In this document: one piece after another, positions 1-64,000 of the stretch
Layout of the letters: every line of letters begins with the position of its first letter
Numbering within the stretch: position 1 is the first letter of the stretch
DNA from: Sulfuritalea sp.
GTDB lineage: Bacteria; Pseudomonadota; Gammaproteobacteria; Burkholderiales; Rhodocyclaceae
NCBI GenBank assembly: GCA_022842325.1
Contig: JALHPU010000012.1
Span: 1-64,000, forward strand
Direction of reading: 5' to 3'
DNA length: 64,000 nt
Notes under the pieces: model-generated
What the model saw: only the letters and a program-made list of their open reading frames with translations
What the model was told of the DNA's origin: nothing
Database searches by the model: none
Translations under genes and position numbers: made by a program

Positions 1-1377
1 CGCGTCACCGAGGCCGCCGAGCAGGCCGCCGCCGGCAGCTTCCGGCTGCGCTGGCGCCGTATCGCCGGCGCCAGCGCTCTGCGTCCCTGCGGGAACTCTT
101 TGATTCACGTCGCCCTTGAGCTTTTCGTAGGCCGATTCGCGGTCGAGCAGCTTTTCGTAATGCCCGGCGATCGGCGAGGCCGCGATCGCGGCGCGGCGTT
201 CCTCGGCCGTCATCGGTCCGATGCGCGAGGCCGGCGGCAGCACCATGGCGCGCTCGACCACGGTCGGCCGGCCGTGCTCGTCGAGGAAGGAGACCAGGGC
301 CTCGCCGACGCCGAGTTCGGTGATCACGGTTGCCGCATCGAAGGCCGGGTTGGCGCGCAGGGTATCGGCCGCCGCCTTGACCGCCTTCTGGTCGCGCGGG
401 GTGAAGGCGCGCAGCGCGTGCTGGACGCGGTTGCCGAGCTGGCCGAGTACGGCATCGGGGATGTCGAGCGGATTCTGCGTCACGAAGTACACGCCGACGC
501 CCTTGGATCGGATCAGGCGCACCACCTGCTCGACCTTCTCCAGCAGCGCCGGCGGCGCATCGCTGAACAGCAGGTGCGCTTCGTCGAAGAAGAAGGCCAG
601 CTTGGGCCTGGGCAGGTCGCCCGCCTCGGGCAGCTGCTCGAACAGTTCGGCCAGCAGCCATAGCAGGAAGCAGCCATAGAGGCGCGGCGAATTCATCAGC
701 TTGTCGGCCGCCAGCACGTTGATCACGCCACGGCCATCCTGGGTTTGCATCAGGTCTTCGATGTCGAGCATGGGCTCGCCGAAGAAGCTGTCGCCGCCCT
801 GCTCTTCCAGCGTCAGCAGGCCGCGCTGGATCGCCCCGATCGAGGCCGCCGAGACATTGCCGTACTTGGTCTTGTAGTCGGCCGCGTTCTCGCCGACATG
901 CTGCACCATGGCCCGCAGATCCTTGAGGTCGAGCAGCAGCAGGCCCTGGTCGTCGGCGACGCTGAACACGACCTGTAGCACGCCGGCCTGGGTGTCGTTG
1001 AGGTTGAGCAGTCGTCCCAGCAAGAGCGGCCCCATGTCGGAGATCGTCGCCCGTACCGGATGCCCCGCGGCGCCGAATACGTCCCAGAACATCACCGGGC
1101 TGGCCTGCGGCTGCCAGTCCTTGATGCCGAGCTTGTCGAGCCGCGCCTGGAACTTTTCGGACGCGGCTCCGGCAATGCCCAGACCCGACAGATCACCCTT
1201 GGCATCGGCGAGAAAGACCGGCACGCCGGCCCTGGACAACTGCTCGGCCATGACCTGCAGGGTCACCGTCTTGCCGGTGCCGGTGGCGCCGGTGATCAGG
1301 CCATGACGATTGGCAAGTTGCGACAGCAGGACAAGTTCGGTCTCGCCACTCTTGGCGATAGGCAGGGGCTGGCTCAT
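1..1377 (-). CDS. HerA-like ATPase, DUF853/YjgR family (C-terminus cut by window edge)
   Basis: The frame runs from an ATG at 1377 to the window edge (459 codons) with no stop, so the last residues lie outside. A Walker A motif GATGTGKT sits near residue 30 and a Walker [13 protein letters not shown] about residue 260, with the RecA-like FtsK/HerA fold expected of the DUF853 (YjgR) family. These are cytosolic hexameric ATPases of uncertain role, sometimes annotated as DNA helicases. The visible C-terminus is a low-complexity Ala/Gly/Gln/Pro tail that also contains a copy of a dispersed repeat (62-100). The gene is divergent from yebC across an 80-base spacer. Family is secure; substrate is not known. 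Confidence 0.85.
62..100. repeat. Dispersed 39-bp repeat, copy A1
   Basis: This 39-base stretch matches 52174-52212 at 35 of 39 positions without gaps. Here it lies inside the HerA-like gene and encodes part of its disordered tail ([12 protein letters not shown] on the minus strand). An 11-bp inverted repeat (48-58 with 67-77) overlaps its left end. Both copies fall in linker-like protein regions, in opposite coding orientation. Confidence 0.6.
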
Positions 1378-1457
1378 GGCGTGGATTCCCGGGATGCTAA
1401 AATTTGCGATTCTAAGTTACATCATCGCGGCCACGCCGCGCAACCAGGGAAACGACT

Positions 1458-2183
1458 ATGGCCGGACATTCCAAATGGGCCAACATCCAACATCGCAAGG
1501 GGCGCCAGGACGCCAAGCGGGGCAAGGTGTTCACCAAGCTGATCAAGGAAATCACCGTCGCGGCGAAGATGGGCGGCGGCGACGTCAGCGCCAATCCGCG
1601 GCTGCGGCTCGCGATCGAAAAGGCCAAGGGCCAGAGCCTGCCCAAGGACAACATCGATAACGCCGTCAAGCGCGGCACCGGCCAGCTCGAAGGCGTGAAC
1701 TACGAGGAAATCCGCTACGAGGGCTACGGCATCAACGGCGCGGCGGTGATGGTCGACTGCCTGACCGACAACAAGGTGCGCACCGTCGCCGAAGTGCGCC
1801 ATGCCTTCGCCAAGCACGGCGGCAACATGGGCACCGACGGCAGCGTCGGCTTCCTGTTCACGCATTGCGGGCAAATGCTGTTCGCCCCCGGCACCGACGA
1901 GACGGCGCTGATGGATGCGGCGATAGAGGCCGGCGCCGACGACGTGCTGACCAACGAAGATGGTTCGATCGAGGTCATCACGCCGCCCAACGACTTCGCG
2001 ACGGTCAAGGACACGCTGGAGGCGGCTGGCTTCAAGCCGGAGTTCGGCGAGGTAACCATGAAGCCGCAAAACGAAACCACGTTCGAAGGCGAGGACGCGC
2101 TGAAGATGCAGAAACTGCTCGACGCACTCGAAGCGCTGGATGACGTGCAAGAGGTCTACACCACTGCGGTAATCGACGAATAG
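1458..2183 (+). CDS. yebC: YebC/PmpR family DNA-binding transcriptional regulator / translation factor
   Basis: The 241-residue product begins [20 protein letters not shown], the hallmark of the YebC family, and has the normal family length and three-domain pattern. Family members act in the cytosol as transcriptional regulators, and some TACO1-like members help ribosomes through proline stretches; which applies here cannot be read from sequence. In many proteobacteria yebC is directly upstream of ruvC. Here three genes (HAD phosphatase, bcp, EamA exporter) lie between them, so the linkage is stretched but recognisable. The ATG at 1458 has an A-rich purine stretch (gggaaacgac) upstream. Confidence 0.96.
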
Positions 2184-2220
2184 GCATTCCGCTGCCGGGA
2201 TGCCGCAGGAGTTTGCAAGC

Positions 2221-2988
2221 ATGACGCTCCGCCACCCGCCGCAAGCTGTACTGATCGACCTGGCCGGCGTGCTGCACACCGGCGACATGGCGCTGCCGGG
2301 AGCCGTCGCAGCGCTGGCGCGGCTGCGGCGCAGCGGGCTGCCGTTGCGCTTCCTGACCAACACCACGCGCTCGCCGAGCGCCAGCGTCGTTGCCAGGCTG
2401 CAGCGGATGGGCTTCGATCTCCGCCCGGGCGAAGTGCAGACCGCCGTACTGGCGACCCGCAAACTGGTCGCCATGCGCGGCCTGAAGCCCCACTACCTGG
2501 TGCATCCCGACATCGCTGACGAGATCGGCCCGAGCAGTCGGCAACCCGATTGCGTCGTGCTCGGCGACGCCGGCGCCTATTTCAGCTACGAGGCGCTGAA
2601 TGTTGTCTTCCGCCTGCTGATGCAGGGCTTGCCCCTGCTGGCGATGGCGCGCAACCGTTACTTCATGGAAGAGGACGGCCTGTCGCTGGACATGGGCGCC
2701 TACGTCGCCGGCCTCGAGTACAGCAGCGGGCGGCCGGCCGAGATCGTGGGCAAGCCGGCGCGCGCCTTCTTCGAGACCGCGCTGGCCGAGCTCGGCATCG
2801 CGGCGGCGGATGCCGTGCTGATCGGCGACGACCTGGCCGACGACATCGGCGGCGCCCAGTCGGCCGGCATCCCCGGCATCCTGGTGCGCACGGGCAAGTT
2901 CCGCCCCGAGGACGAGCAACACGCAACGCTCCGGCCGCAGCGGGTGGTCGACGACTTCACCGCGGCGGTCGCCGCCGTGCTCGACTGA
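2221..2988 (+). CDS. HAD-IIA family phosphatase, LHPP-like (TIGR01458 type)
   Basis: A cytosolic HAD hydrolase of about 255 residues. Motif I reads LIDLAGVLHTGD: the nucleophile Asp is present but the usual second Asp is Ala, as in the LHPP subgroup (D-I-S-G), so the protein is placed with LHPP-like phosphatases rather than NagD. The C-terminal VLIGDDLADDIGGAQSAG is motif IV, which binds Mg. The ATG at 2221 is preferred over an in-frame ATG at 2200 because AGGAG lies nine bases upstream. The family hydrolyses phospholysine, phosphohistidine or pyrophosphate; the substrate here is unknown. It converges with the bcp gene three bases downstream. Confidence 0.85.
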   Translation: MTLRHPPQAVLIDLAGVLHTGDMALPGAVAALARLRRSGLPLRFLTNTTRSPSASVVARLQRMGFDLRPGEVQTAVLATRKLVAMRGLKPHYLVHPDIADEIGPSSRQPDCVVLGDAGAYFSYEALNVVFRLLMQGLPLLAMARNRYFMEEDGLSLDMGAYVAGLEYSSGRPAEIVGKPARAFFETALAELGIAAADAVLIGDDLADDIGGAQSAGIPGILVRTGKFRPEDEQHATLRPQRVVDDFTAAVAAVLD

Positions 2989-2991
2989 GTC

Positions 2992-3078
2992 CTAGCGGCT
3001 CTTGCCGGCTGCCTTGCCCTGCAATGCCTTGAGCTCGGCAACGATCTCCTGCGAATGGCGCGCGGGATCGACCGACAG
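2992..3078 (-). other. Orphaned C-terminal coding tail of the bcp gene beyond a premature stop
   Basis: Directly after the TAA at 3079-3081 the same frame stays open for 28 codons to a TAG at 2992-2994. It encodes LSVDPARHSQEIVAELKAL and a short Lys-rich end. This matches the usual end of Bcp proteins (a VDP..H..E...L pattern that follows the R-V of the last strand). A single-base change of a Tyr codon (TAC or TAT) to TAA would explain the break. Confidence 0.7.
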
Positions 3079-3534
3079 TTAGACCCTGGCGATGCGTCCC
3101 GCCGGATCGATGATGAAGGTATAGCGCTTCGCCATCTTGAGCATCATCCAGTCCGAGAGCGCCCCGTACTGCCGCGTCACCGCCGCCGTGGCGTCGGCCA
3201 GCAGCGGGAAGGGCAGGCGATATTTCTCGGCAAAAGCCTTGTGCGACGCCGTGTCATCGACGCTGATGCCGACCACCTGCGCGCCCAGTCCGCTGATCAG
3301 CGAGATGTCGTCGCGAAAGCTGCAGGCTTCCGTGGTGCAGCCCGGCGTATCGTCCCTGGGATAGAAATACAACACGACCCAGCGTCCGCGCCACTCGCTC
3401 AGGCGACGCAGCGTGCCATCCTGGTCGGGCAGCGAGAATTCCGGCGCGGAGCTGCCCGGCGCCGGCACCTCGGCATGCGCTGCAGATACCAGAGCCAGCA
3501 AGGCCAGCAGCCCCGCCACAAGCTTGCGCATCAA
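3079..3534 (-). CDS. Periplasmic Bcp-type peroxiredoxin, C-terminally truncated
   Basis: Thiol peroxidase of the AhpC/TSA (Bcp/PrxQ) family that reduces hydroperoxides. A signal peptide (MRKLVAGLLALLALVSAAHA) predicts export, unlike cytosolic E. coli Bcp. The motif DDTPGCTTEACSFRD holds the peroxidatic Cys and, five residues on, the resolving Cys. The frame stops at TAA 3079-3081 after IDPAGRIARV, about 28 residues short of the normal end, and the missing tail is still encoded in frame downstream. The active-site core is intact, but the last strand and helix would be lost. The start may be ATG 3534 or 3531. It is divergent from the EamA gene. Confidence 0.85.
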   Translation of the reverse strand: MMRKLVAGLLALLALVSAAHAEVPAPGSSAPEFSLPDQDGTLRRLSEWRGRWVVLYFYPRDDTPGCTTEACSFRDDISLISGLGAQVVGISVDDTASHKAFAEKYRLPFPLLADATAAVTRQYGALSDWMMLKMAKRYTFIIDPAGRIARV

Positions 3535-3645
3535 ATGCCTCCTCGGTCAGTCGAATCCCGTCATGGCGCCGCGCCATTGCGCCGCAGGGCGACGATTGGG
3601 TTAATTGAGTTACTCTTGCGAGCTGGATTTTTGACCCCACGTTTT

Positions 3646-4491
3646 ATGAACCGTTCCTTTCCCCTGTTGTTCGTCCTGCTCTGGAGCACCGGCTTCATCG
3701 GCGCCAAGTTCGGCTTGCCGCACGCCGAGCCGCTGACTTTCCTGCTGATCCGCTACCTGCTGGTGCTGGCGCTGATGACCCTGGTGGCGCTGGCGATGCG
3801 CGCACCGTGGCCGCGCGATCCTCGGCAGTGGTTTCATATCGGCGTCGCCGGCCTGCTGGTGCATGGCGTCTACCTCGGCGGCGTCTTCATGTCGATCTCG
3901 AAGGGGCTGCCGGCCGGCGTCGCCAGCCTGGTGGTGGGCATTCAGCCGCTGTTGACCGCGGTCGGTGCCGGCTGGCTGTTGAAGGAAGCGGTGCTGGCGC
4001 GGCAATGGCTGGGCCTGGTGCTGGGATTCGTCGGCGTGGCCATGGTCGTCTCGGGCAAGCTCGGCAGCGGCTTCGGCCTCGATGCGCTGTGGCCGGCGCT
4101 GGCGGCACTGGCCGGGATCACCGTCGGCACGCTATACCAGAAGCGCTTCTGTCACAGCTTCGACTGGCGTACCGGGGCCATCGCGCAGTTTCTGCCGACG
4201 GCAATCGCCACGGCGATCGTCGTCGGCCTGACCGAGGATTTCCGCGTCGAATGGGCGCCCGATTTCATCTTCGCCCTGGCCTGGCTGGTGCTGGTGCTGT
4301 CGGTGGGGGCGATCTCCCTGCTCAACATGCTGATCCGCCGCGGCAGTGCGGTGAATCTCGCCAGCCTGTTCTACCTGGTGCCGCCCTGCACCGCGCTGAT
4401 CGCCTGGCTGCTGTTCGACGAACGGCTGGCCGGCATGGCGCTGGTCGGCATGGCGCTCGCCGTATGGGGCGTGTATCTTGCGCGGAAATGA
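3646..4491 (+). CDS. EamA/RhaT (DMT) family metabolite exporter
   Basis: An inner-membrane protein of 281 residues with about ten hydrophobic helices arranged as two EamA repeats. The N-terminus [21 protein letters not shown] is typical of this drug/metabolite transporter subfamily (YedA/RarD style). Substrate cannot be inferred; members export amino acids, purines or other metabolites. The frame is open upstream, but ATG 3646 is chosen because the hydrophobic protein starts there. Its stop overlaps the ruvC start by four bases (ATGA), so the two are probably translated together. Confidence 0.85.
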
Positions 4492-5033
4492 AAACAGCGG
4501 CGACCAACACCATTCGCATACTCGGCATTGATCCCGGTCTGCGCTCGACCGGCTTCGGCGTCATCGACAAGGCCGGCAACACCCTGGCCTATGTCGCCAG
4601 CGGCTGCGTCAAGACCGATGCCGAGGGCAGCCTGCCGCAGCGCATCAAGACCATCCTCGACGGCCTCGCCGAGATCATCGCCACCTACCAGCCGCAACAG
4701 GCAGCGATCGAAATCGTTTTCGTCAATGTCAATCCGCAATCCACGCTGCTGCTCGGCCAGGCGCGCGGTGCGGCGATCGCCGCGCTGGTCACGGCGAACC
4801 TGCCGGTCGCGGAATACACCGCACTGCAAGTCAAGCAGGCGGTAGTCGGCCACGGCAAGGCGGCGAAGCAACAGGTGCAGGCCATGGTCGCGCGCCTGCT
4901 GCAGTTGCCAGGCACGCCGAGTGCCGACGCCGCCGACGCGCTGGCCTGCGCGATCGCCCACGCCCACGGCGGCCAGGGCATGGGCGCGCTGGCGACGGTC
5001 GGCAGGCGGATGCGCAACGGGAGGCTGGTGTGA
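4488..5033 (+). CDS. ruvC: Crossover junction endodeoxyribonuclease RuvC
   Basis: Holliday-junction resolvase of 181 residues. The four catalytic acidic residues are visible: D15 in GIDPG, E75 in AIEIVF, and D147 and D150 in SADAADALA. It cleaves four-way junctions processed by RuvAB, acting as a dimer in the cytosol. ATG 4488 overlaps the EamA stop (ATGA), and its own stop overlaps the next start (TGATG), so it belongs to a tightly coupled operon. Unusually, a glycosyltransferase gene separates it from ruvA. Confidence 0.97.
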
Positions 5034-6253
5034 TGGCCTCGATTCTTTACGCATGGGAATTCGGCGCGAATCTCGGGCATATCGGTACCTTCCTGCCCGT
5101 CGCCAAGGAACTGCGCAATCATGGCGCCACGGTGCATTGGGCAGTTACCCATCCGCACCAGGCCGCGCGGCTCCTGCCCAGCGCCGGCTTCGCATGGCTG
5201 CAGGCCCCCACCATGCCGGAGCAGCGGCGCGAGGGGCCGCCACTGAGTTATGCCGACATACTGCTGCGCTTCGGCTACGCCGACAGCAACGACCTGCTGG
5301 GTCTGGTCGTCGCCTGGCGCGAACTGCTGCGCCTGACGGATGCGAAAGTGGTGCTCGCCGATCATTCGCCGACGGCGATCCTCGCCGCGCGTACGCTGGA
5401 CATCCCGGTGATGCTCTTCGGCAGCGGCTTCTTCACCCCGCCCAGGGCGCACCCGACACCCAACATGCGGGCATGGTCGCACGTGTCCGTCGAACATCTG
5501 CTTGCCATGGACCGGCAGGCGCTTGCAAGCATCAATGCGGTGCTGAAAAGCTTCGGGAGACCGCCGCTGGACACCGTGGCTCAGCTCTTCGAGGTGGCCG
5601 AAGACAGTCTGCTCAGCTTTCCCGAACTGGACCATTACCCGGCGCGGGGACCGGCCCGCTATTGGGGCATGCTGCCCGCCGCTGTCGCCGAGGACAGCAT
5701 CTGGCCCGCAGTTGCCGGACCGCGGGTGTTTTCCTACCTGCGCCCGGAGACGCCGCACCTCGACGCCGCGTTGCAGGCGCTGGACGGACTTCAGGGCAGC
5801 GTTCTGATCTACGCGCCCGGCCTGTCGGCGGAACTGATGCAGCGTTACGCGGCGCCGCACATGGCTTTCTCGCCGGTACCGGTGGATCTGAACAAGGTAG
5901 CGCGGCAGGCAGATGCCGGCCTGACCTATGCCAGCCCGGCGGCTACCGTGGCTTTCCTGATGGCCGGCAAGCCGGTACTGATGATGCCGGGCCATCTCGA
6001 GCAATTCCTCTTCGCCAGGCGGGTCGAGGAAATGGGTGCCGGGCTGCTCCAGAACCCGGAGCAGCCGCCACAAAACCTGGCGGCGATGCTGCGGCAGGTG
6101 CTGGCCGACCGGGGCTTGCGCGCCAATGCCGCAGCCTTCGCCGCCAAGTACGCCAATTTCGACCAGAATGCCGTCATGGCGCATATCGTCGCCCGCATCG
6201 AGGAACTGGCCGATGCCGAAGCCACCAACGCCAACGCCGGAGCCCACCCATGA
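5033..6253 (+). CDS. GT-B fold glycosyltransferase, UGT/MGT-like (GT1 type)
   Basis: About 406 residues. The N-terminal domain starts [19 protein letters not shown], the acceptor-side pattern of GT1 macrolide/flavonoid-type transferases. The C-terminal part [20 protein letters not shown] followed by [19 protein letters not shown] matches the nucleotide-sugar binding half of that family. No signal peptide is visible, so it is cytosolic. Donor and acceptor are unknown. Its ATG shares one base with the ruvC stop and its stop overlaps the ruvA start by four bases (ATGA), so it is fully embedded in the ruv operon although no link with recombination is known. Confidence 0.75.
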
Positions 6254-6846
6254 TCGGTCGCATCACAGGAACCCTCATCGAAAAGAACCCGCCGTCCATC
6301 ACCGTGGATGTGCACGGCCTCGGCTACGAAGTCGATGTGCCGATGAGCACCTTCTACAACCTGCCGGCCACCGGCGAAAAAGTCTCGCTGCATACGCACC
6401 TGATCGTGCGCGAGGACGGCCACTTCCTCTACGGCTTCGCTTCGCCCGACGAGCGCGCCGCGTTCCGCCAGCTTTTGAAGATTTCCGGCATCGGCGCGCG
6501 CACGGCGCTGGCCGTGCTCTCCGGCATGTCGGTGAGCGAACTGGCGCAGGCGGTCACGCTGCAGGAAGCCGGACGCCTGACCAAGGTGCCGGGCATCGGC
6601 AAGAAGACTGCCGAACGCCTGCTGCTGGAACTGCGCGACCGCTTGCCGAAAACCCTGGCCGGCGGCGGCACGAGAGTCGGCGCCGGCAACACGGCGAACG
6701 ACACCGCCGCCGACATCATGAACGCGCTGCTGGCGCTCGGCTACAACGAGCGCGAAGCGGTCTCGGCCATGAAGGCCCTGGCGCCCGAAGTTTCAGTGTC
6801 CGACGGCATCCGCGCCGCGCTCAAGCTGCTCTCCAAGTCCTCCTGA
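6250..6846 (+). CDS. ruvA: Holliday junction branch migration protein RuvA
   Basis: A protein of 198 residues beginning [20 protein letters not shown] (OB-fold domain I). It has helix-hairpin-helix motifs [18 protein letters not shown] and [19 protein letters not shown] in domain II, and a C-terminal domain III ([18 protein letters not shown]) that contacts RuvB. It forms the tetramer that holds the four-way junction. ATG 6250 overlaps the upstream stop. ruvB follows after 34 bases. Confidence 0.97.
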
Positions 6847-6880
6847 GGCAGCGCCGGCCCGCCTCGGCTAAACTGTCCGC

Positions 6881-7951
6881 ATGAGCATCCAGACCGACAA
6901 ATTCGCCGAGCCCGCCGCAGACCGCCTGATCTCGGCAGGCACCGAATCGACGCAGGAAGATGTGCTGGAACGCGCGCTGCGGCCCAAGCGGCTGGCGGAT
7001 TACGTCGGCCAGCAGAAGATCCGCGGCCAGCTCGAAATCTTCATCGAGGCCGCCAAGCGGCGTGCCGAATCGATGGACCATGTCCTGCTGTTCGGCCCGC
7101 CGGGCCTGGGCAAGACCACGCTGGCGCACATTATCGCCCACGAGATGGGCGTCAATCTGCGCCATACCTCGGGGCCGGTGCTGGAGCGCGCCGGCGACCT
7201 GGCGGCGATGCTGACCAACCTCGAACCCTACGACGTGCTGTTCATCGACGAGATCCATCGCCTCTCGCCGGTGGTCGAGGAAATCCTCTACCCGGCGCTG
7301 GAGGATTTCCAGATCGACATCATGATCGGCGAAGGCCCCTCGGCGCGGTCGGTCAAGCTCGACCTGCCGCCCTTCACCCTGATCGGCGCCACCACGCGCG
7401 CCGGCATGCTGACCAATCCGCTGCGCGACCGCTTCGGCATCGTCGCCCGGCTGGAGTTCTACACCCCGGACGAGCTCGCCCTGATCGTGCGGCGCTCGGC
7501 CCACCTGCTCAACTGCGACATCGTCGACGACGGCGCGGTGGAGATCGCCAAACGCTCGCGCGGTACGCCACGCATTTCGAACCGCCTGCTGCGCCGCGTG
7601 CGCGATTTTGCGGAGGTCAAGGCCGACGGCAAGATCACGCGCGAGGTGGCCGACGCGGCGCTGACCATGCTCGACGTCGACCACCTCGGCCTCGACGTGA
7701 TGGACCGCAAGCTGCTCGGCGCCATGCTGGAGAAGTTCGCCGGCGGCCCGGTGGGGCTGGATAATCTCGCCGCCGCCATCGGCGAGGCGCGCGACACCAT
7801 CGAGGACGTGCTCGAGCCCTACCTGATCCAGCAGGGCTACCTGCAGCGCACGCCGCGCGGACGCGTGGCGACGGCGAGCATCTGGCGGCATTTCGGACTG
7901 GTCGGACCGGAGCAGGGCGGCACGCCGCAATTGTTCGAAGGTCCGGCGTGA
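6881..7951 (+). CDS. ruvB: Holliday junction branch migration DNA helicase RuvB
   Basis: An AAA+ motor of 356 residues. Visible motifs are Walker A ([13 protein letters not shown]), Walker B ([11 protein letters not shown]), sensor 1 ([11 protein letters not shown]), an arginine finger in LRDRFGI, and the C-terminal winged helix ending in [14 protein letters not shown]. With RuvA it drives ATP-dependent branch migration. Its stop TGA overlaps the GTG start of the next gene (GTGA), so the operon continues. Confidence 0.98.
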
Positions 7952-9276
7952 CCGCTGGCGGACTCACCAAGAACGAAATTGTGCTGCGGCTCGCCGCGCA
8001 TTTTGGCTACCGTGAATATCTTGAGTTCCGCACGCCGTGGACCGGTCCCGATTGCGCCGTGAACCCGACCCACTTTCACAGCTACGCGCGCGTGCTCTAC
8101 CGCACGCCGGTCGCGCCCGAGGGCAGTGAGCGTCAAGGCTGCCTGGACGGAATCGCAGCCCATTCTTTCAGTATCGCCCTGCTCGACCCCTGGCACAGCT
8201 ATGACCAGTCACGGGCCGATCTCGAAGACGTATTCGCAAAGCTTGCACCCGGCGGCGCCATGGTGGTGCACGACTGCTGGCCGCGCGAGGAGATTACGCG
8301 ACCCGATGGCTGGCAGGTGATTCCGGAGCGCGGCGAGTGGTCGGGCGAGACCTACGCCGCCTATGTCGATTTTGTCACCAGTCGCACAGACCTCGATTAC
8401 CTGACGGTCGATGCCGACTTCGGCTGCGGCATCGTCTTCAAGCGTCCGGGGGCGGCGACCGACGCACGCCTGGTCGAAGCATGGCAGGCGAACCGAAGCC
8501 ACGGCTGGCTGCAGGGCGATGGGCATGCGCTGTTGCGACTGGTCAGCGCCGCCGAGTTCCGCGACACGTATGCTCCGTCCCTGCCATTCAAATGCGACGA
8601 TCCGTGCGAGCGCGAGGCGCTGATCATGGTCAACGTTAACCCCGGTACGCCTTTCTGCATCGATATTGACACCGCCCCGAGGTTTCGACTCGGCATCTTC
8701 GATTACAGCGGCAGCGGCCATGTGCCGCGCCTGCCCTGTCCCGTTGATCTTCAGTTCTCGCACAAGGTGTCGGGCAAGGGCGAATTGCTCGCGCACCTGG
8801 CAAGCCAGGACCTGGGCGACTACGACTACATTGCCGAGATCGATCACGATGTGATGCTCAGCGTATCGGCCATCAACCGCCTGTTGTTCATCGGCCGACT
8901 GCACCAGTTGGACTTGTTTCAGCCCAGCCTGTCGCACGACAGCTTCATAAGCCACCCCCACCTTGCCAACCGGCCGGGATTTATCCTGCGCGAAACCACA
9001 TTCGTCGAAACCATGACCCCATTTTTCTCCGCGATTGCATTTGCCCTGGCCAGAGATTCATTCGGCGAATCGATCAGCGCCTGGGGACTGGATTTCATCT
9101 GGTCGAGCCGGGTCAGGAACAGCCATGGCAAGCTGGCAGTCATCGACGCCGTGATGGCCAGGCACGTAAATCCGGTGCGCTCGAACACCTGGCGCTTCGC
9201 CAATGGCGAGAGCCCGCCCGCGGAACTTGAGCGGGCGCTGATCCGGCATGGCCTGACGAACTACGAACTGCGCTGA
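7948..9276 (+). CDS. Fusion protein: methyltransferase-24-like N-terminus with DUF707-like glycosyltransferase C-terminus
   Basis: A protein of 442 residues with a GTG start overlapping the ruvB stop. Residues 1-160 resemble the short class I methyltransferase-like proteins with [14 protein letters not shown] and [19 protein letters not shown], then [14 protein letters not shown]. The glycine-rich SAM loop is not a textbook one, so activity is doubtful. Residues 230-440 show DUF707-like features: an acidic motif (AEIDHDVML), [12 protein letters not shown] and a late [13 protein letters not shown]. Such domains look like nucleotide-sugar transferases. A role in surface glycan decoration is inference. 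The placement between ruvB and the tol operon is unusual. Confidence 0.55.
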
Positions 9277-9280
9277 AATC

Positions 9281-9412
9281 ATGCAGGCTAGGGAACGGAT
9301 GGCCTTGCGGCACGACGTCGATATTTATGCCGGAATCGATGCGACGCGGCATCGCGACAATATCCCGGGCTCCAACTCCGAACATCCCTTGCTGCAGAAG
9401 CCCAATGTCTGA
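9281..9412 (+). CDS. Possible small ORF of unknown status between the fusion gene and ybgC
   Basis: A 43-codon frame (begins MQARERMALRHD, ends LLQKPNV) fills the otherwise empty spacer between the DUF707-like gene and ybgC. Its stop overlaps the ybgC start by eight bases, which would allow coupling. No domain is recognisable. It could equally be a leftover of an inserted or decayed gene. No other signal is seen in this spacer. Confidence 0.25.
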   Translation: MQARERMALRHDVDIYAGIDATRHRDNIPGSNSEHPLLQKPNV

Positions 9413-9812
9413 GACCATCATCCGCGTTTACTACGAAGACACCGATGCCGCGGGCATCGTCTATTACGCCAACTACTTTCGTTTCCTCGAACGCGGCCGC
9501 ACCGAATTCCTGCGCAGCCTCGGCCACGATCAGCATGCCCTGATGCAGGAGGGCATCGCCTTCGCGGTGCGCTCGGCCAGCGCAGAATTCCTCAAGCCGG
9601 CGCGGCTGGACGACCTGCTCACGGTGGAAACCGCGATCGCCGCGCTCGGTCGCGCGCAGCTGAGCTTCGCCCAGCGCATCATGCGCGGCCACGAGTTGCT
9701 GCTTGATGCGAAAATACGCATTGCCTGCATCGACCCGGCCGCCGGCCGACCGGTCCCGATGCCGCGCGTCCTGCACCAACAACTGTCGGCCCTGTCGGAA
9801 TCTTCGCAATGA
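9405..9812 (+). CDS. ybgC: Tol-Pal system acyl-CoA thioesterase YbgC
   Basis: A hot-dog fold thioesterase of 135 residues. The motif YYEDTDAAGIVYYANYFRF carries the catalytic Asp of the 4-hydroxybenzoyl-CoA thioesterase subfamily, followed by ERGRTEFLR. It is cytosolic and hydrolyses acyl-CoA, and is conserved as the first gene of tol-pal operons. ATG 9405 is chosen because the family starts just before the ETIIRVYYEDTD strand. Its stop overlaps the tolQ start (ATGA). Confidence 0.93.
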   Translation: MSETIIRVYYEDTDAAGIVYYANYFRFLERGRTEFLRSLGHDQHALMQEGIAFAVRSASAEFLKPARLDDLLTVETAIAALGRAQLSFAQRIMRGHELLLDAKIRIACIDPAAGRPVPMPRVLHQQLSALSESSQ

Positions 9813-10486
9813 ATATCACCCAAGACCTGTCCATCATCGAACTCATCATCCACGCCAGCCTGGTGGTCAAACTGGTGATGCTGCTGCTGACGCTGGTGTC
9901 GCTGACCTCCTGGTACTGGATCTTCCGCAAGGCCTTCGCGATCCGCGACGCCCGGACCAAGACCGACAAGTTCGAACGGGATTTCTGGAGCGGCGGCGAC
10001 CTCAATGCGCTGTACCAGAGCGCGGTCAACAATCGCCACCAGACCGGCGCGCTGGAGCGCATCTTCGAGGCCGGCTACCGCGAATTCACCAAGCTGCGCG
10101 GGCAGAAGATCATCGACCCCACCGCCGTCATCGACGGCGCGCGGCGCGCGATGCGCGCCACCTACCAGCGCGAGATCGACGACCTCGAGGCCCACCTCGC
10201 CTTCCTCGCCTCGGTCGGCTCGGTCTCGCCCTATGTCGGCCTGTTCGGCACCGTGTGGGGCATCATGCATGCCTTCCGCGGCCTGGCCAACATGAGCACG
10301 GCGACCCTCTCCGCGGTCGCTCCGGGCATCGCCGAAGCCCTGGTGGCCACCGCGATCGGCCTCTTCGCCGCGATTCCAGCCGTGGTCGCCTACAACCGCT
10401 TCGCCCATGACGTGGATCGCGTCGCAGTGCGCTTCGAGAGCTTCATGGAAGAGTTCTCCAACATCCTGCAGCGGCAGACACGATGA
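9809..10486 (+). CDS. tolQ: Tol-Pal system proton channel subunit TolQ
   Basis: An inner-membrane protein of 225 residues with three hydrophobic helices: residues about 12-35, then the MotA/TolQ/ExbB core with SVSPYVGLFGTVWGIMHAF and AEALVATAIGLFAAIPAVVAYN. With TolR it uses the proton gradient to energise TolA for outer-membrane constriction at division. ATG 9809 overlaps the ybgC stop. Unlike the rest of the operon, its 3' end is separated from tolR by 127 bases of hairpin-rich sequence. Confidence 0.97.
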   Translation: MNITQDLSIIELIIHASLVVKLVMLLLTLVSLTSWYWIFRKAFAIRDARTKTDKFERDFWSGGDLNALYQSAVNNRHQTGALERIFEAGYREFTKLRGQKIIDPTAVIDGARRAMRATYQREIDDLEAHLAFLASVGSVSPYVGLFGTVWGIMHAFRGLANMSTATLSAVAPGIAEALVATAIGLFAAIPAVVAYNRFAHDVDRVAVRFESFMEEFSNILQRQTR

Positions 10487-10505
10487 GAGTTTGCGTAACC
10501 ACCTT

Positions 10506-10555
10506 CGCCGCAATTCGCGGCGCAAATATAGTCACCCCCTTTCACGGAAAGGGGG
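10506..10555. repeat. Two short hairpins in the tolQ-tolR spacer
   Basis: A 6-bp stem (10506-10511 with 10517-10522) is followed by a 9-bp perfect stem of C5T3C with its complement (10535-10543 with 10547-10555) and a three-base loop. The second is a REP-like C-run/G-run hairpin comparable to the one at 47499-47518. No poly-T follows, so it is not an obvious terminator. Confidence 0.55.
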
Positions 10556-10579
10556 CCGCGGGGATTGCTCAACAAAAAA

Positions 10580-10635
10580 TCATGAGTCGCCGCTGTCTCA
10601 TGGGGCTGCATCCATGAGACAGCGGCGACTCATGA
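10580..10635. repeat. Perfect 24-bp inverted repeat with 8-base loop covering the tolR start
   Basis: Bases 10580-10603 are the exact reverse complement of 10612-10635, with loop 10604-10611. The right arm contains the tolR ATG (10614) and its first seven codons. The left arm is therefore an inverted copy of the tolR 5' end. In RNA the G-run that could act as ribosome binding site (10602-10605) and the start codon would be in or next to the stem. This is seen directly; its effect on tolR translation is inference. Confidence 0.9.
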
Positions 10636-11030
10636 ACGAGATCAACGTCGTGCCCTACATCGACGTGATGCTGGTGTTGCTGGTCATCTTCATGGTCACC
10701 GCGCCGATGATCCAGCCCGGCAGCGTCGATCTGCCCAGCGTCGGCAAGAGCAGCCTACCGCCGGTGGCGCCGCTGGAGGTCATCATCAAGGCCGACGCTT
10801 CGCTGGCGCTGCGCGACAGGTCCAAGGGCGGCGCGGAGCAGGTCGTGACGCGCGCCGACCTGGCCGCCCGGATCAAGGAAACGCAGGCGGCGAACCCGCA
10901 GCAACCGGTGCTGATCGCCGGCGACCGCAGCGTCAAGTACGAAGTCGTGCTGGGCGTCATGGACGAATTGCAGCGCCAGCAGGTGGCGAAGATCGGCCTG
11001 CTGGTGCAACCCGCGGCCGCTGGCAAGTGA
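10614..11030 (+). CDS. tolR: Tol-Pal system protein TolR
   Basis: A protein of 138 residues of the ExbD/TolR family with one N-terminal membrane anchor. [20 protein letters not shown] includes the conserved Asp needed for proton use, and the rest is a periplasmic domain. It works with TolQ and TolA. ATG 10614 gives [13 protein letters not shown], the usual betaproteobacterial start; ATG 10632 is an alternative. Both lie inside the right arm of a 24-bp inverted repeat. The frame is open further upstream, but that sequence has no TolR character. Confidence 0.93.
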
Positions 11031-11788
11031 GCACGGATTCACCCCTCCTGCCGCCGCGCAACAAGGCCGGCAAGCGCATTTCCATCGCCCTGGCGGTCGC
11101 CGTGCATCTGCTGCTGGCCGGCTTCCTGTTCTATGGCGTGCGCTGGCAGACCAAAGCCACCGACGTGGTCGAGGTCGAGCTGGTGCGCGCCACGCCGGAG
11201 CCGGTTGCCGCCCCGGCCGCCGTGCCGCCGGCGCCGACTGTGGAGCCGCCGCCGGAACCCAAACCGCAGCCGGAGCCGGCAAAGCCGCCGTCGAAGCCCG
11301 ACATCGCGATCAAGGAGAAGGAAAAGCCCAAGCCGCCGCCGAAGCCGCAACCGAAGCCTGAACCAAAGGCTGAACCAAAGCCCCGGGTCGATCCGTTCCA
11401 GGAGCAACTCAAGCGCGAGACCGAGCAGCTGACGCAGCGCAAACAGGCCGACAGCGCCGCGCAGGAGTATGCGAAGACGCAGACGGCGCAGGCCAGCGCG
11501 GCACGCAACAAGGCCATGGCGGACTATCTCGGCCGCATCCGCGGCAAGATTCGCGGCAACATCGTGGTGCCGCCGGAAATCAAGGGCAATCCCGAGGCCG
11601 TGTTCGAGGTCACGCAACTGCCCAGCGGCGAGATCGTCACCGTGCGCCTCAAGCGTTCCTCGGGGCATGCCGCGCTCGATGCCGCCATCGAGCGCGCCAT
11701 CCTCAAGTCCAATCCGCTGCCCAAGCCGCAACCGGCCGACCTGTTCGAGCGTTCGCTCGAACTGCGCTTCCGCCCTCTGGATGACTGA
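11027..11788 (+). CDS. tolA: Tol-Pal system protein TolA (TonB-like C-terminus)
   Basis: A protein of 253 residues with an N-terminal inner-membrane anchor (residues about 18-38). A Pro/Glu/Lys-rich periplasmic spacer follows (about 60-130, many PKPEP units), then a charged helical stretch rich in Gln/Ala, and a C-terminal TonB/TolA domain (IRGNIVVPPEIKGNPEAVFE onward). It links TolQR to TolB-Pal. The GTG start overlaps the tolR stop (GTGA). The central helical domain is much shorter than in E. coli, as is common in betaproteobacteria. Confidence 0.92.
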   Translation: MSTDSPLLPPRNKAGKRISIALAVAVHLLLAGFLFYGVRWQTKATDVVEVELVRATPEPVAAPAAVPPAPTVEPPPEPKPQPEPAKPPSKPDIAIKEKEKPKPPPKPQPKPEPKAEPKPRVDPFQEQLKRETEQLTQRKQADSAAQEYAKTQTAQASAARNKAMADYLGRIRGKIRGNIVVPPEIKGNPEAVFEVTQLPSGEIVTVRLKRSSGHAALDAAIERAILKSNPLPKPQPADLFERSLELRFRPLDD

Positions 11789-11814
11789 CGCCGGAGCGCC
11801 GCGGCCTGAGGCGT

Positions 11815-11820
11815 TATAAT
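11815..11820 (+). promoter_or_regulatory. Consensus -10 hexamer immediately upstream of tolB
   Basis: A perfect TATAAT ends seven bases before the tolB ATG at 11828. If used, transcription would start at or next to the ATG, giving a leaderless or near-leaderless mRNA. No good -35 is visible and no Shine-Dalgarno sequence precedes tolB. Confidence 0.4.
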
Positions 11821-11827
11821 CGGACCG

Positions 11828-13099
11828 ATGAAATTTCAACGCCTTGCCCTTGCCTGCGCCACGCTTCTGGCGCTGAGCGCGCCTGCCGTCCAGGCGCAAC
11901 TCACGGTCGAAATTACCGGCGCCGGCACCAACCGGCTGCCGGTGGCGATTGCCGACTTCACCGGCGAACGCATCGTCGCCCAGGCCCTGGCCTCGGTGGT
12001 GCGCGCCGATCTCGAACGCAGCGGCCTGTTCCGCCTGGTCGATGCCGGCGCGCCCCTGGCCGACTCGGCGACGCCGCCCTTCGAAGACCTCAAGTCGCGC
12101 GGTGCGGACGCGGTGGCCGGCGGCAGCATCGCCACCGCCGCCGATGGCCGCTACGAAACCCGGGTGCGCCTGAGTGACGTGCAAAAACAGGCCGTGCTGG
12201 GCAACCCGGCCTTCCTGCACAGCGGCGTCCAGCTGCGCGCGACGGCCCATCGCATCGCCGACTTCATCTACGAAAAGCTCACCGGCGAACCCGGCGTGTT
12301 CTCCACGCGCATCGCCTACGTGGTCAAGAGCACCGGCCGCTACGAGCTGAAGATCGCCGATGCCGACGGCGCCAACGACCAAGCCGCGCTGGCCTCGCGC
12401 GAGCCGATCATCTCGCCGACCTGGTCGCCCGACGGCAGCAAGCTGGCCTATGTCTCCTTCGAGGCGAAGAAGCCGGTGGTCTATGTGCATGACCTCGCCA
12501 GCGGCCGGCGCCATGTCGCCGCCAACTTCAAGGGCTCGAATTCGGCGCCCGCCTGGTCGCCCAACGGCAAGCAGCTGGCCGTGGTGCTGACCAAGGACGG
12601 CGGCTCGCAGCTGTATCTCGTCAATGCCGATGGCAGCGGCGTGACGCGCATCGCGACGTCTTCCGGCATCGACACCGAGCCGCGCTGGTCGCCCGACGCC
12701 CAGTTCATCTACTTCACCTCCGATCGCGGCGGCAGCCCGCAGATCTACCGCATCGCCAGCACCGGCGGCATGGCGGAGCGGGTCACCTTCGAAGGCAGCT
12801 ACAACGTCACGCCGCGCCCCTCGCCGGACGGCAAGAGCCTGGCCTTCATCGCCAGGAACGGCGGCCGCTTCCAGCTGGCGCTGATGGACCTGGCGACCAG
12901 GCAGACGCAGATCCTCACCGACTCGACCAAGGATGAATCGCCCAGCTTCGCCCCCAACGGCCGCATGATCCTCTATGCCACCGAAATCGGCGGGCGCGGC
13001 GTACTGGCGGCCGTTTCCAGCGACGGCCGGGTCAAGCAGAAACTCTCCGTGCAGGCCGCCGACGTGCGGGAACCCGCCTGGGGTCCGCTGGTCCGATAA
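11828..13099 (+). CDS. tolB: Tol-Pal system beta-propeller protein TolB
   Basis: A periplasmic protein of 423 residues with a signal peptide ending AVQAQ. An N-terminal TolB domain is followed by a six-blade propeller built from PD40 repeats (for example SPTWSPDGSKLAYVSFE, APAWSPNGKQLAVVL, EPRWSPDAQFIYFTSD). It binds Pal and TolA and cycles peptidoglycan association. It follows tolA after 39 bases containing a TATAAT hexamer, so it may have its own promoter besides operon transcription. Confidence 0.97.
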   Translation: MKFQRLALACATLLALSAPAVQAQLTVEITGAGTNRLPVAIADFTGERIVAQALASVVRADLERSGLFRLVDAGAPLADSATPPFEDLKSRGADAVAGGSIATAADGRYETRVRLSDVQKQAVLGNPAFLHSGVQLRATAHRIADFIYEKLTGEPGVFSTRIAYVVKSTGRYELKIADADGANDQAALASREPIISPTWSPDGSKLAYVSFEAKKPVVYVHDLASGRRHVAANFKGSNSAPAWSPNGKQLAVVLTKDGGSQLYLVNADGSGVTRIATSSGIDTEPRWSPDAQFIYFTSDRGGSPQIYRIASTGGMAERVTFEGSYNVTPRPSPDGKSLAFIARNGGRFQLALMDLATRQTQILTDSTKDESPSFAPNGRMILYATEIGGRGVLAAVSSDGRVKQKLSVQAADVREPAWGPLVR

Positions 13100-13132
13100 A
13101 GCAACGCTTTCGAATTCGTCAAGGAAACCACC

Positions 13133-13675
13133 ATGCGCGCACTGATTTCGCTTTCTGCCCTCACCCTGCTGCTCGCCGCCTGCAGTTCGCAACCGCCGGC
13201 TCCCGAACAGAATCCGGCCGGCGTCGAATCGCGCACGCCCGGCGCGGTCACGGTCGAGTCCACTCCGGTCACCAAGGTGCAGCCGCAGGCATTCGATCCC
13301 GCCAGCATGGCCGCGCTGAAGGATCCGCGCAGCCCCCTGTCGAAACGCAGCGTGTATTTCGATTACGACAGCTACGTGGTCAAGGACGAATTCCAGTCGC
13401 TGCTGACCGCTCACGGCAAGTTCCTGGCGGCCAACCCGAAAATGAAAATGCTGATCCAGGGCAATGCCGACGAGCGCGGCAGCCGCGAGTACAACCTGGC
13501 ACTGGGGCAGAAACGCGCCGAAGCGGTCAGAAAGGCATTGACCCTGCTCGGCGCCAGGGACGACCAGCTGGAAGCGGTCAGCCTGGGCGAAGAAAAGCCG
13601 GCCTGCTCCGAGTCCAGCGAGGACTGCTGGGGCAAGAATCGCCGCGGCGACATGCTCTACTCGGGTGAGTATTGA
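13133..13675 (+). CDS. pal: Peptidoglycan-associated lipoprotein Pal
   Basis: A protein of 180 residues. The lipoprotein signal MRALISLSALTLLLAAC has its lipobox at LAAC. A short Pro-rich linker is followed by an OmpA-like peptidoglycan-binding domain (RSVYFDYDSYVVKDEF, then GNADERGSREYNLALGQKRA with the conserved Asp and Arg that grip diaminopimelate). Anchored in the outer membrane, it binds TolB. Its stop overlaps the next start. Confidence 0.97.
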   Translation: MRALISLSALTLLLAACSSQPPAPEQNPAGVESRTPGAVTVESTPVTKVQPQAFDPASMAALKDPRSPLSKRSVYFDYDSYVVKDEFQSLLTAHGKFLAANPKMKMLIQGNADERGSREYNLALGQKRAEAVRKALTLLGARDDQLEAVSLGEEKPACSESSEDCWGKNRRGDMLYSGEY

Positions 13676-14403
13676 ACGTGCGTAAATGGCTGGGGCCACT
13701 GCTGCTGGCAGCGGCACTGAACTCGCCGGCGTCGGCCGGCGTCTTCGACGACGACGAAGCGCGGGGCAGGATCGAAGCGCTGCGGGGGGAAGTCACCGAA
13801 CTGGCCAAGCGCGCCGACACCATCAACCGCAACCAGATCGACTTCGCCAATCAGTTCGAAGCCGTCAAGGCCGATATCGCCAAGCTGCGCGGCCAGATCG
13901 AAGTCCTGACCTATGAACTGGAAGCGGCCCAGAAGCGCCAGAAGGATTTCTACGTCGATCTCGACGGCCGCCTGAGGAAGCTCGAGCAGCCGCCGGCCGA
14001 GGCCAAGTCTGAGGTGCCGAAAGTCGATCCGGCGCAGGAAACCCGAGATTACGAAGCGGCACTGGCGGGCCTCAAGGCGGCCAAATTCAAGGAAGCCGCG
14101 GCGGCCTTCCTCGCCTTCATCAAGACCTACCCGAGCAGCAGCCTGGCGGCATCGGCCCACTACTGGGGAGGCTACGCCCACGCCCAGGCCAGGGACCATG
14201 CCCCGGCCGCCGAGCTGTTCGGCAAATTCGCTGCCACCTGGCCCAATGACGATCGCGCACCGGCGGCGCTCGAAAGCCGGATTGCCAGCCTCGAGGCCGT
14301 CAAGGACTGGAAGGGCATCAGGATCACGCTGGAACAGCTGGCCGAACGCTATCCCAACAGCGAGGCCGGCAAGAAGGCGAAGCTCAGGCTGAAGAAGAAG
14401 TAG
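13672..14403 (+). CDS. cpoB: Cell division coordinator CpoB (YbgF)
   Basis: A periplasmic protein of 243 residues. A signal peptide ends near NSPASAG, a coiled-coil region spans about residues 30-105 (EALRGEVTELAKRADTINR onward), and C-terminal TPR repeats start at YEAALAGLKAAKFKEAAAAF. CpoB coordinates Tol constriction with PBP1B-driven peptidoglycan synthesis. The start is either TTG 13672, overlapping the pal stop, or GTG 13678; no ATG is available near the signal peptide. Confidence 0.92.
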   Translation: MNVRKWLGPLLLAAALNSPASAGVFDDDEARGRIEALRGEVTELAKRADTINRNQIDFANQFEAVKADIAKLRGQIEVLTYELEAAQKRQKDFYVDLDGRLRKLEQPPAEAKSEVPKVDPAQETRDYEAALAGLKAAKFKEAAAAFLAFIKTYPSSSLAASAHYWGGYAHAQARDHAPAAELFGKFAATWPNDDRAPAALESRIASLEAVKDWKGIRITLEQLAERYPNSEAGKKAKLRLKKK

Positions 14404-14405
14404 CC

Positions 14406-15095
14406 GTGCCGGCCGACGTGAAGCCGACGCCGCGCACCGAGCCGGCCGACGTCAACTCGACGCTGCGCATCACCGAAATCTTTCACTCGCTCCAGGGCGA
14501 ATCCAGCCGCGTCGGGCTGCCCACGGTCTTCGTGCGGCTCACCGGCTGCCCCCTGCGCTGCGTCTGGTGCGATACCGCCTACGCCTTCAGCGGCGGCGAA
14601 ACCCTTGACCTTGTCGACATCCTGCAGCGCGTCGGCGGATTCGATTGCACCACGGTCTGCGTCACCGGCGGCGAACCGCTGGCGCAGAAGGGCTGCCTGC
14701 CGCTGCTGGCCGCGCTGTGCAATGCCGGGTATTCGGTATCGCTCGAAACCAGCGGTGCGCTCGACATCGCCGGCGTCGATCCGCGCGTTTCGCGTATCGT
14801 CGACCTCAAGGCGCCGGGTTCGGGCGAGCAGGAAAAGAACCGCTGGGAGAACCTGGCGCTGCTGACCGCGCGCGACGAATTGAAGTTCGTCCTCGCCTCG
14901 CGCGCGGACTATGACTGGGCCGTCGCGGCGTGCCGCCAGCGCCGACTGTTCGAGACCTGTCCGGTGCTGTTCTCGCCGGTGCACGGGCAGCTCGATCCGG
15001 CACAGCTGGCGCAATGGATACTCGACGACCGCCTGCCGCTGCGCTTCCAGCTGCAGTTGCACAAGCTGCTCTGGGGCAATGCCCAGGCCCGCTGA
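14406..15095 (+). CDS. queE: 7-carboxy-7-deazaguanine synthase QueE
   Basis: A radical SAM enzyme of 229 residues that converts 6-carboxy-tetrahydropterin to 7-carboxy-7-deazaguanine for queuosine tRNA modification. The cluster-binding CPLRCVWCDTAYAF has the CxxxCxxC spacing, preceded by IFHSLQGESSRVGLPTVFV. It is cytosolic. GTG 14406 lies two bases after the cpoB stop. queC, which often follows, is absent here: a 20-bp inverted repeat and a convergent gene follow instead. Confidence 0.95.
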   Translation: MPADVKPTPRTEPADVNSTLRITEIFHSLQGESSRVGLPTVFVRLTGCPLRCVWCDTAYAFSGGETLDLVDILQRVGGFDCTTVCVTGGEPLAQKGCLPLLAALCNAGYSVSLETSGALDIAGVDPRVSRIVDLKAPGSGEQEKNRWENLALLTARDELKFVLASRADYDWAVAACRQRRLFETCPVLFSPVHGQLDPAQLAQWILDDRLPLRFQLQLHKLLWGNAQAR

Positions 15096-15099
15096 AAAC

Positions 15100-15146
15100 T
15101 AGGGTCTGTTGACAGCCATCCGCCGCATGGCTGTCAACAGACCCTA
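15100..15146. terminator. 20-bp perfect inverted repeat between convergent queE and CoA-binding gene
   Basis: Bases 15100-15119 are the exact reverse complement of 15127-15146, with a seven-base loop. The right arm includes the stop codon of the minus-strand gene (15144-15146). It probably acts as a bidirectional terminator, but neither side has a T-run, so Rho-independent termination is not assured. It could also be a small inserted repeat. Confidence 0.6.
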
Positions 15147-15626
15147 CCCAGGCAAGCGCGGACAGGGCGGACGCTTGGCGGAAATCACCCGGGTATTGAC
15201 GCCGGCATAGTTGAGGCCGCCGAACAGTCGCGCGTATTCGATCTTGACGCAATGGTCCATGACCACGTCAAGCCCGGCCGCCGCGGCCTTGTCCGCCGCC
15301 TCCCGATGGATCACGCCGAGCTGCAGCCAGAGGCAGCTGGCGCCGATCGCGATCGCTGCGTCGGCGATCGGCATCACGTCCTCGGGCTTGCGGAACACAT
15401 CGACCATATCGACCTTGCATGGGATGGCCGCAAGATCCGGATAGCATTTCCGGCCAAGGATTTCGGTCGCTCCGGGATTCACCGGAATCACCGTGTAGCC
15501 ATGCTCCAGCATGTATTTGGCGGCGAAATAGCTGGGGCGGTTCCAGCTCGCCGACAAGCCGACCACGGCTATCACGCGGTTGCCCTGCAGCACGCGGCGC
15601 AAGCCGGCAACATCATCGACCATCAT
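15144..15626 (-). CDS. CoA-binding protein (YccU-like)
   Basis: A cytosolic Rossmann-fold protein of 160 residues of the CoA_binding_2 family. The N-terminal RVIAVVGLSASWNRPSYFAA and YTVIPVNPGATEILG are the nucleotide-binding strand-turn patterns. VMDHCVKIEYARLFGG near the end carries the family's conserved Cys. It probably binds CoA or a CoA thioester; no reaction is known. The start is ATG 15626 or 15623. gluQ lies upstream after 30 bases. Its stop lies in an inverted repeat. Confidence 0.88.
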   Translation of the reverse strand: MMVDDVAGLRRVLQGNRVIAVVGLSASWNRPSYFAAKYMLEHGYTVIPVNPGATEILGRKCYPDLAAIPCKVDMVDVFRKPEDVMPIADAAIAIGASCLWLQLGVIHREAADKAAAAGLDVVMDHCVKIEYARLFGGLNYAGVNTRVISAKRPPCPRLPG

Positions 15627-15656
15627 GGCTGCTCCTCCATTCTTCGCCGCTGGGTT

Positions 15657-16601
15657 TCACGGACCGGGCCGATTATCCCATCCGCCGGCCGGCTGTCCAC
15701 CGCCGATCGCTGCCGGGCCGCGCGGCACCCGCGCCAGCTGCCAATTTGCCATGGCCCAGGCCCACAGCGCCTGCGGCTCCGCACCGGACAATTCCCGCGG
15801 CGGCCGCTGGCCGAGGAATTCCAGCGCCGCGAACAATGCGGGGCCGGGCCGCGCACTATCCACCGGCGCCGCCCGGGTCTGCTTCGACAGCTTTTCGCCG
15901 GCCGCATTGACCGCCACTGGCAGGTGCGCATAGGCCGGCGTCGGCAGGCCCAGGCATTGCTGCAGGAAAATCTGGCGCGCGGTCGAGGCCAGCAGGTCGG
16001 CGCCGCGCACGACATGGGTGATCCCGGCGTCGGCATCATCGACCACCACGGCAAGCTGATAGGCATGCAGGCCATCGGCGCGCAGCAGGATGAAATCGCC
16101 CGCATCGGAGGCAAGATCGCTCGCGATGGGCCCCTGAATCGCGTCGTCGAAGCTGACCTGGGCATCGCCCACGCGCAGGCGCCAGGCGCGCGCCGCGCGA
16201 CCCGGCGGCAGCCCGTGGCGGCAGGTGCCCGGATAGATCGCGGCGCCATCGGGCGCAATGGCCGAATCGGCCAGTTCCTTGCGCGTGCAGGCGCAGGGAT
16301 AAACCTGGCCGGAGCGCTGCAGCCGCTCCAGCGCCGCGGCATAGGCGGCGCTGCGACGGCTCTGCCAGACCGGTTCGCCATCCCAGGCAAAACCGCAGGC
16401 TTCCAGCGTGCGCAGGATTTCCGCGGCAGCGGCCATCGAGCAGCGCGGCGCATCGACATCCTCCATGCGCAACAGCCATTCGCCGCCGCGAGTCCGCGCC
16501 TCCAGAAACGAGCCGGTCGCCGCCACCAGCGAGCCAAAGTGCAGGGGCCCGCTCGGGGAGGGCGCGAAACGGCCGCGATAAGTCGGTGCAGGAGCAGTCA
16601 T
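15657..16601 (-). CDS. gluQ: Glutamyl-Q tRNA(Asp) synthetase
   Basis: A paralog (314 residues) of the glutamyl-tRNA synthetase catalytic domain without the anticodon-binding domain. It attaches glutamate to queuosine at position 34 of tRNA-Asp. Visible are RFAPSPSGPLHFGSL (HIGH-type motif), Cys ligands for zinc in YPCACTRKEL and YPGTCRHG, and a KMSKS-type KLSKQ. ATG 16601 is chosen because RGRFAPSPSG should be near the N-terminus. It fits functionally with queE nearby. The tail is Gly/Pro-rich. Confidence 0.93.
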   Translation of the reverse strand: MTAPAPTYRGRFAPSPSGPLHFGSLVAATGSFLEARTRGGEWLLRMEDVDAPRCSMAAAAEILRTLEACGFAWDGEPVWQSRRSAAYAAALERLQRSGQVYPCACTRKELADSAIAPDGAAIYPGTCRHGLPPGRAARAWRLRVGDAQVSFDDAIQGPIASDLASDAGDFILLRADGLHAYQLAVVVDDADAGITHVVRGADLLASTARQIFLQQCLGLPTPAYAHLPVAVNAAGEKLSKQTRAAPVDSARPGPALFAALEFLGQRPPRELSGAEPQALWAWAMANWQLARVPRGPAAIGGGQPAGGWDNRPGP

Positions 16602-16670
16602 CGGGCGGAGTGATAGCACGCCGCGCGCCAAAACGGTAGCATTCCATTCACTTCAACTCGGGAGCACCCC

Positions 16671-17039
16671 ATGGCCACGCTGGAACTCAATGCCGAAAAT
16701 TTTCAACAGACGATCAATGACAACGCCAATTTGATCATAGATTTCTGGGCGCCCTGGTGTGCGCCCTGCCGCGGCTTTGCGCCGACCTTCGAGGCCGCTT
16801 CCGAGAAGCGCAGCAACATCGTCTTCGCCAAGGTGAATACCGAGGAACAGCAGGAAATCGCCGCCGCCTTCAACATCCGCTCGATTCCCACGCTGATGAT
16901 GTTTCGCGACCAGATCATCATTTATTCGGAGGCCGGCGCACTGCCGGCTGCCGCCTTCGAGCAACTGATCGAGCAGGCCATGGCGCTCGACATGGACTCG
17001 GTGCGCGCCGAAATCGCCGCACAAGGCGGCACTTCCTAG
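16671..17039 (+). CDS. Thioredoxin family protein
   Basis: A protein of 122 residues without signal peptide, so cytosolic. The redox motif WAPWCAPCRGF and the cis-Pro RSIPTLMMF mark an active thioredoxin fold. The C-terminal 15 residues are an extra helix-like tail (DSVRAEIAAQGG). It resembles betaproteobacterial short TrxC-like thioredoxins lacking the N-terminal zinc domain. It is divergent from gluQ across 69 bases. Partner unknown. Confidence 0.9.
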   Translation: MATLELNAENFQQTINDNANLIIDFWAPWCAPCRGFAPTFEAASEKRSNIVFAKVNTEEQQEIAAAFNIRSIPTLMMFRDQIIIYSEAGALPAAAFEQLIEQAMALDMDSVRAEIAAQGGTS

Positions 17040-17089
17040 TCGCACGGTATATATGGCGTTATGATGGAGTTTGCCGGCAAAGCCATGCG

Positions 17090-18082
17090 ATGAAATCCAT
17101 CTTCTCCCAGAAGCTCAGCGACGACGCCGAAGTCCGGCGCGTCGAAGTACTGTACGAAAGCCTGCCGTCGAGCGTGGTGGTGTCGCTGATCGGCATTTTT
17201 CTGTGCTTTCTGGTGCTTTTCGAAACCGCCGGAATGGCGGTACTGAAGCTGTGGGTCAGCTACATGCTTTCCGTGCTGGCGGTGCGCGTCGCCATCCGCT
17301 ACCTGTTCAGCACTGCCGACCGGCGCATCGAGACCATACACCGCTGGGAATGGCTGTACGCGACCGGCGCCATGCTTACCGGCGTCGGCTGGGGCGCGCT
17401 GTTTGGACCCCTCTATCCGCCGGCGACCTATCCCGATGCGCAGATGTTCGTCGCGCTGATGGTGGTGATCACCGCCTTCACCGGCTCGGTATTCGTCGCC
17501 CTGAGCAACAGCACGTTCTGGCTCTTCATCATTCCCATCCTGATTCCGCCCATCCTGCACTATGCCTCCAGCCTCGGCCAGAAGGGTCAATGGCCGATTA
17601 CCGCGGCGGCGTGCTGCATTGCCGTCTTCATCATCGTGCAGCGCACGCTCTACCGGTCGTCGACCGACGGCCTGCAGCGCAGCACCGAGGCCGAGCTGCT
17701 GCTTGCCGAACAACAGGCGATCTTCGACTCCTCGCCGATGGGCATCGCCGTCACCGACAACAAGCATGTAATCAAGTGCAACACACGCTTCGGCGAGTTG
17801 CTGGGCCGCCGTATCCAGGACCTCACGCGTTCGCGCATCGATCATCATTTCGTCAGTTCCGCAGAGGCCGAGCAGTTTCTCGCCGAAAGCGCCGCCGCCT
17901 TCGCCCACGGACATCTGGCGCAAGGCATGTATCGCCTGAAGCGGGCCGACGGCAGTCAGTTCTGGGCGGAACTCTCGGGGCGCAAAATGACCAGCGGACT
18001 TACGCACACGGTCTGGATGATCGCCGACGTCACGCTGCGCGTGGCCAACGAGCGCCGGACGCGGCCTCGCGATCCGGCTTGA
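17090..18082 (+). CDS. Membrane protein with C-terminal PAS domain, no output domain
   Basis: A protein of 330 residues. Residues about 25-190 contain roughly five to six hydrophobic helices (VVVSLIGIFLCFLVLF, TAFTGSVFVALSNSTFWLF and others). Residues about 205-320 form a PAS domain (IFDSSPMGIAVTDNKHVI through WMIADVTLRV). Proteins of this build normally continue into GGDEF, EAL or kinase domains. This one ends a few residues after PAS (NERRTRPRDPA), so it looks like the sensory half of a shortened signalling protein. ATG 17090 is chosen as the start of the hydrophobic protein. Confidence 0.7.
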   Translation: MKSIFSQKLSDDAEVRRVEVLYESLPSSVVVSLIGIFLCFLVLFETAGMAVLKLWVSYMLSVLAVRVAIRYLFSTADRRIETIHRWEWLYATGAMLTGVGWGALFGPLYPPATYPDAQMFVALMVVITAFTGSVFVALSNSTFWLFIIPILIPPILHYASSLGQKGQWPITAAACCIAVFIIVQRTLYRSSTDGLQRSTEAELLLAEQQAIFDSSPMGIAVTDNKHVIKCNTRFGELLGRRIQDLTRSRIDHHFVSSAEAEQFLAESAAAFAHGHLAQGMYRLKRADGSQFWAELSGRKMTSGLTHTVWMIADVTLRVANERRTRPRDPA

Positions 18083-18125
18083 AAGTCGGCGCCGGCGAGA
18101 CGGCGCGCTGCCCGCCAGGGATGCC

Positions 18126-18146
18126 GTCTCCGGCTCAGCCGGAGAC
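18126..18146. terminator. Probable terminator hairpin between PAS gene and ychF
   Basis: Two ten-base arms (18126-18135 and 18137-18146) are perfect complements with one base between, so the real stem is about 8 bp. An upstream segment (18097-18104) can pair alternatively with 18123-18130. It sits between two convergent genes. There is no T-run. Confidence 0.45.
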
Positions 18147-18161
18147 ATAACTTTCTGAACG

Positions 18162-19253
18162 CTACACGTTGAAGAGGAAGTTGAGCACGTCGCCGTCCTT
18201 GACCACGTACTCCTTGCCTTCCGCCCGCATCCTGCCGGCTTCCTTGGCCCCGGCCTCGCCCTTGTAGGCGATGAAGTCGTCGAAGGCGATGGTCTGGGCG
18301 CGAATGAAGCCCTTCTCGAAATCGGTATGGATCACGCCGGCGGCCTTGGGCGCCGTATCGCCGACGTGGATGGTCCAGGCGCGCACTTCCTTGACGCCGG
18401 CCGTGAAATAGGTCTGCAGGCCGAGCAGCTTGTAGGCGGCACGGATCAGGCGGTTGAGGCCCGGCTCCTCCAGCCCCATGTCGGCGAGGAACATCTGCTT
18501 CTCATCGTCTTCCAAATCGGCGATTTCGGCTTCGATCGCGGCGCAAACGGCGACCACTTCGGCCTTCTCGGCTTTGGCGTGCGCCTGCACGGCGTCGAGG
18601 TAGGGATTGTTCTCGAAGCCGCCTTCCTTGACGTTGGCGACGTAGAGCACCGGCTTGGCGGTGATCAGGCAGAAGGGCTTGAGGCTGGCCCACTCCTCCT
18701 TCGACAGGTCCAGCGCCCGCACCGCCCTGGCCTGGTCCAGCTGGGCGATGCATTTCTCGAGTACCGCGCAAAGGATCTTCGCGTCCTTGTCGCCGGCGCT
18801 GGCAGGTTTCTTGTAGCGGTTCAGCGCTTTTTCCGCGGTCGCCATGTCGGCCAGCGCCAGTTCGGTGTCGATCACCTCGATGTCATGCAGCGGATCGATC
18901 TTGCCCGCCACATGGACCACGTTGTCGTCGCTGAAACAGCGCACCACATGCACCACGGCATCGGTTTCGCGGATGTTGGCGAGAAACTGGTTGCCCAGGC
19001 CCTCGCCCTTGCTGGCGCCGGCCACCAGGCCGGCGATATCGACGAACTCGACAATTGCCGGCTGTATCTTCTGCGGCTTGACGATGGCGGACAGCGCCGC
19101 CAGGCGCGGATCGGGCACTTCGACGATGCCGACATTCGGCTCGATGGTGCAGAAGGGATAGTTCTCCGCGGCGATGCCCGACTTGGTCAGCGCGTTGAAG
19201 AGAGTGGACTTGCCGACGTTGGGCAGTCCGACGATGCCGCATTGGAGACTCAT
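18162..19253 (-). CDS. ychF: Redox-regulated ATPase YchF (Obg-like)
   Basis: A P-loop NTPase of 363 residues of the OBG family. G1 reads [14 protein letters not shown], followed by [13 protein letters not shown], a coiled-coil insert, and a C-terminal TGS domain ([20 protein letters not shown]). It is ribosome-associated, hydrolyses ATP in preference to GTP and negatively regulates oxidative stress responses in studied species. It lies at the end of the minus-strand prs-rplY-pth-ychF run, with its ATG overlapping the pth stop. Confidence 0.97.
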
Positions 19254-19864
19254 GGATTTTCTTTCTTCGGTGCTTCTGCTTTCGGTGGTACCGGCCTGGA
19301 GTTGATGCGCTGTGTGGCGGCGTTGAACTCGCCCTTGGCCAGAACCGGCCAGGCCAGCAAGGCACGGTCGAGCGCGGCGTCGATTTCCTCGCGCTCCTCG
19401 CGGCGCGGCGGCTTCAGCACATAATCGACGACCTCGTTGCGGTCGCCGGGATGGCCGATGCCGATGCGCAGCCGCCAGTAATCCTGGGTGCCCAGGTGCG
19501 CGGTAATGTCCTTGAGGCCGTTATGTCCGCCTAGGCCGCCGCCGAACTTGAGCCGCATCTGCCCCGGCGGCAAATCGAGTTCGTCATGCAGCACCAGGAT
19601 CTCGGCCGGCTCGATGCGGTAGAACTGGGTCAGCGCCCGCACCGACTGGCCGCAACGGTTCATGAAAGTCTGCGGCAGGAGGAACCACAGGCCTTCGGCA
19701 CGTGCCTGCCCGGCGAAGCCGTGGAAGCGCGACTCGCGGCTCAGATTGACGCCGAGTTCGCGCGCCAGGCGCTCACAAAGCCAAAACCCGGCGTTGTGCC
19801 GGGTTTCAGCGTATTCGGTCCCGGGGTTGCCGAGACCGACGATCAAGCGCAAAGGTGCCTGCAA
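19250..19864 (-). CDS. pth: Peptidyl-tRNA hydrolase
   Basis: A cytosolic protein of 204 residues that frees stalled tRNAs from peptidyl-tRNA. Catalytic and binding residues are visible: [19 protein letters not shown] with the active His, FMNRCGQSV, and [17 protein letters not shown]. The C-terminus is a Pro/Lys-rich tail ([15 protein letters not shown]) beyond the usual core. It follows rplY by three bases and overlaps ychF by four. Confidence 0.97.
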
Positions 19865-19867
19865 GAA

Positions 19868-20530
19868 TTATCTCTTGTCGACGCGTTCGGCCTTCCTCAC
19901 GGGAGCCGCAGGCGCAGCCGCAACCACCGGCGCCGCAACTTCGGGCTCTTCCTCGGCTGCGCTGCCGCCCTTCATCATGATGGTGGCCACCACCGGATCG
20001 CCTTCGCCATGGTGCACAACCTCGACGCCCTTGGGCAGCACGAGTTGCGAGACATGGATCGAGTTGCCTGCGTCGAGTTCCTTCAGATCGACCTCGATGA
20101 AGCTCGGCAGGTCGGCCGGCAGACACTTGACGTCGACGTCGTTCATGACGTGGGACACCATGCCGCCACCGAGCTTGACGCCCGGCGCGATGTCGGCATT
20201 GACGAAGTGCAGCGGCACCTTCTGGTGGATCTTGTGCGTGGCGTCGATGCGCTGGAAATCGACGTGCAGGATGACCGGCCGGTAGGGGTGGCGCTGCACG
20301 TCGCGCAGCAGGCACATTTCCTTCTTGCCATCGAGATTGACGTTGAGCACGGAGGAATAGAAAGCCTCCTTGCGCAGCAGCTGGAACAGCTCGTTATGGT
20401 CGATGTCGATGGACTGCGCCGTGCCGGCGCCGCCATAAAGGATGCCGGGAACACGGCCGGTGCGACGCAGGCGGCGGCTCGCTCCGGTGCCCTGTCCATC
20501 GCGCTTGTTTGCGTTGAATTCTAGTTGCAT
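19868..20530 (-). CDS. rplY: 50S ribosomal protein L25 / general stress protein Ctc
   Basis: A protein of 220 residues with the L25 domain binding 5S rRNA (RDGQGTGASRRLRRTGRVPG) and a C-terminal CTC beta domain (VPLHFVNADIAPGVKLGG to about residue 190). An Ala/Val/Pro tail ends in RKAERVDKR. It is longer than E. coli L25, as in most betaproteobacteria. It is downstream of prs by 64 bases. Confidence 0.96.
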   Translation of the reverse strand: MQLEFNANKRDGQGTGASRRLRRTGRVPGILYGGAGTAQSIDIDHNELFQLLRKEAFYSSVLNVNLDGKKEMCLLRDVQRHPYRPVILHVDFQRIDATHKIHQKVPLHFVNADIAPGVKLGGGMVSHVMNDVDVKCLPADLPSFIEVDLKELDAGNSIHVSQLVLPKGVEVVHHGEGDPVVATIMMKGGSAAEEEPEVAAPVVAAAPAAPVRKAERVDKR

Positions 20531-20594
20531 GATTTACTCCGTTAAGTGCTGCTTGAAATATCCCTCGCCCGCGACCAGGCCAGGGGGTAAAAAA

Positions 20595-21545
20595 TCAATC
20601 CATGAACAGCGACGACACCGAGGACTCGTTGCTGATGCGCAACATGGTCTCGGCCATCAGCTCGGCAATCGAGATCTGGCGGATGCGCGTGCAGGCGCGG
20701 GCATTGTCCGCCAGCGGAATGGTATCGGTCACCACCAGTTCGTCGAGCTCCGATCCTTCGATGCGCTCGATGGCGCTGCCCGACAGCACGGCGTGGGTGC
20801 AGTAGGCCAGCACGCGCTTGGCGCCGTTTTCCTTGAGTGCCTGCGCCGCCTTGCACAGGGTGCCGGCGGTGTCCACCATGTCGTCCATGATGACGCAGGT
20901 GCGGCCATCGACTTCGCCGATGATGTTCATGACTTCGGACACATTGGCCTTCGGCCGCCGCTTGTCGATGATCGCCAGATCCGATTCGAGGCGCTTGGCC
21001 AGCGCACGGGCACGCACCACGCCGCCGACGTCGGGCGAGACCACCAGCAGGTCTTCGTGGCGCTGCTTCCAGATGTCGCCGAGCAGGATCGGCGCCGCGT
21101 ACACGTTGTCCACCGGGATGTCGAAGAAGCCCTGGATCTGGTCGGCATGCAGATCGACAGTCAGCACGCGCTGCACGCCGACGGTCTGCAGCATGTTGGC
21201 GACCACCTTGGCGGTGATCGCGACGCGCGCCGAACGGGTCCGGCGGTCCTGGCGGGCGTAGCCGAAATACGGGATGGCGGCGGTGATGCGTCCGGCGGAG
21301 GCGCGCTTCAGCGCATCCACCATGACCATCAGCTCCATCAGGTTGTCGTTGGTCGGAAAACAGGTCGACTGCAGCACGAACACGTCGTGGCCGCGCACGT
21401 GCTCGAGGATTTCGCAATTCACCTCGCCATCGGAAAAACGACCCACATTGGCGCGACCGAGCGAAATGTGCAGACGCTTGACGACATCTGCCGCCAACTT
21501 GGGATTGGCATTGCCGGTGAACACCATCAGGCTGTCGTAGGCCAT
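20595..21545 (-). CDS. prs: Ribose-phosphate pyrophosphokinase
   Basis: A cytosolic protein of 316 residues making PRPP from ribose 5-phosphate and ATP for nucleotide, His and Trp synthesis. Visible are [12 protein letters not shown], the ATP-site [25 protein letters not shown], the divalent-metal site [14 protein letters not shown], and the PRPP loop [12 protein letters not shown]. It is class I by length. tRNA-Gln lies 61 bases upstream on the same strand, the usual ispE-tRNA-prs order. Confidence 0.98.
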
Positions 21546-21606
21546 GTCGGTCTGCTCGAATCAAGCTGGAAGGAGGAAGTCCTGCCGGGCTGTCAGGGTG
21601 AATGAT

Positions 21607-21683
21607 TGGCTGGGGAGGAAGGATTCGAACCTTCGCATGCTGGAATCAAAATCCAGTGCCTTAACCAACTTGGCGACTCCCCA
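21607..21683 (-). tRNA. tRNA-Gln (anticodon TTG)
   Basis: Read on the minus strand, the 77 bases fold into a full cloverleaf. The acceptor arm begins TGGGGAG and ends CTCCCCAG followed by an encoded CCA. The D arm has GCCAAG, the anticodon stem CTGGA/TCCAG holds loop TTTTGAT with anticodon TTG, and the T arm has GGTTCGAATCC. It sits between ispE and prs. Confidence 0.97.
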
Positions 21684-21751
21684 ACATCGGCACTCCGCCT
21701 TGAGGGCGGAGGTCGAAAGGACGCGCATTTTCGGGGTTTTCGCCCCCGCTG

Positions 21752-22588
21752 TCAAATCAGAGCGAGGGGATGGCGGTCCAATCCGGCGGCAACGAAGCCG
21801 CGCATGCCTGCCGGCAGGGCGGCCAAAGCCGCCCGCGCCGCCGCCTCCGCGGCAAATTCGACGAAACAGCAGGCGCCCGAACCGCTCATGCGGGCGTCGC
21901 CGTAATGACGCAGCCATTCCAGGTGCCGGCTGACCTCGGGATACAGCGCGCAGGCCACGGCTTCGAGGTCATTGGCGCCAAAGCCGGGGCGCCAATCGCT
22001 GGCCCGGATGGCCGGCGTATCGCGGCGCAGTTGCGGCGAACGAAAGATTTCGGGTGTCGGCACGGTAACGGCTGGCACCAGCACCAGATACCAGGCCGGC
22101 GGCAAACTGATGTCGGCAAAGTGCTCGCCGACGCCTTCGGCGAAGCTGGTGCGGCCATGCACGAAAATCGGCACATCGGCGCCCAAGGCAAGGCCGGTGC
22201 GTTGCAGTTGCGCGGAATCGAGGCCGGTACCCCACAGGCGATTCAGCGCCAGCAACGTCGTCGCCGCATCGGAACTGCCGCCGCCGAGTCCGCCGCCCAT
22301 CGGCAGGCGCTTTTCGACCCGCAGCGTGACCCCGGCCGTTGCGCCGGTCGCCGCGCGCAAGGCCTCCGCCGCGCGGACGGTGAGGTCCGTCTCCGGCGGC
22401 ACCCCGGGCAGGGGCGTCGCCAGCAGGATGCGGCCGTCGCTGCGCGGCTCGCAGCGCAGCGCGTCGCCGAAATCGAGGAAGCGGAACACGGTCTGCAGCA
22501 GATGGTAACCGTCGGTACGGCGGCCGATGACATGCAGGAACAGGTTGATTTTGGCCGGCGCCGGCCAGTCTCTATCCCAGTCACTCAT
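21752..22588 (-). CDS. ispE: 4-diphosphocytidyl-2-C-methyl-D-erythritol kinase
   Basis: A GHMP kinase of about 278 residues in the MEP isoprenoid pathway. The N-terminal PAPAKINLFLHVIGRRTDGYH and the ATP loop LPMGGGLGGGSSDAA are diagnostic; the C-terminal RMSGSGACCFVEF is GHMP motif 3. ATG 22588 (MSDWDRDWPAPAK) is preferred to ATG 22606, and it overlaps the lolB stop by eight bases, suggesting coupling. Confidence 0.96.
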   Translation of the reverse strand: MSDWDRDWPAPAKINLFLHVIGRRTDGYHLLQTVFRFLDFGDALRCEPRSDGRILLATPLPGVPPETDLTVRAAEALRAATGATAGVTLRVEKRLPMGGGLGGGSSDAATTLLALNRLWGTGLDSAQLQRTGLALGADVPIFVHGRTSFAEGVGEHFADISLPPAWYLVLVPAVTVPTPEIFRSPQLRRDTPAIRASDWRPGFGANDLEAVACALYPEVSRHLEWLRHYGDARMSGSGACCFVEFAAEAAARAALAALPAGMRGFVAAGLDRHPLALI

Positions 22589-23111
22589 CCTGCACATCCC
22601 AGTCATCGACGATCAGTTTGAATTCGACATCCTCGCGGCGCGCTTCGATGATGCGCAGGAGTCGGTGCTGGCGGTACGCCGACGTCTCGCTGACCACCAC
22701 GCGCCAGCCGTCCACCTCGCCGGACAGGGCCGGACGGGCGCCGCGCAGCCAGTCCGCCATGGCTTCCAGCGGCAGCGGTGCGCCGAAGACGCGCTGTGCC
22801 AGTTGCGGCAGGGTGTCGGCCGCGATGATCGGCTGATTCGGCTGTGTCAGCCGCGCACCGCCGGCATCGCGCGCCAGTTCGGCAAGGCCCTGGCCCAGCG
22901 GCGACATCAGCAGCACGACATCGCTTCCTGCGGTGTGTTCCCAGTGAAAGCGCAAATGATCACGGCGCTCGCCCTGGCGCAGCGAAATACGCCCGTCGGC
23001 GGAAAAGCGCTGCAAGGGTGGGCCGAGGGTCGGCGCCGCATCGGGCGCCTCCTGCATCTCGGCACAGGCGCCAAGCACCATGGCAAGCAGGCACAACAGC
23101 CAGGTTTTCAA
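22581..23111 (-). CDS. lolB: Outer membrane lipoprotein insertion factor LolB
   Basis: A lipoprotein of 176 residues with signal LKTWLLCLLAMVLGAC and lipobox LGAC. The body has FSADGRISLRQGERRDHLRF and LMSPLGQGLAELARD, matching LolB. It accepts lipoproteins from LolA at the outer membrane. No ATG is suitably placed: TTG 23111, overlapping the upstream TPR gene stop (TTGA), gives a perfect signal peptide and is chosen. Confidence 0.9.
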   Translation of the reverse strand: MKTWLLCLLAMVLGACAEMQEAPDAAPTLGPPLQRFSADGRISLRQGERRDHLRFHWEHTAGSDVVLLMSPLGQGLAELARDAGGARLTQPNQPIIAADTLPQLAQRVFGAPLPLEAMADWLRGARPALSGEVDGWRVVVSETSAYRQHRLLRIIEARREDVEFKLIVDDWDVQDE

Positions 23112-24886
23112 GGAACAAATCGCTTGATGGTCGCCGTCAGCACCTGATTGGTCGGATGGGCCTTGGTCGCTTCGCGCCAAATGACCAATGCCTCCTGGGG
23201 CCTGCCCAGCGCCCACAGCACCTCGCCGATGTGGGCGGCGATCTCGGCATCGGGTTTTTGTGCATAGGCCTTCTGCAAGGCGGCCAGCGCCTCCGCGAGC
23301 TTGCCCTGGCGGAACAGGACCCAGCCCTTGCTGTCGAGAATGAAGGGATCATTGGGTGCCAGCGACAAAGCCTTGTCGATCAGTTGGGCGGCTTCCTCAA
23401 GGCGCAGATTGCGATCGGCCAGCGAATAGCCGAGGGCGTTGTAGCCCTGCGGCGAATCCGGGGTGAGGACGATCAGGCGCCGCAAGTGGCGCTCCATCAG
23501 GTCCAGATGTTCCAGCTTCTCCGCCGCCAGCGCGGTTTCATAAAGAATCTCCGGCTGATCCGGCTGCACTTCCAGCGCCTTGTTGAGGAAGGCGAAGGCC
23601 TCCTCGTGACGGTTGGCATCGCGCAGCAGCTGGGCCTCGGCCACCACCAGGCGCACCTCGCCGGGCGTGGCCGCGTGCGCCGCCGCAAGCCGCTCGCGCG
23701 CCGCGTCGAGCTTGTTCTGCCGCAGCAGGACCTGGGCGGCCCGAATCTTCGCCGGCAGCGCGTGCTCGCCCGCGTCGACCTGGTCGTACCAGGCCAGGGC
23801 ATCATCGAGCCGTCCCGCCTGATCGGCGATCTGCCCCAGATAGAAACGCGCCGGATTCAGGTCGCCGCGGCCGATGGCGACAAAGCGCTTGAGCGGCTGT
23901 TCGGCTTCCGTCGCATCATTGACCTGCAGCGAGAGTATGCCGACGGCGTAGAGCATTTCGGCATTGTCCGGATTGGCCTCGAGTAGCCGGCGAAACTCGA
24001 CGCGCGATTCCGTGTAGCGCTTTTCGCCGACCAGCGCCCGGGCATAGCCCAGCCGCAGCTGCTGGGCTTCGGGATTGGCCGCCAGCCAGGCTTTCAGAAA
24101 TTCGAGCTGCTCCGCACCGCGCGGCAGCAGATCCGCCTTGAACAGGGCGGCCAGTTCCCAGTTCGGGCGCAGTTGCATTGCCTGGTCGATCTCGCTGCGC
24201 GCGCGCACCGCATCTCCCGCGCCGAGGGCGGTCTGGGCGCGGACGAATCGCGCCTCGGCCAGACCGGGATATGGCTGGGTCAGCAACTCGAACAGGCGCT
24301 GCACGGCGGCTTTGTCCGGATAGCGGGCGAAGGCGCGCGCCATTTGCAGCAGGGCATCACCGGCACGCGGGCCTTGCGCCTCCACATCGCGTGCCAGGAT
24401 GGCGGCCAATTCGTCGATCCGACCGCTGGCAAGCAGCAGCGTCGCCCGCATCTGTTTCGCCGGTGCCGAATCGGCTTCAAGTTCCAGCCAGAGCCGGATC
24501 GCCTCCAGCGCGGGATCGTACTGGCGTGCATGAAAGGCCATTTCTGCCGCCCGGCGCACGATCCTCGGGTCGCGCGTGCTTTTCGCCAGATCAAGGTAGG
24601 CGCCGGCCGCAAGTCCGAACTGGCCTCTCTGGGCGGCAATTTCCGCGAGCAGGAACTGGTAGAGAATCTGCGCCGTCAGCTCCTGCTTGGGCAAGCGGTC
24701 CTGGTCCTTCGCTATCGGCGGCGCCACCGCGGGATGCTGCGCCGGCAATTCCGCAGGGACTTGCGCGGGTTCCTGTCCGGGTACCGGCGAGGGCTCCTGT
24801 CCGGGTCCCTGCGCGGGTGCCTGCGCCATCGCGCAGGCGCTGGCCAGGGAAAACATCAGCACGAAGGCGGAAAAAGAGAAATTCAT
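23108..24886 (-). CDS. Secreted TPR-repeat protein
   Basis: A protein of 592 residues with signal peptide (MNFSFSAFVLMFSLASACAMAQA). A Pro/Gln/Glu-rich segment repeats PGQEP and PAQ units (about residues 23-55). About ten tetratricopeptide repeats follow (for example KAYAQKPDAEIAAHIGEVLW and SPQGYNALGYSLADRN). Predicted periplasmic or outer-membrane scaffold. Homologues lie upstream of lolB in many betaproteobacteria, but no fixed function is known to me. The hydrophobic signal decides for ATG 24886 over an earlier in-frame start at 24937. Divergent from mutM. Confidence 0.85.
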   Translation of the reverse strand: MNFSFSAFVLMFSLASACAMAQAPAQGPGQEPSPVPGQEPAQVPAELPAQHPAVAPPIAKDQDRLPKQELTAQILYQFLLAEIAAQRGQFGLAAGAYLDLAKSTRDPRIVRRAAEMAFHARQYDPALEAIRLWLELEADSAPAKQMRATLLLASGRIDELAAILARDVEAQGPRAGDALLQMARAFARYPDKAAVQRLFELLTQPYPGLAEARFVRAQTALGAGDAVRARSEIDQAMQLRPNWELAALFKADLLPRGAEQLEFLKAWLAANPEAQQLRLGYARALVGEKRYTESRVEFRRLLEANPDNAEMLYAVGILSLQVNDATEAEQPLKRFVAIGRGDLNPARFYLGQIADQAGRLDDALAWYDQVDAGEHALPAKIRAAQVLLRQNKLDAARERLAAAHAATPGEVRLVVAEAQLLRDANRHEEAFAFLNKALEVQPDQPEILYETALAAEKLEHLDLMERHLRRLIVLTPDSPQGYNALGYSLADRNLRLEEAAQLIDKALSLAPNDPFILDSKGWVLFRQGKLAEALAALQKAYAQKPDAEIAAHIGEVLWALGRPQEALVIWREATKAHPTNQVLTATIKRFVP

Positions 24887-24984
24887 GAAGGCGGTACCCG
24901 GGCGGAACACTGCTGTCAAACGCTGAGTCTCATACAATGCGGTGATGTTAGCAGTTTCGCCAGATATTTCGCGCGGGTTCCCGC

Positions 24985-25809
24985 ATGCCTGAACTGCCCG
25001 AGGTCGAGGTCACCCGCCGCGGCATTGCTCCGGCGCTGACCGGCCAGCGCGTCACCAAGGTGATCATGCGAGTGCCGGCCCTGCGCTACCCGCTGCCGGA
25101 AAATCTGCACGGCATGCTCCGCGGCCAGCGTCTGGTCGCCGTCAGTCGACGCGGCAAGTACCTGCTGCTCGATTTCGGCAAGGGGCATTTGCTGATCCAC
25201 CTGGGCATGTCCGGCAGCCTGCGCCTCGTGCCCGCGCGCCTTGCCGCCGAAAAGCACGATCATGTCGATCTGGTATTCAATGTCGAGGGCGGCAAATTGG
25301 CCTTGCGCCTGCGCGATCCGCGGCGCTTCGGGGCGATGCTCTGGCTGCCGCAGGATGCGCCGGCACATCCTCTGCTGGCCGTGCTCGGCATCGAGCCGCT
25401 GACCGATGAATTCAACGCGGAATGGCTCAGCAACGAACTGGCCGGCCTTGCGGCGGCCATCAAGCCGACCCTGATGGACAGCCATCGCGTGGTCGGCATC
25501 GGCAACATCTACGCTTCGGAGAGCCTGTTTCGCGCCGGCATCGATCCACGTACCGCAGCGGGGCGGGTTTCCCCCAAGCGTTTGCAGCGCTTGGAGGCAG
25601 CGATCAAGGCCACGCTGGCGGCGGCCATCGACGCGGGCGGCAGCAGCCTGCGCGACTTCATCCATTCCGATGGCAGTTCGGGCTATTTTCAGCAGCAGTA
25701 TTTTGTCTACGGCCGCAGCGGCGAACCATGCCGTGTCTGCGGCCGCCCGATCAGGGAACTGCGACAGGGGCAGCGCGCAACATTCTTCTGCGCGACCTGC
25801 CAACGCTAG
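24985..25809 (+). CDS. mutM: Formamidopyrimidine-DNA glycosylase (Fpg/MutM)
   Basis: A protein of 274 residues starting MPELPEVEV with the catalytic Pro2 and Glu3. The conserved Lys region GKYLLLDFGKGHLLIHLGMSG and a C-terminal zinc finger with Cys pairs in CRVCGRPI and FFCATCQR are present. It excises 8-oxoguanine and formamidopyrimidines with AP lyase activity. It converges with the ferredoxin gene after only four bases. Confidence 0.98.
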   Translation: MPELPEVEVTRRGIAPALTGQRVTKVIMRVPALRYPLPENLHGMLRGQRLVAVSRRGKYLLLDFGKGHLLIHLGMSGSLRLVPARLAAEKHDHVDLVFNVEGGKLALRLRDPRRFGAMLWLPQDAPAHPLLAVLGIEPLTDEFNAEWLSNELAGLAAAIKPTLMDSHRVVGIGNIYASESLFRAGIDPRTAAGRVSPKRLQRLEAAIKATLAAAIDAGGSSLRDFIHSDGSSGYFQQQYFVYGRSGEPCRVCGRPIRELRQGQRATFFCATCQR

Positions 25810-25813
25810 CGGG

Positions 25814-27111
<1,298 letters not shown>

Positions 27112-27114
27112 GAC

Positions 27115-28404
27115 TCAGTCGGCGGCAACGACGACCGTAACGAGGTTTTCCGGCTTCACATGGCGGGCGAAGGCGGCCTTGACCTGCTCGGCGGTGACGG
27201 CCTTCACCCGCGTCGGAAAGTCGTCGAGATAAGTCAGCGGCAGACCGTAGAAGCCGATCGCCGACAGATAGCCGAGCAGCTTGGCATTGCTGTCCATGCG
27301 CAGCGCCAGGCCATCGACCATATTCTTCTTCGCTGCCGCCAGCTCCTGCGGCGTCGGCCCCTTGGCCATGTACTCGGTGAGCACCTCATCCACCACCTTG
27401 AGCGCCGCGTCGACCTGCTCGCGCTTGGTCTGCAGGCCGATTTCAAACGGACCTTCGAGCTTGCGCGGGGCAAAGTAGGAATGCACGCTGTAGGCATAGC
27501 CGCGCTTTTCGCGGACTTCCTTCATCAGCCGCGACACGAAGCCGCCACCGCCGAGGGTGTAGTTGCCGACCAGCAGCGGAAAGTAATCCGGGTCGCTGCG
27601 GCGGATCGCCGGCAAGCCGACGTGTACATGGCTTTGCGCAGCCGGATGGGGAATCTTGATCATCGCCCGCGCCGGCTTCTTCACCGGCGGCGGCACCAGT
27701 TCGGCACCTCCGGGCGGCAGCGCTTCCGTCAGGCGTTGGGCGATCGCTTCGGCCTCGGCGCGCGAGACATCGCCGATGATCGACACTATGGCACCCTTGG
27801 CGCCGTAATGCTGGCGGTGGAAGGCCACCAGGTCGTCGCGCGTGATCGCGCTCACGCTGTCCACCGTCGGACTGACGCCATAGGGATGATCGGGATAGAT
27901 GGCCGCCGCGAAGCGCTTGCCGGCAATCGCGTCGGGCCGCGTCTCGGCTTCGCGGATGCTGGCGATGGTGCGGCCCTTTTCGCGCTCCAGCACCGCTTGC
28001 GGGAAAGTCGGCGCTGACAGTACGGTGCGCATCAGGTCCAGCGCCGCCTCGCGTTCCGGCTTGCTCGTCAGGGTGCGCAGGCTGATGCTGGCGCGGTCGC
28101 TGTCGGCGCCGCCGCCCAGCCGCGCGCCGATATCAACCAGGCGTCCGGCGATCTTTTCCTCGTCCATGTCCGCGGCGCCGGCCTCGAGCAGGCCGCGGGT
28201 CAAGCCGGCGACTCCCGCCTTGGCCGCGGGCACGAAGGCGCCGCCGCCGGCAAAGTCGATCTGGACGTCGAGGATCGGCAGCACTCGCGTCTCGATGAAA
28301 TACACCCTGGCCCCGGTCGGCGCGGTCCAGTGTTCGATCTTGACGCCGGCCAGGGCCAGCGTCGAGCTCAGGCTTGATATCAGTATGAAAATCAGGGTAC
28401 GCAT
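27115..28404 (-). CDS. M16 family peptidase-like protein lacking the zinc site
   Basis: A protein of 429 residues with a signal peptide (ISSLSSTLALA), so periplasmic. It has the two-domain M16 fold pattern (FAGGGAFVPAAKAGVAGLTRGL, ending AFARHVKPENLVTVVV). The HxxEH zinc motif is replaced by the GLTRG region, so it is probably the non-catalytic partner. Its start overlaps the stop of the catalytic M16 gene upstream. Such pairs form heterodimeric proteases in studied bacteria; the substrate is unknown. Confidence 0.88.
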   Translation of the reverse strand: MRTLIFILISSLSSTLALAGVKIEHWTAPTGARVYFIETRVLPILDVQIDFAGGGAFVPAAKAGVAGLTRGLLEAGAADMDEEKIAGRLVDIGARLGGGADSDRASISLRTLTSKPEREAALDLMRTVLSAPTFPQAVLEREKGRTIASIREAETRPDAIAGKRFAAAIYPDHPYGVSPTVDSVSAITRDDLVAFHRQHYGAKGAIVSIIGDVSRAEAEAIAQRLTEALPPGGAELVPPPVKKPARAMIKIPHPAAQSHVHVGLPAIRRSDPDYFPLLVGNYTLGGGGFVSRLMKEVREKRGYAYSVHSYFAPRKLEGPFEIGLQTKREQVDAALKVVDEVLTEYMAKGPTPQELAAAKKNMVDGLALRMDSNAKLLGYLSAIGFYGLPLTYLDDFPTRVKAVTAEQVKAAFARHVKPENLVTVVVAAD

Positions 28405-29768
28405 CAGTGCCTCGCTGCCCCGGAGGGCTTCTTCGGTTTGCTGTTTTCGAGAGGTTGCGGATCGAGCACGGCAATGCTAAGAGTGTCGTCCTTGAAGTAT
28501 TTCTTTGCCACGGCCTGGACTTCTTCCGCAGTAACGCTCTTGAGCTTTTCCAGCAGAACATCGATGTCGCGCCAGGGCACCCCGGCGGCTTCGAGGCCGC
28601 CGATTTCCATGGCTTGGGCCATCAGCGAATCGCGCTTGTAGATCTGCGCCGCTATCGACTGGGTCTTGACCCGCGCCAGTTCCTCGGCCGAGACACCCTC
28701 GTCCTGAACGCGCTTGAGCTCGGCGCGCAAGGCTGCCTCCAGGTCGGCGATGGTCTTGCCTTCGGCCGGCTGGCCGTCGAGGGTGAAGCTGGCCTCGCCG
28801 CGCAGCGTGCCGTCATAGCCGGCACCGGCCGACTGCGCGACGCGGCTGCCGCGTACCAGGTTTTTGGCGAAGCGGGAGGCATCGTGGCCGTCGAGCACCG
28901 CCGCCAGCACCTCGAGCGCATACGGGTCGCGATCCTGCTGCACGTCGCGCAGCTTCGGCGTCTTCCATGCCATGGAGAGGTAGGGCAGTTTGGCCGGCGC
29001 CTTGACGCTGACGCGGCGAATGCCGGCCTGCTCGGGCTCGTTCTGCGGCTTGCGTTCGGGCAGCGCCTGCGCCTTGTGCGTGCCGTAGTACTTCTGCGCC
29101 AGGCGAAACACCTCGCGGTGATCGACGTCGCCCACCACCACGACATAGGCATTGTTCGGCGCATACCAGGCGCGATACCAATCGCGGGCGTCCTGCCAGG
29201 TCATGTGCTCGAGGTCGTCCATCCAGCCGATGATCGGCCGCCGATAGGGATGCGCCTGGAACATCGCCGAATTCAGGGCTTCGTAAACCAGCCCCTGCGG
29301 ATTGTCGTCGGTGCGCAGCCGGCGCTCTTCCATGACCACCTTGATTTCGGCGGCGAATTCCTTGGGCTCGAGTTTCAGGTTGGCCATGCGATCGGCCTCG
29401 AGCTTCATCATCTCGGGCAGCGCGCCCTTCGGCACGATCTGGAAATAGGCCGTGTAGTCGCGGCTGGTGAAGGCGTTGTCGCGGCCGCCGGCCTCGGCCA
29501 CGCGCTTGTTGAATTCGCCCGATTTGAGATTCTTGGTGCCCTTGAACATCAGGTGCTCGAGCACGTGGGCAACGCCCGAGGTGCCATCCTTCTCGTCCAT
29601 GCTGCCGGCGCGGTACCAGACCATGTGCACGGCGGTCGGCGCCCGACGGTCTTCCTTGACGATGACGCGCAGGCCATTGGCCAGTGTTGTTTCGAAGGGA
29701 TTGGCAAGAGTCGGCGCTGGCGCTACGGCGCAAGCCAGCAGGACAACAGGGGCAAGCAATGATTTCAT
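28404..29768 (-). CDS. M16 family zinc peptidase (catalytic subunit)
   Basis: A protein of 454 residues with a signal peptide ([21 protein letters not shown]). The inverted zinc motif HVLEH in SGVAHVLEHLMFKGTKNL and the downstream Glu in IKVVMEERRLR complete the M16B active site. Predicted periplasmic. The end of its signal peptide coincides with one copy of a dispersed 25-bp repeat. It is paired with a zinc-less partner downstream and divergent from ftsY. Confidence 0.93.
   Translation of the reverse strand: MKSLLAPVVLLACAVAPAPTLANPFETTLANGLRVIVKEDRRAPTAVHMVWYRAGSMDEKDGTSGVAHVLEHLMFKGTKNLKSGEFNKRVAEAGGRDNAFTSRDYTAYFQIVPKGALPEMMKLEADRMANLKLEPKEFAAEIKVVMEERRLRTDDNPQGLVYEALNSAMFQAHPYRRPIIGWMDDLEHMTWQDARDWYRAWYAPNNAYVVVVGDVDHREVFRLAQKYYGTHKAQALPERKPQNEPEQAGIRRVSVKAPAKLPYLSMAWKTPKLRDVQQDRDPYALEVLAAVLDGHDASRFAKNLVRGSRVAQSAGAGYDGTLRGEASFTLDGQPAEGKTIADLEAALRAELKRVQDEGVSAEELARVKTQSIAAQIYKRDSLMAQAMEIGGLEAAGVPWRDIDVLLEKLKSVTAEEVQAVAKKYFKDDTLSIAVLDPQPLENSKPKKPSGAARH
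29706..29730. repeat. Dispersed 25-bp repeat, copy B1
   Basis: Read on the minus strand it encodes AVAPAPTL at the signal peptide end of the M16 peptidase. It matches 35658-35682 and 48643-48667 at 23 of 25 positions each. Confidence 0.55.
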
Positions 29769-29886
29769 GATGGGTCTTGGTGTTTGCGCGGTTGGGTAGA
29801 AAGTGCGTCTGTTAGAATTCTTCGGTCGCGCATCTTAGCGCGGCTTAGAGCCTCTCAGCAGGTGCTCATCTCCGACCGCATTCCGC

Positions 29887-30864
29887 ATGTTTGGTTTCCT
29901 AAAGACTAAGGACGACCCCGCCGCCCAGGCCGCCACGGCTCCGGCGCCCCGCGCTTCATGGGGCGAACGGCTGAAGTCCGGCCTTTCCCGCACCCGCGCC
30001 ACGCTCAACACGCCGCTGACGGAGCTCTTCAGTCGGGCGAAGATCGACGACGAACTGCTCGAGGATCTTGAAAGCACGCTGCTGATGGCCGATTGCGGCG
30101 TCGAGGCGACCCACTGGCTGCTGGCCGAACTCAAGGCCACGGTCAAGCGCGACAAACTGGAAACCCCCGGCCAGTTGCGGGGGGCTTTGGCGCAGGGCTT
30201 GAAGACCCTGCTCGCACCGCTGGAACAGCCGCTGTTGGCGGATGGTCACCTGCCGTTTGTGATCATGATCGCCGGTGTCAATGGCGCCGGCAAGACAACG
30301 TCAATCGGCAAGCTGGCCAAGCATTTCCAGAGCCAGGGCAAGAGCGTGCTGCTGGCGGCCGGCGACACCTTCCGTGCCGCCGCGCGCGAACAGCTGGCGG
30401 CCTGGGGCGAACGCAACGGCATTACCGTAATCGCCCAGGAATCCGGTGATCCGGCGGCCGTGGTATTCGATGCGATCAATGCCGCACGCGCACGCGGCAT
30501 CGACGTGGTCCTGGCGGATACCGCGGGCCGTTTGCCGACCCAATTGCACCTCATGGAAGAAATTGCCAAGGTCCGGCGCGTGATCCAGAAGGTCGATGCC
30601 TCGGCACCGCACGAGGTGCTGCTGGTGCTCGATGCCAATATCGGACAAAACGCCGTGCAGCAGGTCAAGGCCTTCGACAAGGCAATCGGCGTCAGCGGAC
30701 TGGTGATCACCAAGCTCGACGGTACCGCCAAGGGCGGCGTGCTGGCGGCGATTGCCCGCCAATGTCCGAAGCCGGTGCGCTTCATCGGTGTCGGTGAGGG
30801 CATCGACGACCTGCAGGACTTTCGCGCCGGCGAGTTTGTCGAGGCGCTGCTGGGACCGGCGTAG
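29887..30864 (+). CDS. ftsY: Signal recognition particle receptor FtsY
   Basis: A protein of 325 residues with a short N-terminal A region (Ala/Pro-rich, much shorter than in E. coli), then the SRP54 N and GTPase domains. Motifs: IAGVNGAGKTTSIGKLAKH (G1), DTFRAAAREQLAAW, DTAGRLPTQLHLMEE (G3) and TKLDGTAKGG (G4). It docks ribosome-SRP complexes at the inner membrane. ftsE follows with one base of overlap (TAGTG). Confidence 0.97.
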   Translation: MFGFLKTKDDPAAQAATAPAPRASWGERLKSGLSRTRATLNTPLTELFSRAKIDDELLEDLESTLLMADCGVEATHWLLAELKATVKRDKLETPGQLRGALAQGLKTLLAPLEQPLLADGHLPFVIMIAGVNGAGKTTSIGKLAKHFQSQGKSVLLAAGDTFRAAAREQLAAWGERNGITVIAQESGDPAAVVFDAINAARARGIDVVLADTAGRLPTQLHLMEEIAKVRRVIQKVDASAPHEVLLVLDANIGQNAVQQVKAFDKAIGVSGLVITKLDGTAKGGVLAAIARQCPKPVRFIGVGEGIDDLQDFRAGEFVEALLGPA

Positions 30865-31511
30865 TGATTCGTTTCGACCGTGTCTCCAAGCGCTATCCGC
30901 CCGGAGTCGACGCACTTTCGGATATCAGTTGCGAGGTGGCAGAGCGCGAGATGGTTCTGGTCAGCGGCCACTCCGGCGCCGGGAAATCTACGCTGCTCAA
31001 GCTGGTGGCCGCGGTGGAAAAATCCACGACAGGGGCCGTTCTGGTCGGGGGCCAGAACCTCAGCGGGATCTCGCGTGCGGCCTTGCCCTTCCTGCGCCGA
31101 CGCATCGGCATGGTGTTCCAGGATCAGAAGCTGCTGTTCGATCGCAGCGTGTTCGACAACGTCATGCTGCCGCTGTCGATCGCCGACTTCCCGCCCCGGG
31201 AAGCCGCGCAGCGCGTGCGTGCCGCGCTCGACAAGGTCGGCCTGGCCAGGCGTGAAAAGGCGTTGCCGGTGATGCTCTCGGGCGGCGAGCAGCAGCGCTT
31301 GGCGATCGCCCGCGCCGTGGTGAGCCGACCCAAGCTCCTGCTGGCCGATGAACCGACCGCGCACCTGGATGCGGAGACCGCCGCCGATGTGGCGCGCATC
31401 TTTCACGAATTCCACCATGTCGGCGTCACGGTATTGATCGCCACCTACGCCCATGAACTGTTCCCGGCGGCGCGGCGCCTGCAGCTCGATCACGGCCGGC
31501 TGCTGGCATGA
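30864..31511 (+). CDS. ftsE: Cell division ATP-binding protein FtsE
   Basis: An ABC ATPase of 215 residues. Walker A is [13 protein letters not shown], the signature is [16 protein letters not shown] and Walker B is [13 protein letters not shown]. With FtsX it controls periplasmic peptidoglycan amidases at the septum. The GTG start shares a base with the ftsY stop, and its stop overlaps the ftsX start (ATGA). Confidence 0.97.
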
Positions 31512-32407
31512 AGATCTGGCTTGCCCACCACCGCGACGCGGCCCGGCTGGCGTTGCGTCGGCTGGCGGCAGCGCCGGTGAGCAGCCTGCTCTCGCTGCTG
31601 GCCGTCGGAGTCGCGCTGGCCCTGCCGGCGGGCGGCCAGATGCTGCTGACCAACGCACGGCAACTGACCGGCAACACCTCGGCCGTGCCGCAGATTTCGA
31701 TTTTCATGGAGGTCGGTGCCGAACGCGCCGCGGCAAAGGAAGTCGGATCGCGCCTGGGCATGCACGGTGGCGTCAAACAGGTCCGCTTTCTGTCGCGCGA
31801 GGCCACGCTGGCGCGCATGAAAGCCAACCCGGGGCTGGGGGACGTGATCGACGCCCTGCCGTCCAACCCATTTCCCGATGCCTTCGTGGTCAGCGTCACG
31901 GACGAGCGCCCCGAGACGATGGAAAGGCTCGCCAGCGAATTCCGCCAATGGCCGAAAGTCGAGCATGTGCAATTCGACTCGGCCTGGGTAAGCCGCCTCG
32001 ATGCCCTGCTCAAACTCGGCCGCACCGCGGTCATGCTGCTCGGCGCGCTGCTCGGCACCGGCCTCATCGCCATCAGCTTCAGCATCATACGGATGCAAGT
32101 GCTTACTCATCGCGCAGAGATCGAGGTAAGCCAACTGCTCGGCGCAACGGACGCCTTCATCCGACGCCCCTTTTTATACCATGGGGTGCTTTTGGGACTG
32201 GGTGGCGGCATCATTGCATGGCTGCTGGTCGCTGCCGCGGCGATCTGGCTGCGCGGGCCGCTGGGCGAACTGGTACGCTTGTACGACCTTAGCCTGGTGC
32301 TGCAGACGCTCGATGCGCGTGACTCGGCGCTGTTGCTGGGTTCTGCCTGCGGCCTCGGCTGGCTCGGGGCGACGATCTCGCTGCGCCAGCACCTCAGGCA
32401 GAATTAA
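31508..32407 (+). CDS. ftsX: Cell division protein FtsX
   Basis: An inner-membrane protein of 299 residues. Its four helices lie at about residues 20-45, 165-190, 215-245 and 270-295, with a large periplasmic loop after the first helix (GAERAAAKEVGSRLG onward). The cytosolic N-terminus is short. It is the partner of FtsE for amidase activation. Last gene of the ftsY-ftsE-ftsX unit. Confidence 0.95.
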   Translation: MKIWLAHHRDAARLALRRLAAAPVSSLLSLLAVGVALALPAGGQMLLTNARQLTGNTSAVPQISIFMEVGAERAAAKEVGSRLGMHGGVKQVRFLSREATLARMKANPGLGDVIDALPSNPFPDAFVVSVTDERPETMERLASEFRQWPKVEHVQFDSAWVSRLDALLKLGRTAVMLLGALLGTGLIAISFSIIRMQVLTHRAEIEVSQLLGATDAFIRRPFLYHGVLLGLGGGIIAWLLVAAAAIWLRGPLGELVRLYDLSLVLQTLDARDSALLLGSACGLGWLGATISLRQHLRQN

Positions 32408-32514
32408 ACATTTCGGAAACGCAGCGTAGCGGCAGTAGCTAAAAACCCCCACATCAGGTCTGGCAGGACCGACAACACTGGAACGGAACCGATTATTCGG
32501 GCGATAATATACAA

Positions 32515-32928
32515 ATGAGCCAAGAAGAACCCATAGATCAGCCTGCCGTCGACACGGCGCCCATCGAACAGCAACCCGCCACCGCCCCAACGGAAGGCGA
32601 GCAAGCACCGGCAGCCCCGGCGCGCAACGAACCGCAGGCACCGGATCCGCGCCGCCGCTTGCGCGAGTTGCTGGCGATTCCGGATCACCAGCGCACCGAT
32701 GCGATATGGGACGAGATCATCGAACTCGAAATTTGCCTGGCGCCCGGCAATCGCATCCAGGGTGCCCCCCCTCAGGGGGAACCGGGACGGCGCCAACAGG
32801 GGCCCGGCCAGAATCAGGGACGCCGCCCCGAACAACCGAGGCGGCAGGATGCCGTACCGGGAAGCAAACCAGCCAAGCGCTTCTTCAAGAAGGCCAAGCG
32901 CCCGCCTGGCGCCCCGCCAAAAGCCTGA
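32515..32928 (+). CDS. Small Pro/Gln-rich protein of unknown function between ftsX and rpoH
   Basis: A protein of 137 residues with no recognised domain. The N-terminal 45 residues are acidic and Pro/Ala/Gln-rich. A folded-looking centre (PRRRLRELLAIPDHQRTDAI, WDEIIELEICLAPGNRIQG) is followed by a basic Pro/Gln/Arg-rich tail ending AKRPPGAPPKA. The basic disordered tail suggests nucleic-acid binding, but that is inference. The ATG is preceded by AT-rich sequence with TATACA. I have seen similar genes next to rpoH in betaproteobacteria, without a function. Confidence 0.6.
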   Translation: MSQEEPIDQPAVDTAPIEQQPATAPTEGEQAPAAPARNEPQAPDPRRRLRELLAIPDHQRTDAIWDEIIELEICLAPGNRIQGAPPQGEPGRRQQGPGQNQGRRPEQPRRQDAVPGSKPAKRFFKKAKRPPGAPPKA

Positions 32929-32972
32929 CGGGATACAATCCCGACTATATTTGTCGGGAACTTCTCCTGGAC

Positions 32973-32999
32973 TTAGCACTCTTAATCGAAGAGTGCTAA
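32973..32999. promoter_or_regulatory. CIRCE operator (HrcA binding site) upstream of rpoH
   Basis: TTAGCACTC and GAGTGCTAA are perfect arms separated by nine bases, matching the full CIRCE consensus with no mismatch. It ends 24 bases before the rpoH start codon and overlaps the likely promoter. HrcA bound here should repress rpoH and be released on heat shock. hrcA itself is not in this window. Confidence 0.93.
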
Positions 33000-33016
33000 T
33001 ATTGTCTTTAAGGAGG
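32997..33016 (+). promoter_or_regulatory. rpoH -10 region and strong ribosome binding site
   Basis: TAATAT at 32997-33002 is a plausible -10; TTAGCA at 32973-32978, 18 bases upstream, is a moderate -35, so the CIRCE element would cover the promoter. AAGGAGG at 33010-33016, seven bases before the GTG, is a near-ideal Shine-Dalgarno sequence and fixes the rpoH start. Confidence 0.55.
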
Positions 33017-33023
33017 GTGCACC

Positions 33024-33920
33024 GTGAGTAATACCGTATCTTTTGACCAATTGCCGATGCTGGCCGCCAGTGGCAGCATCGAGGCTTATATTTCGGCCGC
33101 CAATCGCGTACCGATGCTGAGCGAGGCAGAGGAACAGCGTCTCGCCCGTCGTTTCCGCGACGAGCAGGATCTGGACGCCGCACGCCAACTGGTCACCTCG
33201 CACCTGCGTCTGGTCATCGCCATTGCCCGCGGTTATCTGGGTTATGGCCTGCCCCATGCCGACCTGATCCAGGAAGGCAACATCGGCCTGATGAAGGCCG
33301 TCAAGCGCTTCGATCCCGATCGTGGCGTGCGCCTCGTCTCCTTTGCCATGCACTGGATCAAGGCCGAGATGCACGAGTACATCCTGAAGAACTGGCGCAT
33401 GGTCAAGATCGCGACGACCAAGGCGCAGCGCAAGCTGTTCTTCAATCTGCGCAGCATCAAGGCCGCGCTGGCACAGGATGCCGACTCGCGTCAGGGCTTC
33501 AACACCCTGGGCGCCGAAGAAGTGATGGCGGTCGCCAGGCAGCTCGGCGTCAAGCCCGAGGAGGTCATCGAGATGGAAACGCGGCTGACGGGCGCCGATG
33601 TATCGCTCGAACCCCTGACGGACGACGACGAGGACAGCTACGCGCCGATCGCCTATCTGGCGGCCGACCGCAGCATCGAACCCTCGGCGATACTCGAGCG
33701 CAAGGAATATGACCGCTTGCAGGATCAGGGCCTGAGCTCGGCACTGGCCAGCCTCGACGAACGCAGCCGTACCATCGTGCAACGGCGCTGGCTGGTGGCG
33801 GACGGCGAAGAGGCCGCGACATTGCATGAGCTGGCGGCCGAGTATGGTGTCTCGGCCGAACGCATTCGCCAGATCGAGGTCAAGGCCATGCAGAAGATGA
33901 AGGGCAAGCTCGCCGCCTAG
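33024..33920 (+). CDS. rpoH: RNA polymerase sigma-32 factor RpoH
   Basis: The heat-shock sigma factor, 298 residues. Region 2 reads HLRLVIAIARGYLGYGLPHADLIQEGNIGLMKAV (in part), the sigma-32-specific RpoH box is AQRKLFFNLR, and region 4.2 is LHELAAEYGVSAERIRQIE. The GTG start has a strong ribosome binding site. Control is probably double: HrcA through the CIRCE site and the usual post-translational turnover. A terminator follows. Confidence 0.97.
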   Translation: MSNTVSFDQLPMLAASGSIEAYISAANRVPMLSEAEEQRLARRFRDEQDLDAARQLVTSHLRLVIAIARGYLGYGLPHADLIQEGNIGLMKAVKRFDPDRGVRLVSFAMHWIKAEMHEYILKNWRMVKIATTKAQRKLFFNLRSIKAALAQDADSRQGFNTLGAEEVMAVARQLGVKPEEVIEMETRLTGADVSLEPLTDDDEDSYAPIAYLAADRSIEPSAILERKEYDRLQDQGLSSALASLDERSRTIVQRRWLVADGEEAATLHELAAEYGVSAERIRQIEVKAMQKMKGKLAA

Positions 33921-33944
33921 GCACTGCCTGCCACCGCGACAGAA

Positions 33945-33975
33945 GGCAGCCCCGCGATATTCCGGGCTGCCTTTT
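33945..33975 (+). terminator. Rho-independent terminator after rpoH
   Basis: An 8-bp GC-rich stem (33945-33952 with 33964-33971) is followed by TTTTGTTTTG. It lies 25 bases after the rpoH stop and faces the convergent sco gene. Confidence 0.85.
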
Positions 33976-33988
33976 GTTTTGCGCCTTC

Positions 33989-34561
33989 CTACTCGCCCGC
34001 CAGCAGGCGCTTGAGATCGGCGGCGATGCGCGGCGGTGTTTCGCCGTGGCGCAAGTAGAGCCTCAGACGCCCGCCCGGGTCGAACACATAGCTGCCGGCC
34101 GTATGGTCCATGGCATAGCTGGTCGGACTGCTGCCCGGCTGCTTTTGATAGAAAATCTTGAACTCCCTGGCGACCGCCGCGGTCGCCGCGGCATCGCCAT
34201 CCAAGCCGAGGAAAGACGGATGGAAGGCCGGCACGTACTGCGCCAGAAGCTGCGGCGTGTCGCGCTCAGGATCGATCGTGACGAACAGCACCTGGACCCG
34301 ATCGGCATCCGCCCCCAGCAAGGCCATCGACTCGCGCATGCCGGCCATGGTGGTCGGGCATACATCCGGGCATTGCGTGTAGCCGAAGAACATGACGACC
34401 GCACGCCCCTTGAAATCGGCCAGACGACGCGGCTTGCCGTGGTGGTCGAACAACGCGAAATCCTTGCCCCAGTCGATACCGGTCAATTCCGTGGCGTTGA
34501 ACTTTGCCGGCGGACTGCAGCCGCCGAGCAGCAGCGCCAGAAACAGCAGCAGGACGCGCAT
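33989..34561 (-). CDS. SCO1/SenC family copper chaperone lipoprotein
   Basis: A protein of 190 residues with lipobox LLLGGC at residue 15, so membrane-anchored and facing the periplasm. The copper ligands are visible: CPDVCPTTM (CxxxC) and the distal His in MDHTAGSYVFD. It delivers copper to the CuA site of CoxB. Last gene of the minus-strand oxidase operon, eight bases after cyoE. ATG 34561 is chosen for the signal sequence; the frame is open further upstream inside cyoE. Confidence 0.93.
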   Translation of the reverse strand: MRVLLLFLALLLGGCSPPAKFNATELTGIDWGKDFALFDHHGKPRRLADFKGRAVVMFFGYTQCPDVCPTTMAGMRESMALLGADADRVQVLFVTIDPERDTPQLLAQYVPAFHPSFLGLDGDAAATAAVAREFKIFYQKQPGSSPTSYAMDHTAGSYVFDPGGRLRLYLRHGETPPRIAADLKRLLAGE

Positions 34562-34569
34562 CGGGAGGT

Positions 34570-35469
34570 TCAGAACGGCGGCAGGTAGTGATCGACCAGG
34601 AGCGCGGCGAAAAGCAGCGCGAGGTAAACGATCGACCAGCGGAACGTGATGCGCGCCACCGCGTCCGAATAGTCGCGCCAGATCAACCAGGCGTAGCCGA
34701 GGAAAATCGTGTCGAGCAGCACGGCAGACGTCAGGTAGAACCAGCCGGTCATACCGATTGCATAGGGCACGAGCGTGATCAGCGTCAGGCCGACGGTGTA
34801 CAGGAACACGTGGCGGCGGGTGTATTCGGCGCCATGGGTCACCGGCAGCATCGGCAGGCCGGCGGCGGCGTATTCCTTGGTGCGATACAGCGCCAGCGAC
34901 CAGAAGTGCGGCGGCGTCCACACGAAAATGATCAGGAACAGCAGCCAGGCTTCACCCGGCGCGTTGCCCGTCACCGCAGCCCAGCCGAGCACCGGCGGCA
35001 TCGCGCCGGATGCGCCGCCGATGACGATGTTCTGCGAGGTGTTCGGCTTGAGAAAGATCGTGTAGATCACCGCATAGCCGACGAAGGTGGCGAAGGTCAG
35101 CCACATCGTGAAGGGGTTCACCCAGACGTAGAGCAGGAATAGCCCGGCGCCGCCGATCAGGCCCGAGAACAGCAGGGTCTCCAGCGAATTGACCTCGCCC
35201 TGCGGCAGCGGCCGGCCGCGCGTGCGCGCCATCAGCGCATCGATTTTCTGCTCGATCAGGCAGTTCGCCGCCGCCGCGGCACCTGCCACCAGGGCGATGC
35301 CCAGCGTGCCGGCCAGCAGGATGCGCCACGGCACCATGCCGGGAACGGCGAGGAACATGCCGATCACTGCACAAAACACGATCAGCGACACCACGCGCGG
35401 CTTCGCCAGCTGGAAATAGTGGCGCAAGCGCAGCGAACCGTGTTGCAATTTGAGAGTAGTGGATTTCAC
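34570..35469 (-). CDS. cyoE: Protoheme IX farnesyltransferase (heme O synthase)
   Basis: An UbiA-family membrane enzyme of 299 residues with about nine helices that adds a farnesyl group to heme B, giving heme O for the oxidase. The prenyl-diphosphate site is [20 protein letters not shown]; the family signature [20 protein letters not shown] lies near the N-terminus. The GTG at 35469 gives a normal-length protein; an in-frame ATG at 35556 would add 29 atypical residues. Heme A synthase (ctaA), often adjacent, is not found here. Confidence 0.93.
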
Positions 35470-35657
35470 GCTTGAGGGATCAAAGATTGAGGCGGAAACG
35501 CGATCGAGTTTATCACGCAGCCGGCGGCTGAATGGCGAGGCTGGCGGTGCTTCCAAAGCTGGATTAGCCGAGGCGTGGCGGCCGGCTTCAACAACACCAG
35601 CGACGATGGCAATATGGCTCCTGGCAGTGGCCGAAAAGCAAACAAGCTCCCCCGTTG

Positions 35658-35682
35658 AAGAGTCGGCGCGGGTGCTACGGCG
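35658..35682. repeat. Dispersed 25-bp repeat, copy B3 (non-coding spacer)
   Basis: It matches copies at 29706-29730 (23/25) and 48643-48667. Here it lies in the 226-base spacer between cyoE and the upstream 201-residue gene, where no other feature is recognisable apart from a low-quality open frame. Confidence 0.5.
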
Positions 35683-35695
35683 AGGATGTCCACGA

Positions 35696-36301
35696 TCAGA
35701 ACTTGATCAGCTTGCCGAGCTCGCGAATGAAGGCCTTCGGCTCGGGATCGTCGGAGTAGCGGAAGACCAGCAGACCGCGCCTATCCACCAGATTGATGAA
35801 ACGGCGCTCGCCGCCCCCGAGCAGCTCCAGCACTTTGCCGTCGGTCGCCTTGATCAGCACCAGATCCGGGTGCGCCGCCAACAGGTCGTTGGTCGGCGGA
35901 GTGGCATCGGTGACCAGCCAAAGGCGATCGACGCGCGCCATGTTGCGGCCCTGCGCGGTGCGCGCCTGGCGGGTCAGATACAGCACGTGCTGGCAACGCT
36001 CGTCGCAGTTGCCCGGCGCGGCAAAAATCACCAGCCACTTGCCGCTGACTTCGGGATGCTCCAGCGCCACGCCGTCGGCGCGCTGCAGCAGTTCGAACGG
36101 CAGGCGCACCGGCGCCAGCGGCTGGCCGGCCGTCGCCTTGACCTCGGGCGGCGAGACATAGCGGAAGTACAGCGCGGCCAGCAGCGGCAATACGCCGATC
36201 GCCACGATGGCCAGCAGTATCAGGCGGCCCTTGAGCTGGCCATGAGGTGCGGCGGCAACTGCGGCCGGGTCGATATTTTTCATCTCTGCGCCTTCTGTCA
36301 T
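35696..36301 (-). CDS. Membrane-anchored thioredoxin-like (SCO-like) protein of the oxidase operon
   Basis: A protein of 201 residues with one N-terminal membrane helix ([20 protein letters not shown]) and a periplasmic domain. The Cys motif GNCDERCQ within [19 protein letters not shown] has SCO-like CxxxC spacing, and the end is [12 protein letters not shown]. Proteins of this kind accompany surf1 in betaproteobacterial cox operons and probably help copper insertion or disulfide handling. ATG 36301 overlaps the surf1 stop (ATGA). Confidence 0.75.
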
Positions 36302-36996
36302 TTCTTTTGCCACGCGAACAGCCCGTAGGCCGCCGCCATTAGCGCGAAAACCAGCCACATCGCCATGTAGCCATAGTGTTTGTGCGCCGGATTTGCCGGC
36401 GAGCCCCAGTCGCGGACCAGCCCGTCATGCTGCACATCGGTCTGCAGCAGCAACACCGGCAACGCGTCGAGGCCGCTGTGCCGCCGGTAATCCGCTTCGC
36501 GCAGATGTTGCCAGATGGCTCCTTGCGGCAAAGTTTCCTGCAACTCGAAGATGCGCGTCTCGAAGCTGCGGGTGACGCCGGACACCGCAACTTCGCCCGC
36601 CGCCGACGCCACCGAAGGCAGCTCGGAACGCAGCCGCGGCGCAGCAATCCAGCCGCGATTGACCAGGACCACGGCCTCGCTGCCGGACAGTTGCAGGGGC
36701 GTCAGAACCTGATAGCCGGCGCGGCCGCGATGGATCTTGTTGTCCAGATACAGGGTCCTTGCCGGCAGCCAGCGCCCGCGGGCGGTCGCTGCCCGGTCGA
36801 GCAGTTGTTCGCGCTGGCGCTGTTGCGGCGTCAGGCTGATCGGCGTCGACGTTAGTGCCGCCTGCTCGCGCTCGAATTTCGCGCCACGGGTTTCGGCGCG
36901 CCATAGTTGCAGCCAAGCCATGCCCAGGCAGAGCGCGATCAGCAGGATCACGATGAGCGGGCGCAGGTGGCTGAGTTTTGGAAAAGCAATCGACAT
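36298..36996 (-). CDS. SURF1 family cytochrome oxidase biogenesis protein
   Basis: A protein of 232 residues with N- and C-terminal membrane helices (residues about 12-30 and 208-228) around a periplasmic domain. VVLVNRGWIAAPRLRSELP and HKHYGYMAMWLVFALMAAAYG are SURF1 signatures. It assists heme a insertion into CoxA. ATG 36996 is chosen to give a short cytosolic start; an ATG at 37071 is possible but would overlap the divergent small gene's leader. Confidence 0.92.
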   Translation of the reverse strand: MSIAFPKLSHLRPLIVILLIALCLGMAWLQLWRAETRGAKFEREQAALTSTPISLTPQQRQREQLLDRAATARGRWLPARTLYLDNKIHRGRAGYQVLTPLQLSGSEAVVLVNRGWIAAPRLRSELPSVASAAGEVAVSGVTRSFETRIFELQETLPQGAIWQHLREADYRRHSGLDALPVLLLQTDVQHDGLVRDWGSPANPAHKHYGYMAMWLVFALMAAAYGLFAWQKK

Positions 36997-37074
36997 CGAC
37001 GGCAGGGTGACTAGTTTGGCGCAGGCAAAGCGCGGGTCAGTTAGACTGGGCGTATTCTTCAACAGGAGCAATCC

Positions 37075-37272
37075 TTGCGCATATTCGTCATCCTGATGCT
37101 GATCGCCATCATCGCCAGCCTGGTCAGCGCGCTGGTATTCGTCTATCGGGATCGGGGCCAGGACAAGACCCGGGCGGTCAAGGCACTGTCCTTGCGCGTG
37201 GGGCTTTCCTTGCTGCTGTTCCTGCTGCTGATGGCCGCCTACCGGTTTGGCTGGATCGGCGAACGCCTCTGA
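37075..37272 (+). CDS. Small twin-transmembrane protein, DUF2909-like
   Basis: A protein of 65 residues with two hydrophobic helices (FVILMLIAIIASLVSALVFVY and LRVGLSLLLFLLLMAAYRFG) flanking a charged loop RDRGQDKTRAVK. The TTG start has CAGGAG eight bases upstream. It lies on the opposite strand inside the cox operon, a position conserved for this family. It probably takes part in oxidase biogenesis or stability; function unproven. Confidence 0.8.
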   Translation: MRIFVILMLIAIIASLVSALVFVYRDRGQDKTRAVKALSLRVGLSLLLFLLLMAAYRFGWIGERL

Positions 37273-37276
37273 TCAA

Positions 37277-37311
37277 GGCGCTGCGGCGCGCTCCCGGCGC
37301 GCCGCAGCGCC
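37277..37311. terminator. 15-bp GC-rich inverted repeat between DUF2909-like gene and coxC
   Basis: Bases 37277-37291 are the exact reverse complement of 37297-37311, with loop TCCCG. It separates two convergent stops (37272 and 37317) and probably terminates in both directions, though no T-run follows. Confidence 0.6.
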
Positions 37312-37316
37312 CGCGC

Positions 37317-38171
37317 TTACAGCCAATAGACGACGACGAACAGGCCGAGCCAGACCACGTCCACGAAGTGCCAGTACCAGGCAACGGCCTCGAAGGCGAA
37401 ATGGCGCTCCGCGGTGAAGTGCCCCTTGATTGCCCGCACCAGGATCACGATCAGCATCGTCGCGCCCAGGGTCACGTGAAAACCATGAAAGCCGGTCAGC
37501 ATGTAGAAGGTCGAGCCGTAGACGCCGGTCGTCATCTTGAGGTTCATGTGGCCGTAGGCTTCGGCGTATTCGTAAGCCTGCAGGCTGATGAACAGCAGTC
37601 CGAGAGCCACGGTCAGGGCCAGGCCGATGATCAGTTGCTGCCGCTTGTTGGCGATCAGTCCCCAGTGCGCCCAGGTCACGGTGACACCCGAACTCAACAG
37701 CAACAGGGTGTTGATCGCCGGTATGCCCCAGGCATGCATCGGGGTGAAGGCGTCCTTGGCCGCCGGCCCGGCAGTCGGCCAGTGATCCTTGAAGCCATCC
37801 CACAGCGCGGCCTGGTCCGGGCTGCCGAGTTCCGGCACCGACAGGACGCGAATGTAGAAGAGGGCACCGAAGAAGGCCGCAAAGAACATCACCTCGGAAA
37901 AAATGAACCAGGACATGGCCCAGCGGAAGGACCGGTCTACCTGCGGGTTGTAGCTGCCATTCTCGGATTCCCCGATCACGCGGCCGAACCAGCCGAACAG
38001 CATGACGGCGAGTATGGCAAAGCCGCCAAGCAGGAGCAGGCCGCCGTTGGCAATCGAGTTCATCGTCAGCACGGCGCCGCCCGCCAGCAGGAGCAGGGCC
38101 ACCGAACCGACCAGCGGCCAGTACGAGGGCTGGGGAATGTAATAGCGGCTTGTGGATGCTGGGTGACTCAT
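37317..38171 (-). CDS. coxC: Cytochrome c oxidase subunit III
   Basis: An inner-membrane protein of 284 residues with seven helices. It begins with YYIPQPSYWPLVGSVALLLL and includes SWFIFSEVMFFAAFFGALFY, the helix carrying the conserved Glu, and LTGFHGFHVTLGATML. It belongs to the aa3 oxidase complex with CoxA and CoxB. Upstream is the DUF2970-like gene; surf1 is next on the same strand beyond the small opposite-strand gene. Confidence 0.97.
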   Translation of the reverse strand: MSHPASTSRYYIPQPSYWPLVGSVALLLLAGGAVLTMNSIANGGLLLLGGFAILAVMLFGWFGRVIGESENGSYNPQVDRSFRWAMSWFIFSEVMFFAAFFGALFYIRVLSVPELGSPDQAALWDGFKDHWPTAGPAAKDAFTPMHAWGIPAINTLLLLSSGVTVTWAHWGLIANKRQQLIIGLALTVALGLLFISLQAYEYAEAYGHMNLKMTTGVYGSTFYMLTGFHGFHVTLGATMLIVILVRAIKGHFTAERHFAFEAVAWYWHFVDVVWLGLFVVVYWL

Positions 38172-38223
38172 GTTGACCTCCTCCGAATTGTCATTATTGC
38201 TGCCGCGCTCATGCGTCCGGTCG

Positions 38224-38445
38224 TTACTTGCCGATATTGATGGCCACGGCCACCAGGGTAAGCACGAACACGAACATGAAAACCAGCGCCGTAATCAGAA
38301 TCTGCAGCGGCGACAGCGACGGCGCGTCCTCTTCGTGCAGCTTGTGCCCGCGCACGCCCAGGAGGCCCCAGGCGACCGTGCGCAGGGTGCGCAGGAAGCG
38401 GCCCTGCGTCGGCGGTGGCGGTGGCGGCGTATTCGGCAGGGACAT
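38224..38445 (-). CDS. DUF2970-like small membrane protein
   Basis: A protein of 73 residues: a Pro-rich start (seven prolines), then TVAWGLLGVRGHKLHEED and one C-terminal membrane helix (LQILITALVFMFVFVLTLVAVAI). It matches the small DUF2970 proteins always found between ctaG and coxC in betaproteobacteria. A role in oxidase assembly is inferred from position only. Confidence 0.85.
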   Translation of the reverse strand: MSLPNTPPPPPPTQGRFLRTLRTVAWGLLGVRGHKLHEEDAPSLSPLQILITALVFMFVFVLTLVAVAINIGK

Positions 38446-38448
38446 CGA

Positions 38449-39063
38449 TCACATCCGGCCTTTCGCCGAGCCTGCCGACGATGCAACGCTGCCCGCCGGA
38501 ACCTCGAAGAACGTGTATGACAGCGTAACGGTGTTCACTTCGTCGGGCAGAGTCTTGTCCAGTACGAAGACCACCGGCATTTCGCGCACCTCGCGGGGAG
38601 CGAAGGTCTGCTGCTTGAAGCAGAAGCAGTCCAGCTTCTTGACGTAGCCGCCCGCATGCTGCGGGCCGTAGCTGGGCACCGCCTGCCCGATGACCGTGGT
38701 GTTGCGAGTGTTTTCGACCCGATACGTTACGTGCACGATGTCCCCGGTCTTGACCGCAAGACTGGTGATCTCGGGCCGGAAACGCAGACCGTTGTCGTGA
38801 CTGTTGGCATCGAACTCGAGGGTCACCAGGCGGGCGGGCAGGGCCGACGCGGCAACCCGCTGCGCGCGGTCTATGTCGTAGAGACCGGTCCATTCGCAGA
38901 AGGCCTGATAGAGGCGCGGCTGTGCGGCGACGAACAACAGGCTGCCGGCAATGACTGCCAGCAGGCCGGCGACGATGCGCCGGTTGCTGCCGACTCGCGG
39001 CAGCGGATCTGCCGCCCCGCCGCCGGACGGGGCGAGCTCGGGGTTCACGTCCCGCCCATCCAT
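38449..39063 (-). CDS. ctaG: Cytochrome c oxidase assembly protein CtaG (Cox11)
   Basis: A protein of about 200 residues, one N-terminal membrane helix (IVAGLLAVIAGSLLFVAAQP) and a periplasmic copper-binding domain with LDCFCFKQQTFAPREVREM (the CxC copper site) and VFVLDKTLPDEVNTVTLSYT. It inserts copper into the CuB centre of CoxA. The start may be ATG 39063 or, more in keeping with its neighbours, the GTG at 39048 that overlaps the upstream stop (GTGA). Confidence 0.94.
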   Translation of the reverse strand: MDGRDVNPELAPSGGGAADPLPRVGSNRRIVAGLLAVIAGSLLFVAAQPRLYQAFCEWTGLYDIDRAQRVAASALPARLVTLEFDANSHDNGLRFRPEITSLAVKTGDIVHVTYRVENTRNTTVIGQAVPSYGPQHAGGYVKKLDCFCFKQQTFAPREVREMPVVFVLDKTLPDEVNTVTLSYTFFEVPAGSVASSAGSAKGRM

Positions 39064-39161
39064 TGCCGAATGATGAAACTCAGGAAGACGGCGGCCGCGA
39101 ACAGGGCCAGACCGATCGCGATGCGACGGTTGGTCTGCGCGCGGGACGGATCGATGCTCAT
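39045..39161 (-). CDS. Cytochrome oxidase small assembly protein (38 residues)
   Basis: MSIDPSRAQTNRRIAIGLAL begins a 38-residue protein with a single membrane helix ending QWMGGT. The ATG at 39161 overlaps the coxA stop (ATGA), and its stop overlaps the ctaG start region. This matches the tiny protein regularly found between coxA and ctaG in betaproteobacteria. It is easily missed because a longer frame overlaps coxA here. Confidence 0.8.
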   Translation of the reverse strand: MSIDPSRAQTNRRIAIGLALFAAAVFLSFIIRQWMGGT

Positions 39162-40771
39162 CCGTGGGCCTCGGCCGGATCGAACTTGGGCGGATCTTCG
39201 AAGGTATGGTGCGGCGCCGGTGACGGCACGGTCCATTCCAGCCCGCGCGCGCCGTCCCAGGGCCGGGCTTCGGCCTTGACGCCGCCCTTCATGGCCTTGA
39301 ACACCACCACCAGCACCAGCAGCTGGCTGAAGCCGAAGCCGAAGGAGCCGAAGCTGGAAATCATGTTGAAGTCGGCGAACTGCTGTGCATAGTCCGGAAT
39401 CCGGCGCGGCATGCCGGCCAGGCCGAGGAAATGCTGCGGGAAGAAGGCAATGTTGAAGAAGATCATGGACAGCCAGAAGTGCAGCTTGCCGAGCCCTTCG
39501 TGGTACATGTAGCCGGTCCATTTCGGCAGCCAGTAATACAGGCCGGCATAGGCGGAGAACAGCGCGCCGGCGACCATCACGTAATGGAAGTGGGCGACGA
39601 CGTAATAGGTATCCTGCAACTGGATGTCCACTGCGGTCATGGCCAGCACCAGGCCGGTGAGTCCGCCGATGGTGAACAGCACCAGGAATCCCAGTGCAAA
39701 CAGCATCGGCGTCTCGAAACTCAGCGAGCCGCGCCACATGGTGGTAACCCAGTTGAACACCTTGACCCCGGTCGGGATCGCGATCAGCATCGTCGCATAC
39801 ATGAAGTAGAGCTGGCCGGTCAGCGGAATGCCCGTCACATACATGTGGTGGGCCCAGACGAAGAAGGAAATCAGGCCGATCGCGGCGATGGCATACACCA
39901 TCGAGGTGTAGCCAAACAGATGTTTGCGCGAAAACGCCGGGATCACGTGGGAAACCACGCCGAAGGCCGGCAGGGCGATGATGTACACCTCGGGATGGCC
40001 AAAGAACCAGAAGATGTGCTGGAACAGCACCGGATCGCCGCCGCCTGCGGCGGCGAAGAAACTGGTGCCGAAATGACGGTCGGTCAGCAGCATGGTCACG
40101 GCGCCGGCCAGGATCGGCATCGAAGCGATCAGCAGGAAGGCCGTCACCAGCCAGGTCCAGCAGAACAGCGGCATTTTCATCAGGGTCATGCCCGGCGTGC
40201 GCATGTTGAGGATGGTGGTGATGATGTTGATCGAACCCATGATCGACGACATGCCGAGGATGTGGATGGCAAAGATGGCCATGTCCATGCCCATGCCCAT
40301 CTGGATCGACAGCGGCGGGTAGAGGGTCCAGCCGGTGCCGGCGGCGCCGCCGGGAACGAAGATCGAGGCGGTGAGCAGAATGGCGGCCGGCGGCAGCAGC
40401 CAGAAACTCCAGTTGTTCATGCGCGCGAAGGCCATGTCGGGCGCGCCGATCATCAGCGGAATCATCCAGTTGGCGAAGCCGACGAAGGCCGGCATGATCG
40501 CGCCGAACACCATGATCAGCGCGTGCAGCGTCAGCATCTGGTTGTAGAACTCGGGCGATACATACTGCAATCCGGGGGACAGCAACTCGGCGCGGATGAT
40601 CAGCGACATCGCGCCGCCAACCAGGAACATGACGAAACTGAACCACAGGTACATCGTGCCGATGTCCTTGTGATTGGTCGTGGTGATCCAGCGCATCAGA
40701 CCAGTCGGACCGTGACCGTGGCTGTCGTCGGCATGGTGCCCGGCATCGCCGGCGTGTTGGGCTGCTTGCAT
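39158..40771 (-). CDS. coxA: Cytochrome c oxidase subunit I
   Basis: A protein of 537 residues with twelve helices. The heme and copper ligands are visible: WFFGHPEVYIIALPAFGVVS (His-Tyr crosslink), FFVWAHHMYVTG (CuB His pair) and YYVVAHFHYVMVAG (heme a3 and a His). The N-terminus is His-rich (HHADDSHGHG). The GHPEVY pattern and the absence of fusion place it with A-type aa3 oxidases. It reduces oxygen to water and pumps protons. Confidence 0.98.
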   Translation of the reverse strand: MQAAQHAGDAGHHADDSHGHGPTGLMRWITTTNHKDIGTMYLWFSFVMFLVGGAMSLIIRAELLSPGLQYVSPEFYNQMLTLHALIMVFGAIMPAFVGFANWMIPLMIGAPDMAFARMNNWSFWLLPPAAILLTASIFVPGGAAGTGWTLYPPLSIQMGMGMDMAIFAIHILGMSSIMGSINIITTILNMRTPGMTLMKMPLFCWTWLVTAFLLIASMPILAGAVTMLLTDRHFGTSFFAAAGGGDPVLFQHIFWFFGHPEVYIIALPAFGVVSHVIPAFSRKHLFGYTSMVYAIAAIGLISFFVWAHHMYVTGIPLTGQLYFMYATMLIAIPTGVKVFNWVTTMWRGSLSFETPMLFALGFLVLFTIGGLTGLVLAMTAVDIQLQDTYYVVAHFHYVMVAGALFSAYAGLYYWLPKWTGYMYHEGLGKLHFWLSMIFFNIAFFPQHFLGLAGMPRRIPDYAQQFADFNMISSFGSFGFGFSQLLVLVVVFKAMKGGVKAEARPWDGARGLEWTVPSPAPHHTFEDPPKFDPAEAHG

Positions 40772-40802
40772 AATCAGATTCTCCTGAAGGCCGGTGGCGC
40801 GA

Positions 40803-41972
40803 TCATTTGCCGCGAAGTGCCTTGACTTCGGCGGGCTGGATCACTTCGCCGAGCTTGTTGGACCAGGCGTTCCGCTCGTAGGCCACGACGGCCGCGATAT
40901 CCGTGTCGCTCAGTTGCGCTGCATAGGAAGCCATCGCGGTTCCCGGCTTGCCCTTGAGCACGATGTCGATGTGGGCGGCCTGCGGCCCCCTGGCGATCTT
41001 CGAACCGTCGAGCGCGGGGAAGGCCGGCGGCAATCCGGCGCCGTTCGGCTGGTGACAGGCCGCGCAGTTGGTGGCATAGACCTTCTCGCCGCGGGCCATC
41101 AGTTCGTCGAGTTTCCAGACCTTGGCGGGATCGTCGGCGCTGGCCGCCATCGCCTTTTTCTGCTCGGCGACCCAGGCCGCATACTTTTCCGCGGACACGA
41201 CCTCGACCACCACCGGCATGAAACCGTGATCCTTGCCGCAAAGCTCGGAACACTGACCGCGGTAGGTGCCTTCCTTCTCGGCACGGAACCAGGTGTCGCG
41301 CAGGAAGCCCGGGACCGCATCGGTCTTGACCGCGAACGCCGGCACCGACCAGTTGTGAATCACGTCGGATGCCGTGAGCAGCATGCGCACCTTCTTGCCG
41401 ACCGGCACCACCAGCGGGTGATCGACTTCGAGCAGATAGTGTTCGCCCTTGGGTGCCTTGTTTTCGATCTGCTCGCGCGGCGTGGACATCACGCTCATGA
41501 ACTTGACTCCGGCGGCATCGCCGGTGACGTACTCGTAACCCCACTTCCACTGGTAGCCGGTGGCCTTGATGGTCAAATCGGGCTGCGAGGTATCGCGCAT
41601 ATCCACCAGGGCCGAAGTGGCCGGGAAGGCAATCGCGATCAGGATCAGTGTCGGCACCACGGTCCAGGCGATTTCCACCGTGGTGTTGTCGTGGAAATCC
41701 GCCGCCTGGTAGCCCTTGGACTTGCGATGGAAAACTATCGACCAGGCAACGACGGCAAAGACGCCGACGAAAATGATGAAAATGACCCAGGTCAGGAGCG
41801 TATGCAGGTCGTAAACCCGCTTGGCCAGCGCAGTTACCGGCGCCTGCAGATTGAGTTCCCAGGCAGCGTTCGCCGCCCCGCTCAGCGCACTGAGCAGAAC
41901 CGCCGCAAGCATGCCTCCGGGACCGCGCCGCACACAGCTGGCGTCGCGGTTCTTGTTTGGTTGTCGTGCCAT
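40803..41972 (-). CDS. coxB: Cytochrome c oxidase subunit II with fused cytochrome c domain
   Basis: A protein of 389 residues: an N-terminal signal (LLSALSGAANA), two membrane helices, and a CuA domain with CSELCGKDHGFMPVVVEV. A C-terminal class I cytochrome c domain follows (VYATNCAACHQPNGAGL, CxxCH). The fused heme makes this a caa3-like subunit. ATG 41972 is chosen because of the purine-rich GGAGGGGGGGAG directly upstream. A leader of more than 100 bases carries a hairpin and lies below an FNR-type box. Confidence 0.95.
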   Translation of the reverse strand: MARQPNKNRDASCVRRGPGGMLAAVLLSALSGAANAAWELNLQAPVTALAKRVYDLHTLLTWVIFIIFVGVFAVVAWSIVFHRKSKGYQAADFHDNTTVEIAWTVVPTLILIAIAFPATSALVDMRDTSQPDLTIKATGYQWKWGYEYVTGDAAGVKFMSVMSTPREQIENKAPKGEHYLLEVDHPLVVPVGKKVRMLLTASDVIHNWSVPAFAVKTDAVPGFLRDTWFRAEKEGTYRGQCSELCGKDHGFMPVVVEVVSAEKYAAWVAEQKKAMAASADDPAKVWKLDELMARGEKVYATNCAACHQPNGAGLPPAFPALDGSKIARGPQAAHIDIVLKGKPGTAMASYAAQLSDTDIAAVVAYERNAWSNKLGEVIQPAEVKALRGK

Positions 41973-42052
41973 CTCCCCCCCTCCGCGCCAGTTTCGCGCC
42001 ACGCGGCACTGCGTTGGCACAATTTGCTGACGTGTTCGAATGCCTGCCAAAA

Positions 42053-42068
42053 GGGTTCTCGGGAACCC
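42053..42068 (-). promoter_or_regulatory. Hairpin followed by TTTT in the coxB leader (possible attenuator)
   Basis: On the minus strand a 6-bp stem (42063-42068 with 42053-42058) with loop CCGA is followed directly by TTTT, about 80 bases before the coxB ATG. It looks like a weak intrinsic terminator and could attenuate coxB or end a short upstream transcript. Confidence 0.35.
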
Positions 42069-42109
42069 CGTTCAGTTACTCAACAGGCGCAAAGGTTAAC
42101 ACAGTCCTT

Positions 42110-42149
42110 TTGATCTGGATCAATTCACATGTGAAATTATTGGTATAAA
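42110..42149 (+). promoter_or_regulatory. FNR/Anr-type box with downstream -10 on the plus strand
   Basis: TTGATCTGGATCAA (42110-42123) is a perfect TTGAT-N4-ATCAA site. Twenty bases downstream on the plus strand lies TATAAA (42144-42149). This places the box centre at about -39.5 to -41.5 relative to the expected transcript start (42156-42158), the class II activation geometry. Reading the minus strand toward coxB, no comparable -10 is visible. The plus-strand transcript would run into the antisense of mpl. Confidence 0.65.
42124..42135. promoter_or_regulatory. 12-bp perfect palindrome beside the FNR box
   Basis: TTCACATGTGAA lies between the FNR-type box and the -10 hexamer. It could be a second operator or chance; it cannot be assigned to a regulator from sequence. 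Confidence 0.3.
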
Positions 42150-42236
42150 CGATGTGCATTGCACAATCATGCGGCATACCCGCTGCCTGCAGGCTTTCGC
42201 CGCGGCGACGGTGTGCTTTTTGCACGAAGTGCGGGA

Positions 42237-42254
42237 GCGGGAATTGAATCCCGC
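42237..42254. terminator. Short hairpin after mpl
   Basis: A 6-bp GC-rich stem (42237-42242 with 42249-42254) with a six-base loop lies 14 bases after the mpl stop. It may terminate mpl or, on the other strand, the predicted FNR-driven transcript. No T-run follows. Confidence 0.35.
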
Positions 42255-42267
42255 CCGATCATGCGGA

Positions 42268-43617
42268 TCAGGTCGCCAGCGCTGCCAGCAGTTTGTCATG
42301 CACTCCGCCGAAGCCGCCATTGCTCATCACCAGCACCTGATCCCCGGTGCGGGCGGCGGCGGCCACGGCTGCGACGAGTGCGCCCAGGTCATCGAAAACC
42401 CGCGCCCGATCGCCCAGCGGCGCCAGGGTCTGCGCCGCATCCCAGCCCAGCTTGTCGGCATAACAGAACACGGCATCAGCCTCGGCCAGGCTGCCGGGCA
42501 ACTGCTCGTTCATCACCCCGAGCTTCATGGTGTTGGAGCGCGGTTCGAGCACCGCCAGAATGCGCGAGGATCCCTGCTTGTGACGCAGGCCTTCGAGCGT
42601 GACGCGGATCGCCGTCGGGTGGTGGGCGAAGTCGTCGAGCACCGTCACGCCGCGCACGGTGCCCCGGGTCTCGAGTCGCCGCTTGATGCCGCTGAAGCTT
42701 TCCAGAGCCTTGCGCCCGACTGCCAGCGGAACTCCGGCATGCCTGGCTGCCGCCAGCGCGGCGACGGCGTTGGCCCGGTTATGGGCGCCGGCAAGTTCGA
42801 AGCGATTGACGCGGCCCTGCGATTTGCCGGCGAGGCTCAGCTCGAAACCGCCCGAGTCATCCGCTGCACCGGCTTGCCAGCCCTCCGCGCCATTGAACCA
42901 CTCGACCGGCGTCCAGCAGCCACGTGCCAGTACACGCTTCAGCGAGGCCTCCTGGGCGTTGGCGACGATCAGGCCGTTGCCCGGCAGAGTTCTCACCAAG
43001 TGATGAAATTGTGTCTCGATAGCAGCAAGATCAGTAAAGATGTCGGCATGATCGAACTCGAGGTTGTTCAGAATCACCGTCCGCGGCAGGTAATGCACGA
43101 ACTTTGAGCGCTTGTCGCTGAAGGCGGTGTCGTACTCGTCCGCCTCGATGACGAAGAAGGGCGAGTCGGTCAATCGCGCCGAAACCCCAAAGCCTTGCGG
43201 CACGCCACCCACCAGAAACGACGGATTCAGCCCGGCCTCCTCGAGTATCCACGCCAACATAGCGGTGGTGGTGGTCTTGCCGTGGGTGCCGGCCACGCCC
43301 AGCACCCAGCGGCCGCGCAGGATGTTCTCGGCCAGCCACTGCGGGCCGGAAACATAGGGCAGATTGCGCTCGAGTATGGATTCCAGCAGCGGATTGCCGC
43401 GCGATATCGCGTTGCCGACGACAAACAAATCCGGATCCAGCGCCACCTGATCGGCGCCATAACCCTCCACCAGCTCGACGCCCTGTTCGGTCAGCTGCGT
43501 GCTCATCGGCGGATAGACATTGCTGTCGCAACCGGTCACGCGGTGGCCCGCAGCCCGCGCCAGCAGGGCGATGCCGCCCATGAAGGTGCCGCAGATGCCG
43601 AGGATGTGGATATGCAT
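42268..43617 (-). CDS. mpl: UDP-N-acetylmuramate:L-alanyl-gamma-D-glutamyl-meso-diaminopimelate ligase
   Basis: A Mur ligase of 449 residues that recycles the murein tripeptide onto UDP-MurNAc in the cytosol. The start MHIHILGICGTFMGGIALLA is specific to Mpl rather than MurC. The ATP loop is GVAGTHGKTTTTAML, followed by NNLEFDHADIF and the C-terminal LDDFAHHPTAIR. ATG 43617 is chosen so that this glycine-rich strand is N-terminal. It is divergent from the next gene. Confidence 0.96.
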   Translation of the reverse strand: MHIHILGICGTFMGGIALLARAAGHRVTGCDSNVYPPMSTQLTEQGVELVEGYGADQVALDPDLFVVGNAISRGNPLLESILERNLPYVSGPQWLAENILRGRWVLGVAGTHGKTTTTAMLAWILEEAGLNPSFLVGGVPQGFGVSARLTDSPFFVIEADEYDTAFSDKRSKFVHYLPRTVILNNLEFDHADIFTDLAAIETQFHHLVRTLPGNGLIVANAQEASLKRVLARGCWTPVEWFNGAEGWQAGAADDSGGFELSLAGKSQGRVNRFELAGAHNRANAVAALAAARHAGVPLAVGRKALESFSGIKRRLETRGTVRGVTVLDDFAHHPTAIRVTLEGLRHKQGSSRILAVLEPRSNTMKLGVMNEQLPGSLAEADAVFCYADKLGWDAAQTLAPLGDRARVFDDLGALVAAVAAAARTGDQVLVMSNGGFGGVHDKLLAALAT

Positions 43618-43736
43618 GTCGCGCTCAGTTGCCATGAATAGTGGAATAATGCGGCGAATTCTATCCTGCCACGGGATGCCGTCCGCAACACTGAAGGCCA
43701 GGGACACAACCGCCAGCCGCATTTACCGAATTCGCC

Positions 43737-44342
43737 ATGCCACGCCGCAAGCTTGCCCCCTCCGCCTCCAGCCACCTGCGCCGCGCCATTGCCGGCGCGG
43801 CGGCGCGCCTGATGGCGGAAGAAGGCATCGGCGACTATGGCGCCGCCAAACGCAAGGCGGCGCGCAGCCTGGGGGCTGCCGACGGCGAAGCCCTGCCGAC
43901 CAACGAGGAAGTCGAGACCGAACTGCGGGCCTGGCAATCGCTTTACCAGGAAGACGAGCAACGCGAACGCGTCCGCGACCTGCGCATGACGGCGCTCGAG
44001 GTCATGCAACTGCTGGCCGAATTCCATCCCTACCTTACCGGCGGCGCCCTGGACGGAACCGCCGGGCGCTACTCGGCCGTAGAGCTCGATCTATACGCCG
44101 ACAGCAGCAAAGATGTCGAGATTGCGCTGCTATCTCACGGTATCTCCTACGATACCCTCGACAATCGGCGGATCGGCGTCGAAGCGCAGCTGCGCCTGGA
44201 CTGGAATGACTTTCCGGTGCAGATATCCATCTACCCTCCTGTCGCGGAACGCCAGCAGCCCAGGAATCCCCATACCGGTCGCGGTCGCCACCGGGTCCGT
44301 ACGGAAGCCGTGATCGAGTTGTTGCAGGAAGCGCCGAAATGA
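43737..44342 (+). CDS. Conserved protein of unknown function, nucleotidyltransferase-like region
   Basis: A protein of 201 residues. The N-terminal half is helical and basic (SSHLRRAIAGAAARLMAEEG, then YGAAKRKAARSLGAA). The second half has SAVELDLYADSSKDVEIALL and YPPVAERQQPRNPHTGRG, resembling small nucleotidyltransferase-type folds without a clear GS motif. I know similar genes next to mpl in betaproteobacteria, sometimes misnamed as ligases. Its stop overlaps the TlpA-like start (ATGA). Function unknown. Confidence 0.6.
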   Translation: MPRRKLAPSASSHLRRAIAGAAARLMAEEGIGDYGAAKRKAARSLGAADGEALPTNEEVETELRAWQSLYQEDEQRERVRDLRMTALEVMQLLAEFHPYLTGGALDGTAGRYSAVELDLYADSSKDVEIALLSHGISYDTLDNRRIGVEAQLRLDWNDFPVQISIYPPVAERQQPRNPHTGRGRHRVRTEAVIELLQEAPK

Positions 44343-44878
44343 CGCGCCCGCAGCTCTGGCTGCTGCTCGGCATCCTCGCCCTGCTTGCCGCGGGCGCGGG
44401 CTATCGTTTCGGCGTACTGGGCAAAAGCGCTGAAACAGCGACCGCGGTGGCGCCGCAACTGCCGATTTTCGAAACGGTGCTGGCCGACCTGAAGGGGCAG
44501 ACGCAGAGTCTAAGCCAGTGGCGCGGCAAGGTGCTGGTAGTCAACTACTGGGCGACCTGGTGCCATCCCTGCCGCGAGGAAATGCCCGGCTTTTCCCGAC
44601 TGCAGGACAAATATCGCGACAAAGGCGTTCAATTTGTCGGCATCAGCATCGATACCGCAGACAAAATCATTGAATTTCAGAAAACCACCCCGGTGAGCTA
44701 TCCTTTGCTGATCGGTGACATCGGCGTCATGGAAAGCAGCGCCAAGCTCGGCAATGTCCGGCAGGCCTTACCTTTCACGGCGGTCTTCGATCAACAGGGC
44801 CGGCTTTCCGCGACCAAGCTGGGGCGTCTGGCGGAGCCGGAACTGGATCGTCAGCTGAAAGAGCTGATTTCACCCTAA
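44339..44878 (+). CDS. TlpA/ResA-like membrane-anchored thioredoxin
   Basis: A protein of 179 residues. An N-terminal signal anchor ([20 protein letters not shown]) puts the thioredoxin domain in the periplasm. The redox motif [15 protein letters not shown] and the cis-Pro in [10 protein letters not shown] are present. It probably reduces disulfides in cytochrome c or oxidase maturation; the heme-bearing oxidase operon nearby is compatible, but that link is inference. Confidence 0.9.
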
Positions 44879-44916
44879 CTGGACAAAGTGCCGGCATTTG
44901 CGGCAAACTTGCACCT

Positions 44917-45405
44917 ATGACGAAGCAAACACGCAGCAAAGCAAATACCAAGGCGGACGCCAACGGTGCGCTTCTGGTGCTCCACGGGCCGAACCTGAAC
45001 CTGCTGGGGACGCGCGAACCAGAGATCTATGGCCGCACCACCCTGGCCAGCATACACACGGCAATGGAGGCACGTGCCCGGGCCTTCGGCATCCGGCTCG
45101 AAAGCTTTCAGAGCAACCATGAAGGCGAACTGATCGACCGGGTGCAGTCGGCCCGCGAACAGGGCGTGCGCTTCATCATCATCAACCCGGCCGGCTATAC
45201 CCATACCAGTGTCGCCTTGCGCGACGCGCTGGCGGCAGTCGCGATCCCGTTTATCGAAGTCCACCTGTCGAATGTGCATGGGCGGGAGCCCTTCCGTCGC
45301 CATTCGTATTTTTCGGATATCGCCGTCGGCGTTATCTCCGGTCTTGGCGCACAAGGCTATGAACTGGCGCTGGAGGCAGCGCTGGCCCGCTTGCGCGTCG
45401 CCTGA
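44917..45405 (+). CDS. aroQ: 3-dehydroquinate dehydratase, type II
   Basis: A protein of 162 residues of the dodecameric shikimate-pathway enzyme. [16 protein letters not shown] carries the catalytic Arg and Tyr, [17 protein letters not shown] the substrate loop and [17 protein letters not shown] the catalytic His. A 19-residue charged N-terminal extension ([17 protein letters not shown]) is longer than usual; the start could be internal, but no better one is seen. It is upstream of accB, a common betaproteobacterial order. Confidence 0.96.
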
Positions 45406-45458
45406 CCCATCGAATCAGGCCGCGTCAACGGCCGCCTATTCTTGTTTGAGGAGTCCCC

Positions 45459-45917
45459 ATGGACCTGAGAAAACTCAAGACCCTGATCGATCTTGTGCAA
45501 AATTCCGGAATTTCGGAACTTGAAATCAGCGAAGGCGAGGAGAAGATTCGCATCGCCAAACACTTTGCGCCGGCGCCCGCCACGACTACGGTCAACATGC
45601 CGGTGTCGACCAGCGGCCCGGCCCCGATCGCCGCAGCGCCAGCGCCGACTGCCATTGCGGAGGCCATCCCCGCGCAGTTCGAGGGGCACGTCATGAAGGC
45701 GCCCATGGTCGGCACCTTTTATCGCTCCAGCAGCCCCGATGCCGCTCCCTTCGTCGAAGTCGGGCAGACCGTCAAGGCCGGCGACACCCTGTGCGTCATC
45801 GAAGCCATGAAACTGATGAACGAGATCGAAGCCGACATTTCCGGCGTGATCAAGGCCATCCAGGTCGAAAACGGCCAGGCCGTGGAGTACGGGCAACCCA
45901 TGTTCGTGATCGGCTGA
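45459..45917 (+). CDS. accB: Biotin carboxyl carrier protein of acetyl-CoA carboxylase
   Basis: A protein of 152 residues. An N-terminal dimerising part ([20 protein letters not shown]) and an Ala/Pro-rich hinge (about residues 40-68) are followed by a biotinyl domain with the biotinylated Lys in [17 protein letters not shown]. It carries CO2 between AccC and AccAD for fatty acid synthesis. Two bases after its stop a frame begins exactly like accC but is not the real accC. Confidence 0.97.
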
Positions 45918-45919
45918 CC

Positions 45920-46048
45920 ATGTTCGGCAAGGTATTGATTGCCAATCGCGGGGACCAACTGCCGTCAGGCGGCGCAGCAGCGAAGCTAAATCGCCCAACG
46001 GCCGCAGGCCGTGGGGGCGATTTCGCCGGAGACAAAAATGTTCGGTAA
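45920..46048 (+). CDS. 42-codon leader frame starting like AccC (decayed accC start)
   Basis: Beginning two bases after accB, the frame encodes [12 protein letters not shown] and then unrelated residues ending [11 protein letters not shown]. The first eleven codons match the accC N-terminus in protein, but the DNA differs at most silent positions (GGC/GGT, GTA/GTT, TTG/CTG, ATT/ATC, CGC/CGA). Its TAA (46046-46048) falls eight bases into the real accC, so translation could be coupled. It looks like the scar of an original accC start left by an insertion or replacement. Confidence 0.7.
45988..46023. repeat. Nested stem-loop in the accB-accC spacer
   Basis: An outer 9-bp stem (45988-45996 with 46015-46023) encloses a 6-bp inner stem (45998-46003 with 46007-46012) with loop GCA. 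The structure ends 14 bases before the accC ATG. It may be part of an inserted repeat and could influence accC translation. Confidence 0.6.
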
Positions 46049-47402
46049 GGTTCTGATCGCCAATCGAGGCGAAATCGCCCTGCGTATCCTGCGCGCCTGC
46101 CGCGAGCTCGGAGTGCGCACGGTCGCGGTGCATTCGGAAGCGGACACCGAGGCGAAATACGTCAAGCTGGCCGACGAATCGGTCTGCATCGGTCCGGCGC
46201 CGTCTAGCCAAAGCTATCTCAACATCCCCGCCATCATTTCCGCGGCCGAAGTCACCGACGCCGAGGCGATCCACCCCGGCTACGGCTTCCTCTCGGAGAA
46301 CGCCGACTTTGCCGAGCGGGTCGAGAAGTCCGGCTTTGCCTTCATCGGCCCGCGGCCCGAGACCATCCGCCTGATGGGCGACAAGGTCAGCGCCAAGAAC
46401 GCCATGCGCGAAGCCGGGGTGCCCTGCGTCCCCGGTTCCGAAGGCGCCCTGCCCGACGACCCGAAGGAAATCACCAAGATCGGCCGCGCGGTAGGTTACC
46501 CGGTCATCATCAAGGCGGCCGGCGGCGGCGGCGGGCGCGGCATGCGCGTGGTGCATACCGAGGCCGCGTTGCTTAACGCGGTCAATATGACCCGTGCCGA
46601 GGCCGGCGCCGCCTTCAACAATCCCACCGTCTATATGGAGAAGTTCCTCGAGAATCCGCGCCACGTGGAAATCCAGGTGCTCTCCGACGCGCATCGCAAC
46701 TCTGTCTATCTGGGCGAGCGCGACTGCTCGATGCAGCGCCGGCACCAGAAGGTGATCGAGGAAGCTCCGGCGCCGGACATCAACCGCCGCGTCATCGGCC
46801 GCGTCGGCGACCGTTGTGCCGAGGCCTGCCGCCGCATCAATTACCGCGGCGCCGGCACCTTCGAGTTCCTCTACGAGAACGGCGAGTTCTATTTCATCGA
46901 GATGAACACGCGGGTCCAGGTCGAGCACCCGGTCACCGAACTGATCACCGGCATCGACATCGTCCAGGCGCAGATCCGCATCGCCGCCGGCGAGAAACTC
47001 TGGTTCAAGCAGCGCGACATCGAAATTCGTGGCCATGCCATCGAATGCCGCATCAATGCCGAGGATCCCTTCAAGTTCACCCCCTCACCGGGCAAGATCA
47101 ACAACTGGCATCCGCCTGGCGGCCCGGGCATTCGCGTCGACTCGCACGCCTATTCCGGCTACACCGTGCCGCCTCACTACGACTCGATGATCGGCAAGGT
47201 GATCGCTTACGGCGACACGCGCGAACAGGCCATCCGGCGGATGCGCATCGCGCTGTCGGAAATGATGGTGGATGGCATCAAGACCAATATTCCGCTGCAC
47301 CAGGACCTGATGCTCGACGAACGCTTCATCAAGGGCGGCACCAGCATTCACTACCTCGAAGAAAAGCTCGCCGCCAAGAGCGACGCCCTCAAAGGCAAAT
47401 AG
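46038..47402 (+). CDS. accC: Biotin carboxylase subunit of acetyl-CoA carboxylase
   Basis: A cytosolic enzyme of 454 residues that carboxylates biotin on AccB using ATP and bicarbonate. [20 protein letters not shown], the ATP-grasp loop [15 protein letters not shown] and [16 protein letters not shown] are diagnostic. ATG 46038 is set by homology. It is separated from accB by 120 bases containing a second, non-functional accC start and a hairpin, instead of the normal few bases. Confidence 0.97.
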
Positions 47403-47585
47403 GGTCCAACGCTCATGACTTCGATGCACCACCCCGCATCATGAAATACCTTGACGTCGTGGCGCCTCAAGCTGGCAATTGGACCCACCCCCTCCCATCC
47501 TCCCCCTCACGGGGGAGGCTATCAATCGGCTCGCTGCGCTCGAACCTGACCCAGCGAGCTTGGCGACGTATTTCACGCTAACAGC
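47403..47585. other. accC-prmA spacer with REP-like hairpin
   Basis: A spacer of 183 bases with an 8-bp stem of C-run/G-run type (47499-47506 with 47511-47518, loop TCAC). It is of the same style as the hairpin at 10535-10555. A 46-codon frame (47442-47582) crosses it but has repeat-like composition and no recognisable domain. Probably an intergenic repeat element. Confidence 0.5.
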
Positions 47586-48485
47586 ATGTGGGTCAGCGTC
47601 GCCCTGGAAACTGACGCCGCGCATGCGGATGCGCTGTCCGACGCGCTGCTCGCGGCCGGCGCGATCTCCGTCAGCGTCGAGGATGCCCTGGCCGGCACCG
47701 ACCTCGAAACGCCGCAGTTCGGCGAGCCCGATGCGTCGGGCGGCGGCCCGACCACCCCGCTCTGGACTGAGAGCCGCGTCGTGGCGCTGTTCGACCCCAG
47801 CGATGACCTGATCGGGCGCATTACCGCAGCGACCTTGGCCGCCGGCATCGACGACCTGCCGGAGATCGAACTGGAAGACGTCGCCGAACAGGACTGGGTG
47901 CGGCTGACGCAAGCGCAGTTCGATCCGATCCGGGTCAATCATCGCCTGTGGATCGTGCCCTCCTGGCACGCCGCACCCGATGCCGACGCCATCAATCTGG
48001 TGCTCGACCCGGGCCTCGCCTTCGGCACCGGCTCGCATCCCACCACCTTCCTCTGCCTGCAATGGCTGAGCGAAACCCTGCGCGGCGGCGAGACGCTGCT
48101 CGACTACGGCTGCGGCTCGGGCATCCTCGGCATTGCCGCGGCGAAGCTGGGCGCCGCGTCGGTGCTCGGCGTCGATATCGATCGCAACGCCCTGACGGCC
48201 GCCGCCGACAACGCCGCCCGCAACGAGATCGCGCTGGCCCTGCGCCATTCCGGCGAGACGCTGGACGAACAGTTCGACGTGGTGGTTGCCAACATCCTGA
48301 CCAACCCGCTGTGCGTGCTGGCGCCGCTGCTCTCCGCGCGGATCGGCAGGAACGGGCGCATCGCACTGTCCGGCGTGCTGGCGACCCAGGCCGGGCAGGT
48401 AATCGCCGCCTATGCACCCTGGCTCGCCCTGCACGTGGGCGCCGAGCGCGACGGCTGGGTGCGGCTGGAGGGTTCGCGTTGCTGA
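47586..48485 (+). CDS. prmA: Ribosomal protein L11 methyltransferase
   Basis: A protein of 299 residues. An N-terminal L11-recognition domain (SVSVEDALAGTDLETPQFGE) is followed by a class I SAM domain with DPGLAFGTGSHPTT, LLDYGCGSGILGIAAAKLG and VVANILTNPL (catalytic region). It trimethylates L11 at several sites. Its stop overlaps the start of the zinc-ribbon gene (TTGCTGA). Confidence 0.97.
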   Translation: MWVSVALETDAAHADALSDALLAAGAISVSVEDALAGTDLETPQFGEPDASGGGPTTPLWTESRVVALFDPSDDLIGRITAATLAAGIDDLPEIELEDVAEQDWVRLTQAQFDPIRVNHRLWIVPSWHAAPDADAINLVLDPGLAFGTGSHPTTFLCLQWLSETLRGGETLLDYGCGSGILGIAAAKLGAASVLGVDIDRNALTAAADNAARNEIALALRHSGETLDEQFDVVVANILTNPLCVLAPLLSARIGRNGRIALSGVLATQAGQVIAAYAPWLALHVGAERDGWVRLEGSRC

Positions 48486-49357
48486 CCCGCTGCCCGTCCT
48501 GCGCCACCAATTTTCGGGTCACCCCCGAGCAGCTCAAGGCGCGCGCCGGACGGGTGCGCTGCGGCGAATGCCAGAACGTCTTCAATGCCCTCGACACCCT
48601 GATCGAAGAGCCGCTTGCGATGTCGGCACCGACGGCCGAAGTCGGCGTAGCGCCAGCGCCGACTGTTGAAGAACTCTCCGACTGGCCGCCGGACGCCGGG
48701 GAATCCATCTCCTCGGCGCCCACCGCTTCCTCCGCAGCCCTGCCGGAGGACTCTGCTGCCATGACGGAGCAGGACGCCGAAACGGCTGAGACTTCCCCGG
48801 CAAAAGAATCGGAGGCTGTCGAAGCGGACACGAAGCAGGAAGCCGACTGGAGCGCCGATTTTCCCGAGCCGCCGCCCGCGCCGCGTCGCTGGCCCTGGAT
48901 CATCGGCAGCCTGATCGCGCTGACGGCGCTCGGCCTGCAGGCGGTGCTGGCGTTTCGCGTCGAACTCTCGGTGCTGTGGCCGGAGAGCAAGCCGAGGCTG
49001 GTGGCGCTGTGCGAAGCCGTCGGTTGCGAAGTCGGCTTCCCTGCCAGGATCGCGCTGGTCGGCATCGAAGCCTCCGATTTGCACCCGGACAGCGAACGCA
49101 AGGGCCGCCTCGCGCTGTCCGCGATACTGAAAAATCGCGCGCCCTTCGCCCAGCAGTATCCCCATCTGGAACTGACGCTCACCGACACGGCCGACAAGGC
49201 CATCGCGCGCAAGGTGCTGGCGCCGGCCGACTACCTGCCGCCGAAGTCATCGAGCGCCGGCGGCATGCCGCCCAACGCCGACATCGCGGTCATTGTCGGC
49301 GTAGACTCCGGCGAGCTGGCGGCCAGCGGCTACCGGCTCTACGTTTTCTATCCCTGA
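48479..49357 (+). CDS. Zinc-ribbon membrane protein with DUF3426 domain
   Basis: A protein of 292 residues. An N-terminal MJ0042-type zinc ribbon (LTRCPSCATNFRVTPEQLKA, then RVRCGECQNVFNALDTLI) is followed by an acidic linker of about 100 residues, one membrane helix (WPWIIGSLIALTALGLQAVLAF) and a C-terminal DUF3426 domain. TTG 48479 overlaps the prmA stop. The linker contains a dispersed repeat encoding GVAPAPTV. Function is unknown; the build suggests a membrane-linked regulator. Confidence 0.88.
   Translation: MLTRCPSCATNFRVTPEQLKARAGRVRCGECQNVFNALDTLIEEPLAMSAPTAEVGVAPAPTVEELSDWPPDAGESISSAPTASSAALPEDSAAMTEQDAETAETSPAKESEAVEADTKQEADWSADFPEPPPAPRRWPWIIGSLIALTALGLQAVLAFRVELSVLWPESKPRLVALCEAVGCEVGFPARIALVGIEASDLHPDSERKGRLALSAILKNRAPFAQQYPHLELTLTDTADKAIARKVLAPADYLPPKSSSAGGMPPNADIAVIVGVDSGELAASGYRLYVFYP
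48643..48667. repeat. Dispersed 25-bp repeat, copy B2
   Basis: It matches the reverse complement of 29706-29730 at 23 of 25 positions. Here it encodes GVAPAPTV in the acidic linker of the DUF3426 protein. Its ends form a 7-bp inverted repeat with the preceding base (GTCGGCG and CGCCGAC). Confidence 0.55.
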
Positions 49358-49372
49358 ACCTCGAAAGCCCCC

Positions 49373-50308
49373 ATGAAGACACTCATCTGCGGATCGATGG
49401 CCTACGACACCATCATGGTGTTCGGCGACCGCTTCAAGAACCACATCCTGCCGGAGCAGATCCACATCCTCAACGTCGCCTTCCTGGTGCCCGACATGCG
49501 CCGCGAGTTCGGCGGCTGCGCCGGCAACATCGCCTACAACCTCAAGCTGCTGGGCGGCGAGCCGCTGATCATGGCCACCATCGGCGACGACAGCGCGCCC
49601 TACATGCTGCGCCTCAAGCAGCTTGCGCTGGATGCGGCCCATGTCAGGCATGTGCCCGACACCTTCACCGCACAGGCCTTCATCACCACCGACCTCGACG
49701 ACAACCAGATCACCGCCTTTCACCCCGGCGCGATGACGCAATCGCACCTGAACAAGGTGACCGACGCGCGCGACGTCGGCCTCGGCATCGTCTCGCCGGA
49801 TGGCCGCGACGGCATGATCCAGCATGCGCATGAATTCCACTCCGCGCATATCCCCTTCATTTTCGATCCGGGCCAGGGGCTGCCGATGTTCGATGGCGCG
49901 GAACTCATGGCCTTCCTGAAACTCGCCGACTACTGCACGGTCAACGACTACGAAGCCAAGCTATTGACGGAGCGCACCGGGTGCACCCTGGAGCAGTTGG
50001 CCGCTGAAGTGAAGGCATTGATCGTGACGCTGGGCGGCAGCGGATCGCACATTTACAGCAATGGCCGCCGCATCGAGATCCCGGTCGCGGCACCGCAGTC
50101 CCTGATCGACCCGACGGGCTGCGGCGACGCCTATCGCGCCGGCCTGCTGTATGGCATCGGCAAGGGCTGGGAATGGGAGAAAACCGGGCGTCTGGCCTCG
50201 CTGATGGGGTCGATCAAGATCGCCCACCGCGGCGGCCAGAATCACAAGCTGACGCGCGACGAGATTGCCGGGCATTATCAGGCCGCGTTTGGCGACAAGC
50301 TCTGGTAA
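49373..50308 (+). CDS. PfkB family carbohydrate/adenosine kinase
   Basis: A cytosolic ribokinase-family enzyme of 311 residues. PfkB motif 1 is FGGCAGNIAYNLKLLGG; motif 2 is DPTGCGDAYRAGLLYG with the catalytic Asp in GCGD (usual GAGD). IVTLGGSGSHIYSNG lies before it. The sequence style is that of bacterial adenosine kinase-like members, but the substrate is not proven. It sits 15 bases after the DUF3426 gene and 10 before a lipoprotein gene. Confidence 0.87.
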   Translation: MKTLICGSMAYDTIMVFGDRFKNHILPEQIHILNVAFLVPDMRREFGGCAGNIAYNLKLLGGEPLIMATIGDDSAPYMLRLKQLALDAAHVRHVPDTFTAQAFITTDLDDNQITAFHPGAMTQSHLNKVTDARDVGLGIVSPDGRDGMIQHAHEFHSAHIPFIFDPGQGLPMFDGAELMAFLKLADYCTVNDYEAKLLTERTGCTLEQLAAEVKALIVTLGGSGSHIYSNGRRIEIPVAAPQSLIDPTGCGDAYRAGLLYGIGKGWEWEKTGRLASLMGSIKIAHRGGQNHKLTRDEIAGHYQAAFGDKLW

Positions 50309-50318
50309 AGGAGATTTC

Positions 50319-50774
50319 ATGAACAGCTTTCGTTTGTTGGCAATCACCCTGAGCGCCGCGATTGTGCTGAGTGGCTGCGCCGGCAGCCAGTCCGGCTCGG
50401 CCTACTCCCGTTCGCAGACCCGCGGCGAAATGCAGGTGCGCATGGGCGTCATCGAATCGGTGCGCACCGTGACCATCGAAGGCACGCAGTCCGGTGTCGG
50501 CGTCGTCGCCGGCGGCGTGGTCGGCGGCATCGCGGGCAGCAATGTCGGACAGGGGCGGGGCTCCACGGTCGGCTCGGTACTCGGCGCCGTGCTCGGCGGC
50601 GTGGCGGGCCAGGCCATCGAGGAAAGGACCAGCAAGAAGGACGGCCTCGAAATCACCATCAAGCTCGACAGCGGTCAGATCATCGCGGTGACACAGGAAG
50701 CGGACGAACAATTCCGTGCCGGCGAGCGGGTGCGGGTGCTCTCAGGCAGCGGAGTGACGCGCGTTTCGCATTGA
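50319..50774 (+). CDS. Glycine-zipper outer-membrane lipoprotein (SlyB-like)
   Basis: A protein of 151 residues. The signal MNSFRLLAITLSAAIVLSGC has its lipobox at LSGC. The central glycine zipper (GVGVVAGGVVGGIAGSNVGQ, GSVLGAVLGGVAGQAIEE) is that of the 2TM/Rick_17kDa surface antigen group. The C-terminal beta part (GLEITIKLDSGQIIAVTQEA) matches SlyB-type lipoproteins. ATG 50319 has AAAGGAG nearby. Likely an envelope-stress structural lipoprotein. Confidence 0.88.
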   Translation: MNSFRLLAITLSAAIVLSGCAGSQSGSAYSRSQTRGEMQVRMGVIESVRTVTIEGTQSGVGVVAGGVVGGIAGSNVGQGRGSTVGSVLGAVLGGVAGQAIEERTSKKDGLEITIKLDSGQIIAVTQEADEQFRAGERVRVLSGSGVTRVSH

Positions 50775-50798
50775 GCCGCCCGTCGGGCCCTGTGGAGA

Positions 50799-50813
50799 GA
50801 GCGCCGGGCGCTC
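50799..50813. terminator. Short palindrome between the lipoprotein gene and apaH
   Basis: Seven-base arms (50799-50805, 50807-50813) with one base between; a real stem would be about 5 bp. It lies between convergent genes and overlaps the apaH stop. Weak evidence for a terminator. Confidence 0.3.
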
Positions 50814-51648
50814 AATCCCAGCCGGAGGGCTTGGCCAGTTGTGCGCAGGGCTGGCGGAATACGCGGCGGTCTTCCAGTCGCACCGCCGTCAGGCAACCGC
50901 CCCAGAGGCAGCCCGTGTCGAGCGCAAGAATATTCGCCTCGTCGCGAAAACCCAGGGCCGACCAGTGCCCGCATACGATCGCATGATCGGCACTGGCGCG
51001 CCCCGGTGCGGCAAACCATGGCACGCATCCCGCCGGGCCTTTGTCGGGTGGCCCTTTGGATCCCTCGGCGCGGAATTCCATGGCGCCGGCCGCAGTCACG
51101 TAGCGCATGCGCGTCATGGCGTTGATCACCACGCGCAGACGGTCCCACCCCGCCAGGTCGTCGGTCCATACGGCGGGCTCCGACCCCCACATGTTGGCCA
51201 GGAATTCGCGGTAGTCGGCCGCGACCAGGGCCGCCGAGGCTTCATCGGACAGTGCCTGGGCCTGCGCCACGGTCCAGCCCGGCAACAGGCCGGCGTGCAC
51301 CATGGCCCAGTCGCCTTCGACATGAAACAGGGGTTGCGCGCGCAGCCAGGCCAGCAGCTCGTCGCGATCAGGTGCCGCCAGAATTTCGTCGAGGGTGTCT
51401 TCCTTGTTCGCCTTGCCAAAGCCCGCGGCCTGCATCACCAGGTGCAGGTCGTGATTGCCGAGCACCACGGTCGCCGCCGACCCCAGCGACTTGACGAAGC
51501 GCAGCACCTCGAGTGAAGCGGGGCCGCGATTGACCAGGTCGCCGACGAACCAGACGCGGTCAATCGCCGGATCGAAGCTGATATAGTCGAGAAGGCGGCG
51601 CAGCGGTTCGTAGCAGCCCTGCAGGTCACCGATTGCATATGTACCCAT
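50812..51648 (-). CDS. apaH: Bis(5'-nucleosyl)-tetraphosphatase, symmetrical
   Basis: A metallophosphatase of 278 residues that splits Ap4A into two ADP. The phosphoesterase motifs are [35 protein letters not shown] and [13 protein letters not shown]. ApaH also removes nucleoside-tetraphosphate caps from RNA in E. coli. ATG 51648 ([12 protein letters not shown]) is the family start although the frame is open further upstream. It is divergent from the GT9 gene, with 15 bases between the start codons. Confidence 0.95.
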
Positions 51649-51663
51649 AGTGGGCAGTTTACC

Positions 51664-52698
51664 TTGAGCCTTGATTCCGTCCCCAAGATACTGATCATCC
51701 GCCGCGACAATATCGGCGACCTGGTCTGCACCACGCCGCTGATCCATGCCCTGCGCCAACGCTTCCCCGACGGCTGGCTCGGGGCGCTGGTGAACAGCTA
51801 CAACGCCCCGGTGCTTGACGGCAATCCCGATCTCGACGAGGTGTTCGTCTACACCAAGGCCAAGCACCGCGACGCGGATCAGTCGCTGCCGGCCATCCTC
51901 TGGCAACGTCTGCGAATGATGCATCGCTTGCGCCGCATGCAACTCGACGACGTCATCATCGCCACCACCTCGCCGCAGCCGCGGGTGCTCACGCTCGCGC
52001 AATGGCTGAAACCGAAACGCATCATCGGCTTTGGCGACCTCAAGGGCCTCGACGTCGCGCTGCCGCTCGACAATGCAAGCCGCCACGAAGTCGAGGACGT
52101 GTTTCGCGTCGCGTCGCTGTATGGCATAGCCGGAGCACCGCCTGCCTGCCGCGTCCACGCGCCAATCGCCGCGACGCCGCCGCCAGCGCGCTGCGTCCCT
52201 TCGGGAACTCTTACAATCGGCATCCACATCAGCGCGCGCAAGCCCTCGCAACGCTGGCCGGCGCAGCACTTTGCCGAAACCATCAAGGCAATCGCGGCAC
52301 AGGGCCCGGCGCGCTTCATGCTGCTGTGGTCACCGGGCGCGGAAGACAACCCGCTGCATCCGGGCGACGACGCCAAAGCGCGGGAAGTAATGCAAAGAGT
52401 CGGCGCCGACACTACGGTGATCGCCCGACCAACGCAGACGCTGGCCGAACTGATCGCCGCACTGGGTGAATGCAACCTGCTGATCTGCGCAGACGGCGGC
52501 GCCATGCATCTGGCGGCGGGCCTCGGTCTGCCCATCGTCTGCCTGTTCGGCAACTCGGGCGCAAGCCGCTGGCGCCCGTGGGGAGTGCCCTGCCAACTTT
52601 TGCAGAAACCCTCGCTCGACGTCGGCGACATCACGGTCGCCGAGGTCACCAACGCGTTCAGTGCGTTGCAGGCCGGTATTCCGGCACCCAGCGCCTGA
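51664..52698 (+). CDS. Glycosyltransferase family 9 (heptosyltransferase-like)
   Basis: A protein of 344 residues. [20 protein letters not shown] is the GT9 N-terminal signature, and [20 protein letters not shown] with [14 protein letters not shown] is the nucleotide-sugar site of ADP-heptose transferases. It probably adds a sugar to the LPS core in the cytosol. Between the halves, residues about 170-183 ([13 protein letters not shown]) are encoded by a dispersed repeat copy, an in-frame insertion in the linker. The start is TTG 51664. Its 3' end overlaps the convergent capD-type gene by 41 bases. Confidence 0.88.
52174..52212. repeat. Dispersed 39-bp repeat, copy A2
   Basis: It matches 62-100 at 35 of 39 positions. 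It lies within the GT9 gene between its two domains and keeps the reading frame (encodes [13 protein letters not shown]). The other copy lies in the tail of the HerA-like gene in the opposite coding sense. Confidence 0.6.
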
Positions 52699-54484
52699 GC
52701 CCCGCCTTGACCTCGGCTTCGTCGCGCCAGGACGCGGCCAACCAGTCCTCCAGTTCAGCCAGCCAGGCCTCACCCGGAATATCCGTCGGCCGCGCGATGC
52801 GCAGCTTGGGATGCGGCGTCGGCAAAGTCGCCTCGCCGTCTGCCAGCAACTCCTCGTAGAGTTTTTCGCCGGGGCGCAGGCCGGTGAACTCGATTTTTAT
52901 CTCATCCTCGCTGAAGCCCGAAAGCCGGATCATGTCACGTGCGAGGTCGACGATCTTCACCGCTTCACCCATGTCGAGCACAAAAATCCGGCCGCCCTCG
53001 GCATCCCGGGCCGCCATCAGGCCGGCCTGCAGCACCAGTTGTGCTGCTTCAGGAATCAGCATGAAGTAGCGAATGATCTCCGGATGGGTGACGGTAACCG
53101 GACCGCCTTTCGCTATTTGTTTGCGAAAATGCGGGATCACGCTACCCGACGAACCCAGCACATTGCCGAAACGCACTATGACAAAGCGCGTCGTGGAGCG
53201 CTGTGCCTGTACTGCCTGGCACACCATCTCCGCCAGGCGCTTGCTGGCGCCCATGACATTGGTCGGATTGACCGCCTTGTCGGTGGAAATCAGCACAAAT
53301 TCTCTCGCACCGCTGGCAAGGGCTGCGCGCGCAACGTTCAGCGTCCCCTGCACATTATTCCGCACCGCCTCCCAGGCATTGGCACATTCCATCAGTGGTA
53401 CATGCTTGTAAGCGGCGGCATGGAACACCACATCGGGTTGGTGTTCAGCAAACACCGCACCCATGCGCGCGGCGTCCTTCACATCGCCGACCACGCAATG
53501 CGCAGACTGCCCGGATAGCTCCTGCCCGATGCTGTAGAGCGCAAACTCTGACTGTTCCAGGAACACCAGTTTGCGCGGGCCAAAGCCAATGATCTGCCGG
53601 CACAACTCCGAGCCGATGGAACCGCCGGCACCGGTGACCACGATCGATTTTCCGGCCAGTTGCCCCATCAACCCGTCATCATCGAGCAGCACCTGCTCAC
53701 GCCCGAGCAAATCTTCCAGCTCCACCTGCCGTATCTCGGCGGCCGTGATGCGGCCGGACAGTACATCAGCCAGCGCCGGCACCGTCAACACCTTGAGTCC
53801 CGCATTCACCACCAACTCTACCGCGCGCCGGCGGGCAGCTGTCGTTGCAGACGGCATCGCGATAATCACGGTCAGCACCTGATGCGCCGCGGCGATCCGG
53901 GCGACATCGTCGAGTCGTCCAACCACGGAAACTCCCTGGAGCTGTAATCGCAGCTTGGCCGGGTCATCATCAAGCAGGCCCACGACGCGCCAACGCCGAC
54001 TGGTCACCAAATCTCTCAACAGTGCCGATCCAGCTGCCCCAGCGCCCATCACGATTACCGGCTCCGAATCGAACTGCCGCGGCGATATCAACTGTCCATC
54101 CTTCCATGCCCGGTAAAGGAATCGGCTGCCGCCCATGATCAGCACCAGCAGGATAGGCTGCAGGACCAAGACCGAGCGCGGCACGTCGTTCAACCGCTGC
54201 AGCATCAGCAACAGCGCCGGGAGCGCCAAGCCGGCCGTGCCGGCGGCCAAGGCAATGCGGCGCAAATCAGGAATGCTGGCAAAGCGCCAGATCCCTCGAT
54301 AGAGGCCGAACCTATGAAAAATCAGCCCCTGCAACGGGACAATCCACAACAGGTTGCGTAGCATGGCGTCGGCAAACGTGGGTGGAATGTCGAAATTGAA
54401 GCGCAAGGCATAGGCCACCATCCATGCGATCGCAGCGGCGCTAAGGTCGTGAATGGAGGCAATCAGGGAACGGGGATTCATCAA
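52658..54484 (-). CDS. Nucleotide-sugar 4,6-dehydratase, PglF/WbpM/CapD family
   Basis: A protein of 608 residues. Four N-terminal membrane helices (to about residue 125) precede a CoA-binding-like Rossmann domain (VIVMGAGAAGSALLRDLV) and a C-terminal SDR domain (VVTGAGGSIGSELCRQIIG). The catalytic triad uses Met in place of Tyr (ISTDKAVNPTNVMGASKRLA), as in WbpM and PglF. It converts UDP-GlcNAc to the 4-keto-6-deoxy sugar at the membrane, the first step for bacillosamine, QuiNAc or FucNAc type sugars. Start 54484 or 54481. First of a polysaccharide cluster. Confidence 0.92.
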   Translation of the reverse strand: MMNPRSLIASIHDLSAAAIAWMVAYALRFNFDIPPTFADAMLRNLLWIVPLQGLIFHRFGLYRGIWRFASIPDLRRIALAAGTAGLALPALLLMLQRLNDVPRSVLVLQPILLVLIMGGSRFLYRAWKDGQLISPRQFDSEPVIVMGAGAAGSALLRDLVTSRRWRVVGLLDDDPAKLRLQLQGVSVVGRLDDVARIAAAHQVLTVIIAMPSATTAARRRAVELVVNAGLKVLTVPALADVLSGRITAAEIRQVELEDLLGREQVLLDDDGLMGQLAGKSIVVTGAGGSIGSELCRQIIGFGPRKLVFLEQSEFALYSIGQELSGQSAHCVVGDVKDAARMGAVFAEHQPDVVFHAAAYKHVPLMECANAWEAVRNNVQGTLNVARAALASGAREFVLISTDKAVNPTNVMGASKRLAEMVCQAVQAQRSTTRFVIVRFGNVLGSSGSVIPHFRKQIAKGGPVTVTHPEIIRYFMLIPEAAQLVLQAGLMAARDAEGGRIFVLDMGEAVKIVDLARDMIRLSGFSEDEIKIEFTGLRPGEKLYEELLADGEATLPTPHPKLRIARPTDIPGEAWLAELEDWLAASWRDEAEVKAGLRRWVPEYRPATH

Positions 54485-54578
54485 GCTGGCATTTTACGCG
54501 CCACGAAGGCTATTGCCGTGCACGCTCGGAACAATATGCCCGTTACTCTTGCTCGTTCGGCAAATCGGTGGTGCTGCC

Positions 54579-55571
54579 TTAAATACGCGGCGCCCGACAA
54601 TCGATTGCCCGCATCAGCAGAACATAGACCATGCCCCAGGCGACGATCACCAGCACCTGTGTCGTTGATGGAGCGGCGATCAACAGACAGGCGCTACCCG
54701 CCGTGGCGATCATCAGGAGGTAGGCGTTGAGCGCAAGGCGACGGTGGCTCCAACCCAACTGGATCAGGCGCTGATAATAGTGTTCGCGATGCGCGAGCCA
54801 GACTTTTTCTCGACGCAAGCCACGCCGCAGCAAGGTCACCGTCGCATCGACAATAAACACCGAGAACACCAGCAGCGGAAACCACGCTGGCCATACGTCC
54901 TGCCGCAAACCCTGAAGCCCGAGTGCCGCTGCAAGGAATCCCAGCGGCACCGACCCCACATCGCCCATGAAGATCCTGGCGGGATCAAAATTGAAGGCAA
55001 GAAAGCCGCCGGCAGCCGCCGCGATGCATGCCGACCAGATTGCAATGTCGGACTGTCCGGCCAGCGATGCCGCCAGCGCGTACGCCGCAAAGCCAAACAC
55101 GGCCATGCCGCCGGCCAGCCCGTTGGAACCGTCCATGAAATTGTAAAGATTGGCCATCCAGACCATGAACAAGACGGCAGCGACTTGCGCCACCAGTCCC
55201 CATTCCGCTGGAACCAGGATCCAGGTCGCCAAGCCTGCGGCAACAAGCTGGGTCAGAAAGCGGACTCGTGCCGGAAGCGATCGAAAGTCATCAAGCAGGG
55301 AAACGCCCGCAAGCCCGCCCACTGCAATCCAGAAAATTACCGGGGGCATCGCCACCGCGAAACCAATGACAATCCCGCCAAGTATCCCGATCCCGCCGCT
55401 GCGTGGCACCGCAACCTGATGCAGCGAGCGGTGATTCGGCTGGTCGATTGGCCCGACGCGGCCGAAGCGCAACATGAAAAAAATCGTAAGCCAGGACACG
55501 AGCCCGGAGCAACCCGCCGCCACGCCGAGAACCCACCAGGAGCTATCGGCAACAATGCCTGCGCCGATCAT
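54579..55571 (-). CDS. Undecaprenyl-phosphate sugar-phosphate transferase, WecA/WbpL type
   Basis: A polytopic membrane protein of 330 residues with about ten helices, MraY/WecA family (GNPT). Motifs: GVSLLDDFRSLPARVR (DDxxS-type Mg site), NLYNFMDGSNGLAG, FMGDVGSVPLGF and a HREHYYQRL His-box. It transfers a HexNAc-1-phosphate to undecaprenyl phosphate, starting O-antigen synthesis. The partner dehydratase and epimerase genes on both sides fit the WbpL/WbpM pattern seen in Pseudomonas O-antigen loci. Confidence 0.92.
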   Translation of the reverse strand: MIGAGIVADSSWWVLGVAAGCSGLVSWLTIFFMLRFGRVGPIDQPNHRSLHQVAVPRSGGIGILGGIVIGFAVAMPPVIFWIAVGGLAGVSLLDDFRSLPARVRFLTQLVAAGLATWILVPAEWGLVAQVAAVLFMVWMANLYNFMDGSNGLAGGMAVFGFAAYALAASLAGQSDIAIWSACIAAAAGGFLAFNFDPARIFMGDVGSVPLGFLAAALGLQGLRQDVWPAWFPLLVFSVFIVDATVTLLRRGLRREKVWLAHREHYYQRLIQLGWSHRRLALNAYLLMIATAGSACLLIAAPSTTQVLVIVAWGMVYVLLMRAIDCRAPRI

Positions 55572-55574
55572 GGC

Positions 55575-56438
55575 TTACTCAGGATCCGCATGCAGCGGCT
55601 CGGGCTGAAATGTTCGGGGCGCAAAACCAAAGTCCCGCACTGCGGCGCTGGAATCGAACACCAGATCCTCGTTCATGCGGCGCGCCATCTCTGCATTGAA
55701 ATCCTTGAAGCGCGGTATGCGCGACACGCACCACATTGCGAAGCGGAATACGGCCAAGGGCACCGGAACGAATCGCGGAGTCCGCCCCTCCGCGGCAAAT
55801 ACCCGCTCCACCATTTGATGATACGTTAGAGTTTCTCCCCCGCCGAGATCATAGGCAGAATTGAACGCCTTCGGCTCCGCCAGCACCGCGACGCAGGCCG
55901 CTGCCAGGTCGTCGGCGTGCACCGGCTGACGCCTTCCTGACGCTGCGCCGAACAGCGGGAATAGCCCGAAGCGCCGGATGATCCTGGCAATCACCGTGAC
56001 ATTCCGATCCATTCCGGCGCCATAGATCAAGGTCGGGCGAAACACCGTCCATGGCACCTCCGCAGCTCGGCACAATTCCGCAAGCCTTGCCTCGGCCGCA
56101 ATCTGCTCTATCGAGAATAGCTGTTCGAGTGAATCGCCAGATACTGCCTTGGAATAACGACTAGTGGTACCGAAACAAATCACACGGCGCCCGCCTTGGG
56201 CGAAAAATCTCGGAAGCAGATCTGGCAACAAGCGCAAGGGTGCGAGGTGAATCAGTACTTCAGCGGCTGGTAAGGAAATATGGGGCAACGAGATATCGCC
56301 CGATATCCACCTCACGTGCTCAACACCGTCTCGTGGCCGCCGACTTATGGCGGCGATCTTGTGGCTGTCACGCAGCAGGCGCGGCACTAGAAACTTTCCG
56401 ATCTGGCTGGTGATCCCGGTAACAAGGACGCGCATCAA
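55575..56438 (-). CDS. NAD-dependent epimerase/dehydratase (extended SDR)
   Basis: A protein of 287 residues. The Rossmann motif is VLVTGITSQIGKFLVPRLL (GxxxxIG). The Tyr-Lys pair is not textbook (GTTSRYSKAVSGD has a Tyr-Ser-Lys group). FRPTLIYGAGMDRNVTVI and YDLGGGETLTYHQMV are typical of WbpV/WbiG-type reductases. It probably reduces or epimerises the 4-keto sugar made by the neighbouring dehydratase; product uncertain. It lies three bases upstream of the WecA-type gene. Confidence 0.85.
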   Translation of the reverse strand: MMRVLVTGITSQIGKFLVPRLLRDSHKIAAISRRPRDGVEHVRWISGDISLPHISLPAAEVLIHLAPLRLLPDLLPRFFAQGGRRVICFGTTSRYSKAVSGDSLEQLFSIEQIAAEARLAELCRAAEVPWTVFRPTLIYGAGMDRNVTVIARIIRRFGLFPLFGAASGRRQPVHADDLAAACVAVLAEPKAFNSAYDLGGGETLTYHQMVERVFAAEGRTPRFVPVPLAVFRFAMWCVSRIPRFKDFNAEMARRMNEDLVFDSSAAVRDFGFAPRTFQPEPLHADPE

Positions 56439-56518
56439 CTACTTTTCCAAAAACCTTGAGGCACGCCTTGTCGCGGACAAGGTTCTGTTATCGAGTCTTC
56501 CATGTGCGCCAACCATAG

Positions 56519-57313
56519 TCAGGGCCGGTATCTCCAGCCGTGTCGGCCAAAAAATTTTGCGGCCGAGGCAATAAACATTCGTATATGCCGCCACCCCTTG
56601 CCGGCGGCGCCCCCGCCGTGGTGAACGATACGAACCTGTGGCACATAGGCAATCCTCGTCAGCGCCGCGGTGCGGAGACTTAGGTCAAAATCCTCAAAAT
56701 ACAGAAAGTAGCTTGGATCAAATCCGCCTAACCGCTGCAGCACACTTGATCTAAACAACATAAAGCAACCGCTGACAATCTGCGGTTCCCAATAGACCGA
56801 GTCACCAATAACATCGCGCATTTCATACAGCGCGAGCTGCCTTGCGAATATCCGCTTGATCCAGGCGGGAGCGAATCCCCGCACTGCAAGATCGAACACA
56901 GTGGGATAGCGTTTGCACAGATACTGCGGATTGCCAGTCGCATCCGTGGCTGCCGGAGCAATCAGACCACAGTCGGGATAAGTCCGCATGAACTCCATTG
57001 CGCGAATTATGGCGTCTGGCGCCAGTTCAACATCCGGATTGAGTATCAGATGAAATTCACTTGCGGCGGAAAGCGATAGGTTGTGCCCGCGACCATAGCC
57101 GACATTACCGTGCCCGGTAATCAATGTTGCAGAAATGCCCAGTTTGCTCAGCAGCGATCGAATATCTGACGCAGTCCCCTCTGGCCCATTGTCCACAATG
57201 ACCAACTCGAAGTTGTCCGGAGTAAATCGAACCGCTGCTAATAGAGATGTAAGAGTTGCCTCAAGAACGTTAAGGTCCGGCGCATAGCTCACAATCGAGA
57301 CACGAAGAGTCAC
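56519..57313 (-). CDS. Glycosyltransferase family 2 (rhamnosyltransferase-like)
   Basis: A protein of 264 residues with GT-A fold. LRVSIVSYAPDLNVLEATLT and FELVIVDNGPEGTASD form the nucleotide site, and HLILNPDVELAPDAI carries the metal-binding acidic motif. GCFMLFRSSVLQRLGGFDPSYFLYFEDFDLS is the WbbL-type acceptor loop (given here as overlapping parts GCFMLFRSSVL and YFLYFEDFDLS). Predicted cytosolic O-antigen sugar transferase; donor unknown. Its start overlaps the GT4 gene stop. Confidence 0.9.
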   Translation of the reverse strand: MTLRVSIVSYAPDLNVLEATLTSLLAAVRFTPDNFELVIVDNGPEGTASDIRSLLSKLGISATLITGHGNVGYGRGHNLSLSAASEFHLILNPDVELAPDAIIRAMEFMRTYPDCGLIAPAATDATGNPQYLCKRYPTVFDLAVRGFAPAWIKRIFARQLALYEMRDVIGDSVYWEPQIVSGCFMLFRSSVLQRLGGFDPSYFLYFEDFDLSLRTAALTRIAYVPQVRIVHHGGGAAGKGWRHIRMFIASAAKFFGRHGWRYRP

Positions 57314-58413
57314 GTCGCTTCGCTCCCGGCCGCTTTTGCCAACACACGGAGCGTTTCAGACGCGACGGCCTGCCAGGAAAATTGAGCTGCGCGTTCGCGC
57401 CCCAGATGCGAAAGCCTGTCCCTAAGCTCCGAATCGCCGAGAAGTTGTGCCAAGCCTTGACGGATTGAATCAACACTCGCTGGATCGACTAGTACCGCAG
57501 CCCCCAATGCAACTTCCCGAGTGGCCCCGATGTCACTGGTCAGAACCGGAATCCCTTGGGCCATCGCCTCGATCACCGGCAGTCCGAAGCCTTCGTAAAT
57601 CGATGGATAGACCAACGCCGTAGCGCCGGCCATCAGACTCGCCAATTCCGCGTCCTCGACATAGCCCTTGAACACGACTGAAGGATCAGTTCGAATCTCG
57701 TTCATCAAGTCGTTTACCATCCAGCCGACAAGTCCGACGACCACAAGTTGTGTATTGCCTCGCTCAGCTTCCAAAAGAGACGCCCATGCTGCAATTAACC
57801 TTCTGAGATTCTTGCGGGGTTCCAGCGTTCCGACAAATAGGACATACGGCTTTCCATCTCTTGCGGGCTGATTTCGGGTTATCAGACCCGGCCGCGCTGC
57901 AAGAAGCGTTACAGTGGTTTTCCCGATGCTGGCGGGAAGCAAGCGCTGCAGATCGCGACGAGTTGAATCTGAAATTACCAGAATTTCTTTGGCATGGAAC
58001 ACCGAGCTTCGAATCATTGCGGGGAAGTAAAAGCGCTTGATGCCTTCGTGTACCTCTGGAAAAAGCTGGAAGGTAAGGTCGTGGATGCTGACCACCATCG
58101 GCCGACGACACAGAAGAGGCAGCACGAAACTAGGGCCCCAATGAACATTCGGTCGCAGGCGCGCGATGTGCCAAGGCATCACGACCTGCTGCCAGAGAGC
58201 TCTTAGGTACCGGTTAGCTGGAGCGGAAACAAAGCGAAATCGATGATCGAGGTTGAGTCCGGACAGATGCCTATGCGCATTGTCGGTCACAAAGACAACG
58301 AACTCATGCGCCAACGATTGGTCTTGATTCCAAACCGCAAGAATCTCCTCAACGTAGATGGCTGTGCCCGTCTTGCCGGCGCCCATGGCCGTAGCATCGA
58401 TGCAGATTCTCAT
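57310..58413 (-). CDS. Glycosyltransferase family 4
   Basis: A protein of 367 residues with GT-B fold. The N-terminal ATAMGAGKTGTAIYVEEIL is the acceptor domain. The C-terminal FVGTLEPRKNLRRLIAAWA and SIYEGFGLPVIEAMAQGIPV carry the E-x7-E nucleotide-sugar motif, followed by TSDIGATREVALGAAVLVDP. It is of the mannosyl/rhamnosyl-transferase type in O-antigen assembly. It overlaps the GT2 gene downstream by four bases. Confidence 0.92.
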   Translation of the reverse strand: MRICIDATAMGAGKTGTAIYVEEILAVWNQDQSLAHEFVVFVTDNAHRHLSGLNLDHRFRFVSAPANRYLRALWQQVVMPWHIARLRPNVHWGPSFVLPLLCRRPMVVSIHDLTFQLFPEVHEGIKRFYFPAMIRSSVFHAKEILVISDSTRRDLQRLLPASIGKTTVTLLAARPGLITRNQPARDGKPYVLFVGTLEPRKNLRRLIAAWASLLEAERGNTQLVVVGLVGWMVNDLMNEIRTDPSVVFKGYVEDAELASLMAGATALVYPSIYEGFGLPVIEAMAQGIPVLTSDIGATREVALGAAVLVDPASVDSIRQGLAQLLGDSELRDRLSHLGRERAAQFSWQAVASETLRVLAKAAGSEAT

Positions 58414-58425
58414 CTCGGCTATGAG

Positions 58426-59313
58426 TCAATACTGAAGATGGTCTCTAAGATATTTCCCAGAGGCAGGATGGCCACTCTTTAATTCAATCAGATCGTATCT
58501 TGCTGGGCGATAAAGTTGCTCAGGTGGATACAGTGTGAAGTTATCGAGTTCTTGATCATTCACAAAAAAAGCATTGTTCCCGCTCAGATTACAAGTTACC
58601 AAACTATATCCGTACCTCTCGCACAGCCTCGTAAAACAAGCAAGCGATGCGCCCTGATAGTCATCGCGTTCCCAGCCACGCAGCGGAGAATACTCGACCA
58701 TTAACTCCATAGGATAAGGAAACTTTGCGTTGTACTCGACGCAAAGCACTCTTGGCTTACTGCTCAGGAGAATGGCTTCAAGTACATAGAAATCGTTGCC
58801 ATCGATATCGACGGACAGCAGGTCAACCGAAATATCATTTCTGATCTCAGTAATGCTTTGCTGCAGCACATGAACCACATTTTCCCTGGTGATCATCTGA
58901 TTGATCAACACTAGGAATGAATTGTCTGCGGGGAGGTGTTTCCTGATTTTTTCGATATTGCCCCGGTTGCCGTCCACCCATACACCCTTCCAGCCTTTGA
59001 GAACCAGGGCATGGGTATTGTTTTCAGATCCATCACCGCACCCGATCTCAATGAACGTTTTTTCACCCTCGCCTATCTTGTTGATAATGGATTCGATAAT
59101 CCCATCCTCATCCACTTGCGAGTAGATCTTATATCCATCGAGCACGATGTTCTCTGGCGTCAGGAGCCTGACCTCAGCTTTCAGCCTGGCAACTTCCTGA
59201 TGCAGGACGACCTGAGCAATGCTTTCGCGGAACGCATTCCGCCCGATTGCAGACAAAAACTTTTTCGACCAAGTCTTAAGGTGTTCCTGAATCGAGGATA
59301 AGACTGACACCAC
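58426..59313 (-). CDS. FkbM-like SAM-dependent methyltransferase
   Basis: A protein of 295 residues. An N-terminal helical segment (to about 55) precedes a methyltransferase fold with EKTFIEIGCGDGSENNTHAL (SAM loop), WKGVWVDGNRGNIEKIRKHL and VDLLSVDIDGNDFYVLEAIL (acidic motif IV). It is typical of polysaccharide or glycolipid O-methyltransferases. The sequence is clearly more AT-rich than the housekeeping genes, consistent with an acquired glycan cluster. Target sugar unknown. Confidence 0.75.
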   Translation of the reverse strand: MVSVLSSIQEHLKTWSKKFLSAIGRNAFRESIAQVVLHQEVARLKAEVRLLTPENIVLDGYKIYSQVDEDGIIESIINKIGEGEKTFIEIGCGDGSENNTHALVLKGWKGVWVDGNRGNIEKIRKHLPADNSFLVLINQMITRENVVHVLQQSITEIRNDISVDLLSVDIDGNDFYVLEAILLSSKPRVLCVEYNAKFPYPMELMVEYSPLRGWERDDYQGASLACFTRLCERYGYSLVTCNLSGNNAFFVNDQELDNFTLYPPEQLYRPARYDLIELKSGHPASGKYLRDHLQY

Positions 59314-59326
59314 TAACTCCTTGATA

Positions 59327-61066
59327 TTAGCTTGCGTCTTGCTCGGCGCACGAGCGTGCCGAGATAAACCGTTCCGCGGGGTATATAAAGTCAGAGCCGT
59401 TCAATATCCCATCGCAAATCACATCAAGCCCAACTGATTCGCCCTGCTGAAGTTGATCGGTATTCTGCAAGTCCAGGCGATAGGGTGGCCAACCGGTAGT
59501 GGGTACCGTCAGTTCGAGGGGGATCATACGGCGCAGAAAAAAGTGGAACGCATACTTCCTCGCAAGCAATATCTGCTCCTTCGCCATTTTCTTGCCGAGG
59601 GGCAATTGATCCAGAATTGCCAGGTAGCTCTCACGAGAGGTCGCATCCAGGGTCAATCCCTTGTTGCGAATCCACGCCTCCCCAGCGACGACAGTGGGAA
59701 TTCCCATGCTTGTCAATTCGACACCCGTCTTGGTGCCATAAATAATTACCGAATCACACAATTCGGCGAGGGTATAGGTACTGATATCACTCTCGGGGCC
59801 GATTACAAAAACATTTTTAGGTAGCACCGGGAAGCGATTCCTGATCTCCGCCACGACCGGCTGCCTTGATGGCAATGCCCCGCGGACTTCAGCAGGATGT
59901 ACTCGAATTATTAGTTGTACATCGAGACGATTTGCAAAATATTCAATTGTCTCGACAACCCAGTCCAGCATATTTGGAAAAGCGTTCGCCGGATAGTGCA
60001 ATTGTGCATCCCACATGACGTTGGTCAGCATGCCTATGCATGGCGTTGATCGGTCGAGCCCCAAAGTCTTGTATATCGCGTCAACGTCAAAATTCGGTCG
60101 ATCGTGAAACCAAATCCAGTCCTGGGTCCCGTGCCACCGGCTTTGCAGATAATTCACGATGGCGACCTCGGTCTCTGCTGTCCAAAGCATATTCTGCCAC
60201 CGCTCCACCGGCTCCCACATCAAAGTGTGATGGTAAGTATCGTCATGGCTAAAAATAAATGACTGCTTGCGGTAGGCCGGGTTCCAATTAACCACCCTGA
60301 CTTTGGCATTCCTTGCCACTTCGCCGATCAAGCCCTGTGGTACATAAATCCCATGGTGAAAGACCGCTGCATCAAAATGCACCTTGCCAAGCAAGTTGCG
60401 CGTCGCAAAGGTAGTCAGTAATGCTGCCTCAAAATAGCGGCGCAGGATAGCGGCCCCTTGGGGCTCACCGTCAAGGCTTGCTTTGGCAAAAAATCTCAGA
60501 GTTCCGGCAAGCGCATGTTCGCCGATTGACAACCCTTCCATCACAAATTCCGGAATTTCTGAATCTCCTGTGCCCCTGGATATCCTGCCAGCAGTTTCCC
60601 AGTCACCCGGTGAAAGATGCTCGCTGTAGCGATGAATCTGAACACCAAGGTCTGAGAACATTTTGTTCGCTGGTGAGAAGCAGGTGTTGCACAGTGATTT
60701 CTGGGGGCCTTCGCGAACAAACTGCTCAATGTGCGAAAACCAGGCGTATTCGCAGCCAAGACAGGCGGGTAGCACGGAATCACAAAGAAAAACATGGACC
60801 TCAGCTCCCCGGACTTTCAGAGCTGCGGCGATAAGGCTTTCCAGGGTGGTACCGGGCAGATGAGACCCTACGCTGGTCGCAATCAGGATTTTCTTTCCTG
60901 AAGCTAGGGACGGAAAGCTGTCAGCAATGCCCTCCACTTTCTTCCAGTTCGGATACGCGGTAGTGTAAGCACGACAATACCGCAACACAAGTTTGGAAAA
61001 GCGATTCAACGCCGGCCTGTCTCGTACTTCGCTTTTTAGCCACTCCAAAGGGCTGGTCAGGTTCAT
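59327..61066 (-). CDS. Capsule/polysaccharide synthesis GT-B-like protein with N-terminal Cys cluster
   Basis: A protein of 579 residues resembling the KpsS/Capsule_synth group: a C-terminal GT-B nucleotide-binding part (VIYGTKTGVELTSMGIPTVV, AGEAWIRNKG) and FVIGPESDISTYTLAELCDS before it. The N-terminal domain has GSHLPGTTLESLIAAALKVR and then Cys95, Cys102-xx-Cys105 and Cys126-xx-Cys129 (LPACLGCEYAW, SLCNTCFSP), a possible zinc or iron-sulfur site. ATG 61066 is chosen over TTG 61081. Sugar and role unknown. A 187-base spacer upstream shows nothing clear. Confidence 0.65.
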   Translation of the reverse strand: MNLTSPLEWLKSEVRDRPALNRFSKLVLRYCRAYTTAYPNWKKVEGIADSFPSLASGKKILIATSVGSHLPGTTLESLIAAALKVRGAEVHVFLCDSVLPACLGCEYAWFSHIEQFVREGPQKSLCNTCFSPANKMFSDLGVQIHRYSEHLSPGDWETAGRISRGTGDSEIPEFVMEGLSIGEHALAGTLRFFAKASLDGEPQGAAILRRYFEAALLTTFATRNLLGKVHFDAAVFHHGIYVPQGLIGEVARNAKVRVVNWNPAYRKQSFIFSHDDTYHHTLMWEPVERWQNMLWTAETEVAIVNYLQSRWHGTQDWIWFHDRPNFDVDAIYKTLGLDRSTPCIGMLTNVMWDAQLHYPANAFPNMLDWVVETIEYFANRLDVQLIIRVHPAEVRGALPSRQPVVAEIRNRFPVLPKNVFVIGPESDISTYTLAELCDSVIIYGTKTGVELTSMGIPTVVAGEAWIRNKGLTLDATSRESYLAILDQLPLGKKMAKEQILLARKYAFHFFLRRMIPLELTVPTTGWPPYRLDLQNTDQLQQGESVGLDVICDGILNGSDFIYPAERFISARSCAEQDAS

Positions 61067-61253
61067 GTGAAGTTCTCGCAAGGCTTACAGTCGCGTTACC
61101 CAGACTGGATGGTCGCCAAGCGCAGTACCTTTAAACACGGAGGGGATTGACTGACGCCCAGTGTCGCGGGGCGCCTTACCCTTACAAGTAAATACTACCG
61201 ACCGAAGTGCGAGTGACACCACTGGCAGTATGACTCGATATGAGTGGCTGATA

Positions 61254-62375
61254 TTATTGCTTGGCAATAATATCAGCCACCCTTTTTGGAATTTCAGTAT
61301 TCAATCCAACCCACAGCGGTAGGCGCAACAGCCGATCACTGATGTCGTCGGTTACTGCCATCGAAGATCCAACACGACCAAAGAGCCGCCCGGCCGGAGA
61401 GCTATGCAGCGGGACGTAATGAAAAACCGAGTGAATTCCTTCCCGTTTGAGATCAGCGATCAGCTTGGTTCTTTTTTCCAAGGAAGGCAATAGTACGTAG
61501 TACATGTGCGCATTGTGCCGACATTCCGAAGGAACAATTGGGCGGCGAAGCAATCCGTCATGTTCGAGAGGTGCCATCGCCATATGGTAGCTATCCCAAG
61601 CTGCCAGGCGACGCTCCGTAATTGACTGTGCCTCCTCCATCTGCGCCCACAAAAAGGCAGAGATTACCTCTCCCGGCAAGTAGGAGGATCCAATATCTAC
61701 CCAAGAGTACTTGTCGACCTCTCCGCGGAAAAACTGGGATCGGTTGGTGCCTTTTTCACGGATAATCTCAGCGCGTCCTGCAAAGCGTTCGTCGTTGATC
61801 AAAAGAGCCCCGCCTTCACCAGAAATGATATTTTTGGTCTCGTGAAAGGAGTACGCACCCAAGTGGCCTATGGAACCGAGCGGTTTGCCGGCGTACGTTG
61901 ACATGATCCCCTGTGCGGCATCTTCAATGACCATAAGATGATGACGCTGCGCGATATCCAAGATGACATTCATCTCGCAACCCACCCCCGCATAATGCAC
62001 GGGGACGATCGCCTTGGTACGGCTTGTGATGGCGGCCTCAATCTTGGTCTCGTCGATATTCAGCGTGTCGGGGCGGATATCCACAAACACTGGAACCCCG
62101 CCGCGTAGTACAAACGCATTGGCTGTCGAGACAAAAGTATAAGAAGGCATAATCACTTCATCGCCCGGCTGAATGTTCGCGAGGATTGCGGCCATTTCAA
62201 GTGCTGCCGTGCATGAATGGGTGAGCAACGCCTTTTTCGTTCCGGTAAAAGTCTCAAGCCAAGTACGGCACTTATTCGTGTACATACCGTCGCCTGCCAA
62301 ATGGCCATTTGTATGAGCTTGGGCGATATACCAGAGTTCGCGGCCCGTCATGTAGGGTTTGTTAAACGGGATCAT
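61254..62375 (-). CDS. dTDP-4-amino-4,6-dideoxygalactose transaminase (RffA/WecE type, DegT/DnrJ/EryC1/StrS)
   Basis: A PLP enzyme of 373 residues. MIPFNKPYMTGRELWYIAQA, GNHLAGDG-like GHLAGDGMYTNKC, THSCTAALEMAAILANIQPG and VIEDAAQGIMSTYAGKPLG match WecE closely. The PLP Lys is in YSFHETKNIISGEGGALL, and EKGTNRSQFFRGEVDKYSWV is the family's specific stretch. It makes dTDP-Fuc4N from the 4-keto sugar with glutamate. ATG 62375 overlaps the methyltransferase stop (ATGA). Confidence 0.93.
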   Translation of the reverse strand: MIPFNKPYMTGRELWYIAQAHTNGHLAGDGMYTNKCRTWLETFTGTKKALLTHSCTAALEMAAILANIQPGDEVIMPSYTFVSTANAFVLRGGVPVFVDIRPDTLNIDETKIEAAITSRTKAIVPVHYAGVGCEMNVILDIAQRHHLMVIEDAAQGIMSTYAGKPLGSIGHLGAYSFHETKNIISGEGGALLINDERFAGRAEIIREKGTNRSQFFRGEVDKYSWVDIGSSYLPGEVISAFLWAQMEEAQSITERRLAAWDSYHMAMAPLEHDGLLRRPIVPSECRHNAHMYYVLLPSLEKRTKLIADLKREGIHSVFHYVPLHSSPAGRLFGRVGSSMAVTDDISDRLLRLPLWVGLNTEIPKRVADIIAKQ

Positions 62376-62986
62376 TTGCGCATGCATTCCATATAGCAAT
62401 GCGTGTAGGGAATCCAATTTCGGTGACGAACCTCCACTCTCGCGCGGTCGAAAACCATGCTAACAAGATTTTCATATTCCTTGCCCGTGCGAACGTTTTG
62501 CCCTCGGTCAAAGCCAATTAAGAATCGTGCAATTGGACTTTGATGATCTTCAAAACATGGATCGAATGTGACTAGACGGCCTCCCGGCTTAAGCGCGGTG
62601 TGCGCGAGGTTTAGGGTGGCTATAGCAGTCGGGTCGTCAAGATGGTGCAGCAGGCCCAACGCCATTACAATGTCGACGGACCCCATTCTCTCTATTTCTG
62701 CGGATGTTAACTCCTCGCAGTGAAACTGACCGCGCTGGCCGAAGCGTTCGACAGCTCGCGATATATAGGCGCTATCGATATCATAACCATGGTATTTAAC
62801 ACTGGGTAAATATCCCAATATATCCGCGGGGCCACATCCTATATCGAGGATGGAGCAGCCATCAAAAGGACGCACGAAATCTCGTACAAACATGCGACGT
62901 ATCGCATCTGCGCCCATTACGTTTTGGAATGTACTGTAGATCCATGGACTCGAAAACACCGCACGCATTCCTGATGTAATCTGCAC
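62372..62986 (-). CDS. Class I SAM-dependent methyltransferase
   Basis: A protein of 204 residues. CSILDIGCGPADILGYLP is the SAM loop, VDIVMALGLLHHLDDPTAI the motif with the post-II His pair, and LKPGGRLVTFDPCF the following strand. It is of the UbiE/Methyltransf_11 type found in polysaccharide clusters. GTG 62986 shares a base with the upstream stop; ATG 62968 is an alternative. Low GC compared with the left part of the window. Confidence 0.87.
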   Translation of the reverse strand: MQITSGMRAVFSSPWIYSTFQNVMGADAIRRMFVRDFVRPFDGCSILDIGCGPADILGYLPSVKYHGYDIDSAYISRAVERFGQRGQFHCEELTSAEIERMGSVDIVMALGLLHHLDDPTAIATLNLAHTALKPGGRLVTFDPCFEDHQSPIARFLIGFDRGQNVRTGKEYENLVSMVFDRARVEVRHRNWIPYTHCYMECMRK

Positions 62987-63366
62987 TATCGTGACCCCAT
63001 AGCAATAACGAATATTCCCGCCATTACGAGAGCGGAGCCAATTAGTTTCGAGATAGTTATTGTTTCATTGAAAAGAAGGACACTTAACACCAGAATCAGG
63101 ACATAATTTAAACTGACGAATGGAAATGCATAGCTGATTTCAAAGCGAGTCATCGCCATCATCCATGAAATACCTGCGCAAAATGTAGAAACCAAGGCAG
63201 AGATAACCCACGGATTCAAAAGCAATTCCGCTATGTAATGCAGTTTCCCAGACAAATTGTCCGGGGTTGGTCCGGCTATTTCAACACGCCAGCGCATAAT
63301 CAACTGACTGTAAACAGTGAATAGAATAGTGGTGAATATGTAGCTATGGTTGACTATTTTTTCCAT
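62986..63366 (-). CDS. Small multidrug resistance/ArnE-like membrane protein (EamA-type)
   Basis: A protein of 126 residues with four hydrophobic helices (for example FTTILFTVYSQLIMRWRVE, FPFVSLNYVLILVLSVLLF, LIGSALVMAGIFVIAMGSR). The length and MRWR motif fit single-repeat DMT proteins such as ArnE/ArnF, which flip undecaprenyl-phosphate sugars, rather than drug exporters. A lipid-linked sugar flippase role is inference from context. ATG 63366 is preferred to TTG 63372. The 188-base AT-rich spacer upstream (63367-63554) shows nothing clear. Confidence 0.7.
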   Translation of the reverse strand: MEKIVNHSYIFTTILFTVYSQLIMRWRVEIAGPTPDNLSGKLHYIAELLLNPWVISALVSTFCAGISWMMAMTRFEISYAFPFVSLNYVLILVLSVLLFNETITISKLIGSALVMAGIFVIAMGSR

Positions 63367-63554
63367 CGTCAAATCGCCGATTCTTCAGTATTCATGGCCA
63401 CACCTAGACCTAACAGTTATTCACAAGTCCAATTATATTATTTGCTTCAGTGCAAACTAAGGTTCTGAAAGTATTGGGTCGTCCTCGAGTCCAATTACTA
63501 AAGGACCTAAAAGCAATCTCTCGATTACGTAACCATATTCGAAGCTTGACATAA

Positions 63555-64000
63555 TCATGGAACCAATCGATGGTAAACGTCCTCGGGGTAAGCGAACGAA
63601 AACCCCAGCGAGGCGTACAAATTGATCACGGGCATATTTGCAGCGGAAATTGAACTTTGAACTTTCTCGTAACCTAATGCGAATAATTTGACGCAGATAG
63701 CGCTCCACCAGTACTTGGATAAGCCTTGGCCACGATACTGCTCTTTAACGGCGTGTAGAGTTAGTGCATTTGAGTGGCAACCGATGAAGCCGGCCAACAC
63801 GCCCTGCCAGTACAGTCCCCATACCTCGTTTGAATCAAGTAACTGCCCCAGCCATTGACCATATCGCTTTTCAGCATGACGGCGCGCTAGGTTGAAGTCA
63901 CGGTGAAACCTTCCGTGAACAAAGGCACCCTCGCTGATCTGCAGGATTTGCTCGGGATCGACGTCTTGCGACACCGTTGCGTCGACATGTTCGGAGGCAC
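63555..64000 (-). CDS. GNAT acetyltransferase, WecD/RffC-like (N-terminus outside window)
   Basis: The frame is open from the window edge to a stop at 63555, so the N-terminal part is missing here. ILQISEGAFVHGRFHRDFNL matches the GRFHxD hallmark of dTDP-4-amino-4,6-dideoxygalactose acetyltransferases. The acetyl-CoA site follows (LHAVKEQYRGQGLSKYWWSA), with INLYASLGFSFAYPEDVYHR at the end. With the WecE-type transaminase it would complete dTDP-Fuc4NAc. An internal GTG at 63974 is a possible but unlikely start. Confidence 0.8.
   Translation of the reverse strand, partial: ASEHVDATVSQDVDPEQILQISEGAFVHGRFHRDFNLARRHAEKRYGQWLGQLLDSNEVWGLYWQGVLAGFIGCHSNALTLHAVKEQYRGQGLSKYWWSAICVKLFALGYEKVQSSISAANMPVINLYASLGFSFAYPEDVYHRLVP

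Follow-up and report, generated by a model that had tools for sequence, protein, structure and literature searches.

A leader that copies the start of its own enzyme: a candidate translational relay of biotin-carboxylase genes

Why should a biotin-carboxylase gene be preceded by a second copy of its own start? The question is raised by the accB-accC junction of a Sulfuritalea contig, of which we analyzed a stretch of 64,000 nt (the window). There, accB ends at 45917, two nucleotides (CC) follow, and an ATG at 45920 opens a frame whose eleven first residues are those of AccC (Table 1). The initial annotation had seen this frame, placing it at 45918 rather than 45920. It was explained as the original accC start, left as a scar when an insertion or a divergent allele replaced the gene and now working as a coupled leader.

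All 11 residues of this decoy are identical to the start of AccC, and its 33 nt carry 6 differences, all silent, at codons 3, 5, 6, 7, 10 and 11. Silent changes thus affect 6 of the 10 codons after the ATG. The stem-loop described in the leader is also real: the region 45915-46060 folds with a z-score of -2.5, matched by 3 of 200 shuffles. The leader was said to stop eight bases inside accC, which is right for the beginning of the stop codon (8 nt inside the gene) and not for its end (11 nt inside); in the window accC codon 2 is TTC and the leader stop comes from GGTAAG. The stop thus overlaps the accC start, as expected of the coupled leader that had been proposed. A chance arrangement is excluded by the recurrence of this layout in congeners and before other biotin-carboxylase genes. 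We also observed a palindromic CCCTCCC...GGGGGAGG stretch at 47440-47540, between accC and the next gene.

Table 1. Features of the accB-accC junction, in coordinates of the 64,000-nt window.
Feature	Position	Strand	Basis
accB, biotin carboxyl carrier protein, upstream gene	45459..45917	+	ORF list; TIGR00531 BCCP above cut-off
Leader ORF, 42 codons plus TAA, stop overlapping the accC start by 11 nt	45920..46048	+	Sequence, ORF list
Decoy copy of AccC codons 1-11	45920..45952	+	Sequence; purifying selection on amino acids in relatives
Hairpin H1 of the core	45959..45972	+	Covariation in 17 and 91 sequences
Hairpin H2, triloop mini-hairpin AGC-GAA-GCT	45979..45987	+	A-U vs. G-C exchanges at 2 of 3 pairs; 95.9% of cells paired
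Hairpin H3	45988..46023	+	Apical part 45998-46012 covaries; basal part nearly without two-sided changes
Antisense tail	46016..46031	+	Sequence; 16-position test on 145 copies
Shine-Dalgarno-like GGAG of accC, 6 nt 5' of the ATG	46028..46031	+	Sequence
accC, biotin carboxylase; codons 9-14 (46062-46079) are the tail partner	46038..47402	+	TIGR00514 accC above cut-off

Occurrence of the element at biotin-carboxylase genes

We searched 61 genomes, including the window's, for the junction and inspected the loci. At 13 congener loci without the element, accC starts 2 nt past accB, exactly at the decoy position; the decoy therefore occupies the original start position, and to this extent the idea of an original accC start stands. 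A decoy and a core of 85-88 nt lie between accB and accC in the window and in G003, G004, G005, G006, G007, G015 and G020, the last of which has three starts spaced by 121 nt. This core is also found before other biotin-carboxylase-family genes in G001, G005, G015, G016, G027, G030 and G036, with decoys that include MFKKILIANRGD, MFNKILIANRGD and MSFRKLLVANRGD. Comparison of relatives, which had been suggested as a check, gave a mixed answer to the refuting condition of the initial annotation: the leader is common to them, with conservation past residue 11 as RNA and not as peptide.

On an AccC tree of 23 congeners and 5 outgroup rows, built without the short rows L012 and L016, the 8 carriers are dispersed and require 7 changes, against a mean of 6.7 with shuffled labels, and at least 3 of the changes are forced by well-supported branches. 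Being patchy even among congeners, the element is dispensable, and precise loss through recombination between the 33-nt repeats would be the simplest route. Tandem copies of decoy and core, mostly spaced by 117-121 nt, precede a single gene in L008/L045, L009/L044, L097, L099, L110, L132, L139, L154, L207, L241 and L289.

Five congeners have unrelated leader ORFs in the accB-accC gap, opening at the same ATG 2 nt past accB (23-65 codons; loci L011, L013, L021, L027 and L010/L046). Four of them end 11 nt inside the next start, which is accC or, in G006, the decoy, and the one in L011 ends 19 nt inside accC. In G006 the unrelated leader ORF stands in series with the decoy leader. A GGGGCGGCCCGGCGGAGGCATG end is common to L010, L013 and L027, with a similar end in L011, and such ends suggest a second, putative repeat element. 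Read as sequence arrangements, the unrelated leaders support a probable relay role of the accB-accC gap in general.

To follow the element further, we used model R2 and a core-only pattern. Of 297 genomes of the window's family, model R2 matched 73 at E<=0.01, counting the window's own, and 62 at E<=1e-8. It also matched 28 of 399 genomes of the order at E<=0.001, again including the window's, and 2 of 369 genomes of the class, namely the window's and L299, where the match is not at a biotin-carboxylase gene. The model contains 9 nt of the decoy and so leans to decoy context; the core-only pattern, which has no decoy or start letters, does not. Run over a collection of species genomes, this pattern gave at least 123 matches in at least 119 stretches. 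Among the 123 matches listed, 118 belong to the element and 5 (L203, L205, L222, L253 and L262) were judged chance. The decoy is visible in all but two of these 118: L216 is cut by a contig end, and the decoy start is gone from L254. Whenever the stretch extends far enough, the match is followed by the start of a biotin-carboxylase gene or by another copy of the decoy. Across the family, order and class searches with the model and the pattern matches listed, every confirmed copy precedes a biotin-carboxylase-family gene. Outside close relatives, the nearest cores stand before the same gene type in 135 of 140 cases; on this count and the 118 of 123, a promiscuous mobile repeat was rejected. The leader peptide, searched against plasmids, gave no match.

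Genera among the listed true matches include Azoarcus, Thauera, Sulfuritalea, Variovorax, Polaromonas, Rhodoferax and Acidovorax, all of which we take to be Burkholderiales in the wide GTDB sense. The element was also seen at long EIACR genes in L178 (Marinobacterium nitratireducens), L251 (Motiliproteus sediminis) and L266 (L178-like); the two named species are presumably Gammaproteobacteria outside Burkholderiales. Sixteen weak model matches (L157-L172) comprise 4 before biotin-carboxylase genes and 12 elsewhere, the latter taken as chance. The four (L157, L158, L161 and L162), three of them with a visible decoy, represent a diverged subtype of the element at further biotin-carboxylase genes. 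This subtype scores weakly with the model, so true numbers of the element are probably higher.

For the counts below we collected 154 copies with a recognizable decoy and gene start, of which 145 have no further copy between them and the gene. This is a selected set that includes relatives: a copy was kept if its decoy start codon lay 11, 12 or 13 codons upstream of the core, its gene start was recognized and its core fitted a regular expression. Downstream frames are complete in 101 of the 145 copies, 27 of them encoding 400-499 aa (EIALR, AccC-like) and 74 encoding 650-749 aa (EIACR). A family-model scan covered seven proteins: AccB and AccC of the window, AccC of L092 and four long proteins. 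The accC model was passed by the window's AccC and the L092 protein. Three of the four long proteins pass the biotin-carboxylase subfamily model, with L177 just below, and all four match C-terminal carrier-domain models below the cut-off; they would be alpha subunits of acyl-CoA carboxylases.

Conservation of core, tail, stop and decoy

The ~85-nt core between the two starts is, judged by pairing across its copies, a conserved structured RNA. In 17 cores, 93.2% of the cells of three hairpins are paired, compared with a shuffle mean of 84.0 and 28-39% in slid controls. In 91 matches (90 distinct rows), aligned by fitting to the model and hence leaning to the proposed structure, the paired share of cells is 90.3%, against 30-37% in slid controls, and 264 cells are doubly changed, compared with 82.8 in shuffles. 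Weaker measures on the same matches gave 15 pairs with two-sided change vs. 12.1, reached by 23 of 500 shuffles, and 36 further pair types vs. 31.9, reached by 15 of 500. Rfam returned 0 matches at the gathering score in 44500-48500 of the window. Up to an E-value of 1 in L204, L178 and L182, it returned one sub-threshold match, inside the L178 gene, and none at the element.

Following the core is a tail of 16 nt that ends at the Shine-Dalgarno sequence and is a near reverse complement of the gene's codons 9-14 (AAY CGN GGN GAR ATH GCN). In the window, 46016-46027 forms 12 perfect pairs with accC 46068-46079. Over the 145 copies, 2194 of 2320 cells pair between tail and gene, compared with a mean of 2042 and a maximum of 2071 in 1000 shuffles; the tail was located by consensus, so that part of this level is built in, and the shuffles keep that part. 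All six wobble positions covary, each beating all 1000 shuffles, in a set where, as in the overlap and decoy tests below, copies are related and both shuffles and statistics ignore kinship. At least 15 of the 16 positions pair in 119 of the 145 copies, and pairing is perfect in 59. In element-free genes it reaches 7-11 of 16 in 88 of 90 and 13 in the other two. The tail-gene duplex has an energy of -29.1 kcal/mol, compared with -24.0 with random synonymous codons, and is the stronger of the two in 136 of 145 copies; folding the tail onto the gene is more stable than folding leader and gene separately in 133 of 145. The basal part of hairpin H3 is in competition with this tail-gene stem.

The tail also pairs with the decoy copy, at 1971 of 2304 cells (shuffle maximum 1943), which is poorer than with the gene. 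At the three NRG wobbles, where decoy and gene differ, it fits the gene alone 125 times and the decoy alone 21 times, with 10 undecided. A closing stem between the NRGD codons of the decoy and the tail, for which 636 of 712 cells had first paired (shuffles at most 626), was rejected, as the tail follows the gene copy.

The position of the leader stop is similarly kept. It overlaps the gene ATG by 8 nt in 127 of the 145 copies, by 11 nt in 10, and by 4 nt and 19 nt in one each; in 5 copies it precedes the ATG by 3 to 16 nt, and for one copy the sequence read contains no stop. The relative frame of the gene is the same in 139 of the 145 copies, and the leader is 40-43 aa long in 136. Codon 2 of genes with the element is TTT in 129 copies, TTC in 15 and ATT in one, while in the decoy it is TTT in 71 and TTC in 60. 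Element-free genes with F at codon 2 (84) have TTT in 18 and TTC in 66 (Fisher 6e-26 against genes with the element), in a control of 90 genes classed by motif, at least one of which is mis-tagged (L322, whose contig begins inside a core). In most gene types the overlapping stop is created by TTT.

Decoy constraint was counted only on 33-nt decoys, in non-overlapping pairs within a set identity range. In codons 2-8 of 55 nearest-neighbor pairs there are 19, 25 and 153 differences at codon positions 1, 2 and 3 (pN/pS 0.098), compared with 16, 1 and 139 for the real starts (pN/pS 0.039). In 11 close pairs, with core identities of 0.89-1.00, codons 2-11 of the decoy carry 26 silent and 2 replacement changes although 77% of sites are replacement sites (binomial 6e-15); an alternative count gives 24 and 4. 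The core, read in the leader frame, has a pN/pS of 0.79, with 223, 180 and 194 differences by codon position (51 pairs). Judged by these substitution patterns, the amino acids of the decoy are under constraint and the core is without coding constraint.

Candidate mechanism and alternative explanations

We consider it probable, at roughly two chances in three, that the element acts in cis as a conserved translational relay of biotin-carboxylase genes. The relay would use four parts that comparison of the copies has shown: the overlap, the putative tail-gene stem, the predicted RNA hairpins and the constrained decoy. The leader ORF would be translated after the upstream gene, which in the window is accB. 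Pairing of the tail with codons 9-14 of the gene would enclose the start codon in the loop of a long stem, and fresh ribosomes would be barred from starting on the gene while this stem is closed. A ribosome crossing the core and tail within the leader would melt the stem, terminate at the stop overlapping the ATG and then reinitiate on the enzyme gene. We infer the block of initiation by the stem, the need for leader translation and an outcome of subunit balance or feedback. A gating of the Shine-Dalgarno sequence by the decoy was not seen in the folding of 60 sampled copies, which counts against the relay: the mean unpaired probability of this sequence was 0.412 in full, 0.411 with the decoy melted, 0.418 with it deleted and 0.416 with random synonymous codons in the decoy.

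Several further observations count against the relay. A plain relay needs no copy of the enzyme's N-terminus, yet the decoy peptide is constrained. The unrelated leaders of the five congeners, as predicted from their reading frames, manage without an enzyme-like peptide; they end inside the next start, and such a peptide is therefore unneeded for a relay. There are also six stops outside the overlap in the 145 copies and one copy without a stop, and the element's presence is patchy.

Could the decoy be constrained simply because it is often the real start? Direct repeats of 33 nt would allow precise deletion, with regain by recombination, and such cycling would keep coding constraint on the decoy without any function of the leader peptide. 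The scattered carriers, which cluster no better than shuffled labels, and the existence of tandem copies agree with this, as do silent sites that are closer between a decoy and its own gene (pS 0.52) than between a decoy and other loci (0.75). However, decoy constraint persists in close pairs with nearly identical cores, and the agreement of nearest cores in gene type argues for long inheritance within a gene family. On balance, cycling of this kind seems rather unlikely to be the explanation.

The constrained peptide could instead be a signal. At 40-43 residues, the leader is roughly ten residues longer than what the ribosome tunnel holds, so that at termination the constrained residues would stand just outside; hence a display reading, in which the family regulates itself by showing its own N-terminus from a leader. 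With a ribosome at the leader end, the exit tunnel would be occupied by unconstrained core residues, leaving MFxKILIAN(RG) alone outside, where the enzyme, its partner subunit or a processing factor would bind it and decide on reinitiation. We regard such display as unlikely.

Far less probable is that a ribosome hop or an RNA splice joins the NRG of the decoy to the NRG of the gene, so that the decoy supplies the enzyme's N-terminus. In its favor, the constraint on decoy codons 1-11, next to a non-coding core, resembles that of an enzyme N-terminus, residue 3 of the decoy equals that of the local gene in 109 of 135 cases, and the tail could splint both copies. Against this, the gene keeps its own conserved ATG, Shine-Dalgarno sequence and stop overlap, the tail follows the gene copy by 125 to 21, and the third base of the Gly codon is identical between decoy and gene in only 0.55. 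In self-splicing introns and bypass sites, a guide pairs with the upstream junction, and take-off and landing codons match; on the same tail and Gly-codon counts, the element was rejected as either.

A neutral scar, in which an insertion would have stranded the original accC start and this start would now be decaying, is strongly disfavored. In its favor, accC of element-free congeners begins at the decoy position, constraint on decoys is somewhat weaker than on real starts (pN 0.056 vs. 0.021) and single decoys are damaged (AKLG in G004, AHRG in G007 and the first copy in G015), but the 11 close pairs share the insertion and still show 26 silent changes against 2 replacements, and core structure, antisense tail and stop overlap are kept across genera. 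The one-off event of the initial annotation, whether scar or allele replacement, is likewise not supported, as the unit of leader and RNA recurs at AccC and other biotin-carboxylase-family genes in many genera and, with its conserved hairpins and gene-matched antisense tail, is older than the species splits.

Relation to known systems

Biotin carboxylases feed fatty-acid synthesis and related carboxylation pathways, and a leader that mimics an enzyme's N-terminus and carries antisense to its codons would couple subunit synthesis by a new design. The element is present in culturable genera (among the listed matches Azoarcus, Thauera, Variovorax, Polaromonas, Acidovorax and Rhodoferax), and its decoy could be mistaken for a gene start by gene finders. 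We found no description of a self-mimicking leader with a dedicated RNA and a gene-matched tail in openly licensed papers, nor in Rfam.

Attenuators are leader-ORF regulators with alternative RNA stems, and in tubulin autoregulation TTC5 reportedly reads the N-terminus of the nascent polypeptide. The tubulin system (PMC10403363, in the excerpts available) resembles the element only under the display reading, with a nascent chain as signal; it is eukaryotic and acts through mRNA decay, whereas here the peptide lies in a separate leader, without a known reader. A bacterial uORF before topAI-yjhQ, as the available part of PMC12121999 describes it, is alike in having a short leader ORF and alternative stems around the ribosome-binding site. 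Compared with it and with attenuators, the element has no sensing codons or arrest peptide that we recognized, and it is the first 11 leader residues that are constrained.

Closest is termination-reinitiation coupling, in which, as far as the available excerpts of PMC6728339 and PMC10666635 go, stop and start likewise overlap and translation of the upstream frame should drive the gene that follows. Overlapping gene pairs of this type often encode subunits of heteromeric complexes (PMC10666635, in the part available), as accB and accC do. In contrast to the pairs in these excerpts, the upstream frame here is not a gene: it is a leader of 40-43 aa copying the downstream N-terminus. The overlap is 8 or 11 nt here vs. 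4 or 1 nt in those pairs, and the arrangement here also contains a dedicated RNA element bearing an antisense tail. The combination of leader, RNA and tail appears undescribed in the literature found, and the element, judged by its layout, would work like termination-reinitiation coupling.
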